Source: Bradyrhizobium ontarionense
GTDB lineage: Bacteria; Pseudomonadota; Alphaproteobacteria; Rhizobiales; Xanthobacteraceae
Direction: 5' to 3'
Assembly: GCF_021088345.1 (NCBI RefSeq)
Contig: NZ_CP088156.1
Location: 5,642,001-5,706,000, forward strand
DNA: 64,000 bases
The position numbers and the translations under genes are program-made. The notes under the pieces are model-generated. The model worked only from the letters and a program-made list of their open reading frames with translations, did not search any database and was not told the origin of the DNA. Positions 1 to 64,000 of this stretch are shown here, piece after piece (the stretch's first letter is position 1; each line of letters begins with the position of its first letter).

Positions 1-666
1 GGATGAATAGCTGGCGCCGTTGGAGAAACCGACGCCGCCGTTCTCGAAGCGGCTGTAGAGGTATTCGAGCCGCCAGCTCCAATGCGGCGCAAAGCCGCGC
101 TCGATGCCGGCGCCGGCAACCCAGCCGAGCCGGGTGGTCAGCAACTTCTCGTCCTCGCCGGCCGCATTGGTGTTGATGAAGCGGCCGCCGGTCCAGGCAA
201 GGCCGCCGGTGGCATAGACCAGCCAGTCGCCATTGGCGTAGCCGACACGGCCGCGCGCGGTGGCGACATAGTCCCACAGCTCCCCCACGCTCGACTGCGC
301 CGTGCCCAGCCTGGCGACGGTGTGGTTCGAGGTGAGATAGTTCGGAAAACTGAAATCGCCCTCGAGCCCGAGCAGCAGCCCGGATCGGGTGACCCAGTTG
401 TAGCCGGCCTGCACGCCGCCGGTCAGGCCGCTGAACGGGCTGCCGGCCGTGGCCACGCCGCTCGGGTCGGTCAGGGTCGCCTGGGCGTGGTCACGAGTAT
501 AGCCGGCGTGGGCGCCGACATAGAGGCCGGTCCAGTCGAACACCGTCTGCGCCATCCGGGCCTTGAGGGGCAGGTCGGCGGCAGCGGCGGGCACGGCGAG
601 CGGGCCGAGCACGGCGATCATGGCGCCGGCCAGGGTCATCTCCCTGGTGCAGTTCGAGCGGATCAT
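1..666 (-). CDS. Outer-membrane beta-barrel protein (partial, C-terminus outside window)
   Basis: The minus frame is open from the ATG at 664-666 to the window edge, giving about 222 residues without a stop. The N-terminus has a hydrophobic segment ending VPAAAA before DLPLKA, a plausible signal peptide. It is followed by FDWTGLYVGAHAGY, the opening strand seen in rhizobial Omp31/Omp25-like porins, and then alternating aromatic/glycine strands such as LLGLEGDFSF, GRVGYANGDWLVYATGG and WSWRLEYLY. It should sit in the outer membrane as a small 8-stranded barrel, or as the N-terminal part of a longer porin, which cannot be decided because the 3' end is missing. No substrate can be assigned. Confidence 0.8.
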   Translation of the reverse strand, partial: MIRSNCTREMTLAGAMIAVLGPLAVPAAAADLPLKARMAQTVFDWTGLYVGAHAGYTRDHAQATLTDPSGVATAGSPFSGLTGGVQAGYNWVTRSGLLLGLEGDFSFPNYLTSNHTVARLGTAQSSVGELWDYVATARGRVGYANGDWLVYATGGLAWTGGRFINTNAAGEDEKLLTTRLGWVAGAGIERGFAPHWSWRLEYLYSRFENGGVGFSNGASYSS

Positions 667-1039
667 GGCAGCAAAGTCCTAAGGCAAGGCACACGACACA
701 GACTGAGGTCAGAACCTCATTGCCTGCGCACAGTCACGAGAAGATTACGGCGTAGCCCATGTTCGTTCGGAAGTGTGGACAGCATGCGGCAATTTGTGGA
801 TGATTTCTATTGCAAATAATTTGCAACAGCAAGATTGCGGCTCTCGATCCCACTTCCGGTTGGGAGCTGTGACATCCATGCAACAGAAAGGCCCGCCCGG
901 GGCGGCCGGGCGGGCTTTCGAGACGCGGATGGGAGGAGATGGGACACCCGCGTCACGGGCGGGGAGCAAGGTGGTGCCGGATGGGCGAGGCGGGGAGCGG
1001 GCCTTGGACCGGCGGCTCGGCGAGGCGAACGCCGTGGCA
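667..1039. other. Intergenic stretch with terminator and upstream region of the barrel gene
   Basis: This 373-base stretch has no gene I can support. It holds the terminator at 887-918 and the presumed promoter and leader of the minus-strand barrel gene. The part at 770-840 is markedly more AT-rich than its surroundings. Open frames on both strands here are shadows without family resemblance. Confidence 0.5.
887..918 (-). terminator. Rho-independent-like, bidirectional hairpin
   Basis: A 10-bp perfect GC stem (GCCCGCCCGG at 891-900 with CCGGGCGGGC at 906-915) surrounds a 5-base loop. It is followed by TTT on the plus strand and preceded by AAAG, which becomes CTTT after the stem when read on the minus strand. 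It lies 125 bases after the stop of the minus-strand small secreted protein, so it most likely ends that transcript before the barrel gene. Confidence 0.7.
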
Positions 1040-1318
1040 TCAATAGCCGCAGGCCCTGACGCGGCCGACATACCGGCCGTAGACGTCGTACTGCGGCGCC
1101 CAGCGACAATAGCGATAGCCGCCGCCGTAATAAGGGCCCTCGTTGCTGGCGGCGATGGCGCTGCCGACGACAGCGGCTCCGACCAGGCCGGCTCCGACGC
1201 CCCAACCCCAGCCGTGATGGAAGCCGTGGGCGGCGGCAGGCGTGGATGTCGCGGCGATGCTGCCGGTGACGGCGAGCGCGGCAAGCGCGAGGGCGGCAAT
1301 CTTGGTCTTGATCGACAT
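1040..1318 (-). CDS. Small secreted glycine-rich protein
   Basis: A 92-residue protein. The start is set at ATG 1316-1318 because an AGGAG motif lies just upstream and a classical signal peptide (MSIKTKIAALALAALAVTG...TPAAA) begins there; the longer in-frame start lacks these. The mature part is His/Gly/Trp-rich (HGFHHGWGWG), then a short hydrophobic Gly/Ala stretch, then a Tyr-rich tail with YRYCRWAPQYD and a C-terminal RACGY. The two cysteines could form a disulfide. Rhizobial genomes carry many such short secreted or envelope proteins of unknown role. It is monocistronic, with a terminator downstream at 887-918. Confidence 0.7.
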   Translation of the reverse strand: MSIKTKIAALALAALAVTGSIAATSTPAAAHGFHHGWGWGVGAGLVGAAVVGSAIAASNEGPYYGGGYRYCRWAPQYDVYGRYVGRVRACGY

Positions 1319-1463
1319 GGTGAAGGCTCCTGTTCTGCGTTGGAGCGGCCGTTCCTGGCCGCTTGCCAATTGGACGGGAGCTTCTCAAATTCGGTTCGAA
1401 TCGCCTGATGGGGACCGCGGTGCGATCAAAATTCTCAAGGAAATGGAGAGGTTTGGCGTCGCT

Positions 1464-2279
1464 CTAGCGCCCCGCCAGAGGGCCTGCGCCGAGTGTGTTC
1501 ACGTCGAAGTTATCGACGTCCTCGAGCAGCGCGCAGAACGCGCGTGCGCCGTGGTCGAGCACGCGCTCGCCCTTCTCTGCCGAGGCCTGGGTGGCATCGC
1601 CGACCGCGCCGCTGGGATTGAGATCCTGCGTCTGCCAAGCCATCGGCGCCGGCCGCTGCGTCGACAGCACGCGGTTATTCTTCTCCATCTCAGCGCCTGA
1701 TGATGCGAAATTCGCGATCGCGTCGCTGCGCACCAGTGCGGGATGGCAGGCCTGCATGATCGAGGTTTCGACGGCGCCGCCATGGATGCCGTGACGCAGC
1801 TCGTCGGCGGAGAACAGGCCGTCGGGCACGCCGAAGCGCGACCAGGACGTCGTCACCACCAGCATGCGATGGGCGGCGCGGAGGTCCTGCGCGATCAACG
1901 TCATCGCGGCGCTGTTGCCGCCATGGCTGGTGACGATCACGAGCTTCCTGATCCCGGCGCGCGCCACGCTCTCGCCGATCGCCTGCCAGCTCCTCAGCGC
2001 CACGTCGGTCGGCAAGCTCAGCGTGCCCGGATAGTCGACATGCTCGGTCGAGATCCCGACCGGCTGCACCGGCAGGAAGGTTGCCGGCAGCGCGGGCGGC
2101 AGCAGCGCACGGACGCGGGCGAGATAGGCTTCCGCAATGTAGACGTCGGTGCCGAGCGGCAGATGCGGCCCGTGCTGCTCGGTGGCGGCGAGCGGCAGCA
2201 CCGCGATCCAGCGCGCGGTCTCGGGCGTTCCAATCGCGGGCCAGTGCAGCTCGGTCCAGTCGCGGGGCGGCAAGGTCAT
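1464..2279 (-). CDS. Creatininase-family amidohydrolase
   Basis: A 271-residue protein. The start at 2277-2279 is chosen because homology-like sequence begins at MTLPPRDWTELHWP; 32 further upstream residues look non-coding. Family motifs are visible: EQHGPHLPLGTD (Glu34, His36, Asp45), SHGGNSAA (His119) and HGGAVETS (His166, Glu171), matching the metal-binding residues of creatinine amidohydrolase and related enzymes. The family hydrolyses cyclic amides, including creatinine and N-formyl intermediates, and the true substrate cannot be read from sequence. It is divergent from an NMT1-type ABC operon with only 98 bases between the starts, which suggests a shared regulator and a shared nitrogenous substrate (inference). 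Confidence 0.85.
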   Translation of the reverse strand: MTLPPRDWTELHWPAIGTPETARWIAVLPLAATEQHGPHLPLGTDVYIAEAYLARVRALLPPALPATFLPVQPVGISTEHVDYPGTLSLPTDVALRSWQAIGESVARAGIRKLVIVTSHGGNSAAMTLIAQDLRAAHRMLVVTTSWSRFGVPDGLFSADELRHGIHGGAVETSIMQACHPALVRSDAIANFASSGAEMEKNNRVLSTQRPAPMAWQTQDLNPSGAVGDATQASAEKGERVLDHGARAFCALLEDVDNFDVNTLGAGPLAGR

Positions 2280-2377
2280 CGTGCAGGCTGTTTCCTTCGT
2301 CCGTCGGGCAGGGTACTTATCGCCGATAATAACATCTCGACGGGCATCTTGGGCGAGACCAACCGGGGAATCCAATC

Positions 2378-3397
2378 ATGACGCAGGGGCTTCTGTCGCG
2401 AACGTTAATGGCGGCTTTGCTCGTCGCGGGTGCGATGGTCCCGGCGGCCACGGCCCAGACCCTGGACAAGGTGTCGTTCGGCACCAACTGGGTGGCCGAG
2501 GCGGAGCATGGCGGCTTCTTCCAGGCCGTCGCCGACGGCACCTACAAGCGATACGGACTCGACGTGACGATCGTGCCGGGCGGTCCCAACGAGAACAACC
2601 GCATGCTGCTGATCTCAGGCAGGATCGAGTTCTTCATGGCGGCGAACACGCTGATGTCGTTCGATGCGGTCGCCAACAACGTCCCGGTGGTGTCGATCGC
2701 GGCGATGTTCCAGAAGGACCCGCAGGTGCTGCTGACGCACCCCGAGTCCAGGATCACCAAACTCGACGAGCTGAAGCCGCTGACCCTGTTCGTCTCCAAG
2801 GAAGGCATTTCCAGCTACTATCAATGGCTGAAGTCGGAATACGGGTTCTCCGAGAAGAACGTGCGTCCCTACACGTTCAATCCGCAGCCCTTTATCGCCA
2901 CCGCGCAGAGCGCAATGCAGGGCTACGTCACCTCGGAGCCGTTCGCGGTCGAGCGCGCCGCCGGCTTCAAGCCCGGCGTGATCCTGCTCGCCGACAACGG
3001 CTTCAACACCTATTCGACCCTGATCGAGACGCGGCGCGACCTGATCGAAAGCAAGCCGGACCTGGTGCAGCGCTTCGTCGATGCCTCGATCGTCGGCTGG
3101 TACCACTACATCTACGGCGACAACTCGGCCGGCAACGCGCTGATCAAGAAAATGAACCCGGAGATGACCGACGATCTCCTCGCCTATTCGGTCGCCAAGA
3201 TGAAGGAGTACGGCATCGTCGATTCCGGCGACAGCGTCGAGAAGGGCATCGGCGCCATGACCGACGAGCGCGTCATGAGCTTCTTCGACAAGATGGTGCG
3301 GGCCGGCGTGGTCAAGCCGACGATCGACTATCGCAAGTCCTATACGCTGCGCTTCGTCAACAAGGGCGTCGGCGTCGATCTCAGGCCGAAGCAGTAG
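2378..3397 (+). CDS. ABC transporter substrate-binding protein, NMT1/SsuA-like
   Basis: A 339-residue periplasmic binding protein. The N-terminus has a signal peptide ending near TAQ at residues 25-27. The mature chain starts LDKVSFGTNWVAEAEHGGFFQAVADGTYKRYGLDVTI, the typical NMT1/THI5-like fold used for pyrimidine, taurine and sulfonate uptake. A further motif is ISGRIEFFMAANTLMS. It is the first gene of a five-gene plus-strand operon with ATPase, permease, dehydrogenase and Inh-type protein. The ligand is unknown; the divergent creatininase hints at a nitrogen compound. Confidence 0.9.
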   Translation: MTQGLLSRTLMAALLVAGAMVPAATAQTLDKVSFGTNWVAEAEHGGFFQAVADGTYKRYGLDVTIVPGGPNENNRMLLISGRIEFFMAANTLMSFDAVANNVPVVSIAAMFQKDPQVLLTHPESRITKLDELKPLTLFVSKEGISSYYQWLKSEYGFSEKNVRPYTFNPQPFIATAQSAMQGYVTSEPFAVERAAGFKPGVILLADNGFNTYSTLIETRRDLIESKPDLVQRFVDASIVGWYHYIYGDNSAGNALIKKMNPEMTDDLLAYSVAKMKEYGIVDSGDSVEKGIGAMTDERVMSFFDKMVRAGVVKPTIDYRKSYTLRFVNKGVGVDLRPKQ

Positions 3398-3421
3398 ACG
3401 CGCGACCGGCGCCTGCAGCAG

Positions 3422-4228
3422 ATGAGCTCGTCCCCTTTGTCCGAGAGCGGCGCCGTCAGGACCGCGGTGCGCCTGCGCGGCGTCACCAAGGTCTACGACA
3501 CCGGCGTTGTCGCGCTGGGGCCGATCGATCTTGCGATCGCGGAGGGCGAGTTCGTCTCGCTGCTCGGTCCGTCCGGCTGCGGCAAGTCGACGGCGTTGCG
3601 GCTGATCGCGGGCCTTGCAAGCCAGAGCAGCGGCGCGCTCGAGGTCGCCGCGGCGGCGTCGGAGACGAGGCCCGGCCATCGCATCGGCTTCGTGTTCCAG
3701 GAGCCGACCCTGATGCCCTGGACCAGCGTGCGCGACAACGTCGGCCTGCCGTTGACGCTCGCGCATGTGCCTGCCGCCGAGGTACGGCCAAGGGTCGATG
3801 CGGCGCTTGCGCAGGTCGGACTCTCTGATTTTGCCGACGCCTTTCCGCGCGAATTGTCCGGCGGCATGAAGATGCGCGCCTCGTTGGCGCGGGCGCTGGT
3901 GACGCGCCCGGACGTCCTGCTGATGGACGAGCCGTTCGCCGCGCTCGACGAGATCACGCGCTTCCGTCTCAACAATGATCTGCTGGCGCTGTGGCGCAGT
4001 CTGAAGATGACCGTCGTGTTCGTCACCCATTCGGTGTTCGAGTCGGTCTATCTGTCGCAACGCGTGCTGGTGATGACGGCGCGGCCCGGCCGGCTCAGCG
4101 CCGAGATCAAGATCGATATCGGCGCACCGCGCGACGACGCGTTTCGCAGCTCGCCCGCTTATGCCGGCTATTGTCGCAGCGTGTCGGACGCGCTGGCGCC
4201 GGCCTATACCGGAGTGCATGCGCTGTGA
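3422..4228 (+). CDS. ABC transporter ATP-binding protein (SsuB/TauB type)
   Basis: A 268-residue ATPase with Walker A GPSGCGKST (residues 49-57), Q-loop FVFQEPTLMPW, signature LSGGMKMRASLARAL, Walker B VLLMDEPFAALD and switch histidine in VFVTHS. It is the cytoplasmic energy-coupling subunit of the NMT1-type importer. It starts 24 bases after the binding-protein gene, and its TGA stop overlaps the GTG start of the permease (GTGA), indicating translational coupling. Confidence 0.93.
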   Translation: MSSSPLSESGAVRTAVRLRGVTKVYDTGVVALGPIDLAIAEGEFVSLLGPSGCGKSTALRLIAGLASQSSGALEVAAAASETRPGHRIGFVFQEPTLMPWTSVRDNVGLPLTLAHVPAAEVRPRVDAALAQVGLSDFADAFPRELSGGMKMRASLARALVTRPDVLLMDEPFAALDEITRFRLNNDLLALWRSLKMTVVFVTHSVFESVYLSQRVLVMTARPGRLSAEIKIDIGAPRDDAFRSSPAYAGYCRSVSDALAPAYTGVHAL

Positions 4229-5040
4229 GCGGCGTGCGTGAGCGAGCGACATCCGCCGCGGGCACGCGTCTCGCGAGCCTCGTCTTTCCCGCGCTCGTCT
4301 TCGTCGCCGCGATGACCGCGTGGGAGCTGGTGGTGCGCCTCAACGGCATCCAGCCCTACGTGCTGCCGGGGCCGCTGCTGGTGCTGAAGACCTTGATCGC
4401 CGACTGGGATATCCTTGCGCAGTCGCTGCTGACCACTTTGATCACGACGCTCGAAGGCTTCGTTGCCGCGGCGCTCGGCGGCATCGCGCTGGCGCTGCTG
4501 TTCAACCAGTCGAAATGGCTGGAATGGGCGCTGTTTCCCTATGCCGTGGTGCTGCAGGTCACGCCCGTGATCGCGATCGCGCCGCTGCTTCTGATCTATC
4601 TGCCGCAGCAGACGGCCGTCGTCGTCTGCGCCTGGATCGTCGGCTTCTTTCCGGTGCTGTCCAACACGGCGCTCGGTCTCAACTCGGTTGACCGCAATCT
4701 CGCCGGATTGTTCCAGCTCTACAGCGCCTCGCGCTGGCAGACGCTGCGCTATCTGAAGCTGCCCGCGGCGCTGCCCTATATTCTCGGGGGCCTGCGCATC
4801 GCAGGTGGGCTGTCGCTGATCGGCGCTGTCGTCGCCGAGATCGCGGCCGGCAGCGCCGGCGCCGGCTCGGGTCTCGCCTATCGCATCGCGGAATCCGGCT
4901 ATCGTCTCAACATACCCCGCATGTTCGCAGCGCTGGTGCTGCTGTCGGTCGCCGGGATTGTCATCTATGGCTTGCTGGCGCTAGTTTCGCACCTCGTTTT
5001 GCGGCGCTGGCACGAGAGCGCGCTCGGAAAGGACACCTGA
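4225..5040 (+). CDS. ABC transporter permease (SsuC/TauC type)
   Basis: A 271-residue inner-membrane protein. The start is the GTG at 4225, which overlaps the stop of the ATPase gene by four bases; an open frame continues upstream but only as antisense-like sequence inside the ATPase. About six membrane segments are visible. The permease loop around GGLRIAGGLSLIGAVVAEIAAGSAGAGSGLAYRI contains the EAA-like contact site for the ATPase. The TGA stop shares its last A with the ATG of the next gene (TGATG). Confidence 0.92.
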   Translation: MSGVRERATSAAGTRLASLVFPALVFVAAMTAWELVVRLNGIQPYVLPGPLLVLKTLIADWDILAQSLLTTLITTLEGFVAAALGGIALALLFNQSKWLEWALFPYAVVLQVTPVIAIAPLLLIYLPQQTAVVVCAWIVGFFPVLSNTALGLNSVDRNLAGLFQLYSASRWQTLRYLKLPAALPYILGGLRIAGGLSLIGAVVAEIAAGSAGAGSGLAYRIAESGYRLNIPRMFAALVLLSVAGIVIYGLLALVSHLVLRRWHESALGKDT

Positions 5041-6023
5041 TGGCGGCCACTTCGTCTGACAAGATCGATGTTCTGATCTATGGGCCGCTGCGGCCGATCC
5101 TGGAAAAAGGTTTTCCGGACAGCTTCAACGTGCACCATGCGACGACGCAGGCCGATCTCGAAGCGCTGCCGGCGGATGTGAAGGGCCGGATCCGCGGCGT
5201 CGCCGTGACCTTCCACACCGTCAAGACCGATGCCGCGGTCATGGCGATGTTGCCGAAGCTGGAGATGATCGCAAGCTTCGGCGTCGGCTACGACCACATC
5301 GCGGCCAGCCACGCCGGCCAGCACGGCATCATCGTCACCAACACGCCGGATGTGCTGACCGAGGAGGTCGCCGACGTCGCCATGGGGCTGCTGATCGCCA
5401 CGTGCCGCGAGTTCATCAAGGCCGACCGCTTCGTGCGCTCCGGCGAGTGGACGTCGAAGCCCTATCCGCTGAGCGTCGGCTCGCTGCGCGACCGCACCGT
5501 CGGCATGATCGGCATGGGCCGCATCGGCCAGGCGATCGCGCGCCGGCTCGAAGCCTCGCTGGTGCCCGTCGTCTATCATTCGCGCAAGCCGGCCGCCGGC
5601 GTCGCCAACAAGCACTATCCCGACCTGCTCGCGATGGCGAAGGACGTCGATACGCTGGTCGTGATCGTGCCGGGCGGCGCCGGCACCAACAGGATCGTCA
5701 ATGCGGAGGTGCTGAAGGCGCTCGGACCGCGCGGCGTCGTCGTCAACGTCGCCCGCGGCTCGGTGATCGACGAGCCGGCGCTGATCGCGGCGCTCAAGTC
5801 CGGCACCATTCTCGCCGCCGGCCTCGACGTGTTCGAGAAGGAGCCGTTGGTGCCCGAGGAGCTCAGGGCGATGGACAACGTCGTGCTGCTGCCACACATC
5901 GGCTCGGCTGCCATCGTAACCCGCAACGCGATGGATCAACTGGTGGTCGACAATCTCAAGGTCTGGTTCGCTGGCAAGCCGCCGCTGACGCCCGTTCCGG
6001 AAACGCCGGTGAAAGGCCGCTGA
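5040..6023 (+). CDS. D-2-hydroxyacid dehydrogenase (glyoxylate/hydroxypyruvate reductase-like)
   Basis: A 327-residue NAD(P)-dependent dehydrogenase. The Rossmann motif GMGRIG is at about 158-163. The catalytic set is visible as the Arg in NVARGSVIDE (about 238), the Glu in LDVFEKEP, and the His in LPHIGSA (about 287). It interconverts a 2-keto acid and a D-2-hydroxy acid in the cytoplasm; GVGYDHI and the overall pattern resemble hydroxypyruvate/glyoxylate reductases. It is translationally coupled at both ends by TGATG overlaps, so its substrate probably derives from the compound imported by the upstream ABC system (inference). Confidence 0.88.
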   Translation: MAATSSDKIDVLIYGPLRPILEKGFPDSFNVHHATTQADLEALPADVKGRIRGVAVTFHTVKTDAAVMAMLPKLEMIASFGVGYDHIAASHAGQHGIIVTNTPDVLTEEVADVAMGLLIATCREFIKADRFVRSGEWTSKPYPLSVGSLRDRTVGMIGMGRIGQAIARRLEASLVPVVYHSRKPAAGVANKHYPDLLAMAKDVDTLVVIVPGGAGTNRIVNAEVLKALGPRGVVVNVARGSVIDEPALIAALKSGTILAAGLDVFEKEPLVPEELRAMDNVVLLPHIGSAAIVTRNAMDQLVVDNLKVWFAGKPPLTPVPETPVKGR

Positions 6024-6715
6024 TGAATCGCTCCCTCCTGCTGACGATCGCGCTGCTGTCGGTGCTCGCCGCGAGCATGGCTGCTGGCGCGCAGGACGCG
6101 ACCAGCCTGAAGAAGGCGATGATCGGGCAGTGGGAGCTCGCGACCACCGATCGCAGCAAGACCTGCGTCGTTACCCTGAAGCCCGACGCCGCGCCGCGCG
6201 GGCAGAAGCTCGAGCTGGAGCCGAGCTGCGCGGCGGCACTGCCCTTCACCAAGGACATCGCCGGCTGGAACGTGAAGGGCCTCGACATCGTCAGCCTCCA
6301 GGCCGCCAACGGCGAGGCCGTCATCGACTTCACCGAGGTCGAGGCCGGCATCCTCGAGGGCCTGCGCCAGGGCGAGGGTGTCTACATCCTGCAGAACCTG
6401 GCCGCGGCGCGGTCGCTGGCGAAATCGATGGACCAGATGATCGGCGACTGGGCCATGGTCCGCGGCAACGGCGCCACGATCTGCAGTCTGGTGCTCACCA
6501 ACAACGACGCCGGCAACGATAATTTTCAGGTGTTCGTGAAGCCGAAATGCGATGCTGCGATCACGGCCTTCGCGCCGACGCAGTGGCGGCTCGAGCACGG
6601 CCAGATGATGCTGATGTCGGACCGCGGCGAGACCTGGCGTTTCGAAGCCGACGACAATGCGCAATGGCGGCTGGTGCCGGACAGCGCCAATCCGCTGATC
6701 ATGCTGCGGCAGTGA
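6023..6715 (+). CDS. Secreted protein with two AprI/Inh-like domains
   Basis: A 230-residue exported protein with a signal peptide (MNRSLLLTIALLSVLAASMA, cleavage near AGAQ). Two similar units follow. The first, MIGQWELATTDRSKTCVV (about residues 33-115), and the second, MIGDWAMVRGNGATICSL (about 138-230), each have a GxW start and a cysteine pair. This matches the Inh/AprI fold, small beta-barrels that inhibit serralysin-type metalloproteases in the periplasm. The second unit is more diverged. The gene is coupled to the dehydrogenase by TGATG, which is odd for a protease inhibitor; it may instead be a general lipocalin-like periplasmic protein. Confidence 0.7.
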   Translation: MNRSLLLTIALLSVLAASMAAGAQDATSLKKAMIGQWELATTDRSKTCVVTLKPDAAPRGQKLELEPSCAAALPFTKDIAGWNVKGLDIVSLQAANGEAVIDFTEVEAGILEGLRQGEGVYILQNLAAARSLAKSMDQMIGDWAMVRGNGATICSLVLTNNDAGNDNFQVFVKPKCDAAITAFAPTQWRLEHGQMMLMSDRGETWRFEADDNAQWRLVPDSANPLIMLRQ

Positions 6716-6879
6716 GGCGGACCGCGCGTCGTCGGAGCGCCGCGTTTGATCGTCCGGACATCGTCGTCCGCCGGCCTTGAAACATGGTTAAGGCTTCGTT
6801 GCACCCCGGGGTTCTACCGGTGGAACGTGCTGTTTACGCATCTTGCGTCTGATGGTTGCGCCCATACAGGGAGCCGGCC

Positions 6880-8532
6880 ATGCAGGAGTTGTTGCGCAGG
6901 TTCACCAAGTCGCTGCCGTCGTTCAGTCTCAACGACAAGATCTCTGCGGCTGCCGCTGCGTTCGCCGTTCTCGTCGCCCTGTTTACGCTGGGGTCGCTGG
7001 CCGCGCTGCGCGAGCAGCGCCTGTTCCACGACCGGTTCGAGGTATTGGCCGCGTCATCCCGCAACATCGAGCGCGCCAACGCCGCGATCTACGCCGTCGT
7101 GATGGAATCGCGCGGCATCTACATGTCGCCGGACCGCAACGCGGCGCGGCGCTATGCCGATTCGCAGCTTGTGAAGCTTGGGCAACTGACCAAGATCGTC
7201 GAGGAATGGCAGGAGCTGGTGACGGTTGATGATGCGTCGCTGTTCGCCCCGTTCAAGCAGCGGATCGACCAGTTCGTGACGTTCCGCACCGAGATGGCGC
7301 GCCGCACGATCTCAGTCGGTTCGTCCGCGGCGCGCGAGCTCGGCGACAATGACGACAACCGCGCCGTGCGCACCGCGCTCAACGAGGATCTCGAGCGGCT
7401 GTCGCGCCTCTACGACGACCGGATGACCGAGCTCGACGCCGCCGCCGACGCACGCGGCCTGGTCGCGTTCTATCTCGGCGGCATCGGCGTCCTGCTGGTG
7501 GTGCTGATCGCTGCAGCGGCGTTGGCGCTGCGCCGGGGTGTGCTGATGCCGCTCTTGGATATCGCCCGCGTCACCGATCGCATTGCTTCGGGTCGCATCA
7601 AGCTGACGATCCCGCATGCGCGGCGGCACGACGAGATCGGCCGGGTCGCGCATGCGGTCGAGACATTCCAGAACGGCGTGTTTCGTATCCAGGAATTAGA
7701 GCAGCACGAACTCCAATTCGAGCAGCAGCAGGCGGATGTCCTGCGCGAGCGCGACCGGCTGGAGCAGGGTGCCCTCAGCAGCCAGCAGCGGCTAGATGCG
7801 GCGGTCGCCAACATGGCGCAGGCGCTGATCATGCTGGACAGCTTCGGCTACGTTCTGGTGGTCAACGAGCAGTACCGCGAGCTCTACGGCGTGCCTGCCT
7901 CGATCGCCCGGCCCGGCGCTCATGTCCGCGACATCCTGGCGCATCGCGCCAGGCTCGGCCTGCTGCGCGAGAAGCCGGCCGACTTTCTCGCCGCGCTCAG
8001 GCAGCGCATGAAGGACGGCAAGCCGACCACCACCGAGTTCGAGCTCGGTGACGGGCGCATCATCCGCGTATGTGAACGTCCAATGGCGGGCGGCGGCTGG
8101 ATCGCGACGCATGAGGACTTCACCGTGCAGCGCCGCAACGAGCGGATCCTCGCGCGTGCCGAATACTTCCTGGCGGCGCTGCTCGAAAACATTCCGCAGG
8201 CCGTGCTGGCCAAGGATGCGCAGTCGCTGCGCTACGTGTTCGTCAATCGGGCCGCCGAAACCCTGTTCGGCCTGCCGCGCACCGAGATCATCGGCCGCAC
8301 GCCGCGCGAGCTGTTCTCCGAGCCGACCGGCTCGATCCTCGAGGAAGCTGCGCGCGAGCAGCTCGCCGGACGCGGCGACGATGAGGCGCAAGCCCACAAT
8401 ATCGTGACACCCGGAAACGGTTCGCGCGACATCGTCGTGCGCAGGCTTCCGATCTCGATCGGCGAGGGCGAGCCGAAGTTTCTGCTCAGCATCATCGAGG
8501 ATCGCACCGCGGCTCAGCGCGTTGCGGCATGA
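6880..8532 (+). CDS. Membrane sensor with HAMP and two PAS domains, no output domain
   Basis: A 550-residue protein. The start is ATG 6880, with AGGGAG just upstream; a TTG 24 bases earlier is less likely. A membrane segment at about 18-42 is followed by a helical periplasmic region to about 195, then a second membrane segment (FYLGGIGVLLVVLIAAAALAL). HAMP runs to about 275, then a Gln/Glu-rich coiled coil. PAS1 (SQQRLDAAVANMAQALIMLD) and PAS2 (ALLENIPQAVLAKDAQSLRYVFVN) follow. The chain ends right after PAS2 at EDRTAAQRVAA; no GGDEF, EAL, kinase or methyl-accepting module follows in any frame. It may be a truncated cyclase/kinase or a sensor working through a partner. Confidence 0.8.
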   Translation: MQELLRRFTKSLPSFSLNDKISAAAAAFAVLVALFTLGSLAALREQRLFHDRFEVLAASSRNIERANAAIYAVVMESRGIYMSPDRNAARRYADSQLVKLGQLTKIVEEWQELVTVDDASLFAPFKQRIDQFVTFRTEMARRTISVGSSAARELGDNDDNRAVRTALNEDLERLSRLYDDRMTELDAAADARGLVAFYLGGIGVLLVVLIAAAALALRRGVLMPLLDIARVTDRIASGRIKLTIPHARRHDEIGRVAHAVETFQNGVFRIQELEQHELQFEQQQADVLRERDRLEQGALSSQQRLDAAVANMAQALIMLDSFGYVLVVNEQYRELYGVPASIARPGAHVRDILAHRARLGLLREKPADFLAALRQRMKDGKPTTTEFELGDGRIIRVCERPMAGGGWIATHEDFTVQRRNERILARAEYFLAALLENIPQAVLAKDAQSLRYVFVNRAAETLFGLPRTEIIGRTPRELFSEPTGSILEEAAREQLAGRGDDEAQAHNIVTPGNGSRDIVVRRLPISIGEGEPKFLLSIIEDRTAAQRVAA

Positions 8533-8577
8533 CGCGTCAGGTGGCGACGTCCGGGATTCTCCTGCCTTGACGTCGCC

Positions 8578-8591
8578 TTGATCTGCATCAA
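8578..8591. promoter_or_regulatory. FixK/Fnr-type box
   Basis: The sequence TTGATCTGCATCAA is a perfect TTGAT-N4-ATCAA palindrome matching the FixK/FnrN consensus of rhizobia. Its centre is about 55 bases before the ATG of the glycine-zipper gene at 8640, a spacing that fits a class II activator site near -40 with a transcription start around 8625. This suggests microaerobic activation of that gene (inference). Confidence 0.6.
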
Positions 8592-8639
8592 GAACGGCCG
8601 GACCGGGCCGGATATCAAGCTCGGAACGGAGGCCTGTCC

Positions 8640-8969
8640 ATGATCCGACGTCTGGGGATTCCCTTTGCCGCCCGCCTGGGCGCAGCGGCGCTGCTGACGC
8701 TTGCGGTCGTCGCTCCGCTGCATCAGGCTGCCGCGCAGGACGTGCTGGGCGGAGCCATCCTCGGCGGCGCCGGCGGTGCGATTCTCGGAGGCGCGATCGG
8801 CGGCGGACGCGGTGCCGCGATCGGCGCCGTGATCGGTGCGGGGACGGGTGCTGCGATCGCGGCCGACGGCGAGCGCCGCCGTGGCGGCTACTACGCCTAT
8901 CGCAACGGCTGCTACCTGCAGCGGGGTGACGGCGCCTATGTCCGCGTGCATCCGCGCTACTGCTACTAA
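8640..8969 (+). CDS. Small exported glycine-zipper protein
   Basis: A 109-residue protein with GGAGG ahead of the ATG. The signal peptide ends near HQAAAQ (residues 28-33). It is followed by an uninterrupted glycine-zipper block of GG/GA repeats (LGGAILGGAGGAILGGAIGG and on to about residue 76), then a soluble Arg/Tyr/Cys tail ending HPRYCY. Such glycine zippers insert into or across the envelope and occur in many alphaproteobacterial small proteins of unknown role. A FixK/Fnr-type box at 8578-8591 suggests induction under low oxygen. Confidence 0.75.
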   Translation: MIRRLGIPFAARLGAAALLTLAVVAPLHQAAAQDVLGGAILGGAGGAILGGAIGGGRGAAIGAVIGAGTGAAIAADGERRRGGYYAYRNGCYLQRGDGAYVRVHPRYCY

Positions 8970-8992
8970 GCTTCTCCGATCCGCGACGTGAA

Positions 8993-9022
8993 GGACGGAC
9001 TGCGCGCTGAGACGCGCCGTCC
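8993..9022. terminator. Hairpin between convergent genes
   Basis: GGACGG at 8993-8998 pairs with CCGTCC at 9017-9022, with an inner GCGCG/CGCGC pairing. It lies between the convergent glycine-zipper gene and the MocR gene and could terminate both, although no clear T-run follows on either strand. Confidence 0.4.
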
Positions 9023-9024
9023 GG

Positions 9025-10443
9025 TCAATTGATCGCGCGCTCCAGCGCGGCGATGACGCTGATATCCTCGCAATGCGCGACGTTGAAGCGCATCATCATA
9101 GCCGCCGATTGCGCCGCGCTGAACACGTCGCCGGGCGCCAGCACGACGTTGTCCGCCAGCGCGGCCTGGGCGACGTCGATCGCCCTGCATCCCTCCGGCA
9201 GCGTGCACCACAGATGAAAGCCGCCGCGCGGCATCAGCCAGGGCGTGACGCCCAGGCGTTGCAGCCTTGCGGCCACGCGCGGCCGCGCCCGCGAAAGACG
9301 CGCGCGCAGTTCCTCGATGTGCTTGCGGTAGCTGCCGCCGGTCAGCACCTGCGCCAGCGTCTCTGCGGCAAATTGTCCGGGGCCGCCGAAGCCGGTCGCG
9401 ATCTGCAGGTCGATGAGAGGCTCGATCCAGTCCGGCCGCGCAGCGATGTAGCCGCAGCGCACCGACGCCGACAGGGTCTTGGAGAAGCTGCCGATCAGGA
9501 TCACCCGCTGCAGCCCGTCGAGCGCGGCGAGCCTTGGCGAGGGCTCCGGCTCGAAGTCGCCATAGATGTCGTCCTCGATGATGAGCATGTCATGCGCGGC
9601 GGCGGCATTGAGCAGCCGGTGCGCCGCCTGCAGCGACAGCGTCGCGCCGGTCGGATTGTGCAGCCCGGAATTGGTGATGTAGAGCCGCGGACGCTCGGCG
9701 GCGAGCACCGTCTCGAACTGCGCGATATCCGGTCCGCTGGGCGTCATCGGCACGCTGACGATCCGCGCCTGATGCGCGCGCAGCAGCGCCAGGAAATTGA
9801 AGTAGCAGGGATCGTCGACCAGCACGGTGTCGCCGGGGCGCAGCAGCATCCGGCACATCAGGTCGATCGCCTGTGTGCCCGACGACGTCAGCACGATCTG
9901 CTCGCTGAACGCATCGATGCCGAGGCCGGCGAGGCGGCCCTGCAGCACGCGCCGCAGCGCACCCGATCCGCGCGCGGTACTGTAGTCAGTCAGGGCAGGC
10001 CCGCTGCTGCGCGCGACCGCCCGGACCGCGCGGCGCAGCGCATCCTGCGGCATCCAGTCCGCAGGAAGCCAGCCGCAGCCGGGCATCAGCGTTCCCTCGT
10101 CGGCATCGAGCGATTGCCGCGACACCCAGAACGGATCGACCGCGCGTGGACGGCGCGGCTCGCCCGCAACGAGGGCGAGCGGCGGCAGCGCCATGTCGGC
10201 AACATAGAATCCGGATCCGCGCCGGGCGCGGATCACCCCCTCGGCCGCCAGCCGGTCATAGGCTTCGACCACCGTTGCCGGCGACACGTCCATCGTTGCG
10301 GCAAAGGCGCGGATCGACGGCAGGCGCTGGCCGGGAGCAAGCGCGCGCGTCGCCAGCCGCTGCCGGATCGCTTCGATCACGGCGGCGGTTCGGGCGCCGG
10401 CGCGGCGCGGGTCTGGCATCGCTGATGTCAGGTGTACTGCCAT
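9025..10443 (-). CDS. MocR-type regulator (GntR HTH fused to PLP aminotransferase fold)
   Basis: A 472-residue protein with an N-terminal winged helix (about 15-80; LPSIRAFAATMDVSPATVVEAYDRL) and a C-terminal fold-type I aminotransferase domain. The PLP-binding lysine is in GSFSKTLSASVRCGY (Lys322), and the NPTGA and DDIYGD motifs are present. MocR proteins sense PLP or amino-group ligands and regulate a divergent gene, here an EamA exporter. The start is uncertain: ATG at 10441-10443 has no ribosome site, and Met9 is an alternative. A GATACA-N12-TGTATC dyad lies directly upstream. Confidence 0.9.
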   Translation of the reverse strand: MAVHLTSAMPDPRRAGARTAAVIEAIRQRLATRALAPGQRLPSIRAFAATMDVSPATVVEAYDRLAAEGVIRARRGSGFYVADMALPPLALVAGEPRRPRAVDPFWVSRQSLDADEGTLMPGCGWLPADWMPQDALRRAVRAVARSSGPALTDYSTARGSGALRRVLQGRLAGLGIDAFSEQIVLTSSGTQAIDLMCRMLLRPGDTVLVDDPCYFNFLALLRAHQARIVSVPMTPSGPDIAQFETVLAAERPRLYITNSGLHNPTGATLSLQAAHRLLNAAAAHDMLIIEDDIYGDFEPEPSPRLAALDGLQRVILIGSFSKTLSASVRCGYIAARPDWIEPLIDLQIATGFGGPGQFAAETLAQVLTGGSYRKHIEELRARLSRARPRVAARLQRLGVTPWLMPRGGFHLWCTLPEGCRAIDVAQAALADNVVLAPGDVFSAAQSAAMMMRFNVAHCEDISVIAALERAIN

Positions 10444-10450
10444 TTGTTTT

Positions 10451-10474
10451 GATACAGTTTGGCCAGATTGTATC
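10451..10474. promoter_or_regulatory. Candidate MocR operator in divergent promoter
   Basis: GATACA (10451-10456) and TGTATC (10469-10474) form a perfect 6+6 dyad with a 12-base spacer, two helical turns apart. It sits in the 93-base gap between the divergent MocR and EamA genes, only seven bases before the annotated MocR start, fitting autorepression plus control of the exporter. Confidence 0.5.
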
Positions 10475-10536
10475 GATCTGTGGCTGCCGTAACAAGGCGT
10501 GGCGGGCTAAGCGGACCTCATGAGGAGGACGCGGCC

Positions 10537-11397
10537 ATGAAGGGATCGATCGAGGGCTGGGGCAGCGGCGTCGTCGGCATGACGATCTTCAGCGGCTCGC
10601 TGCCGGCGACCCGCGCCGCACTCGAAGGCTTCCCGCCGCTGTTCCTGACCGGCGCACGCGCCACGCTCGCGGCGGCCCTTGCCGCGCTCTGTCTGGCGCT
10701 GCTGCGCCAGCCGCTTCCCGGCCGGCGCGAGCTGGTTTCGCTTGTGACCGTGTCGCTGGGCGTCGTCGTCGGCTTTCCGCTGCTGACCGCGCTCGCGCTC
10801 CAGCACGTCACGTCAGCCCATGCGATCGTCTTCATCGGCCTGCTGCCGCTCTCGACCGCGCTGTTCGGCGTGCTGCGCGGCGGCGAGCGGCCGCGGCCGC
10901 TGTTCTGGCTGTTCTCGGGCCTCGGCGCTGCCGCCGTCTCGGGCTTTGCCTTGTCGCAGGATGGCGTGGCGTCTCCCATCGGCGATCTCGCGATGATCGC
11001 GGCCGTGATCGTCTGCGGCCTTGGCTACGCGGAAGGCGCCATGCTGACGCGACGGCTCGGCGGCTGGCAGGTGATCTCATGGGCGCTGGTGCTGTCGTCG
11101 CCGCTGATGCTGCTGCTGTCGGTCCTGACGCTGCCGGTCTCGCCACACGAGATCACGGCGCCGGCCTGGCTCGGGCTGGCCTACGTCTCGGTCTTCAGCA
11201 TGTTCATCGGCTTCGCGTTCTGGTACCACGGCCTCGCGCGCGGCGGCACCGCGACGGTGGGCCAGCTGCAGTTGCTGCAGCCTTTTCTCGGCCTCGCCTT
11301 CGCCAGCCTGCTGCTGCACGAGCCGGTGTCTGCAACGATGATCGGCACAGCCGGCGTCGTCGTGCTGTGCGTCGCCACCGCGCGGCGCTTCGCCTGA
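10537..11397 (+). CDS. EamA/DMT-family transporter
   Basis: A 286-residue inner-membrane protein with about ten hydrophobic segments in two EamA repeats. The start is ATG 10537, preceded by GAGGAGGA. Typical features are SGSLPATRAALEGFPPLFLTGARA near the N-terminus and the repeat-two helix WLGLAYVSVFSMFIGFAFWYHGLARGG. The family exports amino acids, metabolites or drugs. The divergent MocR regulator, a PLP-dependent sensor, suggests export of an amino acid or amine, but the substrate is not readable. Confidence 0.88.
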   Translation: MKGSIEGWGSGVVGMTIFSGSLPATRAALEGFPPLFLTGARATLAAALAALCLALLRQPLPGRRELVSLVTVSLGVVVGFPLLTALALQHVTSAHAIVFIGLLPLSTALFGVLRGGERPRPLFWLFSGLGAAAVSGFALSQDGVASPIGDLAMIAAVIVCGLGYAEGAMLTRRLGGWQVISWALVLSSPLMLLLSVLTLPVSPHEITAPAWLGLAYVSVFSMFIGFAFWYHGLARGGTATVGQLQLLQPFLGLAFASLLLHEPVSATMIGTAGVVVLCVATARRFA

Positions 11398-11407
11398 CGC
11401 GGCGTGC

Positions 11408-12121
11408 TCATTTGCGATGATAAAGCCCGGTGAAGCTGACGCCGGCGCCGCCGCAATCATTGTTGTCCTCGACCAGCAGCGAAGGACCAACACGCTGCAG
11501 ACGGACACGGCACTCGTCGCCCGCGTTGGGCCGCTCGAACGGCGTCGTCCCATCATCGACGAAGGCAACGACGCCGCCCTTCGGTTCTGCGGTCGCGCCG
11601 AGCGATCCATTGTGCAGGTCGCGTCCGGCCGGCACGACCTGGTCGCCTTCGATCCTCAACCGTCCGCCACCCGCCGTCCTGATCGTCAGGCCGCCGCCGG
11701 GATGCTCCCAACTGCCGATCCAATCCGCGGGCGCCGGCGCGGCCATCGGCGCGACCTTCGTGAGTGCCGCGCTCGGCAGCCATCCCGTGGTCCAGCTCTG
11801 GCTTCGTGCGCGCGGCGCCTGGTAGCTGACACAGGTGAACTCGCCGCTGGTCTTGCCGACCAGCACGAGATCGTCGCTGACGAGATACGCCTTCTTGCGG
11901 CAAGCGTCGGTCATGGCTGGACAGCCTGCGGCCTTGAAGTCATCGTCATAAGGGCTTTTGACGAAGTTGATGCGGGCCTGTCCGCTCACCTTGGCGACCG
12001 TGAGTGGCCGCGCATCGTCCCAGCCGATGCCGTTGCAGTTGGCCGGATCGTTGGCGTCATAGGCGGCTGCCGGCGTGACGGCCAGAAGGCCCAACAGAAG
12101 TCCGATCGAGGCCGCGCGCAT
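11408..12121 (-). CDS. Secreted hypothetical protein
   Basis: A 237-residue protein. I chose ATG at 12119-12121 because AGGGA lies upstream and a signal peptide (MRAASIGLLLGLLAVTPAAA) starts there; an ATG 18 bases earlier is possible. The mature part begins YDANDPANCNGIGWDDARPL and contains several Cys in the first 80 residues. About residues 40-120 resemble a bacterial SH3-like segment (GKTSGEFTCVSYQ...TGWLPSAALTKV). The second half (WIGSWEHPGGGLTIR...GLYHRK) looks like a small lipocalin-like beta domain. Function unknown. It stands alone on the minus strand. Confidence 0.6.
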   Translation of the reverse strand: MRAASIGLLLGLLAVTPAAAYDANDPANCNGIGWDDARPLTVAKVSGQARINFVKSPYDDDFKAAGCPAMTDACRKKAYLVSDDLVLVGKTSGEFTCVSYQAPRARSQSWTTGWLPSAALTKVAPMAAPAPADWIGSWEHPGGGLTIRTAGGGRLRIEGDQVVPAGRDLHNGSLGATAEPKGGVVAFVDDGTTPFERPNAGDECRVRLQRVGPSLLVEDNNDCGGAGVSFTGLYHRK

Positions 12122-12349
12122 CTGCAAGTCCCTGCTCATGCTTCACCGAGATTGAGTGGCTTGCAACGCGCGATCGGTTCAAGGAGAGCATGCCGGCAAC
12201 CCCGGCGCTGCGACCGGGACCATGAGGCCTCGACGCCGTGCGATTCGAGCCATTCCGTCGATACGAGGAATGTCTTGCTTCTGTCAGAAGCAGGTATCAC
12301 CGGGCAGGGCCGGAGAGTTCGGCTGTGGGCCAAAACCTGACTTGCACCG

Positions 12350-12379
12350 AATGTCCGCTATTGGCGCAAGCCGGTCATT
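12350..12379. repeat. Imperfect palindromic repeat, copy 1
   Basis: An imperfect dyad begins AATGTCCGCTATTGGCGC and ends GGTCATT. A partial copy of the same sequence (GGTGGCGCAAAGCGGTCATT) occurs at 13053-13072. Both lie in intergenic DNA beside the cupin gene, so this looks like a small dispersed palindromic repeat. Confidence 0.45.
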
Positions 12380-12406
12380 CCAAACATCGGCTGGGTCCGG
12401 CGCGCC

Positions 12407-12943
12407 TCACATCTTCACCATCTCGGTGCGATATTTCGGCAGCAGCGCCGCGATCAGTTTGCCTTTCTCGGCCATCTCTTCCGGGGTTGGCTTCGGCGGT
12501 GGCGATGTGCGGCCTTCGACCGGAAATCCGACCGCCAGGAAGAATTCGTCCTGTCCCGCCGGCGTGCACATACAGAGCATACGGGCCGTCTTGCCGGACA
12601 CGTTTTTGAACGCGTGCGGGGCGTTGGCGGGAACGTTGACGGTCGATCCCGTACGCACCGTGTGCGACTTTCCGCGAAAGGTGAACTCGAGTTCGCCCTC
12701 GAGCAGCGTGAACATTTCCTCGAAGTCGTGGCGGTGCGGCGGAGGCCCGCCGCCGGCGGGCACCAGCATGTCGACCAGGCAATAGCGTCCCGCGGTCTGC
12801 GCGCCCGACACCAGGACCGTGTAGGTGCCGCCGGCCACCGAGATATGCGGCACGCCGGCGCCGTCGGGATCGGCTACCGTCAAGGCGCGGCCGGGATCGT
12901 CGGCGGGGATCGCGGAAGCTGACGGAGAAGGTGTATTGGCCAT
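12407..12943 (-). CDS. Cupin-domain protein
   Basis: A 178-residue protein with a GGAG ribosome site eight bases before its ATG. A single cupin core is clear: motif 1 PPPHRHDFEEMFTLLEGELEF supplies two His and a Glu for metal binding, and motif 2 NVPANAPHAFKNVS supplies the third His. The family ranges from dioxygenases to small-molecule binding proteins; no substrate can be assigned. The C-terminal 40 residues (RTSPPPKPTPEEMAEKGKLIAALLPKYRTEMVKM region) are a helical extension. It lies downstream of, and in the same direction as, a TetR gene, but with 247 bases between. Confidence 0.82.
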   Translation of the reverse strand: MANTPSPSASAIPADDPGRALTVADPDGAGVPHISVAGGTYTVLVSGAQTAGRYCLVDMLVPAGGGPPPHRHDFEEMFTLLEGELEFTFRGKSHTVRTGSTVNVPANAPHAFKNVSGKTARMLCMCTPAGQDEFFLAVGFPVEGRTSPPPKPTPEEMAEKGKLIAALLPKYRTEMVKM

Positions 12944-13052
12944 CTCGTATCTCCTTGCCCATGGTCTTGACGATATTTGATAGAGGCACCTGACCAGATC
13001 ACAAGCGGTACCTTTCGACGACCGTTTCTTTACTTGGTATCGAACGACTGCT

Positions 13053-13072
13053 GGTGGCGCAAAGCGGTCATT
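13053..13072. repeat. Palindromic repeat, degenerate copy 2
   Basis: The 20 bases GGTGGCGCAAAGCGGTCATT match the right half of the repeat at 12350-12379. The left half is lost. It lies in the upstream region of the cupin gene. Confidence 0.35.
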
Positions 13073-13190
13073 CGACCAACCGATATTGTTCGCTTTGGGT
13101 CAGTAGCCGACAGTCAGAGAGACGACGAACACCGCGTGGCTCAGGCGTCGTGGTCGTGTCGGACGATGCGTCGAAGCCATCAACTGAATG

Positions 13191-13817
13191 TTATCGGCCG
13201 CGAGCAGGCGGCCTGGTTCCGGAACCGGCGATCGCCTGGACAATAAGCGCGATGCGTTCGCCACGCGCCGTGGGCCTGATTCGGCCTGAACGTTCGAGTT
13301 CTGCGAGCCCGTGAAGCGCTGCCCAGAACGTCTCGGTCACGGCTTCTACATCAGCGCAGAACGGCGTTACGACAGCCGCAAGCGCGTCGAAGGCGGCCTG
13401 CAGTTCTGGTCTGGTGCCAGCTTCGGCGAACTGCAAATTCGTCGGCAGGACGAACATGGCCTCGTAGAGTGCAGGACGACTGAGCCCAAAGGCGAGATAG
13501 GCCATGGCGACATTCTTGAGGGCATTTCGTCGTCCGGTCGCTTCGCCTGCCGCTTCCCGAAGAGCCAGCGTGATGTCCTTGAAACCCTCGACTGCAACTG
13601 CCGCGACAATCGCATCCCTGTTCTCGAAATGCGAATAGAGGACTGGCTGACTGTATTCGATTTCTTCGGCCAGGCGACGGATTGTAACGGCACCCCATCC
13701 GTCCCGCTCCGCGATCGCGCGCGCTGCCGCGACAATGCGATGCTCGCGCTCAGCCCGCTCCCTGCCTTTCCGCTCGGCGACACCCAATCCGCGATCTCCC
13801 AGACCTGCACGGCCCAC
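13191..13817 (-). CDS. TetR/AcrR-family regulator
   Basis: About 208 residues from a GTG start at 13817; the exact start is uncertain because no ATG lies in frame and no strong ribosome site is seen. The N-terminal HTH (about 25-75) has the family pattern REHRIVAAARAIAERDGWGAVTIRRLAEEIEYSQPVLYSHFENRDAIVAAV. The C-terminal half is the helical ligand-binding domain with a WHG-like ALHGLAELERSGRIRP. It is divergent from a DUF4267 membrane-protein gene. Two perfect palindromes with CTAGC arms occupy the intergenic region, so it very likely represses both promoters in the absence of a ligand (inference). Confidence 0.87.
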   Translation of the reverse strand: MGRAGLGDRGLGVAERKGRERAEREHRIVAAARAIAERDGWGAVTIRRLAEEIEYSQPVLYSHFENRDAIVAAVAVEGFKDITLALREAAGEATGRRNALKNVAMAYLAFGLSRPALYEAMFVLPTNLQFAEAGTRPELQAAFDALAAVVTPFCADVEAVTETFWAALHGLAELERSGRIRPTARGERIALIVQAIAGSGTRPPARGR

Positions 13818-13838
13818 ATCATACCGACGCTTGACGAT

Positions 13839-13851
13839 CTAGCAATGCTAG
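13839..13851. promoter_or_regulatory. TetR operator candidate 1
   Basis: CTAGCAATGCTAG is a perfect 5+5 palindrome with a 3-base centre, located 22 bases from the GTG start of the TetR gene. Its centre is exactly 22 bases from the centre of the second site at 13861-13873, so the two lie on the same face of the helix. Confidence 0.65.
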
Positions 13852-13860
13852 GTTAGATAT

Positions 13861-13873
13861 CTAGCGCCGCTAG
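13861..13873. promoter_or_regulatory. TetR operator candidate 2
   Basis: CTAGCGCCGCTAG has CTAGC/GCTAG arms identical to those of the first site. The dyad extends by AT on each side apart from its 3-base centre. A further lone half-site GCTAG occurs at 13887-13891, next to the downstream start codon. Confidence 0.65.
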
Positions 13874-13893
13874 ATTGTCATTCGCGGCTAGAA

Positions 13894-14286
13894 ATGGAGA
13901 CCATGATGCATTGGCTTGCGCTCGGAATGGCGTCTCTCCTGGCTGTCGGGATCATCGCGATCGGCATCCAATATGTTGCGCGCCCTTTGACCGCGACACG
14001 CAGCTTCGGTCTGCCGCTTTCCGAGACCGGCGCCAACATCGCGTGGTGGCTTCGCCTCAAGGGCGTGCGCGACATCGTATCGGGGCTGGCCGTGCTGGCG
14101 TTCATGATGTGGGGCTCGCCCGGCGCGGTCGGCATCATTCTGCTCGTGGAGGCCATCATCCCCGTGGGGGATATGCTGGTCATCCTCGCAGCGAAGGGCT
14201 CGGCGAAGCTCGCCTTCGGCATGCACGGCCTCACCGCCGTGATCATGGTCCTGGCGGCCGTGCCTCTGATCATCGGGCTCGCTTGA
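13894..14286 (+). CDS. DUF4267 small membrane protein
   Basis: About 130 residues with four hydrophobic segments (residues 5-25, 55-72, 75-95, 105-128) and the DUF4267 pattern ARPLTATRSFGLPLSETGANIAWWLRLKGVRDIVSGL. ATG 13894 could be the start, but the GGAG inside it favours the ATG ATG at 13903-13908. It lies in the inner membrane; function is unknown in the family. It is controlled, by position, by the divergent TetR regulator and its two operators. Confidence 0.75.
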   Translation: METMMHWLALGMASLLAVGIIAIGIQYVARPLTATRSFGLPLSETGANIAWWLRLKGVRDIVSGLAVLAFMMWGSPGAVGIILLVEAIIPVGDMLVILAAKGSAKLAFGMHGLTAVIMVLAAVPLIIGLA

Positions 14287-14287
14287 G

Positions 14288-14368
14288 ATGGTGCATGCTT
14301 CTTCAATCCGGCTGCTCGCGGCCGGCGTCTTTGGCGCCCTGATCGCGCTTGCAGCGGCGTCGCCTTGA
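14288..14368 (+). CDS. Possible 26-residue hydrophobic micropeptide
   Basis: An ATG two bases after the DUF4267 stop opens a 26-codon frame: MVHASSIRLLAAG, then VFGALIALAAASP and TGA. One membrane-spanning or signal-like helix is visible with an Arg ahead of it. Proximity suggests translational coupling with the DUF4267 gene. No clear ribosome site is present, so it may be chance or a remnant of a longer gene. Confidence 0.35.
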   Translation: MVHASSIRLLAAGVFGALIALAAASP

Positions 14369-14443
14369 GCCAGACATGCAAGCCGATGTTGTCAGCGCGA
14401 GACAGTGAGCCATAATGCGGCTGTCGCCAGCTGGTCCTGTGAG

Positions 14444-15082
14444 ATGCTCAAGCTCGACCATATCACTGTGATCGCCCCGAGCCTGACGGAAGGAGTTCGG
14501 CACGTTCGAGACTGTCTTGGACTCGATATTCCGTTTGGACAGCGCCACGCGTACATGGGCACCTACAATCACCTGCTCCAGCTCGGAGATACGGTCTATC
14601 TGGAAGTCATAGCGCTCGACCCGGATGCCAATTCGCCGGACCGCCCACGCTGGTTCGGTCTTGATGACCAGAACAGGGTCCGGTCCGATTGGGAGCAAGG
14701 CCGGCGCTTGCGCGGCTGGGTGGCGAGAACGGACATGATCGATGTCATCACGGCAACCCATGGAGACATCGTTGGAGAAAAAGTGCCGCTTCCGCCGGCC
14801 GACCCGTCGTTTGATTTCGCTATTCCGGATGATGGTTCGCTTCCGCTCGACGGTGCGGCTCCGTCAATCATCGACCGGCGCGGAAGGCCGCGGACGATGG
14901 CCACGATAGCGGATCTCGGCGCGCGACTGATGTCTCTGACGCTCGAACATCCGGACCCCTGCGCCGTGCAGGCGCTCTACCGAGACCTCAACATCGATGG
15001 CGGACCGATGGTGGTGACCGGCCCCACCTTGCGCTATCGCGCGCTCATCGAAACACCCGCCGGGCTCAAAGAACTGACCTGA
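14444..15082 (+). CDS. VOC/glyoxalase-like domain protein
   Basis: A 212-residue protein starting at MLKLDHITVIAPSLTEGVRHVRDCLGL, the standard opening of a vicinal-oxygen-chelate module with a metal His in LDHITV. The start is set at ATG 14444; a GTG 39 bases earlier is possible but lies before the conserved opening. The second half (ARLMSLTLEHPDPCAVQALYRDLNI) is the paired beta-alpha-beta-beta-beta repeat. The arrangement fits the single-chain glyoxalase-like_3 type. The reaction is unknown. Confidence 0.8.
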   Translation: MLKLDHITVIAPSLTEGVRHVRDCLGLDIPFGQRHAYMGTYNHLLQLGDTVYLEVIALDPDANSPDRPRWFGLDDQNRVRSDWEQGRRLRGWVARTDMIDVITATHGDIVGEKVPLPPADPSFDFAIPDDGSLPLDGAAPSIIDRRGRPRTMATIADLGARLMSLTLEHPDPCAVQALYRDLNIDGGPMVVTGPTLRYRALIETPAGLKELT

Positions 15083-15121
15083 CCACTCCAGCTCCGGCGC
15101 CGTGCCTCGAGCGAAACGGCC

Positions 15122-15847
15122 TCACATCAGCCCCGACCCCTTCAGGCTGGAATGGCCGTTCTTGCCGACGATGATGTGGTCGTGCACGGTGATGCCGAGC
15201 GGCTTGGCGATGTCGACGATGGTCTTGGTCATGCGGATGTCGGCCTGCGACGGCGTCGGGTCGCCCGAGGGGTGGTTATGCACCAGGATGATCGCGGTGG
15301 CCGATAATTCCAGCGCGCGCTTGATCACCTCGCGCGGATAGACCGGGGTATGATCGACGGTGCCGGTCTGCTGCACCTCGTCGGCGATCAGCTGGTTGCG
15401 CTTGTCGAGAAACAGCAGCCGGAACTGCTCCTTGTCGGCGAACGCCATGCTGGTCCGGCAATAGGTGATCACGTCCTGCCACGACGCCAGCGCGTGCTTC
15501 TGCCGCACCTCGCCCCTGGCGATGCGGTGCGCGGCGGCCGCGATCAGCTTGAGCTGCGTGACCGAGGCGTCGCCGACGCCGTCGATCTCGCGCAGCCGCG
15601 GCTCCGGCGCGTGGATCACCTCCGCGAACGAGCCGAATGTCTTCAGCAGCGCCTTCGCCAGCGGCTTGACGTCGCGCCGCGGCAGCGCCGGAAACAGCAC
15701 CATCTCCAAGAGCTCGTAGTCGTTGAGCGCATCGGGGCCGGCGCTGTGGAAGCGCTCGCGTAGCCGCTGCCGATGGCCGTGATAATGCGGCGTCTCGGGC
15801 GGCGGATCGTTCGGTGGGACGGCTTTCTCCGGCATCGGCGTCAGCAT
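15122..15847 (-). CDS. radC: RadC-family JAB1/MPN metalloprotease-fold protein
   Basis: About 241 residues from the first ATG (15847); a GTG at 15940 overlaps the upstream gene stop as GTGA and would add 31 residues, so the start is open. N-terminal [13 protein letters not shown] and a helix-hairpin-helix-like region ([18 protein letters not shown]) are followed by the JAMM metal site [14 protein letters not shown]. RadC proteins were named for DNA repair, but their biochemical role is not settled. In many Rhizobiales radC lies next to map; here map is 6 kb away. Confidence 0.9.
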
Positions 15848-15936
15848 GCCGCGCCGCGGCGTTTTTGCAACCTCGAAGTGTCCGCAGTGAGCCTCCGAGG
15901 CCGCGCCGCGCGCCAGGTCACCACGGCCGATCGTGC

Positions 15937-17487
15937 TCACGCCATCAGGCTGCCGACGAATGATTCGATGCTGGCGAGGACTTCCCGCTGCTCGCCGGCG
16001 AAGATCCAGTGATCGGCGCCGTCGAACTCGACGAAGCGCGCCCGCGGGATGTGGCTGGCGAGATGCCGGCCGGCGCCGATGCGGACGGCGCGATCATTGC
16101 GACGGTGCAGCACCAGGGTCGGCGCCAATACCCGGCCCAGCAGATGCCGGACGTCCGTATCCCTGAGAGCCTCGATCAGGCCCTTGATGGCGCCCGGACT
16201 CGATGCGGCCCGGAGCAGGCCCGCCCACCAGGCTCTCGCCTGGGGATCGCCGGACAGGCTCGGTGCGAAGGTCTCGATGCCGGCAGGTCCACCCCATTCC
16301 GCAACCAGCTGCTGCAGCCAGATGTCGTACTGGGCGGCCTGCAGCGTGTGCGGATAATCGGGGGTGGCGCTGCCCTTGGCCAGTGAGGCGAACAGGATCA
16401 GTCCGGCGACGCGATCGGGACGATCGGCGGCGAATTTGATGCAGGCCGGGCCGCCTTCGGACGCGCCGAGCAGCACGGCGCGCCGGCTGCCGGCGGCGTC
16501 GAGCACCGTCTCGATGTCCCGCGCCGTGGCATCGACGCCGGGGTTGAATCCAACCCTGTCGGACAGCCCGATGCCGCGGCGATCAAACAGAATGAGACGG
16601 CCCATCGTCGCGAGCGAGGACAGCAAGGCCCGACAGCGCGGCTCCTCCCAGATCCGTTCGACGTGGGACACGAAGCCGGGCAGCAGCAGAATGTCGACCT
16701 GGCTTGCGCCGGCGGTCTGGAATGCGAGATGAACGCCGTCTCCGCTGACATAGCGTGTCGGCGGTGGGTCCTGGCTTCGCGCCGCTGCGCCTTGATTCAG
16801 AAGCGCCAGCGTCTCCGCTTCGGGCGCGATGTCGAGATCGTCGCGAAGGCGCTGCGTCAGGGCCTCGAGGTGGCGCTCGGCGGCGGCGCGATCGCCCGCG
16901 AGCATCAGATTGCGGATCAGGGCGCGGCCATAGACCTCGCTGAGAGGATCGAGCTCGACGAGGCGGCGAGCGTGGGCGGCCGCCGCCGCGTGGTCGCCGG
17001 CAGCACTCCTGTCGTGCACCACGCGCTCGAGCGCCTGGATCGCCCTGCCGCGCAGGGCCTCGCGGCGAAAGAACGCCCACTCGTCGAACTGCGGGCAGTC
17101 GCCCGGCGTGAAGCCTTCGAGGAAGTCACCCGGATAGAGGCGGCAGGCCAGTTCGAAATCGCCGCGATCGCAGGCCGTTTCGAACCGTCCGGATTCCACC
17201 TGCAGGTCGATCGCCGCCGACCAGCGAATCGTCGTCCGGTCGGTCGTGAGGCTGCCGTCGCCGAGCGTGAGCTGGAGGCGGTGCAACAGCCGCCGCAACC
17301 GCGCTCGCGCCACCTCTTCGGAACTGTCCGGCCAGAACATCGTCGCGACCAGTTCGCGCGCGACGGCACCTTTGGCCTCGGCCAGATAGACCAGCAATGC
17401 CAGCCCCTTGCGCAGCGACAACCGGCACAATTGATCGTCCCGGCGGATCTCCGGAAAGCCAAATGTCCGTACGCTGAACCGAACCAT
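15937..17487 (-). CDS. BTAD transcriptional activator fused to an alpha/beta hydrolase
   Basis: A 516-residue two-part protein. Residues 1-95 form an OmpR/SARP-like winged helix ([22 protein letters not shown]) and residues 100-240 a BTAD tetratricopeptide-like domain ([30 protein letters not shown]). Residues 250-516 form an alpha/beta hydrolase with GASEGG nucleophile elbow (Ser343), Asp465 in RRNDRAV and His493 in GADHWIF, so the triad appears complete. BTAD domains usually join to ATPases or cyclases; fusion to an intact hydrolase suggests a ligand-sensing or ligand-cleaving activator. It is divergent from mddA across 147 bases. Confidence 0.85.
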
Positions 17488-17634
17488 CGTGACACGACCT
17501 GGAATGACGGCGTCCGGGGGGACGCTCAGGGGACGGCCGCCTGCTAGCGATCAGGTCCGATCGCGCTGCGTGCCCTCGGATGATGAATCCGATCTCGCCG
17601 GCAGCGCCACCGTCCGCTCAACAGGGAAACAGTC

Positions 17635-18378
17635 ATGTTCGTCCGTCTCCTCATCATGTTCTACGCCATCACGAGCTACGCCGTCTTCCTCGTTTCGTTC
17701 ATGTGGGCGGTCGGCTTCGTCGGCAATTACAACCAGCTCGCCTCCAAATCGATCGACGTGGGTGACCCGACCAATGTCGTGGAGGCCATCCTGGTCGACC
17801 TGCTGCTGCTTGCGCTGTTTGCGATCCAGCACAGCGTCATGGCGCGGCCGGTCTTCAAACGATGGTGGATGCGCATCATTCCGGCGGCCAGCGAGCGCAG
17901 CACCTATGTGCTGCTGTCCAGCCTGATCCTGCTGCTGCTGTTCTGGCAGTGGCGACCCATCCCGTCTCCGGTCTGGCAGGTCGAGGGCCTCGCCGCCGGG
18001 GTGCTGATCGGCATCCACTGGCTCGGCTGGGCGATCGTTCTCGCCTCGACCTACATGATCGATCATTTCGATCTGTCGGGCCTGCGCCAGGCCTACTTCG
18101 CTTGGCGCGGCGCCGAGGCGCCGGCTCAGCCGTTCAAGACGCCGCTGCTGTATCGCCTGGTGCGGCATCCGCTGATGCTCGGTTTCCTGCTGACATTCTG
18201 GGCCACGCCGGAGATGACGATCGGCCACCTGCTGTTTGCGACCATGACGACGGCCTACATCCTGGTCGGACTGCAGTTCGAGGAGCGCGATCTGATCGCC
18301 CAGTTCGGCGAGACCTACCAGCGTTATCGCCAGCGGGTTCCGATGCTGCTGCCGCGCATGTTCGGACGCCGCGCCTGA
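17635..18378 (+). CDS. mddA: Methanethiol S-methyltransferase (MddA-like)
   Basis: A 247-residue membrane protein of the NnrU/isoprenylcysteine-methyltransferase fold. It has about five hydrophobic segments, IQHSVMARPVFKRWW after the second, and the C-terminal cofactor region YRLVRHPLMLGFLLTFWATPEMT...QFEERDLIAQFGETYQRYRQRVPMLLP. This pattern fits MddA, which uses S-adenosylmethionine to turn methanethiol into dimethyl sulfide; other NnrU relatives are possible. The gene is divergent from the BTAD-hydrolase regulator, which is the obvious candidate to control it. Confidence 0.75.
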   Translation: MFVRLLIMFYAITSYAVFLVSFMWAVGFVGNYNQLASKSIDVGDPTNVVEAILVDLLLLALFAIQHSVMARPVFKRWWMRIIPAASERSTYVLLSSLILLLLFWQWRPIPSPVWQVEGLAAGVLIGIHWLGWAIVLASTYMIDHFDLSGLRQAYFAWRGAEAPAQPFKTPLLYRLVRHPLMLGFLLTFWATPEMTIGHLLFATMTTAYILVGLQFEERDLIAQFGETYQRYRQRVPMLLPRMFGRRA

Positions 18379-18456
18379 TTGATCGGATCGTCGGTGCAGG
18401 GCAGGCGGTTTTGTCGGCGTCCTGCCCACCGGCGCGCCCACGCAGACGTGAGTTTG

Positions 18457-18480
18457 TATAGGAAGCGATCGTTTCCTATA
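18457..18480. promoter_or_regulatory. 24-base near-perfect palindrome upstream of MFS gene
   Basis: TATAGGAA (18457-18464) and TTCCTATA (18473-18480) flank a CGATCG core, with a single mismatched pair (G18465 against T18472). The form is typical of operators for TetR, MarR or HxlR repressors. It lies 165 bases before the MFS start and 79 bases after mddA. No regulator gene is adjacent. Confidence 0.5.
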
Positions 18481-18644
18481 TCGGTGTTCTCGCTGGATGC
18501 CGCGCCCGCGGCGTCGTCTCGCCAACCCGCCTCGTCTATTGGGAGGTTTCCGCCTGCACGACCTGCGAGCGCATCGGGCGACGGAGCCGTCGCTTGCCGG
18601 TGGCTCGCCGGGCCTGACGGGGGCCGACCTGGGAGATATCTGCA

Positions 18645-19829
18645 TTGACCACCGTGACATCCGATTCCGCCGACAGCCTGTCGGCCTGGATCACTCTGCT
18701 GTTGGCCTTCTCCTGCGGGCTGATCGTCGCCAACATCTATTATGCCCAGCCGCTGATCGGGCCGATCAGCGCCGATCTCGGCCTGCCGCCGCAACTGGCT
18801 GGCCTGCTCGTGACCATGAGCCAGGTCGGCTACGGCGCGGGGCTTCTGCTGGTCGTTCCGCTCGGTGATCTCATCGAGAACCGCAAGCTCGTCATCGCGA
18901 CGGTCATCGTCGGCGCCGTCGCATTGGCCTGCGCGTCGCTGGCGACCAGCCCGTCGACCTTCCTGGTCTCGGCGCTGTTGATCGGCTTTGGCTCGGTCGC
19001 GGTGCAGATCCTGATCCCCTATGCCGGACACATGGCGCCGGAGGCGATCCGCGGCCGCACGGTCGGCAACGTCACCACCGGCCTGATGCTCGGCATCATG
19101 CTGGCCCGGCCGGTCGCGAGCTTCGTCGCGGCGCACACCTCGTGGCACGTCATTTATGCGGCGTCGGCGCTGGCCATGGTGACGCTGGCCATCGTGCTGC
19201 GCCTGACCCTGCCGCCACGCAGGCCGCAGACGCAGTTGAACTATGGCCAGCTGCTCGGCTCCATGGTGCAGCTCTATCGCGACACGCCGGCGCTGCGCCG
19301 CCGGGCGCTGTACCAGGCCGCGCTGTTCAGCTGCTTCAGCGTGTTCTGGACCACCACGCCGCTGCTGCTGGCGGGACCCGACTTCCGGATGTCGCAGACC
19401 GGCATTGCGCTGTTCGCGCTGGCCGGCGTCGCCGGTGCGATCATGGCGCCGGTGGCGGGCCGCATTGCCGATCGCGGCTGGACGAAGCCGGCCACGGTGG
19501 CGGCGATCATGCTGTGCGCCATCGGCTTCGCGCTGACGCTGGCATTTCCGCTCGGGACGAACTGGTCGCTTGCCACGCTGGTGGTCGCGGCGATCGCGAT
19601 CGATTGCGGCGCGCAGCTCAGCCTCATTCTCGGCTATCGTGTGCTGTTCGTGCTTGGCGCCGGCCACCGCAGCCGGCTCAACGGACTGTACATGACGACG
19701 TTCTTCGTCGCGGGTGCAGCCGGCTCGGGCATCGGCGCCTTCGCCTATGCGCATGGCGGCTGGACGCTTGCGGCCGCGCTCGGAATCGCGCTTCCGGTCG
19801 CGGCGCTGGCCTATCTGTCGACGGAATAG
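18645..19829 (+). CDS. MFS efflux transporter
   Basis: A 394-residue protein with about 12 membrane segments. Motif A-like GDLIENRKLVIA lies between the second and third segments, and NIYYAQPLIGPISADLGLPPQLAGLL near the N-terminus is typical of the YgaY/arabinose-efflux-like subgroup. The start is TTG at 18645, with GGGAG nine bases upstream; a GTG at 18654 is an alternative. The substrate is unknown. The palindrome at 18457-18480 is the likely operator. Confidence 0.85.
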   Translation: MTTVTSDSADSLSAWITLLLAFSCGLIVANIYYAQPLIGPISADLGLPPQLAGLLVTMSQVGYGAGLLLVVPLGDLIENRKLVIATVIVGAVALACASLATSPSTFLVSALLIGFGSVAVQILIPYAGHMAPEAIRGRTVGNVTTGLMLGIMLARPVASFVAAHTSWHVIYAASALAMVTLAIVLRLTLPPRRPQTQLNYGQLLGSMVQLYRDTPALRRRALYQAALFSCFSVFWTTTPLLLAGPDFRMSQTGIALFALAGVAGAIMAPVAGRIADRGWTKPATVAAIMLCAIGFALTLAFPLGTNWSLATLVVAAIAIDCGAQLSLILGYRVLFVLGAGHRSRLNGLYMTTFFVAGAAGSGIGAFAYAHGGWTLAAALGIALPVAALAYLSTE

Positions 19830-19835
19830 AGGCGA

Positions 19836-20639
19836 TCAGAACGGGGTGCGCTTGAGTCCGGGCACCAGCGCCGCCAGCCGGTCCTTGATCCAGGGCGCCG
19901 GCGGCAGCTTCCCCGTGGGCATCTCGACCGGCGCGGCCGCCTTGCGGCTCACCGCCAGCGTCAAGGTCGCGAGATAATGGTCGCGCTCCTCCTTGATCGC
20001 GCAATAGGCGCGGTGATCGGGATCGGCCTCGGTGGCGACGCGATCATTGGCGTTGATGACGAGCCGCTGCTTCGGCCGGCCGGTGTAATCGGGCACGTTG
20101 CTGTAGATGAACTCGTTCAGGGCTTCGGGGAAGAAGGTCTGTCCGGTCAGCACCGTCGCCTCGTCGAGGAACACCTTGAAGTGGACGTGCGTCGCGCGCC
20201 CCGCATACCAGCCGGGATAGATGGTCCTGAAGCCGGCCCAGCCCGAATTGTCGGCCATTTGCGTGCCGCGCAGGAAGGTCTTGCCGGTCTGGTCGACCTT
20301 GTGATCGTCGCTCTGGCCGGGATAGCCGGAGTAGATGCCGCGGGCGTCGCAGTGCCAGATATCGACGCGCGCGCCTGATATCGGCGTGCACGAGCCCGCC
20401 TCGATCACGCGCAGCCGCAGGCTCAACGGCACGCCCGGCCGGCCCTCGGCGATGTCGGCGCGCACCAGCTTGGGGTCGAGATAATAGGGGCCGGATTCGG
20501 ATTGCGGCGTGAGGATGCAGGCGTCGTCGGCGCCTGCAGATGGCGTGACGGCCTCTGACGCCGCGCGGGCCGAGGGTGCGAGCAGAGCGGCGCTCGTGGA
20601 GACGAGCCCAAGAAAGCCGCGGCGGGTTGCGTTCGCCAA
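19836..20639 (-). CDS. Tat-exported intradiol ring-cleavage dioxygenase-like protein
   Basis: A 267-residue protein starting MANATRRGFLGLVSTSAALL, a twin-arginine signal (RRGFLG). The rest matches the intradiol dioxygenase beta-sandwich: SESGPYYLDPKLVRADI, then GARVDIWHCDARGIYSGY and YPGWYAGRATHVHFKV, which carry the two tyrosine and two histidine non-haem Fe(III) ligands. Cytosolic family members cleave catechol or protocatechuate; this one would act in the periplasm, perhaps on lignin-derived or extracellular aromatics. It is convergent with the MFS gene, with six bases between the stops. Confidence 0.85.
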   Translation of the reverse strand: MANATRRGFLGLVSTSAALLAPSARAASEAVTPSAGADDACILTPQSESGPYYLDPKLVRADIAEGRPGVPLSLRLRVIEAGSCTPISGARVDIWHCDARGIYSGYPGQSDDHKVDQTGKTFLRGTQMADNSGWAGFRTIYPGWYAGRATHVHFKVFLDEATVLTGQTFFPEALNEFIYSNVPDYTGRPKQRLVINANDRVATEADPDHRAYCAIKEERDHYLATLTLAVSRKAAAPVEMPTGKLPPAPWIKDRLAALVPGLKRTPF

Positions 20640-20829
20640 GAGCGCCTCCGACGAAGGTTGATGCCGCAGTCAAATCACCAGGGCATGGCAACAATCGGAC
20701 GATGCCGGAAGGTCAGACATGCTGCCGGTTGGTTCAGCGCATATTGCCTGACGACGTTGCAGTCTCCTGGCGAAAATGCAAGCCTGGGTTGATTTCAGGG
20801 GCCAATGAATTTCATGTCGGGAGCGCTCC

Positions 20830-21924
20830 ATGCGCGCGAAAATTCCAGCCGCCGCGCTGATTCTGATCGGCTGCATGACGGGCCAGCAGTGCTTTGCCGA
20901 CCAGCAGTTTGCCGACCAGCAGAAGGTGATCAAGCTCACGCCGGTGGACGTCTCACGCGATTTCGAGGGCAAGGACGGCAAGACCGCCGCCGACATCTCT
21001 GGCATTTCCTGCCTGTCGCCGAAGAACGGCAAGCGAACCTGCCTGCTCGTCAATGACCAAAACAGGGAGGCGCAGTTCGCAACCTTCAATGACAGGAAGG
21101 ACAAGTTCAAGGTTGGCGAGACTATAAAGCTGATCGGCAAGAGGCCTGATCCCGAGACACTTGGACAGCCACCCAAACCTGCCGAAGGAGGCTGTCAAGA
21201 CGACAGCTTCGATGATCTCGACGGCGAAGGCGTTGCGTATGCCGGTTCCTATTTCTATGTGGTCGGGTCGCATGGCTGCTCGCGCAAGCACGGCGAGTTT
21301 CACTTGTCGTCCTTCATCCTCGCGCGGGTCAGCCTGGATTCGAACGACGTCACGACAACCTACCGGGTGTCGGATCTGTTGAAGAAATCCGACAAGGTGG
21401 CGCCGTTCTTCGCCAAGAATCTCGACGCGAAAGAGAACGGCTTGAACATCGAGGGCATCGCCGCCATCGACGATACGCTGTGGCTAGGCCTGCGCGCACC
21501 GGTGACCGAGGACGGCGATGCTTATCTGGTGTCCGGCAGCATCTCGGAACTCTTCCATGCTGGACATGATCAGTCCGTGAGATCGGTGAATACCGTCGGC
21601 ATCAAGCTGGACGGCCGCGGCATCCGCGACCTCGCGCCGCTGCCTGACGGACGCATCTTGGTTCTCGCGGGTCCAGCCCAGGACTCGGACTTGTCCTACA
21701 AGCTGTACCTCGTCGAGCCGGCGAACAACGCGAAAGCCGACCTCGGCACGCTGGAGGGCCTCAGCCAGAAGGTGAAAGGAAAAATGACGGCGGGCAAGGC
21801 CGAGGGGCTCACCGTGCTGGATGTCGCGGACGGCACGGTTCGATTCGTGGTCGTCTTCGACTCGCTACTGAATGGCGCGCCTCACCGTGGCGAGGTGACG
21901 TTGCCGAAACGCGAGCCCGGCTGA
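20830..21924 (+). CDS. DUF3616-domain secreted protein
   Basis: A 364-residue protein with signal peptide MRAKIPAAALILIGCMTG; the Cys at 15 could also be a lipobox site. The DUF3616 pattern is clear: DISGISCLSPKNGKRTCLLVNDQNREAQF near the N-terminus, DDLDGEGVAYAGSYFYVVGSHG, NIEGIAAIDDTLWLGLRAP, and IRDLAPLPDGRILVLAGPA, which suggest a beta-propeller. No function is known for the family. A perfect 15-base tandem duplication at 20893-20922 (repeating FADQQ) sits just after the signal peptide. Codon use is less GC-rich than in the neighbours. Confidence 0.8.
   Translation: MRAKIPAAALILIGCMTGQQCFADQQFADQQKVIKLTPVDVSRDFEGKDGKTAADISGISCLSPKNGKRTCLLVNDQNREAQFATFNDRKDKFKVGETIKLIGKRPDPETLGQPPKPAEGGCQDDSFDDLDGEGVAYAGSYFYVVGSHGCSRKHGEFHLSSFILARVSLDSNDVTTTYRVSDLLKKSDKVAPFFAKNLDAKENGLNIEGIAAIDDTLWLGLRAPVTEDGDAYLVSGSISELFHAGHDQSVRSVNTVGIKLDGRGIRDLAPLPDGRILVLAGPAQDSDLSYKLYLVEPANNAKADLGTLEGLSQKVKGKMTAGKAEGLTVLDVADGTVRFVVVFDSLLNGAPHRGEVTLPKREPG
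20893..20922 (+). repeat. 15-base tandem duplication in DUF3616 gene
   Basis: TTTGCCGACCAGCAG occurs twice head to tail, encoding FADQQFADQQ at the start of the mature protein. In-frame, so probably neutral slippage. Confidence 0.8.
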
Positions 21925-21979
21925 GCAGTTCGCCCGTCACAGGCTGCTTGCCTGAGCCGAGTGTGTCCGGCGTTGCCGC

Positions 21980-22804
21980 TCACACCTGCGTCAGCGGCTT
22001 CTCGCCATGACGCTCCGACAGCGTGAAGATCTCGCAGCCGTCGGCAGTGACGCCGACCGAATGCTCGAACTGCGCCGATAGCGAGCGGTCGCGCGTCACC
22101 GCGGTCCAGCCGTCGGACAGGATCTTCACATGTGGCTTGCCGAGATTGATCATCGGCTCGATCGTGAAGAACATGCCGGGCCTCAACAGCACGCCCTCGC
22201 CGGGGCGGCCGACATGGATGATGTTCGGCTCGTCATGGAACAGGCGGCCGAGGCCATGGCCGCAGAAATCGCGTACCACGCTCATGCCCTGCGGCTCGAC
22301 GAAGCTCTGGATGGCGTGGCCGATGTCGCCGGTGGTGGCGCCGGGCTTCACCGCGGCGATGCCGCGCATCATCGATTCGTAGGTCACCTCGATCAGCCGC
22401 TCGGCCTTGCGCGAGATCGGACCGATCGCATACATGCGGCTCGAGTCCCCGTACCAGCCGTCGACGATGAAGGTGACGTCGACATTGATGATGTCGCCCT
22501 CCTTCAGCGGCCGGTCGTTCGGCATGCCGTGGCAGACCACGTGGTTGATCGACGTGCAGGTCGAGTAGCGGTAGCCGCGATACATCAGCGTCGCCGGATA
22601 GGCGCCATGGCTGAAGGCGAAGTCGCGGACGAAATCGTCGATCCGGGAGGTCGGGACGCCCGGCTTGACGATGTCGGTGAGCGCATCAAGGCATTTCGAC
22701 ACCAGCGCGCCGGCCTTGCGCATGGCGGCAAGGCCGCTCGCGCCATGCAGCTTGATCTGGCCGTTCTTGCGCGCAGCGGTGTCGGTGGCTTCGATGTAGC
22801 TCAT
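21980..22804 (-). CDS. map: Methionine aminopeptidase, type I
   Basis: A 274-residue cytoplasmic enzyme that removes initiator methionine. All five metal ligands are visible: Asp in INVDVTFIVDGWYGD (two), His in CGHGLGRLFH, Glu in FFTIEPM and Glu in QFEHSVGV. SINHVVCHGMPNDRPLKEGD is the substrate-binding histidine region. Length is normal for the type I class with a short N-terminal extension. It is monocistronic in appearance, with the MscS gene upstream on the same strand. Confidence 0.96.
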   Translation of the reverse strand: MSYIEATDTAARKNGQIKLHGASGLAAMRKAGALVSKCLDALTDIVKPGVPTSRIDDFVRDFAFSHGAYPATLMYRGYRYSTCTSINHVVCHGMPNDRPLKEGDIINVDVTFIVDGWYGDSSRMYAIGPISRKAERLIEVTYESMMRGIAAVKPGATTGDIGHAIQSFVEPQGMSVVRDFCGHGLGRLFHDEPNIIHVGRPGEGVLLRPGMFFTIEPMINLGKPHVKILSDGWTAVTRDRSLSAQFEHSVGVTADGCEIFTLSERHGEKPLTQV

Positions 22805-22896
22805 GGGCCTGTTTCGTTCCCGGAATGGTCGTGGGGTGACCGCCTAATTTAATGATCGTGCCGGCCGGCGCAAGCCGGGTCTGCACGGCCGGTCCG

Positions 22897-24216
22897 CTAA
22901 CCGGTCGGAACCTCGACGGTGGTTTCCACCGGGAGTGCGCCGCCGCGAATACGAAGCTCTCGCACCGGATAGGGCACGCGGATGCCCTCGCGCTTGAAGG
23001 CCTCCCACAGCGACAGCATGACCTCGCTCTTGACGCTGTCCATGTAGCCGGGGTCGGCGATCCAGCAGGTCAGCGAGAATTTCATGCCGGCCTCGGTGAA
23101 CTCGGTCAGCAGGCAGTTCGGCGCCTTCGATTTCAGCGTGCGGGGGATTTCGGCCGCGATGTCGGTGGAGAGCTTGCAGACGACCCTGGGATCGGCGTCG
23201 TAATTGGTGCCGAAATTGACCTTCACCAGCGTGTTCTTGTCGGTATAGGTCCAGTTGGTGACCTTCTGCGTGACGAGATCCTCGTTCGGGATCAGGAACT
23301 CGCGGCCGTCGCCGGCGGCGACCGAGATGTAGCGCGTGTTCATCGCGCTGATGCGTCCCGAACTGTCGCCGATGGTGACGAGATCGCCCGGCTTCACCGA
23401 TTTGTCGGCGAGCAGAATGATCCCGGCGACGAAATTGGCGACGATGCGCTGCAGGCCGAGACCGATACCGACACCGGCCGCACCGGAGAAGATCGCGAGC
23501 GCCGACAGGTTGATGCCGACCGCGCTGATCGCGATCGCGATGCCCAGGATCATCAGGCCCATGCGGACCATCTTGATCAGCAGCACCTGGATCGACGGCG
23601 TCAGGTCGGTCGAGCGCGTGATCCGGCTTTCGACGAAATTGCTCGCGACGTTGGTCAGCCACAGCACTGCGAGCAGAAGCACGCCGAGCTTGATGACGAG
23701 CAGCGGCGTCAGCCTGAGGCCGCCGAGCACGACCGACACCGAGTCGAGCGCATCGACGACGTTGTCGAGCTGGCCGATGATGCTGAGCGCCGCGACCAGC
23801 CAGGCCGAGATCGACACGATCTGCACGATGAAGGTGCTGCGGATCACCGAGGTGATCAGCCGGATCACGAGCCAGGCCAGCGCGAGCTTGAGCGCGATCG
23901 CGAGCAGATAGCTGCGGCTCGGCCAGGTCCACAGCACCATCCCGGTGCGCGCGATCCGCATCAGGATCACGAACACCACCGTGGCGACGCTCTCCAGCAG
24001 GACCCGCAGCAGCTGCCGCAGCGGGCCGGGCCAGCCCATTGCCAGCGAGGTCAAGTCGATGCGCGCGCGCACCGCGGCGCTTGCCGCAAAGGCAATGCCG
24101 GCGCCGCTCAGCACCAGTCCGAGCTGAAGGTAGAACCAGGGCGAGGTGACCTCGGCGCCGATCGAGCGCGCCACGGTCTGCAGGAATTCGAGAACGTCTT
24201 TTAAGTCGAGGTCCAT
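22897..24216 (-). CDS. Mechanosensitive ion channel, MscS family
   Basis: A 439-residue inner-membrane protein. The start is ATG at 24214-24216; 48 further in-frame residues upstream are non-conserved. Five or six membrane segments precede the pore helix (SALAIFSGAAGVGIGLGLQRIVANFVAGIILLADKSVKPGDLVTIGD), followed by the beta domain with FLIPNEDLVTQKVTNWTY and the C-terminal alpha/beta domain. It would release solutes under hypo-osmotic shock. Longer than E. coli MscS because of the N-terminal membrane region. Confidence 0.92.
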   Translation of the reverse strand: MDLDLKDVLEFLQTVARSIGAEVTSPWFYLQLGLVLSGAGIAFAASAAVRARIDLTSLAMGWPGPLRQLLRVLLESVATVVFVILMRIARTGMVLWTWPSRSYLLAIALKLALAWLVIRLITSVIRSTFIVQIVSISAWLVAALSIIGQLDNVVDALDSVSVVLGGLRLTPLLVIKLGVLLLAVLWLTNVASNFVESRITRSTDLTPSIQVLLIKMVRMGLMILGIAIAISAVGINLSALAIFSGAAGVGIGLGLQRIVANFVAGIILLADKSVKPGDLVTIGDSSGRISAMNTRYISVAAGDGREFLIPNEDLVTQKVTNWTYTDKNTLVKVNFGTNYDADPRVVCKLSTDIAAEIPRTLKSKAPNCLLTEFTEAGMKFSLTCWIADPGYMDSVKSEVMLSLWEAFKREGIRVPYPVRELRIRGGALPVETTVEVPTG

Positions 24217-24425
24217 CAGCAGGGTCTCGGAGAGGAATGGAGGCGCGGGGGGACCCGACGCGTAGGATTTAGCTCGTTTTCGTGATGCGTGATTGCGATG
24301 AAATATACCCCGAACGCGGGCAGGGATGGAAAAATGGGCATATCGCCGCGATATGAGCAAATCCGGTTGGCGCGTAAGTGTGGCGACGATAAGGATGTAA
24401 AACTCGGATTCATCAACGTTTTTTC

Positions 24426-26219
24426 ATGACATCCCTCGACGCCGTCAGCATTGCCATCCTCCTCGGCGCGGTCCTGGTCATGGCCGGGATCCTGTCCAGC
24501 CTGCTGGCGCTGCGTTTCGGCGCGCCGCTGCTGCTGGTGTTCCTCGTGATCGGCATGCTGGCGGGTGATTCCGGCCCCGGTCATATCGAATTCCAGGACG
24601 TCCGTACCACCTATCTGGTCGGCTCGGTCGCCCTGGCGCTGATTCTGTTCGACGGCGGCCTGCGGACGCGTTTCCAGAGCATCCGCACCGTGCTGGCGCC
24701 ATCGATGGTGCTCGCCACCATCGGCGTGCTGATGACCGCGTTCATCACCGCGCCGGTCGCGAAATATGCCCTGGACCTCGGCTGGACCGAGGCGATGCTG
24801 GTCGGCGCCGTGATCGCCTCGACCGATGCGGCGGCCGTGTTCCTGCTGGTGCATGCCCAGGGGCTGCGGCTGCGGCCGCGCGTCGGGGCGACGCTGGAAG
24901 CAGAGTCCGGCAGCAACGATCCGTTCGCGGTGTTCCTGACCTTGATGCTGGTCGAGCTGATCTCGGTCGGCCACGGCTCGTTCTCGCATTTCGCGATCGA
25001 GCTGCTCCGCGAGGCCGTGCTCGGCACGCTGTTCGGAATCGTCGGCGGGCGGCTGGTGGTGATCGGTCTCAACAAGGTGGCGTTGCCGCAGGGATTGCAC
25101 GCGCCGTTCGTGGCGACGGCCGCGCTCGTCATCTTCGGCATGGCGCAGATCGCCCACGGCTCCGGATTCCTCGCCGTCTATCTTGCCGGCATCATCATCG
25201 GCAACCGGCCGACACGCGCGCACAATTCGGTCGTCACCTTCCTCGATGCCGCGACCTGGCTGGCGCAGATCGTGATGTTCGTGCTGCTCGGCCTTCTGGT
25301 GTCGCCGCAGCGGCTGCTCGACAGCATCGTGCCGGCGATCGGGGTGGCGCTGGTGCTGATGCTGGTCGCGCGGCCGGCCGCGGTGTTTCTCTGCCTGATG
25401 CCGTTTCGCTTCAATTGGCGGGAGAAGGCCTTCATCGCCTGGACCGGCCTGCGCGGCGCAGTCGCGATCTTCCTGGCCTCGATCCCGATGCTGGTCGGGC
25501 TGTCCAAGGCTTATCTCTATTTCGACGTCGCCTTCGTCGTCGTGATCATCTCGCTGTTGGCGCAGGGCTGGACGCTCGGCGTCGCCGCGCGCAAGCTGCA
25601 CGTGGCGCTGCCGCGCACCGATCGCGGCCCACGCCGCATCGAGCTCGATCTGCCCGGACAGCTCGAGCAGCAGCTGGTCGGCTATGCGATCCGCTCCAAG
25701 AGCCTGTATTTTCGCCGGGGCCTGATCCCGTCCTGGTCCAAGCCGACCCTGGTGATCCGCAACCAGCAGATCCTGTCGCCGCCCGAGGCCGAGCCGATCG
25801 CGCCGGGCGACTACCTCTATCTGCTGGCGCCGCCGGAAAAGGCCGAGTCGCTCGACCGCTTCTTCGTCGATATGCCGCCGTCGGCCGCGCCCGACCCGCA
25901 TCTGCTCGGCGACTTCATGGTCTCGGCCGAGCACACGCTCGACGAGGTCGCCGGCATCTATGGCGTCAAGCTTGGCGAGGGCGAGGACAAGCTGACGCTC
26001 GCTGATTATTTCGACATCCATCTCGACCACGCGCCGAAGGAAGGCGCCACCATGGCGCTCGACACCATCGTGCTGGTGGCGCGCTCGATCTCCGGCGGTC
26101 GCGTCAGTGTGGTCGGTCTGCGGCTGCCCGAGGACGAGGAGGAAGCGCCGGTGCTGACGCGCACCGAGCAGATGAAGCGCAAGCTCGCCGATTTCTGGTC
26201 GTCGGTGGCGGGGGTTTGA
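24426..26219 (+). CDS. cvrA: Potassium/proton antiporter, CvrA (NhaP2) type
   Basis: A 597-residue protein with about 12 membrane segments of the CPA1 fold (residues 1-390), including STDAAAVFLL and LEAESGSNDPFAVF, where the conserved Asp binds the cation. A C-terminal soluble part follows with a TrkA-C-like region (RGLIPSWSKPTLVIRNQQILSPPEAEPIAPGDYLYLL) and a CorC/HlyC-like end (GDFMVSAEHTLDEVAGIYGV). The layout matches K+/H+ antiporters of the CvrA/NhaP2 group. It stands alone on the plus strand, divergent from the MscS gene, so both may serve osmotic or ion balance. Confidence 0.9.
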   Translation: MTSLDAVSIAILLGAVLVMAGILSSLLALRFGAPLLLVFLVIGMLAGDSGPGHIEFQDVRTTYLVGSVALALILFDGGLRTRFQSIRTVLAPSMVLATIGVLMTAFITAPVAKYALDLGWTEAMLVGAVIASTDAAAVFLLVHAQGLRLRPRVGATLEAESGSNDPFAVFLTLMLVELISVGHGSFSHFAIELLREAVLGTLFGIVGGRLVVIGLNKVALPQGLHAPFVATAALVIFGMAQIAHGSGFLAVYLAGIIIGNRPTRAHNSVVTFLDAATWLAQIVMFVLLGLLVSPQRLLDSIVPAIGVALVLMLVARPAAVFLCLMPFRFNWREKAFIAWTGLRGAVAIFLASIPMLVGLSKAYLYFDVAFVVVIISLLAQGWTLGVAARKLHVALPRTDRGPRRIELDLPGQLEQQLVGYAIRSKSLYFRRGLIPSWSKPTLVIRNQQILSPPEAEPIAPGDYLYLLAPPEKAESLDRFFVDMPPSAAPDPHLLGDFMVSAEHTLDEVAGIYGVKLGEGEDKLTLADYFDIHLDHAPKEGATMALDTIVLVARSISGGRVSVVGLRLPEDEEEAPVLTRTEQMKRKLADFWSSVAGV

Positions 26220-26222
26220 GCC

Positions 26223-26738
26223 TCACTCCGCCGGCAGGATCGCGACCGAGATCGCATCCTCTGGCGCGCCGCTGATCTGCAGCACGAAGGGCTGCGATCC
26301 CAGTTCGTACTTCACGGTCTTGCGGATGCCGTCGCAATCGGTGGCGCCGCTGAAGGCGATCGGCTTGAGGGTCTTTCCATCCTGCACGACGTCGATCCAG
26401 GCCGCGGCCGACAGGCCGACCGTGTAGACGCCCGCCCTCGGGGCCGCCGTAAAGCGCGCGACGCCTGCGAACGTGCCGTCCTTGGGGGCGCGCTCCGGCG
26501 CCGTCGGCAGCTTGGCATCAGCCGCCGGGCGCAATCCGAGCACGATCCCGGTGGCGGGAACGGTCGCGACCTCAGCGCCCCACGTGAGGCTCTGGCGGTC
26601 GGCGGCAGTCAACGCTGCACGCTCGCGCGCGATGTCCCATTTGAACTTGTCGCAGCCGCTGGGTTCAGCGGCGAGGGCGGCCGTGCTCGCGGCCAGCGTG
26701 AGGAGGAGGGCAGTCGCGGCGGGACGGACCAGGATCAT
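26223..26738 (-). CDS. Secreted hypothetical protein
   Basis: A 171-residue protein with signal peptide MILVRPAATALLLTLAASTAALAA. The start is set there, since the longer frame adds an unlikely Cys/Arg-rich leader. The mature protein begins EPSGCDKFKWDIARERAAL, with a second Cys in ATDCDGIRKTVKYELG, and looks like a beta-sandwich. I do not recognise a named domain. It is convergent with the antiporter gene, with three bases between the stops. Confidence 0.65.
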   Translation of the reverse strand: MILVRPAATALLLTLAASTAALAAEPSGCDKFKWDIARERAALTAADRQSLTWGAEVATVPATGIVLGLRPAADAKLPTAPERAPKDGTFAGVARFTAAPRAGVYTVGLSAAAWIDVVQDGKTLKPIAFSGATDCDGIRKTVKYELGSQPFVLQISGAPEDAISVAILPAE

Positions 26739-26910
26739 GACGGACTCGCAGAGTTGTGCCGCGCAACGCGCGCGGCATTTTGATACCGCAATAGCAAGGG
26801 GTGGAGGGACCGTCATCCCGTTCGATCGTCGCGCTGACAGCGCGAGCGGACATCACCCTAACGGGGGCGTCGTGCGATCGCGACTCGCAATCGCGTCGGC
26901 CCCCGGCGCG

Positions 26911-27858
26911 TCAGTTCTTGGCATCCGGGGCGTGCAGCACCACGCGGCAGGCCGGCGGCAGCTGCGCCAGCGTGACCGGCTGCGGCGGCGTCGGCGGCTC
27001 CTTCGGTGGCGGCGGGTGCAGCACCGCGTCCGAGAACCAGTAGCCGAGATCGTCCGCACTGCAGCCGTCGCCGCCGGCCTGGTCGGTCTGGCCATGGCAG
27101 TCCGGATTTCCGGGCGGGCAGACCATGCGAATGTGGAAGTGATAGTCGTGGCCCCACCAGGGACGTACCTTGGTGAGCCAGCTGCGGTCGCCCTTGGCAT
27201 CGCGGCACAGCGCCTTCTTGATTGCGGCATTGACGAAGATGCGCTGGACAGACGGTTCCTGCGCTGCCGCGCGGATCACCGCGACGTGGCCTTTCGTGAA
27301 CACGCGCGGATCGACGTCGAGGCGATCCTGGCGCACCATCATGACCGCCGACATCTCCTCGCGCTCGTTACGCGACAGCCGGTGCTCAGGCATCGGCGTC
27401 AGCCAGATGTCGGCATCGAGCCCGATCTGGTGGCTGGCATGTCCGCTCAGCGCCGGGCCGCCGCGCGGCTGGCCGATGTCGCCGACCAGAATGCCCGGCC
27501 AGCCGGCGTCCTTGTGGGCTCTGGCAGCCAGGCGCTTGAGCAGCGCGATCATGCCCGGGTGGCCGAAATTGCGGTTCCGTGACAGCCGCATCACCTGCCA
27601 CGCCTCGCCGTTGATCGGCATGCGGTCGGCGCCGGCGATGCAGCCGCGATTGTAGGTCCCGATCACCTTGGTTGGCTGCGCCGACGGCAACAGCCTGCGG
27701 GCGAACAGCTCCTTGGCCGGCGTCGAGGGATCGTCGGGATGGGCCAGCGGCGGCAGCGCCTTCGGCTCGACGCTGCCTTTGTCCTGCGCGTGGACCGGCG
27801 CCGCCGCGGCGATGACGGCGGAACTCATGACTGCAATCAGAATCAGGCGGACCTGCAT
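26911..27858 (-). CDS. mepA: Penicillin-insensitive murein endopeptidase
   Basis: A 315-residue periplasmic enzyme with signal peptide ending near VHAQ. The LAS/MepA zinc motifs are visible: GGPALSGHASHQIGLDADIW (His and Asp ligands) and WWGHDYHFHIRMVC (His ligands). Conserved cysteines are present (NRGCIAG, ALCRD, MVCPP, DCHG, DGCSAD). It cleaves D-alanyl-meso-diaminopimelyl cross-links in peptidoglycan. The C-terminus has a Pro-rich linker (HPPPPKEPPTPPQPV) and a short tail. Confidence 0.93.
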   Translation of the reverse strand: MQVRLILIAVMSSAVIAAAAPVHAQDKGSVEPKALPPLAHPDDPSTPAKELFARRLLPSAQPTKVIGTYNRGCIAGADRMPINGEAWQVMRLSRNRNFGHPGMIALLKRLAARAHKDAGWPGILVGDIGQPRGGPALSGHASHQIGLDADIWLTPMPEHRLSRNEREEMSAVMMVRQDRLDVDPRVFTKGHVAVIRAAAQEPSVQRIFVNAAIKKALCRDAKGDRSWLTKVRPWWGHDYHFHIRMVCPPGNPDCHGQTDQAGGDGCSADDLGYWFSDAVLHPPPPKEPPTPPQPVTLAQLPPACRVVLHAPDAKN

Positions 27859-28265
27859 GAGGGCACTTTAGCGGCTGTCCATCGGCATGGAAGGCCGTGT
27901 CTCGGCGAGCGAACGCCGGTTCGCAGGGATGGCAATTGAGGGTCTTAAGCGCTCGGTAACCCTGCCGCGGAATTGGTGGAACCGGCCGAACATGGCTCAA
28001 TTGCCTGATTTTGTTCGGTACATGGACGCCAAGGTCGGACGAGTTACACGGAATGCGCGTCTTTCACAGCGTTCGGGAGCCCGCTCCACTTACCATTGGT
28101 TGTGTTGCAGCTTTTGGGTGGCCATCCCTGCCGATATCGATGCGCGTATTACGCGAGTATTTTGCTGTGTTCGCGCAACCGATAGGTGTCTTCTCCCGCA
28201 TCAAGATACCATTTTTTCAGAAACTTGGCCGAAGACTGCCCGCGAGAAGGAGAGTGAGGCACGCG
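27859..28265. other. Gene-free divergent region, relatively AT-rich
   Basis: About 407 bases between the divergent mepA and PAS-GGDEF-EAL genes. Base composition is visibly less GC-rich than that of the flanking genes, and the in-frame extension of the downstream gene through it has no domain resemblance. I see no strong repeat or RNA; it probably holds both promoters. Confidence 0.5.
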
Positions 28266-30485
28266 ATGCGGCCCGTTCGGCCAAACAAGCCCAAGAAGCT
28301 CAATCGCGCGCCCCGCGCCCGTGATTCGATCTGCCCGGTCAGACCGAGCCCGAGACTGGGCCGCCACCACGCCGGCAAGCTGGTCGTGGCTGACGACGTC
28401 GCCCGCACCCGCGCCGAGGCCGAGGCCGCCGTCGCCGAGGCCAAGAAGGCGCATGACCGGCTCATCGAGGCGATCGACATCCTCCCCGAGGGCATCGTGT
28501 TCCTCGATTCCGACGGCCGCTACATCCTCTGGAACAAGAAGTACGCCGAGATCTACAACCGCAGCTCGGACCTGTTCAAGCCGGGCGCACGGCTCGGGGA
28601 CACGATCCGCGTCGGCGTTGCGCGCGGCGACTATCCCGAGGCGGCCGGCCGCGAGGAGGAATGGATCGCCGAGCGGCTCGAGAGGCTGTTTCAGCCGAAA
28701 GGACGCCACGAGCAGAGATTGTCGGGCGGCCGCACCATCCTGATCGAGGAACGCCTGACCGGCGATGGCGGCATCGTCGGCCTGCGCGTCGACATCACCG
28801 AGCTGAAGCAGCGTGAGGAATCGTTTCGGCTGCTGTTCGACGGCAATCCGGTTCCGATGATTGTCTGCGCCAGGGATGACGGGCGCGTGCTCGGCGTCAA
28901 CGAGGCCGCAGCCAAGCACTACGGCTACAGCCGCGCCGCGTTCGAGCAGCTCGGCATCCGCAACCTGCAGGCCTATGAGAGCGAGGCGCCCTGGGCCGGC
29001 GAGCAGTCCAGCGAGGAGCAGGCGGCGCGCACGTGGAAGCACGTTCGGGCCGACGGCACCCTGATCGATCTCGCGATCTATTCGCGCCACCTCGTCCACA
29101 ACGATCAGCCGGCGGTGCTGCTGGCGCTGATGGACATCACCGAGCGCAAGCGCGCCGAGGCGCGGCTGGCCTTCCTGGCCCACCACGATGCATTGACCGG
29201 CCTGCCGAGTCGCAACCTGCTGCGCCAGCAGATCGACGACAAGCTCGCGCAGATGCGGCGCGGCTCCGAGAAGATGGCGGTGCTCGTGCTCGGTCTCGAC
29301 AATTTCAAGTCGATCAACGACACGCTGGGGCATGCCGCCGGCGACAGGCTGCTGCGCGGGGTCGGCAAGCGGCTGCGCTCGATCCTGCGCCAGGAGGACA
29401 TCGTCGCCCGTCTCAACTCGGACGAGTTCGCGATCGTGCAGGGCGGACTGGCGCGGCCGGATGACGCGGCCCAGCTCTGCCGCCGGCTGCTGCAGGCGAT
29501 CGCCGACCCATACCTGATCGACGGCAGCTCCGTGACGATTGGCGCGACGATCGGGATCGCAATGGCGCCAAATGACGGTGACGACGCCGAGAAACTGCTG
29601 AAGAACGCCGACATGGCGCTCTCGCGGGCGAAGAACGAGACCCGCGGCACCTTCAGCTATTTCGAAAACGGGATGGATGCGCGGGCGCAGAGCCGGCGCA
29701 GACTCGAGATCGAGCTGCGCGACGCGATCCAGCGCGATGTGCTACGCCCCCATTACCAGCCGCTGATCGACCTCTCGACCGGACGCATCACGGGCTTCGA
29801 GGCGCTGGTGCGCTGGCCGCATCCGGAGCGCGGCATGATCCCGCCGTCCGAGTTCATTCCGATCGCCGAGGAGACCGGCCTGATCTCCGCGCTCGGTCGC
29901 TCGATGCTGCGCCAGGCCTGCAGCGATGCTGCGAATTGGCCGGACGAGGTGCGTGTCGCGGTGAACATGTCGCCGCTGCAGTTTCGCGTCGGCAACGTGC
30001 TGTCGCAGGTGATGGACGTGCTGAAGCAGTCCGGCCTGCCGCCGAGCCGGCTCGAGCTCGAGATCACCGAGACGCTGGTGCTCGAGAAGAGCGGCCAGGT
30101 GCTGGCGACCTTGCATGCGCTGCGCGCGCTCGGCGTGCGCATCTCGATGGATGATTTCGGCACCGGCTATTCAAGCCTGAGCTATCTGCGCAGCTTTCCG
30201 TTCGACAAGATCAAGATCGACCAGTCCTTCATCCGCGGTCTCGCCGCCAATCGCGAGGCCCAGGCGATCGTCCGCTCGATCGTCAGCCTCGGCAAGGGTC
30301 TCGGCGTCACGATCACGGCCGAGGGTGTCGAGACCGAGGCGGAGCTGCGCTGCCTGCGCGCCGAAGGCTGCCATGAAGGGCAGGGCTATCTGTTCAGCCG
30401 TCCCAGGCCCAATGTCGAGATCGTCGCGCTCCTGAATGCGCAGTGCGGTGCGGATGCGCTCGATCGAGAAGCGCGGGTCGCCTGA
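28266..30485 (+). CDS. PAS-PAS-GGDEF-EAL protein, probable c-di-GMP phosphodiesterase
   Basis: A 739-residue cytoplasmic protein. The start is ATG 28266 with GAGG six bases upstream; an open frame continues 85 codons upstream without domain character. PAS1 (AIDILPEGIVFLDSDGRYILWNKKYAEIY) and PAS2 (LFDGNPVPMIVCARDDGRVLGVN) are followed by a GGDEF domain whose motif reads NSDEF (VARLNSDEFAIV), so cyclase activity is unlikely. The EAL domain is intact: FEALVRW, VAVNMSPLQF, ITETLVLE, SMDDFGTGYSSL, KIDQSFI, AEGVET and EGQGYLFSRP. It should hydrolyse c-di-GMP, with the degenerate GGDEF possibly binding GTP. Confidence 0.88.
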   Translation: MRPVRPNKPKKLNRAPRARDSICPVRPSPRLGRHHAGKLVVADDVARTRAEAEAAVAEAKKAHDRLIEAIDILPEGIVFLDSDGRYILWNKKYAEIYNRSSDLFKPGARLGDTIRVGVARGDYPEAAGREEEWIAERLERLFQPKGRHEQRLSGGRTILIEERLTGDGGIVGLRVDITELKQREESFRLLFDGNPVPMIVCARDDGRVLGVNEAAAKHYGYSRAAFEQLGIRNLQAYESEAPWAGEQSSEEQAARTWKHVRADGTLIDLAIYSRHLVHNDQPAVLLALMDITERKRAEARLAFLAHHDALTGLPSRNLLRQQIDDKLAQMRRGSEKMAVLVLGLDNFKSINDTLGHAAGDRLLRGVGKRLRSILRQEDIVARLNSDEFAIVQGGLARPDDAAQLCRRLLQAIADPYLIDGSSVTIGATIGIAMAPNDGDDAEKLLKNADMALSRAKNETRGTFSYFENGMDARAQSRRRLEIELRDAIQRDVLRPHYQPLIDLSTGRITGFEALVRWPHPERGMIPPSEFIPIAEETGLISALGRSMLRQACSDAANWPDEVRVAVNMSPLQFRVGNVLSQVMDVLKQSGLPPSRLELEITETLVLEKSGQVLATLHALRALGVRISMDDFGTGYSSLSYLRSFPFDKIKIDQSFIRGLAANREAQAIVRSIVSLGKGLGVTITAEGVETEAELRCLRAEGCHEGQGYLFSRPRPNVEIVALLNAQCGADALDREARVA

Positions 30486-30498
30486 CCGGCGGGATCAA

Positions 30499-30960
30499 CT
30501 ATCCGCTCGCCGCTCTGCGCTTGCGGCGATGATAGGTCAGCGCCAGCGCGATGCAGTGCCGCAATGCGTCCTCCGGCACGTCCGCGGATGCGTCGAGCAG
30601 GATGCAGCGATTGCCGCCATAGCTCAGCTCCGGATAGAGCTCGCGAAAGGTCGCGATGAGGTCGGTCTGGCAATGGACATAGAGCGCATAGCGATCGGGC
30701 TCTGACTCAATCCGGTCGATGCGGATGGTGCTGCCGCTGCCGGTTTCCGTCGTGAGATAGCTGGGCTGGCCCCATTTCAGGGTCTCTTGCAGAGTACCGA
30801 CACCCGTCGTTGTCCTCGCCGTATCCAGGATCAATCGTCGCAGCGTCTCCAGTCGTCGGCGCAGCCGCTGCGGATAGCCTGCAAAAACGGCGGCGACGGC
30901 GGCTGGCGCGGTCGGCGTGCGCAATCGATGCCGTCTGGTGTGAGAAGCGGTTGCCTGCAT
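30499..30960 (-). CDS. DUF1801 domain protein
   Basis: A 153-residue cytoplasmic protein with GGAGG before the ATG. The DUF1801 pattern is recognisable: AVFAGYPQRLRRRLETLRRLILDTA at the N-terminus, TLKWGQPSYLT in the middle and ALYVHCQTDLIATFRELYPEL later, ending in a basic tail RRKRRAASG. The fold is a small alpha/beta domain of unknown function. It is convergent with the EAL gene. Confidence 0.8.
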   Translation of the reverse strand: MQATASHTRRHRLRTPTAPAAVAAVFAGYPQRLRRRLETLRRLILDTARTTTGVGTLQETLKWGQPSYLTTETGSGSTIRIDRIESEPDRYALYVHCQTDLIATFRELYPELSYGGNRCILLDASADVPEDALRHCIALALTYHRRKRRAASG

Positions 30961-31074
30961 GCCTGCCTCCGAATGTCAGCTGGACGCAGACTAACGCAGG
31001 ACGGTAACGCCGGCCATGATCGGGAGCCGCGGCGAACAGGGCGGATTGCGACTTTGCCTCCGCCGCCCAGAGCC

Positions 31075-33042
31075 TCAGGCCGCCTTGCGCAGGCCCGCCA
31101 GGAACGTGTCGACGCTCTTGAACAGGGCGTCCGCATGCTTGCCGAGGTCGCGCGTGGCGACCATGACGTGGTCGGCGAGCTGACGCGACTGCTCGGCGGC
31201 ATCGCTGGCGCCGGCGACGTTCTGCGAGACTTCATTGGTGCCGGAGGCGGCCTGCTGGACGCTGCGCGCGATCTCGCGCGTCGCCGAACCCTGCTGCTCG
31301 ACAGCGGCGGCAATGGTGGCGGCAATGCCGCTGATCTCCTGGATCGTGCCGCTGATGCCGCCGATCGCGGTCACGCAGTCGGACGTGGCGGCCTGGATCG
31401 AGCTGACCTGGCCGGCGATCTCTTCCGTCGCCTTCGCGGTCTGGCCGGCCAGCTCCTTGACCTCGGCGGCCACGACCGCGAAGCCGCGGCCGGCCTCGCC
31501 GGCGCGCGCCGCCTCGATCGTGGCGTTGAGGGCGAGCAGATTGGTCTGGCTCGCGATCGCGTCGATCAGGCGCAGCACGTCGCCGATCTTCTCGGCGGCC
31601 GCCGCAAGGCTGCCGACCATCTCGGTGGTCTGTCGGGCCTTGACCACCGCCGAGTCGGCCACTTTGCTCGAATGCGCGACCTGACGGCCGATCTCGGTCA
31701 CCGAGGAAGCGAGTTCCTCGGACGCTGCGGCGACGGTCGACACGCCGTTCGAGGCTTCCTCGGAGGCGGACGCTGCAGCCGCCGCGCGCTGCGAGGTGCC
31801 GTTGACGCTTGCCGTGATCTCGCGGACCACGCGCTCCATGTCTTCAGTGGCGCGGGCGACCGAGGACACCACGCCCTTGACGTCGGCCTCGAAGCGGTCG
31901 GCCATCTGGCGCTGCAGCGCCTGCTTCTCGCGCTCGGCGCGGTGCTGTGTCGCCTCCTGCGCCTCGCGCAGCGAATTGGTCTCGATCATGTTGCGGCGGA
32001 ATACGTCGACCGCCTGCGCCATCGTGCCGAGTTCGTCCTTGCGTTGGCCGCCGGGAATGGTGACCTCGGTGTCGCCGCTCGACAGCCGGCGCATGACGGC
32101 GGTGATCGCAACCAGCGGACGCGAGATGCCGCGCGCGACCAACAGCGCGACGATGACGGCGAGCAGCAGGATCACGATCGTGCCGATGATCAGCTGCTGC
32201 TGCGCGCCGGCGGCCGCGGCCTCATAGGCGGTCGTGTCCTTGATCAGTTCGAGCACGGCGATCGGGTCGCCGGCGTAGTTCCTGATCTGGCCGACATAGA
32301 CCGCGGCGGGCCGGCCCGCCAGCGTCGCGTCGCGCTGCAGGGCTGTGCCCTTGAACACTGCGAGCACCTCGTCCGGCGTCGCGACGACATCGTCGCCGAA
32401 GGTGGAGGAGAGCCGTTTCGGCTGCTGGTTGTCGATCCAGTAGACGGCGAGATCGATGCCGAAGCGCTGTTTGGCACGATCGACGAATTCCTTGCCGAAG
32501 GCCGCGCCGACATCGACCGTTGCGATCACCTTGCCGTCGCGGACGATCGGCGTCATGCCGAAGATGCCGAGCGACAGTCGGCTCTGCTCGACGCCGGCGA
32601 TCTGCCGGCCGGTCTGGTTCGCCTGCACCACCGTGAGCCGTCGCTTCGAGGTGTCGTCGCCGAATACTTTCGGCTCGTGCACGCGGTAGAAGTTGGTGGC
32701 CGGCGGTGCCCACACGTTCACCAGCGGAATCCCTTGCGCCTTCAGCGAGGTCATGGCGCCGCCGAGCAGGGCGCCCAGCGCCTCGCGGTCGCCCTTGACG
32801 TAGGCGTCGGCGATCGGCGGCAGCGCGGCCAGCGTCGAGCTCACCGCCAGCGCGGCGCGGCCCTCGTAGTCGATGCCGGCGACGACGCTGTCGAATTGCA
32901 GCTTCAGCTGCTGCTCCAGCGCCAGCCGGGTCAGGGCGCGTTGCTGGAGCACCGAGAAGGTGCCCAGAACGGCGCAGGCGATGGCGACCGTGAGCGACAG
33001 GGCGATGATCAGACGGGCGGAGATCGACCGGAGACGGGACAT
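31075..33042 (-). CDS. Methyl-accepting chemotaxis protein with Cache sensor
   Basis: A 655-residue chemoreceptor. AAGGAA eight bases before the ATG at 33040-33042 supports the start; 11 codons upstream are not needed. Membrane segments at about 10-30 and 285-305 enclose a periplasmic Cache-like domain ([29 protein letters not shown]). HAMP follows ([24 protein letters not shown]), then the signalling coiled coil with hairpin [40 protein letters not shown]. There is no C-terminal pentapeptide. The ligand is unknown; Cache domains bind organic acids, amines or similar small ligands. Confidence 0.93.
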
Positions 33043-33250
33043 GGGACATTCCTTGCTGCCGCGCAAAGGTCCCAAAATTTCATTAAGGAACGGATACCGT
33101 AATTATACGGCTGTTGAATTTGGCGAGTCGACCCGAGCAGGGCGAATGGTCCCGACTCAATCCGCAGAGCACCCTGCGCCATCGGCTGGCGGGACCACCG
33201 TCCGCCTTCGGCGTCGGGGACACGTGGCCGCCGATCGCCGTCAGCATCCC

Positions 33251-33264
33251 CGAACGGCCGTTCG
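33251..33264. other. Perfect 14-base palindrome at the end of the LuxR gene
   Basis: CGAACGGCCGTTCG abuts the stop of the minus-strand LuxR gene. It could act as a small terminator stem, but there is no T-run; a binding site is the alternative. Confidence 0.3.
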
Positions 33265-34383
33265 TCATGTCGTGAACATCGGCATGAAGCCGGCGACCAG
33301 CTTGACCAGGTCAGCCTGCCGGCTGGCGCCGGTTTTTGCGAACAGACGGGCGACATGCGTCTTGACGGTCGATTTGGAGACGCCGAGAGAGGCCGAGACT
33401 TCGGAGATGCCGCCGACGTCGAACAGGGCGAGCAGAACGCGCAGCTCGGTCGGCGTCAGTTGATAGGCGCGCCGGATGACGTCTTCGTTGGCGAGGCCCT
33501 TGAGGCGGGCCTCGCAGACGAGAATGGCGGACGCGACGCTGCCGGGCCTTCCGCCGTGGGAATCTCCGCCGAATCCCTGCGGCAGGACGTGGACGACGTG
33601 ACGCTCGAGATTTTCAGTCGTCAGCGGAAGTGAGATGACATTCATGTTGAAGTCGAGGTTGCCCCGTCGTGCGATGGCGTCCTGTATCGTCCGGTTGACA
33701 TCGACATCGCGCGCGACAAGCCGGCCGTTGACGATTTGTAGAACCTCGTCGGCGTTGAGGATTTTGCGACCGGGGGCATTGGCGTGAACGATGCGTCCGT
33801 CACGGTCGATGAGGAACAGGCCCGCCCGCAGCCGGTCGAGGATGCTGGAAAACGTGGCCGCTTCGCTCAGCTTTCGGCCGAATACCTTGGCGATGAGAAT
33901 TGCCCTCCTTACGTGGGGCGCTACGAGCGATATGCGCCCGATCATGTCATCGTCGACCGCGTCATCGGAGTCGTTTCGGTTCACGTCGACCCGCCGATGC
34001 GGGTCTCGACGTGCGCCCATCATCAACCCTGTGGCTGTGCCGTTGGATCGTCTTCTCTCCCGGTAGACGAGGTGGGCGCATTCGTCACGATGAGGCGTAA
34101 GTTCGAGAAGACTCAAGACCTCTTCGACATCGAGAAGCGATACCGCTGTGAAAGGATCGAAGTCGCCATAGAGCTCCGAATGCATCAGCATGTATTCGAG
34201 GTCGGAGCCGATATCGTGGCCCGCGAGGACAAACCCGGCAGCCAGATCGTCGAAGCGAAGCTCGTCCCGCCGGCCGCCGACGAATCTCGCAATTCGTTGC
34301 AGCGCAACTCCCCAAAGCCCGGGATTGAGCACTGCGTCATAAATGTCACTGACGACGGAGTTCAACTTTTCGTCTTCACTCAT
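33265..34383 (-). CDS. LuxR-type regulator with PAS-like sensor domain
   Basis: A 372-residue regulator. I place the start at the ATG at 34381-34383 (MSEDEKLNSVVSDIYDAVLNPGLW), because the 73 upstream codons run through the divergent promoter and have a Cys/Asn-rich non-coding look. A mid-protein PAS-like unit (SILDRLRAGLFLIDRDGRIVHANAPGRKIL) is followed by a C-terminal LuxR HTH with LTPTELRVLLALFDVGGISEVSASLGVSKSTVKTHVARLFAKTGASRQADLVKLV. The ligand is unknown. It is divergent from a LysR gene across 195 bases of dyad-rich DNA. Confidence 0.85.
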   Translation of the reverse strand: MSEDEKLNSVVSDIYDAVLNPGLWGVALQRIARFVGGRRDELRFDDLAAGFVLAGHDIGSDLEYMLMHSELYGDFDPFTAVSLLDVEEVLSLLELTPHRDECAHLVYRERRRSNGTATGLMMGARRDPHRRVDVNRNDSDDAVDDDMIGRISLVAPHVRRAILIAKVFGRKLSEAATFSSILDRLRAGLFLIDRDGRIVHANAPGRKILNADEVLQIVNGRLVARDVDVNRTIQDAIARRGNLDFNMNVISLPLTTENLERHVVHVLPQGFGGDSHGGRPGSVASAILVCEARLKGLANEDVIRRAYQLTPTELRVLLALFDVGGISEVSASLGVSKSTVKTHVARLFAKTGASRQADLVKLVAGFMPMFTT

Positions 34384-34502
34384 ATTACAAGTTGGCCTGT
34401 TTGATCGGATCTTCAGGGCTTCCGGACAGTTCGCCGGGCCTCGCCGTCGTTCATTCGGGCGATGCGACTTCAGGAGGTTCCGATTATGATTGCAATCCTT
34501 GT

Positions 34503-34552
34503 GCGAACAACAACTTGAAACGTTTGCCCTCAGAAGGCAAATTTGTTGTCGC
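34503..34552. promoter_or_regulatory. Nested dyads in LuxR/LysR divergent promoter
   Basis: Outer arms GCGAACAACAA (34503-34513) and TTGTTGTCGC (34543-34552) are inverted copies; an inner TTTGCC (34523-34528) pairs with GGCAAA (34536-34541). GCAATCC also occurs twice as a direct repeat. The arrangement fits a LysR-type binding region controlling both divergent genes, and sits 27 bases before the LysR start. Confidence 0.45.
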
Positions 34553-34578
34553 AATCCTTTTGATAAGGAGAACTTTGA

Positions 34579-35502
34579 TTGCGTGGCCTCAACCTCGACC
34601 AACTGAGAGCTCTCCTCGAGGTGGTCGAGCAGGGCAGCTTCTCCGCTGCGGCGCGTCGTCTCAACCTGACCCAGCCGGCGGTGAGCCTGCAGATTCGCGA
34701 ACTAGAAAGACGCTTCGGCTTGCGCCTGATCGAACGCCTGGGCAAGCAGGCGCACGCGACCGCGCCCGGCGTCGAGCTCGTAGAAGCGACGAGGCGTATC
34801 TTCCGCGAGTGTGACCATGCCGACGCTGCGATGCAGCGTTTTCGAGCAGGCTGGGCCGGTCGCGTGCAGGTCGGAACGACACTGACGGCAATGATCTACC
34901 GCTTGCCGCCTCTGCTTCGCAGTTTGCGTCTCGACCATCCCGGGATCGATCTCGTCGTCACCAACATGCCCACGGAAAAAGGCGTCCAGGACGTGATTGA
35001 AAACCGCGTCGATCTCGCGCTCGTGCATATGCCGATCAGCAAGCGGCAGCTCAAGATCACGCCACTATTCTCGGAGGCGATGGTGGCGATCTTTCCGGCC
35101 GGGACTCGCGGCGTTCCTGAGGAGATCACTCCCGACTACGTCGTGCAGCACAATCTGCTGGTCGAGCAGGCCAGCAGCGCGGCCTATTCGCTGGTCATCG
35201 GCTGGCTGTCGGGGCGGTTACCGGCACGAGGGCCGACGCCGCTTGGCACTGTCGAGGCGCTGAAGAGCGCGGTTGCGGCCAATCTGGGCATGGCCGTCGT
35301 GCCGGACATCGCGGTCGCCATGCACCAGTCCGACTTCATCGTGCGGCCGCTGAGCCCGCCGCTGTCGCGCACGCTGGCGCTGATCGAACACCGAAACAAG
35401 ATGAATGAGCCCGCGCTTGAAATCGTCCGCAACGCGCTGCTCGGTCTGAGGGAGCCGCCTTCTGCGGCCAAACCAAACAGGCGCCAGCGCGCAGAACGCT
35501 GA
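34579..35502 (+). CDS. LysR-family regulator
   Basis: A 307-residue regulator starting at TTG 34579, preceded by AAGGAG with eight bases spacing; the HTH begins immediately (LNLDQLRALLEVVEQGSFSAAARRLNLTQPAVSLQIRELERRFGLRLIER), so no later start is possible. The C-terminal effector domain resembles those sensing small carboxylates (VGTTLTAMIYRLPPLLRSL). It is divergent from a LuxR gene. No metabolic target is adjacent, so it may govern the LuxR gene and itself. Confidence 0.88.
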   Translation: MRGLNLDQLRALLEVVEQGSFSAAARRLNLTQPAVSLQIRELERRFGLRLIERLGKQAHATAPGVELVEATRRIFRECDHADAAMQRFRAGWAGRVQVGTTLTAMIYRLPPLLRSLRLDHPGIDLVVTNMPTEKGVQDVIENRVDLALVHMPISKRQLKITPLFSEAMVAIFPAGTRGVPEEITPDYVVQHNLLVEQASSAAYSLVIGWLSGRLPARGPTPLGTVEALKSAVAANLGMAVVPDIAVAMHQSDFIVRPLSPPLSRTLALIEHRNKMNEPALEIVRNALLGLREPPSAAKPNRRQRAER

Positions 35503-35573
35503 GCGCGTGGCGTCGTCCTCGGTCCTCGCTGTGTGTCGACCGAACGTTCAGCGATCGGACAGGCACGGCCGTC

Positions 35574-37385
35574 TCAGCTGTCGACCTTGAGGGCTGCGAT
35601 GAAGGCTTCCTGCGGGATGTCGACCTTGCCGAACTGCCGCATCTTCTTCTTGCCTTCCTTCTGCTTCTCCAGAAGCTTGCGCTTACGCGTGATGTCGCCG
35701 CCGTAGCACTTGGCGGTGACGTCCTTGCGCAGCGCGCGCACGGTCTCGCGCGCGATCACCTTGCCGCCGATCGCCGCCTGGATCGGGATCTGGAACATGT
35801 GCGGCGGGATCAGCTCCTTCATCTTCTCGACCATGGCGCGGCCGCGGCCTTCCGCACGCGTCCGGTGCACCAGCATCGACAGCGCGTCGACCGGCTCGTT
35901 GTTGACGAGGATCTGCATCTTGACGAGGTCGGCCGGCTTGTAGTCGGTCAGGTGGTAGTCGAACGAGGCGTAGCCCTTGGAGACCGATTTCAGCCGGTCG
36001 TAGAAGTCGAACACGACCTCGTTGAGCGGCAGCTCGTACTTCACCATGGCGCGGGCGCCGACGTAGGTGAGCTCCTTCTGATTGCCGCGGCGGTCCTGGC
36101 ACAGCTTCAGCACGCTGCCGAGATATTCGTCGGGCGTCAGGATCGTGGCCTCGATCCAGGGCTCCTGGATCTCGGCGATCTTGACTACGTCGGGCATGTC
36201 GACCGGGTTGTGGATCTCGATCTCTTCGCCGTCGGTCAGCTTCATCTTGTAGATGACGCTTGGCGCGGTCGCGATCAGGTTGAGATCGAATTCGCGTGAC
36301 AGCCGCTCCTGGATGATCTCCAGGTGCAAGAGCCCGAGGAAGCCGCAGCGGAAGCCGAAGCCGAGCGCGGCCGAGGTCTCCATCTCGAACGAGAAGCTCG
36401 CGTCGTTGAGGCGGAGCTTGCCCATCGCCGCGCGAAGAGTCTCGAAATCGTCGGCGTCGACCGGGAACAGGCCGCAGAACACGACGGGGATCGCGGGCTT
36501 GAAGCCCGGCAGCATCTCGGTGACGGGTTTGCGGTCGTCGGTGATGGTGTCGCCGACGCGGGTGTCGGCCACCTCCTTGATCGCCGCGGTGATGAAGCCG
36601 ATCTCGCCGGGGCCGAGCTCGTCGACCTGTGTCATCTTCGGCGTGAAGAAGCCGACGCGCTCGACGTCATAGGCCGCGCCCGTGCCCATCATCCGGATGC
36701 GGCTACCCTTCTTCATGACGCCGTCGACGACGCGGATCAGCACGACGACGCCGAGATAGACGTCGTACCAGCTGTCGACCAGCAGCGCCTTCAGGGTCGC
36801 GCTACGATCGCCCTTAGGCGGCGGCAGGCGGGTGACGATCGCCTCCAGCACGTCGGGAATGCCGAGGCCGGTCTTGGCCGAGATCATGACGGCGTCGGAG
36901 GCGTCGATGCCGATGACGTCCTCGATCTGCTGCTTGATCTTGTCCGGCTCGGCCGCCGGCAGGTCGATCTTGTTGAGGACCGGGACGATCTCGTGGTTGT
37001 TGTCGAGCGCCTGGTAGACGTTGGCGAGGGTCTGCGCCTCGACGCCCTGGCTCGCGTCTACGACCAGCAGCGAGCCTTCGCAGGCCGCCAGCGACCGCGA
37101 GACTTCATAGGCGAAGTCGACGTGGCCGGGCGTGTCCATCAGGTTGAAGATGTAATCCTTGCCGTCCTTGGCGCGGTAGTTCAGGCGCACGGTCTGCGCC
37201 TTGATGGTGATGCCGCGCTCGCGCTCGATGTCCATCGAATCGAGCACCTGCTCCTTGCCCGCCATCTCGCGGTCCGACAGGCCGCCCGTCATCTGGATCA
37301 GGCGGTCGGCCAAAGTGGACTTTCCATGGTCGATATGGGCGACGATGGAGAAGTTGCGGATGTTGGGAATGGGGACGGTCGTCAT
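35574..37385 (-). CDS. lepA: Elongation factor 4 (LepA)
   Basis: A 603-residue translational GTPase. G1 [10 protein letters not shown]2 (RGITI), G3 DTPGHVDF and G4 NKIDLP are all present near the N-terminus, followed by EF-G-like domains and the LepA-specific C-terminal domain ([15 protein letters not shown]). It back-translocates or remodels stalled ribosomes at the cytoplasmic membrane. Length is normal for the family. It stands alone on the minus strand. Confidence 0.98.
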
Positions 37386-37500
37386 CGCCGCGCAGATAGC
37401 ATCCCAAGCCCCCGAGCAGCAACCATATTGCTGAATTTCCAGGGTCTTTCTTCACGGCAAGCTGATTTCCTGTGCGCCGAAAACAGGCTACCGAGGGCGG

Positions 37501-39105
37501 ATGTCGAGTACCTCTCTCCCGCATCTGGCGACCCGGCCGCGCAGCCGCCTCGGACCGCAGCGTTTAGCCGCCTGGCTGGTGGCGCGCGCCACCGCGCCTG
37601 CGACATCGTTTTGGGCCGTCCTAGCGTTCGCGGTCGCTCATGCGGCGCTGTGGACGGTGATCCTGACCAATCTGAAGGCCGCGCAGGACGTTCACATGGA
37701 CGTCGCCGAGGCCTATGCCTGGGGCAGCCGGTTTCTGCTCGGCTACGGCAAGCATCCGCCGCTGTCGGGCTGGATCGCGGGCCTCTGGTTCACGGTGTTC
37801 CCGGTCAAGGACTGGGCGACGTATGCGCTGGCGATGGCTGTGGCAGGCAGTGGTCTCGTCGTCTGCTGGTTCGCGAGCCTCAAGGTGGTCGACCGTCGCA
37901 GGGCGTTCTTCGTCGTGGTCATGGTCGCGCTGTACCCGATCTTCAATTTCAAGGGCTTCAAATACAACGCCGACCTGGTCCAGCTGCTGACCTTGCCGCT
38001 CCTGGTGCTGGCCTATCTCCATGCCTTCGAGAAGCGCAGCATCGCCTCCGGCCTCTGGCTGGGCCTCGCCGGCGCCGCCGCGCTGATGACGAAATACTGG
38101 GTGCTGACCATGATCGGCGCCATCGGGCTGGCGGCGCTGCTGCATCCGGAGCGGCTGCGCTTCCTGGCTTCGCCCGCGCCCTGGGTCGCCATCGTCACGA
38201 TGCTGGTCGCGATGATCCCGCATCTGGTCTGGCTCTGGAGAGTCGATTTCGTTCCGCTCACCTATGCAGGCGATGTCTACACGCTGTCCGATCGCGGCCG
38301 GGCTGCCGAACTGGTGCTTGGCTATATCGGCCACAATGCCGCGCTGCTCGCCTTGCCGGTCGCGCTGGCGGCGCTGGTGCTGGCTTGGCCGCCGCGCTTG
38401 GCGTTCCGCAACTGGCGGCGCGGCCCCAATCCGGGCGTCGATGTGAGCCAGGCGCTCAACGTCTGGCTGGTGCAGGCGATCGTCGCGATCGGACCGCCGC
38501 TCGGCGGGCTGGCTTTCACGATCTATATGAAGACCGATTGGGGCATCTCGCTGTTCTTCCTGGTGCCGCTGGCACTGGTCGCGATCCCCGCGCTGCGATT
38601 GCGGCGCGCCATGCTGCCGCGGCTGGCGGCCGTCTGGCTGGTGCTGTCGCTGATCACGCTGGCCGCCTCACCATGGATCGCGGCGCGCGAGATGGCCGCC
38701 AATCCGAACGGCGCCACCGGCTATGGTGCGCGGTCGCAGCTGGCCGTGCAGCTGACGCGGGCCTGGCACGCGCGGTTCGGCTCGCCCTGGCCGCTGGTCG
38801 CCGGCTACTCCGAGATGAACACGCCGATGACGTTCTACAGCCCCGATCATCCGCGGCCGTACACGGTGCCCTACACGGCGGACGAGACCTGGGGCTCCGG
38901 CCTCAGCTCGCTCGACGATCTGAAACGGGAAGGCTTCATTGGCGTCTGCGACACCACCGACAACCGCATCGCCGCCTGTGAGGCCTGGATGGCCAAGGAG
39001 GCGCCCAAGGGCGAGCCGCTGGTGATGACCACGCAGCGCTTCTTCCACGGCCAGGCGGGCCCTGCAATCGTTTGGAAGGTGTATATTCAGGCGCCGGGAC
39101 AATAA
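37501..39105 (+). CDS. Glycosyltransferase family 39-like membrane protein
   Basis: A 534-residue polytopic protein with about ten membrane segments. The first periplasmic loop has the signature of ArnT/PMT-like enzymes (MDVAEAYAWGSRFLLGYGKHPPLSGWI), with the catalytic-type Asp/Glu before AYAWG and the HPPL motif. It would transfer a sugar from a polyprenyl-phosphate carrier to a lipid or protein on the outer face of the inner membrane. The soluble end (YSEMNTPMTFYSPDHPRPYTV) is typical. The sugar and acceptor are unknown. It is divergent from lepA. Confidence 0.85.
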   Translation: MSSTSLPHLATRPRSRLGPQRLAAWLVARATAPATSFWAVLAFAVAHAALWTVILTNLKAAQDVHMDVAEAYAWGSRFLLGYGKHPPLSGWIAGLWFTVFPVKDWATYALAMAVAGSGLVVCWFASLKVVDRRRAFFVVVMVALYPIFNFKGFKYNADLVQLLTLPLLVLAYLHAFEKRSIASGLWLGLAGAAALMTKYWVLTMIGAIGLAALLHPERLRFLASPAPWVAIVTMLVAMIPHLVWLWRVDFVPLTYAGDVYTLSDRGRAAELVLGYIGHNAALLALPVALAALVLAWPPRLAFRNWRRGPNPGVDVSQALNVWLVQAIVAIGPPLGGLAFTIYMKTDWGISLFFLVPLALVAIPALRLRRAMLPRLAAVWLVLSLITLAASPWIAAREMAANPNGATGYGARSQLAVQLTRAWHARFGSPWPLVAGYSEMNTPMTFYSPDHPRPYTVPYTADETWGSGLSSLDDLKREGFIGVCDTTDNRIAACEAWMAKEAPKGEPLVMTTQRFFHGQAGPAIVWKVYIQAPGQ

Positions 39106-39118
39106 TCCAGAGCACGTC

Positions 39119-39243
39119 ATTCCGGGACGTATCTTCGTGACGTTCGTCACGGAGATACGTCCCGGAATCTCGAGCTGGGGTTCAGTTTCGCACAACAAGC
39201 TCGAGATTCCGGATCGACGCGCTCTGGGCGCGTCGTCCGGAAT
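39119..39243. repeat. BIME-like palindromic repeat pair
   Basis: Two hairpins: a 50-base near-perfect palindrome (39119-39168) with ATTCCGGGACGTATCT arms, and a 38-base one (39206-39243) with ATTCCGGA...TCCGGAAT arms. They are joined by an inverted CTCGAG-containing pair. The whole element begins GTCATTCC and ends GGAATGAC, as in bacterial interspersed mosaic elements. It separates the convergent GT39 and HPr genes and may also terminate both. Confidence 0.75.
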
Positions 39244-39265
39244 GACGGGTTTGACTGGATGGCGC

Positions 39266-39595
39266 CTACACGCCCTCTTCGTGGAACTTGTCGTTGACGA
39301 GATCGGTGATCGCCTGCAGGGCGGCCTCCGCCTCTGGGCCGGCCGCCGAGACCAGGATGGTGGTCCCCGGTGCGGCCGCCAGCATCATCAGGCCCATGAT
39401 CGAGCGGCCGCCGACGGTCTCGCCACCGCGCGTCACCCAGACCTCGGCCTGGAAGCGCTCCACCATCTGAACGAACTTGGCCGAGGCGCGCGCATGCAGT
39501 CCGCGCTTGTTGGTGATCAGCAGTTCCCGGGACAATGCACCTGCAGGCACGGCCGGGCCGGCGACATGGTCCTGCGGCGCGTCCTCGTCGCTCAT
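39266..39595 (-). CDS. ptsH: HPr-type phosphocarrier protein (NPr-like)
   Basis: A 109-residue protein with the phospho-accepting His in NKRGLHARAS (His34) and the regulatory serine in GGRSIMGLMML (Ser65), which HprK can phosphorylate. The roughly 20-residue N-terminal extension is acidic. In rhizobia the PTS has no sugar transporters and acts in signalling. The ATG overlaps the stop of the EIIA gene (ATGA), so the two are translated together. Confidence 0.93.
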   Translation of the reverse strand: MSDEDAPQDHVAGPAVPAGALSRELLITNKRGLHARASAKFVQMVERFQAEVWVTRGGETVGGRSIMGLMMLAAAPGTTILVSAAGPEAEAALQAITDLVNDKFHEEGV

Positions 39596-39993
39596 TTGCC
39601 GGCGAGCACCCGGCTGGCGATGGTCACGTATTTGCGGCCGGCTTCCTGCGCCATCGCGATCGCATCGGGCAGAGAGCGTTCCTCGCGCACTTTGGCGAGC
39701 TTCACCAGCATGGGCAGGTTGATGCCCGCGAGCACCTCGACCTTGGGCCGGCTCATGCAGGAGATGGCAAGGTTCGACGGCGTGCCGCCGAACATGTCGG
39801 TGAGAATGGCGACACCGTCACCGGTGTCGACACGGTTCACGGCTTCGATGATGTCGCTTCGACAGAGATCGGAATCATCGTCGGCGCCAATCGTGACCGC
39901 TTCGATTTGTTTTTGAGGACCCATAACGTGTTCGAGCGCCGCTCGGAACTCGTCGGCGAGGCGCCCATGGGTCACCAATACCAGGCCAATCAT
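39592..39993 (-). CDS. PTS EIIA, mannose type
   Basis: A 133-residue protein starting MIGLVLVTHGRLA, with phospho-His9, and DMFGGTPSNLAISCM as the second family motif. GAGGAG precedes the ATG. A longer frame to 40101 is open but lacks family character. It receives phosphate from HPr and is thought to signal rather than drive sugar uptake, since no EIIB/EIIC is present. It overlaps HPr by four bases. Confidence 0.93.
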   Translation of the reverse strand: MIGLVLVTHGRLADEFRAALEHVMGPQKQIEAVTIGADDDSDLCRSDIIEAVNRVDTGDGVAILTDMFGGTPSNLAISCMSRPKVEVLAGINLPMLVKLAKVREERSLPDAIAMAQEAGRKYVTIASRVLAGK

Positions 39994-40125
39994 CGGATAC
40001 TCCTCGCGGGCGCCTTGGGTGCACCGCACGAACGCGCCACTTTGACCATCCGGAGCCCCTGCGCAAGAGGGCATGTTCGCGATACTCCCGGATTCTGGCA
40101 TACGGAAGGGGAAGCTGGCGAAGGT

Positions 40126-40650
40126 CTACTCGGTGGCAATTGTGGGGCTGATATGGTTACCAATTTGCCTCACACAATCGTCCGAAAGATTACCGGAACA
40201 TGAAGTCATGCTGGTAATCAGTGCTGCTGCAACCAGAGGGAGGGGTGAAAAGCCCGGTCCGACGGGTATTCGTGGCAATTCAATACCGTTCAGATGAACG
40301 AACAGCGATTCGGCGTTCGGCAGCCGGGCGGCGTCCTCCGCCATCAGGTCGACCACCAGCCCCAGTTTTGCCTCTGACACATGGTCGCAGGAGCGGATTC
40401 CAAGGCCGCGAATCTCGATCAGGCCGGCCAGGGCAGGGGCGGGGCTGACCCACATTTCTCCGCCGCGTGTGGCGAGATGAACACGGTCGTCGCCGACCAG
40501 GACCGCCTGCGGCAGCTGTCCGGACCGGCCCGCCAGGATCAGATCGAAGGCGAGCCGCGATTTGCCCGAGCCGGAAGGGCCCCGGATGAGGACAGCGAGC
40601 TCCCCCACCCGAACGGCTGATGCATGGATGCTCGGCGCTGCGCTGGTCAC
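40126..40650 (-). CDS. hprK: HPr kinase/phosphorylase, short form
   Basis: A 174-residue protein with P-loop GPSGSGKS (residues 24-31), VLVGDDRVHLATRGG and IEIRGLGI. It corresponds to the C-terminal catalytic domain only; the N-terminal domain of Firmicute HprK is absent, as is normal in alphaproteobacteria. It phosphorylates Ser of HPr. Its ATG overlaps the chvG stop (ATGA, 40647-40650), so kinase and sensor are translationally coupled. Confidence 0.93.
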   Translation of the reverse strand: MTSAAPSIHASAVRVGELAVLIRGPSGSGKSRLAFDLILAGRSGQLPQAVLVGDDRVHLATRGGEMWVSPAPALAGLIEIRGLGIRSCDHVSEAKLGLVVDLMAEDAARLPNAESLFVHLNGIELPRIPVGPGFSPLPLVAAALITSMTSCSGNLSDDCVRQIGNHISPTIATE

Positions 40651-42455
40651 GACGCCGGCAGCCGGACGATGAAGCGCGCGCCGGCCACGGTCGGATTGCC
40701 TTCGTCATCCACTGGGCCGGGGCGGTTCTCGGCCCAGATCCGCCCGCCATGGGCGTCGATGATCTGCTTCGAGATCGACAGCCCCAGGCCGGAATTCTGG
40801 CCGAAGCCCTGATGCGGCCGGTCGGTGTAGAAGCGCTCGAAGATGCGCTGCAGGGCGTCCTCGCGAATGCCCGGACCGTCGTCGTCGACCACGATCTCGA
40901 TCTCGGAGCGCACCCGCCGGCAGGTGATGCGCACCTTGCCCGCCGCCGTCGAGAACGATTGCGCATTCGACAAGAGGTTGGAGATGACCTGGCCGAGCCT
41001 GGAATCGTGGCCCGGCGCGGAGAAGGTGTCGTTGGCGCCGCGGCCCTCGAACCGCACCTCGACGGTGACGTCGGTGCCGAGCTTGGTCTCGTTGGCGACC
41101 GAGGTCAGCGTCGTCAGCAGGCGGCGCATGTCGACCAGGGTCATGTCCTGGCGCTGCAGCTCGGCATCGAGCCGGCTGGCGTCGGAAATGTCGGAGATCA
41201 GGCGGTCGAGCCGCTTCACGTCGTGCTCGATGACCGCGAGCAGGCGGCTGCGGCTGTTGTCGTTGCGCGCGAGCGGCAGGGTCTCGACCGCCGAGCGCAG
41301 CGAGGTCAGCGGGTTCTTGAGCTCATGGGCGACGTCGGCGGCGAACATCTCGATCGCCTCGATCCGGTTGTAGAGCGCGTCGGTCATGTCGCGCAGTGCG
41401 CCGGAGAGATGGCCGATCTCGTCACGGCGACGGGTGAAATCGGGAATTTCGACGCGCGTCTTGATCCGGCGGCGGACGCGCTCGGCGCTGTCGGCGAGGC
41501 GTCGCACGGGACCTGCGATGGTGCTGGCGAGCAGCAGCGACAGCACGATCATCACGGCGGAGGCGACGCCGCCGACCTTGAGGATCGCGAGACGCTCTGC
41601 AGTGACCATCTGGTCGATGTCGTCGCCTTGCGTCGACAGCATCAGCGCGCCATGGATGGTGCGCGACCGCTGCACCGACACGGCGACCGAGACGATGACC
41701 TCGCCGCGCGAATTGACCCTGACCATGCTGCGCTTCTGGCCCTTCAGCGCGTCGGTGACTTCCTCGTAGCCGTTGCCGTTCTCGGGGCCGTATTCGCGAT
41801 ACAGCGGCAGGTCGCCGCGGTTGAGCCAGGTGCGCACCGAGATCATGGCGCGCTCCACCAGGCCCGGCTTTTCGCTGGACGGCGGCGGCAGATCGAAGCG
41901 CAGCACGTTCTCCAGGTTGCGGCTGTCGAGCAGGAGGCCGCCATTGGGATCGTAGATGCGCGCACGCGTCTTGGTCGGCGAGATCAGCGTACGCAGCACC
42001 GGTGCAACGCGTTCCGGATTGATCGGGAAATCGAGCGGCGAATATTCGTCGGGCGCGCCGTAGCTCTCGCCCGGCTTGAGGTCGAGCAGACGATCGGGGT
42101 CGATCGTGATCGTGTTGGTCTGCACCGTGGCCGAGGCCGCGATCGCGCCAGCGATGATCTCGGCCTGCACCAGCAGGCTCTGCGCCCGCGCGTCGATCAG
42201 GCCGGCGCGGAACTGCGACAAATAGAGGATGCTGGCGACCAGCGCGAGCAGGCCGGCGATGTTCAGCGAGACGATGCGGCGGGTGAGGCTCGAGAACGAC
42301 AGCGCGAACAGGAACTGGCCGGCGCGGCGCAGCCAGCTCACCGGGCGCTGCCAGCCCGAGACCTGCGGCGTCTCGTCGGCTGCGCCGTCGGTCACGTCGG
42401 AAGCCGCGGTGCCCTCGGCGCTGAGACCTGGGTCAGGATGCGTTCGATCGAGCAA
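40647..42455 (-). CDS. chvG: ChvG-type sensor histidine kinase
   Basis: A 602-residue inner-membrane kinase. Membrane segments at about 62-84 and 295-315 enclose a periplasmic sensing domain of about 200 residues (FDLPPPSSEKPGLVERAM...). HAMP, then the H-box FAADVAHELKNPLTSLRSAVETL, N-box VISNLLSNAQSF, and G1/G2 boxes DDDGPGI and NSGLGLSISKQI follow. ChvG with ChvI controls envelope, exopolysaccharide and acid response in rhizobia and is usually next to the PTS genes as here. Confidence 0.95.
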   Translation of the reverse strand: MLDRTHPDPGLSAEGTAASDVTDGAADETPQVSGWQRPVSWLRRAGQFLFALSFSSLTRRIVSLNIAGLLALVASILYLSQFRAGLIDARAQSLLVQAEIIAGAIAASATVQTNTITIDPDRLLDLKPGESYGAPDEYSPLDFPINPERVAPVLRTLISPTKTRARIYDPNGGLLLDSRNLENVLRFDLPPPSSEKPGLVERAMISVRTWLNRGDLPLYREYGPENGNGYEEVTDALKGQKRSMVRVNSRGEVIVSVAVSVQRSRTIHGALMLSTQGDDIDQMVTAERLAILKVGGVASAVMIVLSLLLASTIAGPVRRLADSAERVRRRIKTRVEIPDFTRRRDEIGHLSGALRDMTDALYNRIEAIEMFAADVAHELKNPLTSLRSAVETLPLARNDNSRSRLLAVIEHDVKRLDRLISDISDASRLDAELQRQDMTLVDMRRLLTTLTSVANETKLGTDVTVEVRFEGRGANDTFSAPGHDSRLGQVISNLLSNAQSFSTAAGKVRITCRRVRSEIEIVVDDDGPGIREDALQRIFERFYTDRPHQGFGQNSGLGLSISKQIIDAHGGRIWAENRPGPVDDEGNPTVAGARFIVRLPAS

Positions 42456-42640
42456 TGTGAGTGCTCCGATTCCGACGTTCGCAAGGCATGTGCGACGGCT
42501 CCAATGAGAACGTCAAGTTCGCCGCACCAGCTGCCCGTCTCCGGCATCTGCGCTCGAGAGGCGCCGGAGCCCGCCCATCCTGCCCAACCCCGTTCGCGAC
42601 GTCAGCGCGCAAGGTCACGTGACGCCGCCCAGGCGATGCT

Positions 42641-43342
42641 TCAGGTTTCCTTGAAGCGATAGCCGACGCCGTAGAGGGTTTCGATCATCTCGAACTCCTC
42701 GTCGACCATCTTGAACTTCTTGCGCAGCCGCTTGATGTGGCTGTCGATGGTGCGGTCGTCGACATAGACCTGATCGTCATAGGCCGCGTCCATCAGCGCA
42801 TTGCGGCTCTTGACGACGCCCGGACGCTGCGCGAGCGCCTGAAGAATCAGAAACTCGGTGACGGTCAGCGTCACCGGCTCGTTCTTCCAGGTGCAGGTGT
42901 GCCGTTCCGGGTCCATGCGCAGGAGGCCGCGATCGAGCGCCTTGGCGTCGTTCTCCTTCGGCAGCGCCGTCGGATCCTTCGGCTGCGAGCGGCGCAGCAC
43001 GGCCTTGACGCGTTCGACCAGCAGCCGCTGCGAGAACGGTTTGCGGATGAAGTCGTCCGCGCCCATCTTCAGGCCGAACAGCTCGTCGATCTCCTCGTCC
43101 TTGGAGGTGAGGAAGATCACCGGCAGGTCGGACTTCTGCCGCAGCCGCCGCAATGTCTCCATGCCGTCCATGCGCGGCATCTTGATGTCGAGGATGGCGA
43201 GATCCGGCTGACTCGTCCGAAAGCCGTCGAGCGCCGACGCACCATCAGTGTAGGTCATGATGCGATAGCCTTCGGCCTCGAGCGCGATCGAGACGGATGT
43301 AAGAATGTTGCGGTCGTCATCGACCAAGGCGATTGTGGGCAT
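42641..43342 (-). CDS. chvI: ChvI-type response regulator
   Basis: A 233-residue OmpR-class regulator. Receiver with VDDD acidic pocket, phospho-Asp52 in [10 protein letters not shown], Thr in FLTSKDEE and Lys in [13 protein letters not shown]. The winged helix ends [40 protein letters not shown]. It is the partner of chvG, which starts 185 bases downstream. In rhizobia pckA commonly lies divergent nearby; here hugZ-like and CHAT genes intervene. Confidence 0.96.
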
Positions 43343-43558
43343 GAGCCTGCTTTCAGAGTCTGGTTAGCCGAGACTGCGATAATCCGGATAAGGGCCGCAT
43401 AAATGGGCTTCGAACATGGTCAACGAGCAATGCAAGCTGGGCTGAAGTGTGACCGAGTTCCACAAATACCATGGCAAAGTCTTGTGCCGTGCCTAAGTCT
43501 ACAGCCCGTTTAGCCGAAAAAAGGCCTTCATTGCAACAGGATGGACGAGGGAAAGACG

Positions 43559-44287
43559 ATGCAGCCGAGCTTTAACCCTAACCGCGTCACCGCCTCCCTG
43601 CTGCGACGGAGCCGGCAGGGTGCACTTGCAACCCTGATGACGGGTTCGGGCGATCCCTATTGTTCCCTCGTCAACGTCGCCTCCGCCGCTGATGGCGCAC
43701 CGATCATCCTGATCTCGCGTCTAGCCGTGCACACGAAGAATGTGGTGGCGGATTCGCGGGTGTCGCTGATGCTCGATGAACGCGCGCCGGGAGATCCGCT
43801 GGAAGGCGCGCGAATCATGCTGTCGGGAAAGGCCGAGCAGGCCACGGACGAGAATCGTGAAGCGCTGCGCCGTCGGTATCTCAATGCGCATCCTTCCGCC
43901 GCGGACTACGCCGATTTCGCCGACTTCTCGTTCTTCCTCATTCGTCCCTCCGGCACGCATCTCGTCGCGGGCTTCGGCCGCATCGTCGATCTCAAGCCCG
44001 AGCAGTTTCTCACCGACGTTTCCGATGCGGCCTCGCTGCTCGCTGCCGAGCAGGGCGCCGTCGATCACATGAATGCGGATCATCGCGATGCTCTCGCCCT
44101 CTACGCGACGAAGCTGCTCGGCGCCGAAGCTCTGGAGTGGCGCTGCAGCGGCTGCGATCCCGAAGGGCTGGATCTGACGGCTGACGGCAAGACATTGCGG
44201 CTGGATTTCCCCGAGCGCGTGACCTCGCCCGGCGAGTTGCGCAAGATGCTGGTGCGGCTCGCCGACGAGGCGCGCGCGAAGGAGTGA
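43559..44287 (+). CDS. HugZ-like heme-utilisation/pyridoxamine-oxidase-fold protein
   Basis: A 242-residue protein. I prefer ATG 43559, since GAGGGAAAG lies eight bases upstream; ATG 43541 is an alternative. The N-terminal half is an FMN-binding split barrel (RRSRQGALATLMTGSGDPYCSLVNV); the C-terminal half has DHMNADHRDALALYATKLLG, the DUF2470 motif with the His pair of HugZ-type heme-degrading proteins. It probably binds or oxidises heme, though the family also contains proteins of unknown function. It is divergent from chvI. Confidence 0.82.
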   Translation: MQPSFNPNRVTASLLRRSRQGALATLMTGSGDPYCSLVNVASAADGAPIILISRLAVHTKNVVADSRVSLMLDERAPGDPLEGARIMLSGKAEQATDENREALRRRYLNAHPSAADYADFADFSFFLIRPSGTHLVAGFGRIVDLKPEQFLTDVSDAASLLAAEQGAVDHMNADHRDALALYATKLLGAEALEWRCSGCDPEGLDLTADGKTLRLDFPERVTSPGELRKMLVRLADEARAKE

Positions 44288-44482
44288 TGATTAGTTTGAG
44301 CCTGGCTCTCCTGAAGTTGGAGCCGCGCTCGGGCCATGCAGGCGATGGGCTCCCTCGCCGCGCTTGCGGGACAGGTGAACGCCGCGCACGCTGCAAGGTC
44401 CTGTAGCCTAAGACGAGGACGGCGCGCTTGAACGCCGCCGCGCGCCGCTGCGACCTATCTCCGTCGTGGCGGAGGTCCGAAC

Positions 44483-47068
44483 ATGCGAATCTGCAAGCGC
44501 GTGGCAATCGCAGTTTGGACCTCGCTGATCGCGAGCGGGTTGCTGCAGCCGTGCCTGGCTAAGACCGATCTCACCGCCGAGAGCGGGCGGATCATTGCGC
44601 TGAGTAGTGCCGGAAAATACCGCGAGGCGCTGCCGCTGGCGCAGGCCATGGTGGCGAGCCTCGAAGCGACCTCCAACAAGCGCGAGCTTGCGGCGGCGCT
44701 CACCAATCTCGGTCAGGTCCAGGCCTCGCTCGGCCGCGATGCCGAGGCCGAGCCGATCTCCAAGCGCGCCCTGGCGCTTTATGAAGCGGCGCTCGGGCTC
44801 GACAGCGTGGAGATCGCGCCGGCCCTCAACAATCTCGCGGCGCTGTATCAGCGCCAGCAGCGTTACGCCGAGGCCGAGCCGCTGTTCAAGCGCGCGCTGT
44901 CGATCCGCGAGAAGGCGTTCGGAGCCGGTCATCCCGATGTTGGACAGGCGCTGAACAATCTCGCCACGCTCTACGAGCGTCAGGATCGCCATGGCGACGC
45001 CGAGCCCTTGTTCAAGCGCGCGCTCGCGATCTACCGCAAGGCCGTCGGCAACGAGAGCGCGCCGGCCGCGACCCTGCTCAACAATCTCGGCCAGCTCACC
45101 AAGAGCGACGGCCGGCTCGCGGAGGCGGAGCCGCTGATCCGGCAGTCCCTTGCCATTCGCGAGACGCTGCTCGGCGCCGACCACCCGGACGTCGCGCGCT
45201 CGCTCAACAACCTCGCCGACCTCAAGCAGCGTCAGCAGCGCTATGACGACGCGGCGCCGCTGTTCGTCCGCGCGCTCTCGATCCGCGAGCATGCGCTGGG
45301 GCCCGATCATCCCGACACCGTCGCTGCGTTGAACAACCTCGCCGGGCTGTATCAGGCTGCCGGGCGCAACTCGGATGCGCTGCCGCTGGTCGATCGCACC
45401 GTCCAGCGCGGGCAGGCGCAGCCGAAGGTGGCGCTGCCGGTGCTGTTTGCGGCGGGACGTGACGGCAGCCTGCCGGCGGGGAAGGCGTTCGACGGCGCGA
45501 TCGACGTGCTTCAGCGCAGCGCGCAGTCGCAGGCCGCGTCCGCCGTCGACAAGCTTGCCGTCCGGCTCGCCGCCGGCAATGACCGGCTCGCCGAGCTCGT
45601 GCGCAGGGATCAGGATCTCGCTGCCGAAAGCGAGACGCTCGACAAGGCCATCATCGCCGCGGTGACGCGTCCTGCCCGGCAGCGCGATCTCGCCGCCGAG
45701 AAGCGCGACAAGGCGCGCGTTGCCGCGGTTGCAGCCGAGCGCGTCGGATTGCGAGCGGCGCTTGCGCGCGAGTTTCCGGACTTTGCCGCGCTGTCGAATC
45801 CGTTGCCGCTCAATTTGTCCGAGATCCAGCCGCTGCTGGCCGACGGCGAGGCGCTGGTCGCGTTTGCGGTGCTCGACCACAGCTGCTTCGTCCTGGCGAT
45901 CACGCGCGATGGCTTCGATTGGCAACAGATTCCGCGCGGCGCCGCTGCGCTCGCGCGCGATGTCGTGCGGTTTCGCCGTGGTCTCGCGCCCGGTGCTGTG
46001 ACGGAGGGCGCCGCCAGGTCCGACCTGTTCGATCTCGCAGTCGCCAGCGAGCTGTACACCACGTTGCTGGCGCCGGTCGAAGCGCTGACGAAGGACAAGC
46101 GCAGTCTGCTGATCGTGCCGGCAGCCGCGCTGACCGCACTGCCGTTCCATCTGCTGGTGACGGAGCCGCCGGCGCAAGCGGTTCCCGATGCCGTGACCGG
46201 TTACCGGGATGCGGCCTGGCTGTTGCGCCGCCAGGCGGTCTCGGTGCTGCCGTCGCTCGGCAGCCTCAAGGCGTTGCGCGGCACGGCGCGGGGTGACCGT
46301 GGCGGCAAGGCCATGGTTGGCTTCGGCGATCCCGTCTTCGATCCCACTCGTACCGGCGCGCCCCCCACGGGCGCCGCCAAGCAGGCCGCGCGCAACATCG
46401 CGACGCTCGCCTACACCGACTTCTGGCGCGGCGCCGGCGTCGATCGCGCCCAGCTCGCGCGCGCTCTGCCGCAACTGCCCGATACGGCGGATGAGCTCAA
46501 TGCGATCGCAGGCGATCTGGGCGTCGCCCCGTCGGATGTTCATCTCGGCATTGATGCCAGCGAAACGACCGTCAAGCGCGCGCCGTTGACGGATTACAGG
46601 ATCGTCTACTTCGCGACGCACGGCCTGGTGGCCGGCGACGTCAAAGGCATCGCCGAGCCGTCGTTGGCACTCAGCCTTCCGGCCGTGCCGTCGGCGCTCG
46701 ACGACGGACTCCTGACGGCCAGCGAAGTTGCGCAGTTGAAGCTCAACGCCGATTTCGTCGTGCTGTCGGCCTGCAACACGATCGCAGGAGACAGGCCTGG
46801 GGCGGAAGCGCTGTCGGGTCTTGCTCGGGCGTTCTTCTATGCCGGTGCGCGGGCACTGCTGGTGACGCACTGGGCCGTCGATTCGGCGGCTGCGACACGG
46901 CTGATGACCGATACGTTCCACCGGCTCAAGGACAGTCCGACGATTGGTCGCAGCGAGGCGCTGCGGCGCGCCATGCTGGCCGTCCTCGATGATCGATCTT
47001 CGCCGGCCAGCGCGTATCCTTCGGTTTGGGCGGCATTCCTGCTTCTCGGCGAAACCGAAGTGCGCTGA
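44483..47068 (+). CDS. TPR-CHAT caspase-like protein, exported
   Basis: An 861-residue protein with signal peptide MRICKRVAIAVWTSLIASGL. About seven TPR repeats (residues 40-300) show the consensus ALNNLAALYQRQQRYAEAEPLFKRALSIREKAFG. A linker leads to a C-terminal CHAT domain (about 520-860) with the catalytic His in VYFATHGL and Cys in VVLSACNT, the dyad of caspase-like peptidases; SVWAAFLLLGE closes it. CHAT proteins can be proteases in defence or stress systems, but the export signal makes a periplasmic role likely and no partner genes are adjacent. Confidence 0.88.
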   Translation: MRICKRVAIAVWTSLIASGLLQPCLAKTDLTAESGRIIALSSAGKYREALPLAQAMVASLEATSNKRELAAALTNLGQVQASLGRDAEAEPISKRALALYEAALGLDSVEIAPALNNLAALYQRQQRYAEAEPLFKRALSIREKAFGAGHPDVGQALNNLATLYERQDRHGDAEPLFKRALAIYRKAVGNESAPAATLLNNLGQLTKSDGRLAEAEPLIRQSLAIRETLLGADHPDVARSLNNLADLKQRQQRYDDAAPLFVRALSIREHALGPDHPDTVAALNNLAGLYQAAGRNSDALPLVDRTVQRGQAQPKVALPVLFAAGRDGSLPAGKAFDGAIDVLQRSAQSQAASAVDKLAVRLAAGNDRLAELVRRDQDLAAESETLDKAIIAAVTRPARQRDLAAEKRDKARVAAVAAERVGLRAALAREFPDFAALSNPLPLNLSEIQPLLADGEALVAFAVLDHSCFVLAITRDGFDWQQIPRGAAALARDVVRFRRGLAPGAVTEGAARSDLFDLAVASELYTTLLAPVEALTKDKRSLLIVPAAALTALPFHLLVTEPPAQAVPDAVTGYRDAAWLLRRQAVSVLPSLGSLKALRGTARGDRGGKAMVGFGDPVFDPTRTGAPPTGAAKQAARNIATLAYTDFWRGAGVDRAQLARALPQLPDTADELNAIAGDLGVAPSDVHLGIDASETTVKRAPLTDYRIVYFATHGLVAGDVKGIAEPSLALSLPAVPSALDDGLLTASEVAQLKLNADFVVLSACNTIAGDRPGAEALSGLARAFFYAGARALLVTHWAVDSAAATRLMTDTFHRLKDSPTIGRSEALRRAMLAVLDDRSSPASAYPSVWAAFLLLGETEVR

Positions 47069-47325
47069 TATATCTGTTGCGCTGCAGCATGCTTCGGGCC
47101 TGGTGCCGTTTGCTGCTCTGATGAGCAATTGCCTGCCAAAAATGAGCTACGCGCATCAGCTGCCGGCAATAACCAATTCGACCGGATCGTCTTGGCAAGA
47201 CCAGCGTTGATCAGTATTAGGTCGACGACCGCGCTTTGGTAAGGCGATGTAAACGGTAACGGTCACCGCGCGACGCGCCACGAATTTTCGCGCGCAACAG
47301 ATGCGGGTTCTCAGGAGGGACTTTC

Positions 47326-48939
47326 GTGCAAGAGACGGGTCTACGCAACGGTGCCTTCGGTGCCGACAAGTTCGGCTTAAAGAATCTCAAGCAGGTGCAT
47401 TGGAATCTCGGCGCTCCCCAGCTCTATCAATATTCGCTGGCGGCGGGCGAGGCGGTGCTGTCTTCCGATGGTGCGTTGTGCGCGGATACCGGCGAGTTCA
47501 CCGGTCGTAGCCCGAAGGACAAGTTCACGGTTCGCGATGCCTCCACCGAGAAGATGTGGTGGGCGGGCAACCAGGCGATCACGCCCGAGCAGTTCGAGGC
47601 GCTGTATCAGGACTTCGTCAAGCATGCCGAAAGCAGGACCCTGTTCGCGCAGGATCTCTATGGCGGCGCCGATCCGACCTTCCGCATCAAGACGCGCGTC
47701 TTCACCGAGCTCGCCTGGCACTCGCTGTTCATCCGCACCTTGCTGATCCGCCCCGAGACCATCGAGCTCGATACCTTCGTGCCGGAGCTCACCATCATCG
47801 ACATGCCGAGCTTCCGCGCCGATCCGAAACGTCACGGCGTGCGCTCGCAGAACGTCGTCGCGATCGATTTCGCCCGCAAGATCGTCCTGATCGGCGGGTC
47901 TTATTATGCCGGTGAGATGAAGAAGAGCGTGTTCACCACGCTCAACTACTATCTGCCCGGACGCGGCGTGATGCCGATGCACTGCTCGGCCAATGTCGGT
48001 CCGAAGGGCGACACCGCGATCTTCTTCGGCCTGTCCGGCACCGGCAAGACGACGCTGTCGGCCGATCCGAACCGCACGTTGATTGGCGACGACGAGCATG
48101 GCTGGGGTCCGTCCGGCGTGTTCAACTTCGAGGGCGGCTGCTACGCCAAGTGCATCAAGCTGTCGCAGGAAGCCGAGCCGCAGATCTATGCGGCGTCGAG
48201 CCGGTTCGGCGCGGTGCTGGAGAACGTGGTCCTCGACGAGGATACGCGCGTTCCCGATTTCGACGACGGCTCCAAGACCGAGAACACTCGCTCGGCCTAT
48301 CCGCTCGACTACATTCCGAACGCCTCGCGCACCGGCCGCGCGCCGCATCCGAAGAACGTCGTGATGCTCGCTGCCGACGCCTTCGGCGTGCTGCCTCCGA
48401 TCGCCAAGCTGTCGCCGGCGCAGGCGATGTACCACTTCCTGTCGGGCTACACGGCGAAGGTCGCCGGCACCGAGCGCGGCCTCGGCAACGAGCCGCAGCC
48501 GGAGTTCTCGACCTGCTTCGGCTCGCCGTTCCTGCCGCTCGACCCCTCGGTCTACGGCAACATGCTGCGGCAGCTGATCGCCGATCACAATGTCGACTGC
48601 TGGCTGGTCAACACCGGTTGGACCGGCGGCAAGTATGGCACGGGCACGCGGATGCCGATCAAGGTGACGCGCGCGCTGCTGACGGCGGCGCTCGACGGCT
48701 CCTTGCGCAACGTCGAGTTCCGCACCGACAAATATTTCGGCTTCGCGGTGCCATCAGCGCTGCCGGGCGTGCCGAGCGAGATCCTCGATCCGGTCAACAC
48801 CTGGAAGGACAAGGCCGAGTTCGACAAGACCGCGCGCGCGCTGGTCGGCATGTTCCAGAAGAACTTTGCCAAGTTCGAAGCCCAGGTCGACGCCGACGTC
48901 CGCGCCGCCGCGCCGGATCTGAAGCTGGCGGCGGAGTAG
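47326..48939 (+). CDS. pckA: Phosphoenolpyruvate carboxykinase (ATP)
   Basis: A 537-residue enzyme converting oxaloacetate and ATP to phosphoenolpyruvate, the first gluconeogenic step during growth on dicarboxylates. The start is GTG at 47326 with AGGAGG seven bases upstream. The P-loop [11 protein letters not shown], metal sites in MHCSANVG and DDEHGWG, and the closing [15 protein letters not shown] motif are present. Rhizobial pckA often sits near chvI and is regulated by carbon source. Confidence 0.97.
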
Positions 48940-48991
48940 CTGTCTCCAAACCTCTCCCCGTGATGGGCGAGGTTAAGCTGCATCCACAGCT

Positions 48992-49112
48992 GTCGTCCCG
49001 GCGAACGCCGGGACCCATAACCACAGGACAGCGTAGTGAGGCGTGCGGGCAGCTTCAGCCTCCGCCAAATCTAGGACGGTGTTTATGGGTCCCGGCTCAA
49101 GGCCGGGACGAC
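48992..49112. repeat. REP pair with inverted arms (no gene inside)
   Basis: The left arm GTCGTCCCGGCGAACGCCGG (then GACCCATAA) and right arm TTTATGGGTCCCGGC...GCCGGGACGAC are inverted relative to each other and enclose about 62 bases. Each arm is itself a hairpin. Its arms match the arms that flank the GIY-YIG gene at 53124-53520. It lies between the convergent pckA and thioesterase genes. Confidence 0.75.
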
Positions 49113-49140
49113 ACCGATAGTGTGGCGCCGACCATCCGTC

Positions 49141-49962
49141 TCACGCCTTGAAATACGCGATCTGCGTCGTCGTCGCGAGCAGCCGGCCCGACGGCGACCA
49201 CAGCTCGCCGTGCTGGTCCTGATAGCTGCGGTTGAACACCTTGGCATCCGCGGTCGCGAGCACATGCGTGATGTTCTCGGCGGCCAACTCATCGCGGCTG
49301 ACGTGGAAATAGGTCGTCAGCGACACTGTGCCGAACGGCACCAGCTCGCCGCGGGCATGGAAGACGCGGCCGAAGAACGCATCCGACATCGCCAGCAGCG
49401 ACAGGCCATCGAGCTTGCGCGGCCTGCGGTCGGAGATCCAGAGACGGGAATAGCTGCTGTGCGGCTCGCCCGACGGTGAGGCGCCGGAGGCCGGGCGTCC
49501 TTCGATGAAGCGGAAGTCGTATTGCTTCGTCCACGACATGTTCGTATTGGGATGACGCTTGACCTGATCGAACGGCGGCGCCTCGGGCTTGACGGCCGGC
49601 TGGTGCGACCATGACGGCCGCCGCTCGGCGAACACGGCGGTGGCGAGCGTCGCAGCGTCCGCATTGCCCTGGCTCAGCTCGACGCACCAGTGCTGCGAGG
49701 AGCGGTTGGCCTTCACCAGCCGCACGTCGAGATCGAACGGCCCCTCCGCGATCGGCGCGCAATAGTTCACCGTGAGCGCCAGCGGATCGCCCTGGATTTG
49801 CGGATGCTCGATCAGCGCGCGCAACACGGTCGCCGCGGTCGCACCGCCGAACGGGCCGACGAAGGCCCAGTAGTCCGGGCTGGTCCGGCCCTGCCAGCGG
49901 CTGTCGCCGGCGGTGACGCGGGTGGCGTCGTCGAACAGGTGAGCTGAGCTTTCAGGAAGCAT
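49141..49962 (-). CDS. TesB-like acyl-CoA thioesterase
   Basis: A 273-residue double-hotdog protein. The start is ATG at 49960-49962; ten residues upstream are dispensable. The N-terminal hotdog contains YWAFVGPFGGATAATVLRALIEHPQIQGDPLALTVNYCAPI, a pattern of the TesB/thioesterase family; the C-terminal hotdog starts LLAMSDAFFGRVFHARGELVPFGTVSLTTYFH. It hydrolyses acyl-CoA thioesters, with chain preference unknown. The upstream hypothetical gene overlaps its start by 11 bases, suggesting co-translation. Confidence 0.83.
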   Translation of the reverse strand: MLPESSAHLFDDATRVTAGDSRWQGRTSPDYWAFVGPFGGATAATVLRALIEHPQIQGDPLALTVNYCAPIAEGPFDLDVRLVKANRSSQHWCVELSQGNADAATLATAVFAERRPSWSHQPAVKPEAPPFDQVKRHPNTNMSWTKQYDFRFIEGRPASGASPSGEPHSSYSRLWISDRRPRKLDGLSLLAMSDAFFGRVFHARGELVPFGTVSLTTYFHVSRDELAAENITHVLATADAKVFNRSYQDQHGELWSPSGRLLATTTQIAYFKA

Positions 49963-50311
49963 GATCCGTCCGCACCTCGACTTGCGTGCCATCCCACCGC
50001 CGAAATTCGATCGTTTCGGTCAGCTCACCGTATTGTCGATAGCCGGCAAGATCACCGGCTGGATCAGCCGAGATCCACGCGTCGGTGATCTTGCCGCCGA
50101 TACGCTGTACGGTGATGACGCTGACGCTCGTGATGAGGTCAGTCACCAGGCGCTCGGTCGCTTCAGTCTCGCTCAACCCGGACAGGTCAGCCAGGGTGCT
50201 GCCGTGGGTATGCCAGGGACAGCCGTCGAACCCCATCGTCAAATCGCCGTCAGGACAGATGACCAGAAACTTAAGCAGGCCGTCGGGGCTGACATATTCG
50301 CGGGGCTGCAT
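49952..50311 (-). CDS. Hypothetical protein overlapping the thioesterase gene
   Basis: A 119-residue soluble protein (MQPREYVSPDGLLKFLVICPDGDLTMGF...) with predicted beta-alpha character and no signal peptide. I do not recognise a domain; the plan loosely resembles small immunity-type proteins. Its stop lies 11 bases inside the thioesterase start, so it heads a two-gene unit. A REP pair lies downstream of glgP and immediately upstream of this gene. Confidence 0.6.
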   Translation of the reverse strand: MQPREYVSPDGLLKFLVICPDGDLTMGFDGCPWHTHGSTLADLSGLSETEATERLVTDLITSVSVITVQRIGGKITDAWISADPAGDLAGYRQYGELTETIEFRRWDGTQVEVRTDHAS

Positions 50312-50338
50312 TGGCGCTGACTACTCTCGACCACTGCC

Positions 50339-50418
50339 GTCATTGCGAGGAGCTCTCGCGACGAAGCAATCCAGTCTTTTCACTTTGCCCTGGATTGCTT
50401 CGCTTCGCTCGCAATGAC
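50339..50418. repeat. Palindromic repeat, GTCATTGCGAG family (copy 1)
   Basis: Left arm GTCATTGCGAGGAGCTCTCG...GAAGCAATCCAG and right arm CTGGATTGCTTCGCTTCGC...GCAATGAC are inverted copies with a short centre. The same family recurs at 62113-62190. It lies between glgP and the hypothetical gene. Confidence 0.75.
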
Positions 50419-50438
50419 GACGGAGCGTTGTCACCTTT

Positions 50439-52949
50439 TCACGCCCGCTGCGCATGCACCGGTGTTGCCGCAATAGGACCGACCGGCACGTTCCAGATGT
50501 CGTCGGCATATTCGCGGATGGTGCGGTCGGAGGAGAACCACGCCATGCGCGCGACGTTGAGGATCGAGGCCCGCGTCCAGGCAGGCACCGTCTGCCAGCG
50601 TGCATCGATGCCGCGCTGGGCCTCGTAGTAGGAATCGAAATCGGCCGAGACCATGTAGTGGTCGAGATGGCGCAGCGCATGCGCGATCGGCTCGAAGCGG
50701 CCCGGCTCGCCCGGCGAGAAGGCGCCTGCGGCGATCGCATCGATGGCGCGCGCGAGCCGCGGCGAGCGGCGAATGAGATCTGTGGCGTCGAGGCCCTGCT
50801 TGCGCCGGAGCATCACGTCCATCGCCTCCATGCCGAAGATCGCGATGTTGTCGGCGCCGACATTGTCGCGGATCTCGATATTGGCGCCGTCCAGCGTGCC
50901 GATGGTGAGGGCGCCGTTCAGCGCCAGCTTCATGTTGCCGGTGCCGGAGGCCTCCATGCCGGCGGTCGAGATCTGCTCGGAGAGGTCGGCCGCGGGAATG
51001 ATCGCTTCCGCCAGGCTGACATTGTAGTCGGCGAGGAACACGACCTTGAGCCGGCCGCCGATCGCGGCATCGTTGTTGACGACCTCGGCGACGTCGTTGA
51101 TCAGCTTGATGATAAGCTTGGCGTAGCGGTAGCTCGCCGCCGCCTTGCCGGCGAAGATTTTCACCCGCGGCACCCAGTCGCGCTGCGGGTCGTCCTTCAT
51201 GTCCTGGTATAGCGCGACGGCCTCGATGATGTTGAGCAGCTGCCGCTTGTACTCGTGGATGCGCTTGATCTGCACGTCGAACAGCGCGGCGGGATCGAGG
51301 CGCACGTTCATGCGCTCGCCGATCAGACGCGCGAGCTGCACCTTGTTGTGATGCTTCACGGCGCGGAACTTCTGATGGAAGGCGCTGTCGCTGACGTAGC
51401 TCTCCAGGCTCGGAAGCAGGGTCGGATCATCGACGATGGCGTCGCCGCAGGCTTCCTGCAACAGGCTGGTCAGCTTCGGATTGGCCAGCATGAGCCAGCG
51501 GCGGAAGGTGATGCCGTTGGTCTTGTTGGTGATGCGGCCGGGATAGAGATGGTTGAGATCGTGGAACACGGTCTCCTTCATCAGGTCTGAATGCATCGCC
51601 GAGACGCCGTTGATGCGATGCGAGCCGACGAAGGCGAGCTGGCCCATGCGCACGCGGCGTCCGCTCCTCTCGTCGATCAGGGACACCGAGGCGCGATAGT
51701 CGATGTCGCCGGGCGCGCGCTCCTCGGCCAGCGCCAGATGCTGCGCGTTGATGCGGTAGATGATCTCGAGATGCCGCGGCAGCAGCCGCTCGAACAGTTC
51801 GACCGGCCAGGTCTCGAGCGCTTCCGGCAGCAGCGTGTGGTTGGTGTAGGACAGGGTCGCGACCGTGACCTTCCAGGCCTCGTCCCAGCGGAAATTATGC
51901 AGATCGACCAGGATGCGCATCAACTCGGCGACCGCGAGCGACGGATGCGTGTCGTTGAGCTGCACCGCGGCCTTCTGCGACAGGCTGCGCAATTGCCCGT
52001 CGGAGCCGAGATGGCGCTTGACGAGGTCCTGCAGCGAGGCCGAGACGAAGAAATATTCCTGGCGCAGCCGCAGTTCGCGTCCCGCCGGGCTCTCGTCGTT
52101 CGGATAGAGGAATTTGCAGATCGCTTCCGCACGCGCTTCTTCGGCCGATGCGCCGAGGTAGTCGCCGGAGTTGAACACGTCGAGCTTCAGCGGATCGGGC
52201 GAGCGCGCCGACCACAGCCGGAGCGCATTGACGTGCTGGCCGCGCCAGCCGACGATCGGCGTGTCGTAGGCGACGGCCTGCACGGTCTCGCCGGGATGCC
52301 AGACGGCACGGGCGCGGCCCTTGTCGTCGATGTGCTCGACGCCGCCGCCGAAATGGACGTGATAGACCACCTCGGGACGCTGGAATTCCCAGGGATTGCC
52401 GAACGACAGCCAGACGTCCGGATATTCGTGCTGCCAGCCGTCGACGATCACCTGCCGGAACAGGCCGAAATCATAGCGGATGCCGTAGCCGATCGCCGGG
52501 ATCTGCAACGTCGACATGCTCTCCATGAAGCAGGCCGCGAGCCGCCCGAGGCCGCCATTGCCGAGTGCGGCGTCCGGCTCGCATTTGCGCAGATCCGTCA
52601 GGCCGACGCCGAGATCGCCGAGCGCGGTCTCGAACACCTTCATCAGCCCCATGTTGTTGAGCGCGTCGGTGAACAGGCGGCCGATCAGGAATTCCAGGCT
52701 GAGATAATAGACGCGCTTGCGTCCGGCGTCGTAGCTCTCTTTGTCTGCGGTCAGCCAGCGATGCACGATGCGGTCGCGCAGGGTCAGCGCCGCGGCATGG
52801 TACCAGTCCTGCGCCGTCGCCTGGCTTGCTTCCTTGCCGATGGCAAGCCGGAGCTTGGCGAGGACGTCGCTCTTGATCTCGGCGACCGCCAATTCGTCGA
52901 CGGGCTGGCCAGAGGTGGCGAAGCTGCGCTGGGGCGGGTGGTCTGTCAC
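50439..52949 (-). CDS. glgP: Glycogen/maltodextrin phosphorylase
   Basis: An 836-residue PLP enzyme that releases glucose-1-phosphate from glycogen. The PLP-lysine motif EASGTGNMKLALNGALTIGTLDGANIEI is intact, and GRLAACFMESMSTLQIPAIGYGIRYDFG is the N-terminal catalytic region. Length is normal. The ATG has only weak upstream purines. It is separate from other glycogen genes in the window; upstream is the GIY-YIG unit. Confidence 0.97.
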   Translation of the reverse strand: MTDHPPQRSFATSGQPVDELAVAEIKSDVLAKLRLAIGKEASQATAQDWYHAAALTLRDRIVHRWLTADKESYDAGRKRVYYLSLEFLIGRLFTDALNNMGLMKVFETALGDLGVGLTDLRKCEPDAALGNGGLGRLAACFMESMSTLQIPAIGYGIRYDFGLFRQVIVDGWQHEYPDVWLSFGNPWEFQRPEVVYHVHFGGGVEHIDDKGRARAVWHPGETVQAVAYDTPIVGWRGQHVNALRLWSARSPDPLKLDVFNSGDYLGASAEEARAEAICKFLYPNDESPAGRELRLRQEYFFVSASLQDLVKRHLGSDGQLRSLSQKAAVQLNDTHPSLAVAELMRILVDLHNFRWDEAWKVTVATLSYTNHTLLPEALETWPVELFERLLPRHLEIIYRINAQHLALAEERAPGDIDYRASVSLIDERSGRRVRMGQLAFVGSHRINGVSAMHSDLMKETVFHDLNHLYPGRITNKTNGITFRRWLMLANPKLTSLLQEACGDAIVDDPTLLPSLESYVSDSAFHQKFRAVKHHNKVQLARLIGERMNVRLDPAALFDVQIKRIHEYKRQLLNIIEAVALYQDMKDDPQRDWVPRVKIFAGKAAASYRYAKLIIKLINDVAEVVNNDAAIGGRLKVVFLADYNVSLAEAIIPAADLSEQISTAGMEASGTGNMKLALNGALTIGTLDGANIEIRDNVGADNIAIFGMEAMDVMLRRKQGLDATDLIRRSPRLARAIDAIAAGAFSPGEPGRFEPIAHALRHLDHYMVSADFDSYYEAQRGIDARWQTVPAWTRASILNVARMAWFSSDRTIREYADDIWNVPVGPIAATPVHAQRA

Positions 52950-53123
52950 CTTGGAAACCTGTGATGCTACGTGGAACCAGAAAAAAGCATACGATGGTTG
53001 GGTGCGGATCGAAACCCGGGGAAGGGCCGGTCCGCACAGCTCGGTGATAGAAAATTATGCAAGGTTCGGGCCGGGTTCCGATGAGGAACGGGGGCGATAA
53101 TGCTGCATGTGCACATGGTCCTC

Positions 53124-53154
53124 CGTCGTCATCCCGGCGGAAGCCGGGATCCAG
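53124..53154. repeat. Left REP arm of the GIY-YIG unit
   Basis: A hairpin arm starts CGTCGTCATCCCGGCGG and ends CCGGGATCCAG, finishing two bases before the GIY-YIG stop codon. It is an inverted copy of the arm at 53491-53520. Confidence 0.75.
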
Positions 53155-53156
53155 AC

Positions 53157-53459
53157 TCACCGGCCGAAGATGAGGCCCGACAGGTCGCTCCAATCGAGAT
53201 TGTCTCTTTGAATGAGCTCGACCTTCCAATCGCGATGCCAGTTCTTCAGCTGCTTCTCGCGGGCGATCGCCTCGAGCGGCCTCGCAAAGCGCTCGACGTG
53301 AACGAGCCGAAAAACCCTGTACTTGCTGACAAACTTAGACCCTCGACCAGCACGATGCTCTTCCAGCCGCCGTCTCAGATCATTCGTCACTCCGATGTAC
53401 AGCGTGCCGTGATGCCCGCTGGCGAGGATGTAGACCGTCCATGCGGCCTCGGTGCTCAT
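53157..53459 (-). CDS. GIY-YIG nuclease-domain protein, REP-bracketed
   Basis: A 100-residue single-domain protein. The start at 53457-53459 (MSTEAAWTVYILASGHHG) is the first Met before the domain; the frame continues upstream only through the REP arm. The GIY-like VYIL, YIG in LYIGVTNDLRRRLEEH with catalytic Tyr and Arg, and the Glu in EAIAREKQLKNW all fit the small COG2827-type GIY-YIG nucleases. No ribosome site is apparent. Inverted REP arms flank it at 53124-53154 and 53491-53520, an arrangement recalling REP-associated transposases of enterobacteria. Confidence 0.85.
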   Translation of the reverse strand: MSTEAAWTVYILASGHHGTLYIGVTNDLRRRLEEHRAGRGSKFVSKYRVFRLVHVERFARPLEAIAREKQLKNWHRDWKVELIQRDNLDWSDLSGLIFGR

Positions 53460-53490
53460 CGGTCGTGCAAACCAAACAGCTGCGGTGGGT

Positions 53491-53520
53491 CTGGGTCCCG
53501 GCTCGGGGGCCGGGACGACG
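53491..53520. repeat. Right REP arm of the GIY-YIG unit
   Basis: An arm starting CTGGGTCCCGGCTCGG and ending CCGGGACGACG lies 31 bases upstream of the GIY-YIG start, inverted relative to the left arm. It also matches the arms at 48992-49112. Confidence 0.75.
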
Positions 53521-53646
53521 ATAAATGAGCACTTCCCTTTTCGGCAAGAACAAATTAAGAACAATTTAGCAAGCGATCGTTATCTGTGGTTCGATTCGAT
53601 CTCTCCGCCAGACGCTCCCGGCATCAGCGCATCACGCGAGGATACC

Positions 53647-54078
53647 ATGTCCACCACCGCCTTCGATCCATTGGCCCTGACCCGCATTGCCGATTTCGCG
53701 CGCACCTTGACGCGGCTGCACAAGACCGCGCGGCGACGCGCCGTCGACGACGATCAGATCGACCGTGCGTTCAACGCCGTCTGCATGTCGGTCTGGGGCT
53801 ACACGACCGACGACATTTCCGACGATCTGTTCTCGGCCACCGACCACACCTTCCTCGATGGCCTCGACGAGGCGCGGGCGCGCATCTTCGCCGCCGAGCA
53901 GGGCTATGATCTCGTCGACGACGAGGGCATGCTGACCGACTGGTGGGGCTTCTGCTGGATGATCCTGGCCGAGAAGCGGGGTCTGCTGACGCCGGACAAC
54001 CGCGAGGCCGCGCGCGTGGCGATCGAGGAGAAATATCTCACCGCACCGAACGTCATCGGCGTCATCGTCGGGCGTTAA
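53647..54078 (+). CDS. Hypothetical conserved-looking protein
   Basis: A 143-residue acidic cytoplasmic protein (MSTTAFDPLALTRIADFARTLTRLHKTARR...). It is largely alpha-helical, with Trp-rich WWGFCWMILAEKRG and a closing APNVIGVIVGR. No signal peptide or membrane segment, and I do not recognise a family. The start is ATG 53647; the upstream in-frame extension runs through REP sequence. It is divergent from the GIY-YIG unit. Confidence 0.65.
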   Translation: MSTTAFDPLALTRIADFARTLTRLHKTARRRAVDDDQIDRAFNAVCMSVWGYTTDDISDDLFSATDHTFLDGLDEARARIFAAEQGYDLVDDEGMLTDWWGFCWMILAEKRGLLTPDNREAARVAIEEKYLTAPNVIGVIVGR

Positions 54079-54154
54079 AGACTTCGGCCGTCATTCCGGG
54101 CGCGCACGGCGCGAACGCGGCATCTCGAGTCGGGCAGGGTCTCTTATCGAGACC

Positions 54155-54973
54155 TCAATTCACATCCGCGCGCTTCTCGCGGCTCACGGCAGGCTTGGGC
54201 GCAATGCTTATCGGCGGCGCGACGCTGACATTGACCTCGGCTGGTGCGGGCGCAGGTGGCAAGTCGGCGCCGACAGTGTCGGCACGCACCGGCGCGACCT
54301 TCATCTCGTTGAGCCTGGCGCGGGTATCCGAGTTCAACCCGGGATAGGACGCCACTGGTTTGAAATCGGCCGGTTGGCTGTTGCCGCCGCGCGGGCCCGA
54401 ATAGGCGACGAGTCCGTCGCTGGTCGCGACCACGTCGCCGGGTCGCAGCGAGGTGTCGAGCGACAGGTCGACCGGAGCCAGCCCGGCCGGATCGCGACCA
54501 TTGCAGGTGCAGTCGGGACGCAGCGCCTGGCGATAGGCGAACGCGTTGTCGCTATCGGCGTAGCGCTCGCCATTGGCCGCGGTCGCGTAGTCGATGTTGG
54601 AGCCGAAATAGACCTTGGTCGCGCTGGCCGGGCAGAACGCCTGGCACATCTGGACGGGTGAGGCGAGGCCGCGCGCCAGCGGGAAATAGCGGCCGTCGCA
54701 GCTGCGCACGCAGAATGCCGCGCCGGATCCGCCGGAGGCCGCGCGCGGCTGCGGTGCGGCTTGCGGATTGCTGCCGAACGGATCGGAGAAGAAATTGCCC
54801 TGCGGCGCCTGGCGCTGCGAGGCCGGCTTGTTGAAGCCGCCGAACAGGAAATCGAACAGGCCCTGGGCCGCGGCCATGTGCGGCGTCAGCGCCACCGATA
54901 CGGCGATGCCGATCGCGGTCGCGAACAGCACGCGGCGGGGCACCCGCCGAAACGACGACACGCTACGCAACAC
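54155..54973 (-). CDS. DUF2865 exported protein
   Basis: A 272-residue protein with an N-terminal signal anchor (RVLFATAIGIAVSVALTPHMAAA). The DUF2865 core has a Cys-rich pattern: FCVRSCDGRYFPLARGL...MCQAFCPASATKVYFGSNIDYA and PDCTCNGRDP. A Pro/Ala-rich, probably disordered C-terminus follows (PPAPAPAEVNVSVAPPISIAP). It is likely an envelope protein with disulfides; function unknown. Monocistronic. Confidence 0.82.
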   Translation of the reverse strand: MLRSVSSFRRVPRRVLFATAIGIAVSVALTPHMAAAQGLFDFLFGGFNKPASQRQAPQGNFFSDPFGSNPQAAPQPRAASGGSGAAFCVRSCDGRYFPLARGLASPVQMCQAFCPASATKVYFGSNIDYATAANGERYADSDNAFAYRQALRPDCTCNGRDPAGLAPVDLSLDTSLRPGDVVATSDGLVAYSGPRGGNSQPADFKPVASYPGLNSDTRARLNEMKVAPVRADTVGADLPPAPAPAEVNVSVAPPISIAPKPAVSREKRADVN

Positions 54974-55182
54974 CCACTCCCACCGTCACCGCCAAGATAT
55001 CCACCGCAAGCCCTGCCCGGACGCGGGCCAGCCCGCGCGCCTCCGATCATGTGCGATCGAACGGGCCATGCCCAAGGCACGGCGCCATCAGCTTTGCGGT
55101 AACCTTAACGGGCGTTGGTAAATGAGCCGTGTGCGCGCGGGGCGCCGGGGTCGCAAAATGCGCGCGGCCGGACGAAAACGCG

Positions 55183-55740
55183 TCAGATAAACTCGTGCGC
55201 CTTGTACAGCGCCCGGAACGGCAGGCCGGCCTCGGCGAAGGTCTCCGCGGCGCCTTCCTCGCGGTCGACCATGGTGAACACCAGCGCCACCTCCGCGCCG
55301 GCCTCGCGCAGCGCCTCCACCGCCTTCATGGCCGAGCCGCCGGTCGTGGTGACGTCCTCGACCACGACGATGCGCTTGCCGGCCAGGGTCTCGTCCCGGG
55401 TCAGGCCCTCGATCGCCAGCCTGGCGCCATGCTCCTTCGGCTTCTTGCGGACGAAGAAGGCCGCGATCGGATGGCCCTTGATCCAGGAGATCTGGGCGAT
55501 CGCGCCGGCCAGCGGCACCGCGCCCATCTCGAGCCCGCCGATATAGTCGTAGCCGTCGTCCTTCAGCGCCTCATAGGTGAGCTCGGCGAGCAGGGTGGCG
55601 CCCTCCGGGTCCATCATGGTCGGCTTCAGGTTGAAATAGAAATCGCTCTTGCGGCCGGAGGCCAGCGTGACCTCGCCACGGCCGAACGAGCGCCTGCGGA
55701 TGATCTCGAAGAGGCGGGCGCGGGAGGCGGATTTGGACAC
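55183..55740 (-). CDS. pyrE: Orotate phosphoribosyltransferase
   Basis: A 185-residue enzyme of pyrimidine synthesis, joining orotate to PRPP. The PRPP-binding motif [20 protein letters not shown] is present, as are [13 protein letters not shown] and [10 protein letters not shown]. Length fits the short alphaproteobacterial class. It is divergent from the GST gene. Confidence 0.95.
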
Positions 55741-55914
55741 GGCGTTTTCCCCTGGGGGTCTTCAGGATTCTTGGGTGGCGCAATCTATCGGGGTCGGGCC
55801 GCGTAGGCCAGCCGCCAGGATGCCCCATCAACAACGGTACGTTTGGAAGCGGGCGCAGTTTCGAGCTAATGGGGGAGCCAGCCTGCAAGCAGGAATTTCC
55901 CGGAAGGACCGCCC

Positions 55915-56541
55915 ATGACGATCGAGCTGCACACCTGGAACACCCCCAACGGCCGCAAGATCTCGGTCGCGCTGGAGGAGATGGGGCTGCCCTACCGCGT
56001 GGTCCCCGTCGACATCACCAAGGGCGCCCAGATGGCGCCGGCGTTTCTGGCGATCAGCCCGAACAACAAGATCCCGGCGATCGTCGATCCCGATGGCCCC
56101 GATGGCAAGCCGGTCAGCGTGTTCGAATCGGGCGCGATCCTGCTCTATCTCGGTGAGAAGACCGGCCAATTCCTGCCGAAGCAGCTCTCCGAGCGCATCC
56201 CGGTCTATGAATGGCTGATGTGGCAGATGGGCGGGTTCGGCCCGATGCCGGGCCAGGTGCATCATTTCATCGCGCTCGATAGCGAGCAGGACCGTGCCTA
56301 CGGCCTGAAGCGCTACATGGCCGAGACGGTTCGGCTCTACGGCGTGCTCGACCGCCGGCTCGCGTCACATGAGTTCGTTGCCGGCCCGCTGTCGATCACC
56401 GATTTCGCGATCCTCGGCTGGGCCTGGCGCCATCCGCGCCACAAGGTCGATCTCGCCGACTTCCCCAACGTCAAGCGCTGGTACGACACCCTGATGGCAC
56501 GGCCGGCGGTGAAGCGGGGCATGGAGGCGAAGCTGGATTGA
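55915..56541 (+). CDS. Glutathione S-transferase (YfcG/nu-class-like)
   Basis: A 208-residue cytoplasmic protein with GGAAGGA ahead of its ATG. The thioredoxin-like N-terminus has HTWNTPNGRKISVALEEMGLPY, with the Thr-Pro-Asn near the active site rather than a Tyr/Ser of classical classes. NNKIPAIVD (cis-Pro) and FESGAILLYLGEKTGQF complete the glutathione site, and the helical domain follows. YfcG-like enzymes reduce disulfides with glutathione. It is alone on the plus strand. Confidence 0.88.
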   Translation: MTIELHTWNTPNGRKISVALEEMGLPYRVVPVDITKGAQMAPAFLAISPNNKIPAIVDPDGPDGKPVSVFESGAILLYLGEKTGQFLPKQLSERIPVYEWLMWQMGGFGPMPGQVHHFIALDSEQDRAYGLKRYMAETVRLYGVLDRRLASHEFVAGPLSITDFAILGWAWRHPRHKVDLADFPNVKRWYDTLMARPAVKRGMEAKLD

Positions 56542-56658
56542 AGCCCCCGAGATCGCGCAGCGGCCGGATGCCTTGCCGAGGCGTCCCGGTTCGAGATCGG
56601 CTGCCTCCAGCAGCCGATGCTCGTTCCTCCGCCGATTGCATGACAGCGGCGTCCGGCC

Positions 56659-57567
56659 TCAGTTCTGCGCGTAGGCGTCCGGATCGGGGCTGCTGCTGGG
56701 TTGTTTGAATGCGGCGCGCAGGGCCGACGGCATCGGATAATTGAAATTGATCCCGATCGGCGGCACCGGCGATTCGAACCACTTCCTGTAGATCGCCTCG
56801 ATCTCCGGGCTCCGATAGATCTCGGCCGTGACACGGTCGGCGATGGCCTTGAACGGCGCATCGTCCTTGCGCAGCATGATGCCGAAAGGCTCCGGCTTCG
56901 AGAACTCGTCCTTGCTGATCGCGTATGCCGCGGGGTCCTTGGACCGCGCGATCGCGACCGCGAGCTGGACGTCGTCGAGCACATAGGCCTGCGCACGATC
57001 GGTCTCCAGCATCAGGAATGCCTCGGCCTGGTCCTTGGCCGGAACGATGTTGATGCCGAGCTTGCGTTCCACATTGACCTTGTTCAGCTGCGCGATGTTG
57101 GTCGATCCGGCGATCGCGACGGCCGTCTTGCCCTTCAGGTCGTCGATCGTGTCGATCGATAGCGACTTCTTCGCCGCAAAGCGGGTGGCGCTGAGAAAGT
57201 GCGTGTTGGCGAAGGCCACGAGCTTCTGGCGTTCGGCGTTGTTGGTGGTGGATGCGCACAGCAGGTCGATGGTGCCGTTGGTCATCAGCGGAATGCGGTT
57301 GGAGGACGTCACCGGAACGGTTTCGACCGTGAGGTTGGGCAGCCCGAGCTCCTTCTTCACGGCATCCGCAATGCGCGCGCAGATATCGAGCGCATAGCCG
57401 ACCGGCTTCTGGTTGCCGTCGAGGTAGCTGAACGGCACCGACGACTCCTGGAAACCGATCGAAATCCGGTTGGTCTCCTTGATCTTCTGCAGCGTGCCCG
57501 TCAATTCTTCGGCGCTCGCAGCGTTGGCAGCGAGCGCCACCGTCAGCAGAAATCCCCATACGCGCAT
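56659..57567 (-). CDS. Amino-acid ABC transporter substrate-binding protein (orphan)
   Basis: A 302-residue periplasmic protein. The start at 57565-57567 is chosen since GAGGAGGGG lies upstream and a signal peptide (MRVWGFLLTVALAANAASA) begins there; a longer start adds 37 unlikely residues. The SBP_bac_3 pattern is clear (ISIGFQESSVPFSYLDGNQKPVGYALDICARIADAV...). No permease or ATPase gene is adjacent, so partners must lie elsewhere. A glutamate/aspartate ligand is common in this group but not proven. Confidence 0.88.
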   Translation of the reverse strand: MRVWGFLLTVALAANAASAEELTGTLQKIKETNRISIGFQESSVPFSYLDGNQKPVGYALDICARIADAVKKELGLPNLTVETVPVTSSNRIPLMTNGTIDLLCASTTNNAERQKLVAFANTHFLSATRFAAKKSLSIDTIDDLKGKTAVAIAGSTNIAQLNKVNVERKLGINIVPAKDQAEAFLMLETDRAQAYVLDDVQLAVAIARSKDPAAYAISKDEFSKPEPFGIMLRKDDAPFKAIADRVTAEIYRSPEIEAIYRKWFESPVPPIGINFNYPMPSALRAAFKQPSSSPDPDAYAQN

Positions 57568-57745
57568 TGAAGCCCCTCCTCGCAGCAATCCTGTTGGCAC
57601 GCCGCAGCGGACTGCCCGTGCTGTCGATGCCAGCCTCGCTGTCGCGGGCAACGATGAAAAGGGATAAAAATGCTTCATGTTTCATTCCAAAAAGAGATTA
57701 TTGCTGCCTGACAGGCGTCTGACGGCGTCCGGATCACGCGCCGCG

Positions 57746-58645
57746 CTAACCCTGGAGCTGGCGGCCGAAGTCGCAGGTCCTGCGCGCCAGCTCGGCCATC
57801 GCGGCGGTGAAGGCCGAGGGCCTGTCGTTGCGATACATGGCCGCATAGGGCACCGCGGGCAGCGCCGGCTTGACCGGCACGATGGCGAGCTTTCGCTCCT
57901 CGAACAGCGGACGGAAACAGCGTTGCGGCAGATAGCTGATGCCGAGGCCGGCCACCGCGAGTCCGACCAGCGCGGTCAGGTTATCGATCGAAATGGCGCG
58001 CTTGAAGGAGACGCCGTTTGCCGTCAGCCATTTGTTGAAGAACAGGCCGGAGCCCGAGCGGCGGCCCTGCATCAGGATCGTGTGCTCGCCGAGCTCGTCG
58101 AAGCCGAGAGCCCGGCGCGTTGGCACCAGGCCGGGGCGCGCCGTCCAGACGTTCTGGACCTCGGCCAGCCTGACCGACGTCACCTCCGGATCGGAAAACA
58201 CGTCCGGGATCACGATGAGGTCGATGCTGCCTTCGATCAGCCGATCGTACAGGCTGCGGCTGGTGTCGACCTCGGGCTCGATCATCACCGCCGGATGAGC
58301 TTCGCGAATGGCCGAGACCAGACGCGGCAGCCATGTCAGCGCCGACAGCTCCGTTGCGCCGAGGCGGAGACGGCGGGCCGGCGCCTGCCGTCCGTCCTTC
58401 AGCTCCAGGATCTGGTCCTGCAGCGCCAGCATCTGGCGGCCGAGCGCCAGGATCTGCTCGCCCCGCTCGGTCAGACGGGCGCCGCGCTGGCTGCGGTCGA
58501 ACAGCGGCGCGCGGGCCGAGGCCTCGAGCTCCTGGATGCGTTTGGAGATGGCCGATTGCGTCGTGTTGAGCTTGGCCGCGGCACGCTCGAAGGTGCCGAG
58601 CTCCGCGATCCAGTTCAAGGCCTCGAGCTGCTTCAGCGTGATCAT
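57746..58645 (-). CDS. LysR-family regulator
   Basis: A 299-residue regulator starting MITLKQLEALNWIAELGTFERAAAKLNTTQSAISKRIQELEASARAPLFDR, a standard LysR HTH. The effector domain contains LRLGATELSALTWLPRLVSAIREAHPAVMIEPEVDTSRSLYDRLIEGSIDLIVIPD. It is divergent from the RraA-family gene and reads toward the orphan amino-acid binding protein gene, both plausible targets. Confidence 0.9.
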   Translation of the reverse strand: MITLKQLEALNWIAELGTFERAAAKLNTTQSAISKRIQELEASARAPLFDRSQRGARLTERGEQILALGRQMLALQDQILELKDGRQAPARRLRLGATELSALTWLPRLVSAIREAHPAVMIEPEVDTSRSLYDRLIEGSIDLIVIPDVFSDPEVTSVRLAEVQNVWTARPGLVPTRRALGFDELGEHTILMQGRRSGSGLFFNKWLTANGVSFKRAISIDNLTALVGLAVAGLGISYLPQRCFRPLFEERKLAIVPVKPALPAVPYAAMYRNDRPSAFTAAMAELARRTCDFGRQLQG

Positions 58646-58663
58646 GCCGACATTCGAAAAAGA

Positions 58664-58677
58664 GATGCGTCAGCATC
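58664..58677. promoter_or_regulatory. Candidate LysR binding dyad
   Basis: GATGC-GTCA-GCATC is a perfect dyad 18 bases upstream of the LysR start, in the divergent gap before the RraA-family gene. Its arms and short spacing fit a LysR-type recognition half-site pair. Confidence 0.45.
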
Positions 58678-58781
58678 GCTATTTATCTGTTTTCCGAATT
58701 CATGGCGAGTCCTACATCGCTGGATCACTTGACGCGAGCGGCATCGTCACATCCGGTGCCGCGATGGCATGGGAGAGAGCG

Positions 58782-59444
58782 ATGGGCAGTGCGGGCGAGG
58801 GATCAGCGCGGATGAGCCACGGAGACACGCAACCCGGCACGGCGGTCGATCCCGCCATCATGGCGGCATTCAAGTCCGTTGCCACCGCCGTGATCAGCGA
58901 CAATCTGGAACGGTTGCCGGGGGCCGCGAGTTTGCGGCCGTTCTATACGGGCGCACCGATGGCCGGGACCGCGCTGACGGTGAACACGGCGCCGGGCGAC
59001 AACCTCTTCATCCATCGGGCGCTCGATCTCGTGAAGCCGGGCGATGTCATCGTCGTCAATGGCGGCGGCGACGAGACGCGGGCATTGGTGGGCGAGATCA
59101 TCGCCGCCATCGCCGAGCAGCGCGGCGCGGCCGGGATCGTCGTCGACGGCGCCATCAGGGATTCCAGCGTGCTGATGAGCTCCGGCTTCCCGGTGTTCGC
59201 GCGCGCCGTCAATCATCGCGGCCCCTACAAGAACGGTCCGGGTGCGATCAACGTGCCGGTGTCGATCGGCGGCATGATCGTCGCGCCGGGTGACGTGGTG
59301 GTCGGGGACGCCGACGGTGTCGTCGCATTCGCGCCGGCGATCGCGCCTGCGCTGCTGGACGCCGTGCGCGCCCAGGAGCAGCGTGAAGCAGAGATCATGG
59401 CCAGCATCCGCGCCGGGCGCTATCGCGGCGCCTATGCCAAATAG
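58782..59444 (+). CDS. RraA-family protein (HMG/CHA aldolase-like)
   Basis: About 220 residues. ATG 58782 has GGAGAG six bases upstream; ATG 58812 and ATG 58764 are alternatives. The RraA fold is clear: TAVISDNLERLPG, GTALTVNTAPGDNLFIHRALDLVKPGDVIVVNGGG, and the metal/pyruvate site GIVVDGAIRDSSVLMSSGFPVFAR. Members include 4-hydroxy-4-methyl-2-oxoglutarate aldolase, which splits pyruvate from aromatic breakdown products, and relatives of unknown role. It is divergent from a LysR gene that probably controls it. Confidence 0.85.
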   Translation: MGSAGEGSARMSHGDTQPGTAVDPAIMAAFKSVATAVISDNLERLPGAASLRPFYTGAPMAGTALTVNTAPGDNLFIHRALDLVKPGDVIVVNGGGDETRALVGEIIAAIAEQRGAAGIVVDGAIRDSSVLMSSGFPVFARAVNHRGPYKNGPGAINVPVSIGGMIVAPGDVVVGDADGVVAFAPAIAPALLDAVRAQEQREAEIMASIRAGRYRGAYAK

Positions 59445-59545
59445 AAGATGATCGCGATCGTGCCGCGAACGGCCTGTCCCGGTGCGAATGGTCCGGTTTT
59501 GCGCGACGTCGAAGTGCAACGCCATCTCACGCGTCGATCATCGTG

Positions 59546-60745
59546 TCAGCTGGTAGCCGGCGGCGCGACGTTGAGCGTCGGTGCCGAACGCCCAACGCGG
59601 CTGAACACACCCGCCACGCTCGAGAGCAGCAGCACCAGCAGGATCGCCGCTGCGAACGGCACGGAATGTCCGATCATGGCGAGGAGACACGCCGACAGCG
59701 CGATCGCCAGGCCGATCTCCAGTGCTGCGATCGGCTCACCGGCGTCGACCCGCGCCTTCCAATGGATCGCGATCCCTGCGGCGACCATCGGCATGTCGTA
59801 GATCATCGCATAGGGCGTGACGACGATGCTGCCGATCGCGACCAGCGCGATCGCCTGATCGGTCATGCCGCGCCGCCAGGCGCGCCAGACCAGCACAACG
59901 ACGGCGCCGGACAACAGCGCCTGCAGCCCATAGCCGATCGCGATCGGTGCACCGATCGCGTGCACGCCGGCGATCACCGTCGGCATCATGTGGTCGAGGC
60001 TGGCCTGGTTGGCCTGCAACAGCGATTGATAGCTCGGAAAGCGTGCGATCCACTCGATCCAGATCGACCAGTCGAGCGCAGCGCTCGTGATGACGGCGAC
60101 GATCACGGTCGTGGCGATCGCGGAGAGGATGGCGCGCCAATTGCGTGACGCCAGCAGGACGATGGGCATCAGCAGCACGAATTGCGGCTTGTAGGCGAGC
60201 AGGCCGAGCAGGGCGCCGGCTGTCATCGGGTGGCTTGCGAGCAGGCGCAATCCGCCGATCAGGAGTGCGGCCGACAGAAAGCCGTTCTGGCCGGTAATCG
60301 CGTTGATCAGCGTCGTCGGCGCGGCGAGCAGGGCGAGGCCGGATAGCGAGCGCCATTCGCGTCCCAAGGTCGCCAGGACGTAGAGCGCGAATGTTGTGGC
60401 GATCCAGCAGACATAGGCTGAGGGCAGCGCCATCATGCCGAGCGGAATGAGCGCCAGCAGAAAGGTCGGCGGATAGGGATAAGGGAAGCCGCCGCCATTG
60501 AGCCCGGGATCCAGCTTCTGCTGATAGTCGGCGAGCGCGAACGGATCGTAGATCCCCGCGCCCGACTGCGCCGCGAATTTGCCGAACGACCACAGGCCGG
60601 AGAAATCGCCGAATGCCGGCTGCGGCGATGACAGCCACCAGCTGACGAGATAGAGGCCGTTGTAGAGCCAGAGCGCAACCAGCAGAATCAGGAGCGCATT
60701 GCGATCGCGCGTCTGATTGGATGCTGCGGATGACGTCGCGGTCAT
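59546..60745 (-). CDS. GT87/DUF2029-type membrane glycosyltransferase
   Basis: A 399-residue polytopic protein with about ten membrane segments. The start is ATG at 60743-60745; the longer frame runs through repeats and is non-coding. The DUF2029 pattern is recognisable: first loop with DFSGLWSFGKFAAQSGAGIYD, then GGFPYPYPPTFLLALIPLG. It would transfer a mannose or similar sugar from a polyprenyl carrier. The acceptor is unknown. Confidence 0.82.
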   Translation of the reverse strand: MTATSSAASNQTRDRNALLILLVALWLYNGLYLVSWWLSSPQPAFGDFSGLWSFGKFAAQSGAGIYDPFALADYQQKLDPGLNGGGFPYPYPPTFLLALIPLGMMALPSAYVCWIATTFALYVLATLGREWRSLSGLALLAAPTTLINAITGQNGFLSAALLIGGLRLLASHPMTAGALLGLLAYKPQFVLLMPIVLLASRNWRAILSAIATTVIVAVITSAALDWSIWIEWIARFPSYQSLLQANQASLDHMMPTVIAGVHAIGAPIAIGYGLQALLSGAVVVLVWRAWRRGMTDQAIALVAIGSIVVTPYAMIYDMPMVAAGIAIHWKARVDAGEPIAALEIGLAIALSACLLAMIGHSVPFAAAILLVLLLSSVAGVFSRVGRSAPTLNVAPPATS

Positions 60746-61010
60746 GGGACTCTTCGGGCCAGCGTGTTCGTGTTCGGCGCGATCGGGCGCGGCTGTAACA
60801 TCGGGATGATTGAAGACGTCACGCGATGGCTCGCATGCGCTTCCTGCGCCAGTCTTGCCCAAGCCCGTTGCAAGCCGTGTTACCGGCGCGCAGGTCGGCG
60901 CCCGCCGATCCCCATCATGGTCAACGAAGGGTAAAGTCGCCGCTGGATTGCTGCGAGGTGCGGCAGCGCGTCGCCCACAAGGATCATGGTTCGTTGTCAG
61001 CTCTCTCCGC

Positions 61011-61080
61011 GTCGTCATGGCCGGGCGCTGTCCGCGCCGAAGCGGCTTCGGCCGCGCAGGCGGGACGAGCCCGGGATGAC
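61011..61080. repeat. REP-like palindrome (GTCATGGCCGGG family)
   Basis: Left end GTCGTCATGGCCGGG and right end CCCGGGATGAC are inverted; the centre has GCGCCGAAGCGGCTTCGGCC hairpin-like sequence. Related to the repeat at 61764-61869. Confidence 0.6.
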
Positions 61081-61282
61081 GTGCAACCAACCGCAAGCGT
61101 CGCATGCGTCCCATGCGCAAACTGCCCGTCGGGTTACTTTGTCGCAGGCCGACGATGTTGCACCGTCGGGCAAATCAGCCGCACATTTCCGCACGTCCCG
61201 TTGCCGCATGAGGGGCGTTTCGCGAACGTCACGGACCGTTGGCAGTGGGATGCGATGGGTGTGTCTTGCTGCAGCATGGTCT

Positions 61283-61567
61283 GACCGTGCGGACGAACAG
61301 CAGGGCATGCACGGTCAAGTCGCGCGGTCCTGATATCCCGATGCTGATATCAACTCATGACGAAGCTTCGCTTCGCGTGGGGATGGTGGCCAACAAGCCC
61401 GGCGCACCAGGGAGAACGCGAAGCAGCCGTTAAAGCCGTCGCGCAGGGAGGGCCGGGTCATCCGGCTGAACCTGTGGTACCTGCCGCCTGCATTTTTTTG
61501 AGCAGGCGGGCCACGGGCCTCAGTCGAGGTCCGGCCTTCCCTGCGCCCTCATCGAATTCTGGAGGGC
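61283..61567 (+). other. Structured multi-hairpin non-coding element
   Basis: Several stems are visible: GACCGTGC/GCACGGTC (61283-61290 with 61309-61316); a 16-base outer stem, GCGCAGGGAGGGCCGG (61441-61456) with 61531-61546, having one G-T wobble; an 8-base inner stem CCGCCTGC/GCAGGCGG (61484-61491 with 61502-61509) around a T-rich loop; a GCCGG/CCGGC alternative (61452-61456 with 61462-61466); and GCCCTC/GAGGGC (61545-61550 with 61562-61567). The alternative pairing recalls attenuators. Coding is unlikely. Strand is assumed from the poly-T loop on plus. Confidence 0.5.
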
Positions 61568-61706
61568 GGGCACCATGCATCGCTTGGGCAGATCGTGCCG
61601 CGAGAACATGGAGGCGTGCCCACACCTCGTTTCATCCCTTGCGCTATTTGTTAGTTGAAAAGGATTTTCCATTGCGCGTGCGATGCCCGCCACGGCGTAC
61701 ACTGCC

Positions 61707-61928
61707 ACCCTCCCCTGGAGGGCAGGGCTATCGCATGTGACGGTCCAACTTTGAGTTCGGCTCCCTCCACACCGTCATGGCCGGGCTCCGTCCCGGCCAT
61801 CCACGTCGTTCGGCATCCTGGGAAGGACGTGGATGCCCGGGACGGAGCCCGGGCATGACGACGTGGAGGCAGCGGAGCGAAACGACTCAGATCTTCATAT
61901 GCGATAGCCCTGCCCTCCAGGGGAGGGT
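61707..61928. repeat. Perfect 30-bp inverted repeat enclosing a BIME-like palindrome
   Basis: Outer arms at 61707-61736 (starting ACCCTCCCCTGGAGGG) and 61899-61928 are exact inverted copies over 30 bases. Inside lies a palindrome (61764-61869) with CCTCCAC...GTGGAGG ends and GTCATGGCCGGG/CCCGGGCATGAC arms. A third CCCTCCCC-type hairpin occurs at 62033-62055. Confidence 0.75.
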
Positions 61929-62112
61929 CGCCTGGCATGAGTGCAGCGAATGTGAGGCGGGGTGTGGTGATGTCTCCACACGCACCAGCGTCTGCGGCTT
62001 CACCCCACCCCGCTCGCCCGCTTCGCGGTGCGACCCTCCCCCTCCAGGGGAGGGTGGCACCTCGCGCTGGGCTGAGCGATGCGATGACACATCAAAGCAG
62101 CCTCGCCGCATC

Positions 62113-62190
62113 GTCATTGCGAGCGCAGCGAAGCAATCCAGAATCATTCCGCGGCGGCAGTCTGGATCGCTTCGCTGCGCTCGCAATGAC
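62113..62190. repeat. Palindromic repeat, GTCATTGCGAG family (copy 2)
   Basis: Left arm GTCATTGCGAGCGCAGCGAA...CAATCCAG and right arm TCTGGATCGCTTCGCTG...CGCAATGAC mirror the element at 50339-50418. It ends 25 bases before the polA stop codon. Confidence 0.75.
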
Positions 62191-62214
62191 GGAGGAGAGG
62201 GCTGTGCGCGCAGC

Positions 62215-64000
62215 TCAATGCGCCTCGTCCCAATTGTTGGCGGCGCGGGCGTCGACGTGCAGCGGCACCGACAACAGCACGGCTGGGAACGGCGCGTCCT
62301 GCATCACGTGCTGCACCACCGGCAAGGTCGCGGCGACCTCGTCGTCGGGGACCTCGAAGATCAACTCGTCATGCACCTGCAGCAGCATCTGCGCCGAGAG
62401 CTTCTTCTGCGCGAGCGCATCCTCCACCCGCGTCATGGCGCGGCGGATGATGTCGGCAGCCGTGCCCTGCAGCCGCGCGTTGATCGCGGCGCGCTCGTTG
62501 AAGGCACGGACCGAGGCGTTCGACGCCTTGATCTCGGGGTAGTGGCACTTGCGGCCGAACAGCGTGGTGACATAGCCGTGCTTGCGGCAGAACTCGCGGG
62601 TCTCGTCCATGTAGGCGCGGATGCCCGGGAAGCGCTCGAAATAGCGCTTGATGTAGGCCCCGGCCTCCTCGCGGGCGATGCCGAGCTGGTTGGCGAGGCC
62701 GAACGCGGAAATGCCGTAGATGATGCCGAAGTTGATCGCCTTGGCGCGGCGGCGGACCTCGCTCGGCATGTCCTTGATCGGCACGCCGAACATTTCGGAG
62801 GCCGTCATGGCGTGAATGTCGAGCCCATCCTTGAAGGCCTGCTTCAATACGGGAATGTCGGCGATCTCGGCGAGCAGGCGCAATTCAATTTGAGAGTAGT
62901 CCGCCGAGACCAGCTTGTGGCCGGGCGTCGCGATGAAGGCGCGGCGGATCTTGCGGCCGTCCTCGGTTCGCACCGGGATGTTCTGCAAATTCGGCTCGTT
63001 CGACGACAGCCGGCCCGTGGTGGTCGCGGCCAGCGCGTAGGTGGTGTGCACGCGATGGGTCTGCGGGTTGACGTAGGTCGGCAGCGCATCGGTGTAGGTC
63101 GATTTCAGCTTGGAGACCTGGCGCCATTCCAGGATCTTGCGCGCGAAATCGTTGCCTTGCTCGGCGAGGTCGTCGAGAATCGACGCGGATGTCGACCACG
63201 CGCCGGTCTTGGTCTTGCTGCCGCCGGGCAGGCCCATCTTGCCGAACAGGATGTCGCCGATCTGCTTCGGGCTGCCGACATTGATCGGCTCGCCGGCCAG
63301 GTCCTGCAACTCGGCCTCGACGCGGGCGGCGGTCTGGGCGAAATCGCCGGACAGGCGCGACAGCACCTGGCGGTCGATCGAGATGCCGCGCCGCTCCATG
63401 CGCGCGAGCACGGCGACCAGCGGCCGTTCCAACGTCTCGTAGACGGCGGTCATGCGCTCGGCCACCAGCCGCGGTTTCAGCACGCGCCACAGCCGATGAA
63501 TGACATCGGCGGCTTCGGCCGAATGCGCGGTGGCGCGGTCGATCGCGACCTGCTCGAATGTCAGCTTGTTCCGGCCGCTGCCGATCAGCTCGCCTTCACT
63601 GATTATGGCGTGACCGAGCACGTGTTCAGCCAGCGAGTCGAGCTTCTGCGAGCCCCGTCCGGCGTCCAGCGCGTAGCTCATCAGCTGCACGTCATCAGTG
63701 TTGGTCAGCGTGATGCCGGCCTGCGCCAGCATCACGGCCGTGAACTTGATGTTGAAGCCGACCTTCAGGATGCCGGCGGATTCCAGGATGGGCTTCAACG
63801 CCTCGAGCGCGTCGCCGTCCTTGATCTGGTCGGGCGCGAGCCCGGCATCGAACAGGCCGCCGCCGTCGCCGGCCTGGCGATGCGCCAGCGGGATGTAGCA
63901 GGCGTCGTTGGGCGCCAGCGCCAGCGCGATGCCGCACAGATTGGCCTGCATCGGATCGATCGAGCTGGCCTTGACCTCGATGGTGACACGGCCAAAGTCA
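62215..64000 (-). CDS. polA: DNA polymerase I (partial, N-terminus outside window)
   Basis: The frame is open to the window edge, giving about 594 C-terminal residues covering the 3'-5' exonuclease-like domain and the full polymerase. Motif A DYSQIELR, motif B RRRAKAINFGIIYG and motif C LQVHDELIFEVP are intact, so polymerisation should be normal. The exonuclease site is not: the residues aligned with E. coli Asp355, Glu357, Asp424 and Asp501 read Glu, Lys, Thr and Ala (TIEVKA, NIKFTAV, SAEAAD). The 5' nuclease domain lies outside the window. Confidence 0.95.
   Translation of the reverse strand, partial: DFGRVTIEVKASSIDPMQANLCGIALALAPNDACYIPLAHRQAGDGGGLFDAGLAPDQIKDGDALEALKPILESAGILKVGFNIKFTAVMLAQAGITLTNTDDVQLMSYALDAGRGSQKLDSLAEHVLGHAIISEGELIGSGRNKLTFEQVAIDRATAHSAEAADVIHRLWRVLKPRLVAERMTAVYETLERPLVAVLARMERRGISIDRQVLSRLSGDFAQTAARVEAELQDLAGEPINVGSPKQIGDILFGKMGLPGGSKTKTGAWSTSASILDDLAEQGNDFARKILEWRQVSKLKSTYTDALPTYVNPQTHRVHTTYALAATTTGRLSSNEPNLQNIPVRTEDGRKIRRAFIATPGHKLVSADYSQIELRLLAEIADIPVLKQAFKDGLDIHAMTASEMFGVPIKDMPSEVRRRAKAINFGIIYGISAFGLANQLGIAREEAGAYIKRYFERFPGIRAYMDETREFCRKHGYVTTLFGRKCHYPEIKASNASVRAFNERAAINARLQGTAADIIRRAMTRVEDALAQKKLSAQMLLQVHDELIFEVPDDEVAATLPVVQHVMQDAPFPAVLLSVPLHVDARAANNWDEAH

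Follow-up and report, generated by a model that had tools for sequence, protein, structure and literature searches.

The 64-kb window (the whole stretch of DNA that was analysed) contains a small GIY-YIG nuclease gene enclosed by two inverted, CGTC-tagged palindromes of the REP type, and the explanation we favour as probable is that a CGTC-REP family is seen here in its gene-bearing form, with the GIY-YIG protein as the family's dedicated nuclease and with arm pairs that are mobilised. The two parts of this reading call for different degrees of confidence: we regard it as very likely that the protein is the dedicated nuclease of its CGTC-REP family, and we put forward only tentatively, at somewhat short of an even chance, that this nuclease mobilises the REPs. 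The enclosed layout given in the preliminary description is borne out by the ORF translation, the PF01541 match and the palindrome positions (Table 1), as is its gene-less pair of the same arm type near 48992-49112, which we place at 48991-49113 and assign to the same stem class.

Table 1. Features of the GIY-YIG unit, its neighbours and the gene-less palindrome pairs in the window
Feature	Position	Strand	Evidence
Left arm of gene-less outward-facing pair, stem class of the gene arms	48991..49017	+	palindrome detection
Right arm of gene-less outward-facing pair, stem class of the gene arms	49086..49113	-	palindrome detection
Neighbour: carbohydrate phosphorylase gene, called glgP	50439..52949	-	PF00343, 1035 bits
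Left arm of the unit, CGTC-tagged palindrome, tag outwards	53127..53153	+	palindrome detection, single-stranded folding
Inward extension of left terminal inverted repeat; overlaps stop codon	53154..53162	+	inverted similarity
GIY-YIG nuclease gene, 100 aa	53157..53459	-	translation; PF01541, 65.2 bits; purifying selection, conserved catalytic-type residues
Inward extension of right terminal inverted repeat	53483..53491	-	inverted similarity
Right arm of the unit, CGTC-tagged palindrome, tag outwards	53492..53520	-	palindrome detection, single-stranded folding
Neighbour: conserved gene, no Pfam match; site anchor in 96/98 genomes	53647..54078	+	site comparison
Left arm of gene-less pair of another CGTC family	61773..61803	+	palindrome detection
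Right arm of gene-less pair of another CGTC family	61830..61860	-	palindrome detection

The protein matches the PF01541 model far above its threshold (cut-off 22.6 bits). Our Pfam search of the 100-aa sequence returned only GIY-YIG and T5orf172, with neither the HUH motif nor the catalytic tyrosine of RAYTs, and the NCBIfam search gave a single weak match, far under its cut-off. The best PDB sequence matches are the UPF0213 proteins 1zg2 (E 2.4e-7) and 1ywl (E 1.3e-6), which by sequence form a different group. Conserved Tyr, Arg and Glu positions have roles in the GIY-YIG motif, and these are present in the family of the window protein: Y10, Y21, G23, R31, H35 and E68 are conserved at 99-100% in 81 aligned sequences. 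The gene is under purifying selection, with a median dN/dS of 0.11 (range 0.03-0.35; 72 pairs among 13 genes at the glgP site), a value of which only the direction is safe, since dS often exceeds 1 among these genes.

Both arms have the attributes of CGTC REPs, namely the tag, a stem of 8-9 bp, a short loop and a CCA tail. The left palindrome (perfect 8-bp stem, 4-nt loop) lies 3 nt from the stop codon and the right one (perfect 8-bp stem, 6-nt loop) 32 nt from the ATG. Inverted similarity continues inwards, for ~36-38 nt per end, and the extension CCATaACC is common to the arms of the unit and the gene-less arms; the two gene arms and the pair 48991-49113 fold as single strands with z-scores of -3.1 to -4.1. 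A strict detector of perfect-stem CGTC-type palindromes, run over the 64 kb, found six of them (the two gene arms and the pairs 48991-49113 and 61773-61860), and a seventh match, at 24392, contains a mismatch in the stem and is probably fortuitous. A general repeat search of the window, run with default settings, missed the gene's arms, and an Rfam search of 48500-54500 gave no match.

The pair 48991-49113 is also present in the closest genome (G065). At 50338-50419 there is another outward-facing CGTC-tagged pair, whose stem is shorter, and it shares with a single CGTC-tagged palindrome at 62112-62139 a ATTGCGAG/GAAGCAAT core; among the loci searched, no GIY-YIG gene had arms with this core. 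ATTGC-type palindromes were considered as GIY-YIG gene arms and rejected, the matching loci (L098, L231) having a ATTGCGGG stem and not the ATTGCGAG type of the window. The genome from which the window comes has seven GIY-YIG matches. Four are genes of the present group, two are small genes that belong to other groups, and one is a 714-aa frame, probably uvrC. Four of its six small GIY-YIG genes carry CGTC arms, of four stem types, and the other three of the seven matches are without arms. As is typical of CGTC REPs, copies are dispersed through this genome, with 35 exact copies of the CCCGGC type and 15 of the CCCTGC type.

Arms of this kind are strongly enriched at the GIY-YIG subfamily to which the window gene belongs. 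We tested the best 80 of the 564 homologous loci found, and a perfect-stem palindrome lies within 150 bp of the gene in 54 of them, on both sides in 39 and facing outwards on both in 32; for 2292 control positions in the same loci the corresponding values are 2.7%, 0.22% and 0.13%, and strict palindromes occurred in 0/1600 shuffled flanks. Motif-free inverted 12-mers span the gene at 50/74 loci vs 0.95% of 1687 positions. Other GIY-YIG groups have neither strict arms nor such 12-mers (0/22 loci each), which rules out that the arms accompany any GIY-YIG gene; this set of 22 was first listed after the palindromes had been inspected and was then confirmed by BLASTP score (20-50 vs 81-206 bits). 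Among Bradyrhizobium-type loci of the present group, 12/14 have an arm. The 26 of the 80 loci that lack a strict arm comprise 17 with an inverted 10-mer, a figure that comes without a control, and nine with none; an additional set of 56 loci, drawn from other genomes and from plasmid records and with four places represented twice, has a palindrome within 400 bp in 33 cases and none in 23. Homologues at E 1e-12 or better occur in 99/398 Pseudomonadota genomes, and the phage homologues found (13 records, E 5e-8 to 8e-6) include none covering 80%. The layout is real, specific and widespread, and the association is far above chance. A reading by chance or hitch-hiking would hold that REPs gather in intergenic DNA or serve as terminators and that small genes gain them by position, and it could draw on the observation, in the available text of PMC3733652, that REPs lie mainly downstream of coding regions. 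It is contradicted by the position controls, by the group controls and by the clade-specific arms described below; chance itself is ruled out by position controls, shuffles and group controls, and we give this reading almost no credence.

Outward-facing CGTC-type arms at the gene were also seen in Bacteroidota and candidate-phylum bins (L058, L069, L071, L076, L106, L107, L113 and others); these loci are far outside Proteobacteria and may be binning errors. Three records filed as plasmids (NZ_CP119142.1, NZ_AP026896.1 and CP090106.1; 2.2, 4.9 and 3.7 Mb) resemble chromosomes in size or gene content.

The gene and its arms are present or absent as one block, as in a transposable element. Unit-free sites in related genomes, of the kind anticipated in the preliminary description, exist both at the glgP site and between sufB and sufC in Azospirillum. 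At the glgP site, the gene or fragments of it are found in 26/59 genomes; a cognate arm, under the strict loop limit, is present in 20 of these 26 sites, two arms in 14, and at the gene-less sites there is none in 33 genomes (glgP itself being located in 20 of the 33). Two of the gene-less genomes carry palindromes of other families, one locus (L130) shows an arm-like remnant by eye, and in the alignment G021 and G083 lack the entire block. Azospirillum lipoferum 4B has a pair-gene-pair block, with 509 bp from one outer tag to the other, in the space between sufB and sufC; the sufB-sufC span is 1861-1958 bp in 11 other Azospirillum records (H50-H60) vs 2446 in 4B, and no palindrome is left at this place in three aligned Azospirillum species that are 95-96% identical. 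Joining the flanks of the window locus gave no exact empty site, the flanks being too diverged; likewise the unit junctions could be read only short of base level in diverged intergenic DNA. For the gene-less pairs we found several empty sites and no clean target duplication.

Besides the GIY-YIG unit of A. lipoferum (L267), the sufB-sufC site is occupied by a GIY-YIG homologue in Shinella (L297) and by a DUF559 unit in Sphingomonas parapaucimobilis (L298), and it looks as if it were a preferred target. The clade found at the glgP site (hereafter clade a) sits at one site in 29/30 loci, so any movement of the gene must be rare. The 37 loci of a second clade (clade b), with some places counted twice, fall into five different flank contexts, and genome G031 has two clade b copies in different places, which are 88% identical along a shared 458-bp stretch that takes in the gene and its arms.

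GIY-YIG is a homing-endonuclease domain, and the unit might accordingly be a homing-type parasite, its nuclease gene inserting into pre-existing REP pairs that serve as target only; genes with a full pair on each side (L077, L082, L101, L267) would suit such insertion. The gene-less sites, however, hold no intact target pair, neither at the glgP site (no cognate arm in 33) nor in the three Azospirillum species, and repeat copy number tracks the gene clade. We therefore consider this origin improbable.

The type of arm follows the clade of the protein. In 39 loci, the stem to the left of a gene differs from the one to its right by a mean of 0.87 of 8 bases, vs 3.69 for permuted partners (lowest of 5000 permutations 2.79), and the distances of proteins and arms are correlated over 54 loci (Mantel 0.39; maximum of 2000 permutations 0.13). 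The arms change together between subclades, with CCCGGC or CCTGGC on both sides of one unit, and the paralogues in G490 have different stems, one of the five loci examined being without an arm. In another Bradyrhizobium clade (L077, L082, L093, L101) the gene lies between two full pairs, and a pair there is asymmetric, since its arms differ from one another (ATGCCCCG and ATCGTCCG).

Each gene clade also predicts the abundance of its own repeat type, with no crossover. We counted three exact patterns (CCTGGC, CCCGGC and CCCTGC) in 98 Bradyrhizobium genomes; the reversed patterns, counted as controls, were absent from all genomes shown. Clade membership was coded by hand, and fragments of clade a could be missed in the 39 of the 98 genomes that are without site comparison. 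The 31 genomes with a trace of clade a, 12 of them with stops, fragments or displacement, have medians of 37 CCTGGC and 68 CCCGGC repeats vs 0 and 5 without (p 4e-11 and 4e-9) and do not differ in CCCTGC repeats (p 0.24), relatedness being ignored. One genome (G063), first coded as being without clade a, has a fragment beside the anchor gene; with it included, the 32 clade a genomes have medians of 33.5 and 63 vs 0 and 5 (p 1e-11 and 2e-9; CCCTGC p 0.18). Conversely, the 32 clade b genomes have a median of 20.5 CCCTGC repeats vs 2 without (p 1e-6) and show no difference in the other two types (p 0.38 and 0.62), again with relatedness ignored. Independent pairs on a tree of 59 of the 98 genomes gave 6:0 for CCTGGC (p 0.03), 7:1 for CCCGGC (p 0.07) and 4:5 for CCCTGC with clade a, and 13:1 for CCCTGC (p 0.002) with 6:2 and 7:6 for the other types with clade b; this test is weaker than the plain comparison of genomes, yet concordant with the pairing of clade and repeat. 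Exceptions occur: a repeat type is abundant in some genomes that do not have its matching clade (G005, G014, G020, G052 and others), and 8/32 clade b genomes have fewer than 10 CCCTGC repeats. G043 has just two exact CCCTGC repeats, and both are found no more than 165 bp from its clade b gene.

RAYTs presumably move REPINs in trans, and a comparable mechanism by which the GIY-YIG protein recognises, cleaves and moves its repeats is plausible here. The protein would recognise its own REP as a single-stranded hairpin and nick it near the CGTC tag; host repair might then excise the arm pair or copy it to new sites, either alone or together with the gene, and the gene-less outward pairs would be non-autonomous derivatives moved in trans, as presumed for REPINs and their RAYTs.

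The CGTC-tagged REP super-family was defined by Di Nocera, De Gregorio and Rocco in 2013 (PMC3733652). In the available text of that paper its members have a CGTC or TGTC tag, an 8-bp stem starting with AT or GT, a loop of 4-6 nt and a CCA tail, are mostly paired in opposite orientation, are known from Bradyrhizobium and are said to lack a dedicated transposase. The arms in the window resemble them in tag, stem, loop and tail; whereas that text gives no dedicated transposase, here a GIY-YIG gene accompanies the arms, and a GIY-YIG nuclease would fit the vacant role. The word GIY is absent from the text of PMC3733652, and none of the literature matches listed linked GIY-YIG with REP. The preliminary description had drawn an analogy to enterobacterial REPs, which holds for the gene between inverted REPs but has to be qualified in that the enterobacterial REPs are GTAG-tagged and associated with RAYTs, and those of the window belong to a separate super-family (PMC3733652, available text). 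The unit shares with RAYT/REPtrons a small nuclease-type gene between inverted, cognate REPs, and a repeat-specific pairing in species with several families, described for GTAG REPs in the accessible part of PMC3733652; it differs in having a GIY-YIG and not an HUH domain, and CGTC and not GTAG repeats. It thus works like a RAYT/REPtron without being a member of that group. The proposal that the GIY-YIG nuclease is an analogue of RAYTs agrees with the enriched arms, the unit-free sites and the covariation of clade with a genome-wide repeat family, and its part on the moving of REPs stays a suggestion. Of the findings that the preliminary description named as refuting it, a lack of arm enrichment and a lack of empty-site polymorphism were looked for, and neither was borne out.

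A single-domain protein tied to a repeated sequence also recalls the Ssn nucleases. According to a paper from 2025, these GIY-YIG nucleases of Neisseria reportedly act on single-stranded DNA, which they cut at a repeated sequence, and have homologues with their own sequences, and their proposed role is said to be the modulation of natural transformation in Neisseria; the family of the window protein is presumably covered by that work. A gonococcal homologue of the window protein (51% identity) sits among CGTC CGTCATTCCCGC repeats and is, we infer, Ssn. Ssn resembles the window protein in being a small single-domain GIY-YIG protein associated with a repeat, and differs in the role reportedly proposed, that of modulating transformation. 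If this account is right, the biochemical half of our explanation is directly supported and the protein family was already known. It also lends some weight to the idea of a host-serving, site-specific single-strand nuclease, for which the REPs would be an address, e.g. in tuning DNA uptake or recombination, having spread by other means and then been kept. In keeping with such a role are the reported function of Ssn, the gonococcal homologue among its repeats, and the age of the gene and its vertical retention at the glgP site (dN/dS ~0.11). Taken alone, however, a host function leaves unexplained the tight placement of both arms at the gene, the gain of gene plus arms as a block inside an operon and the fact that a clade predicts only the copy number of its own repeat; we judge it unlikely as the sole explanation, and it can coexist with that of a dedicated nuclease.

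The pairing of a small nuclease with a REP class may be general, since small DUF559 genes are associated in a like manner with another class of palindromes. At the sufB-sufC site of Sphingomonas parapaucimobilis (L298:1345-1755) the DUF559 gene is flanked by CTCC-type palindromes. Small DUF559 loci of Bradyrhizobium (24, from 30 loci, L300-L329, less four that are too short and two long-protein loci without arms) have CTCC-type palindromes within 200 bp in 22/24 and on both sides in 16/24, vs 2.5% and 0 of 2400 controls. The CTCC-type pattern had been set after viewing these Bradyrhizobium loci, and the count was therefore repeated on 25 of 29 new DUF559 loci (L330-L358) from other alphaproteobacterial genomes: at least one side carries a CTCC-type palindrome in 21/25 and both sides in 9/25, vs 0.5% and 0 of 750 controls, and motif-free inverted 12-mers are found at 16/25 vs 0.13%. 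There was no crossover, with CGTC arms at 0/24 DUF559 loci and CTCC-type arms at 0/44 GIY-YIG loci, which again speaks against hitch-hiking by position. One DUF559 protein matches a restriction-nuclease model just under the cut-off. It is conceivable, though we would not call it probable, that several REP classes are the non-autonomous crowds of their own small non-transposase nucleases (GIY-YIG with CGTC, restriction-nuclease-like DUF559 with CTCC), beside the HUH RAYTs with GTAG, and that such replicators, spreading by hairpin cleavage and host repair, have originated three or more times, each time from an unrelated nuclease fold.

CGTC REPs have a wide distribution, and in 2013, as far as the available text of PMC3733652 goes, no enzyme had been assigned to them. 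With a dedicated, clade-specific nuclease, how they arose and spread becomes directly testable, and the clade-specific pairs supply many natural combinations of nuclease and hairpin. The parallel with DUF559 hints at a general rule for the rise and persistence of small bacterial repeats.
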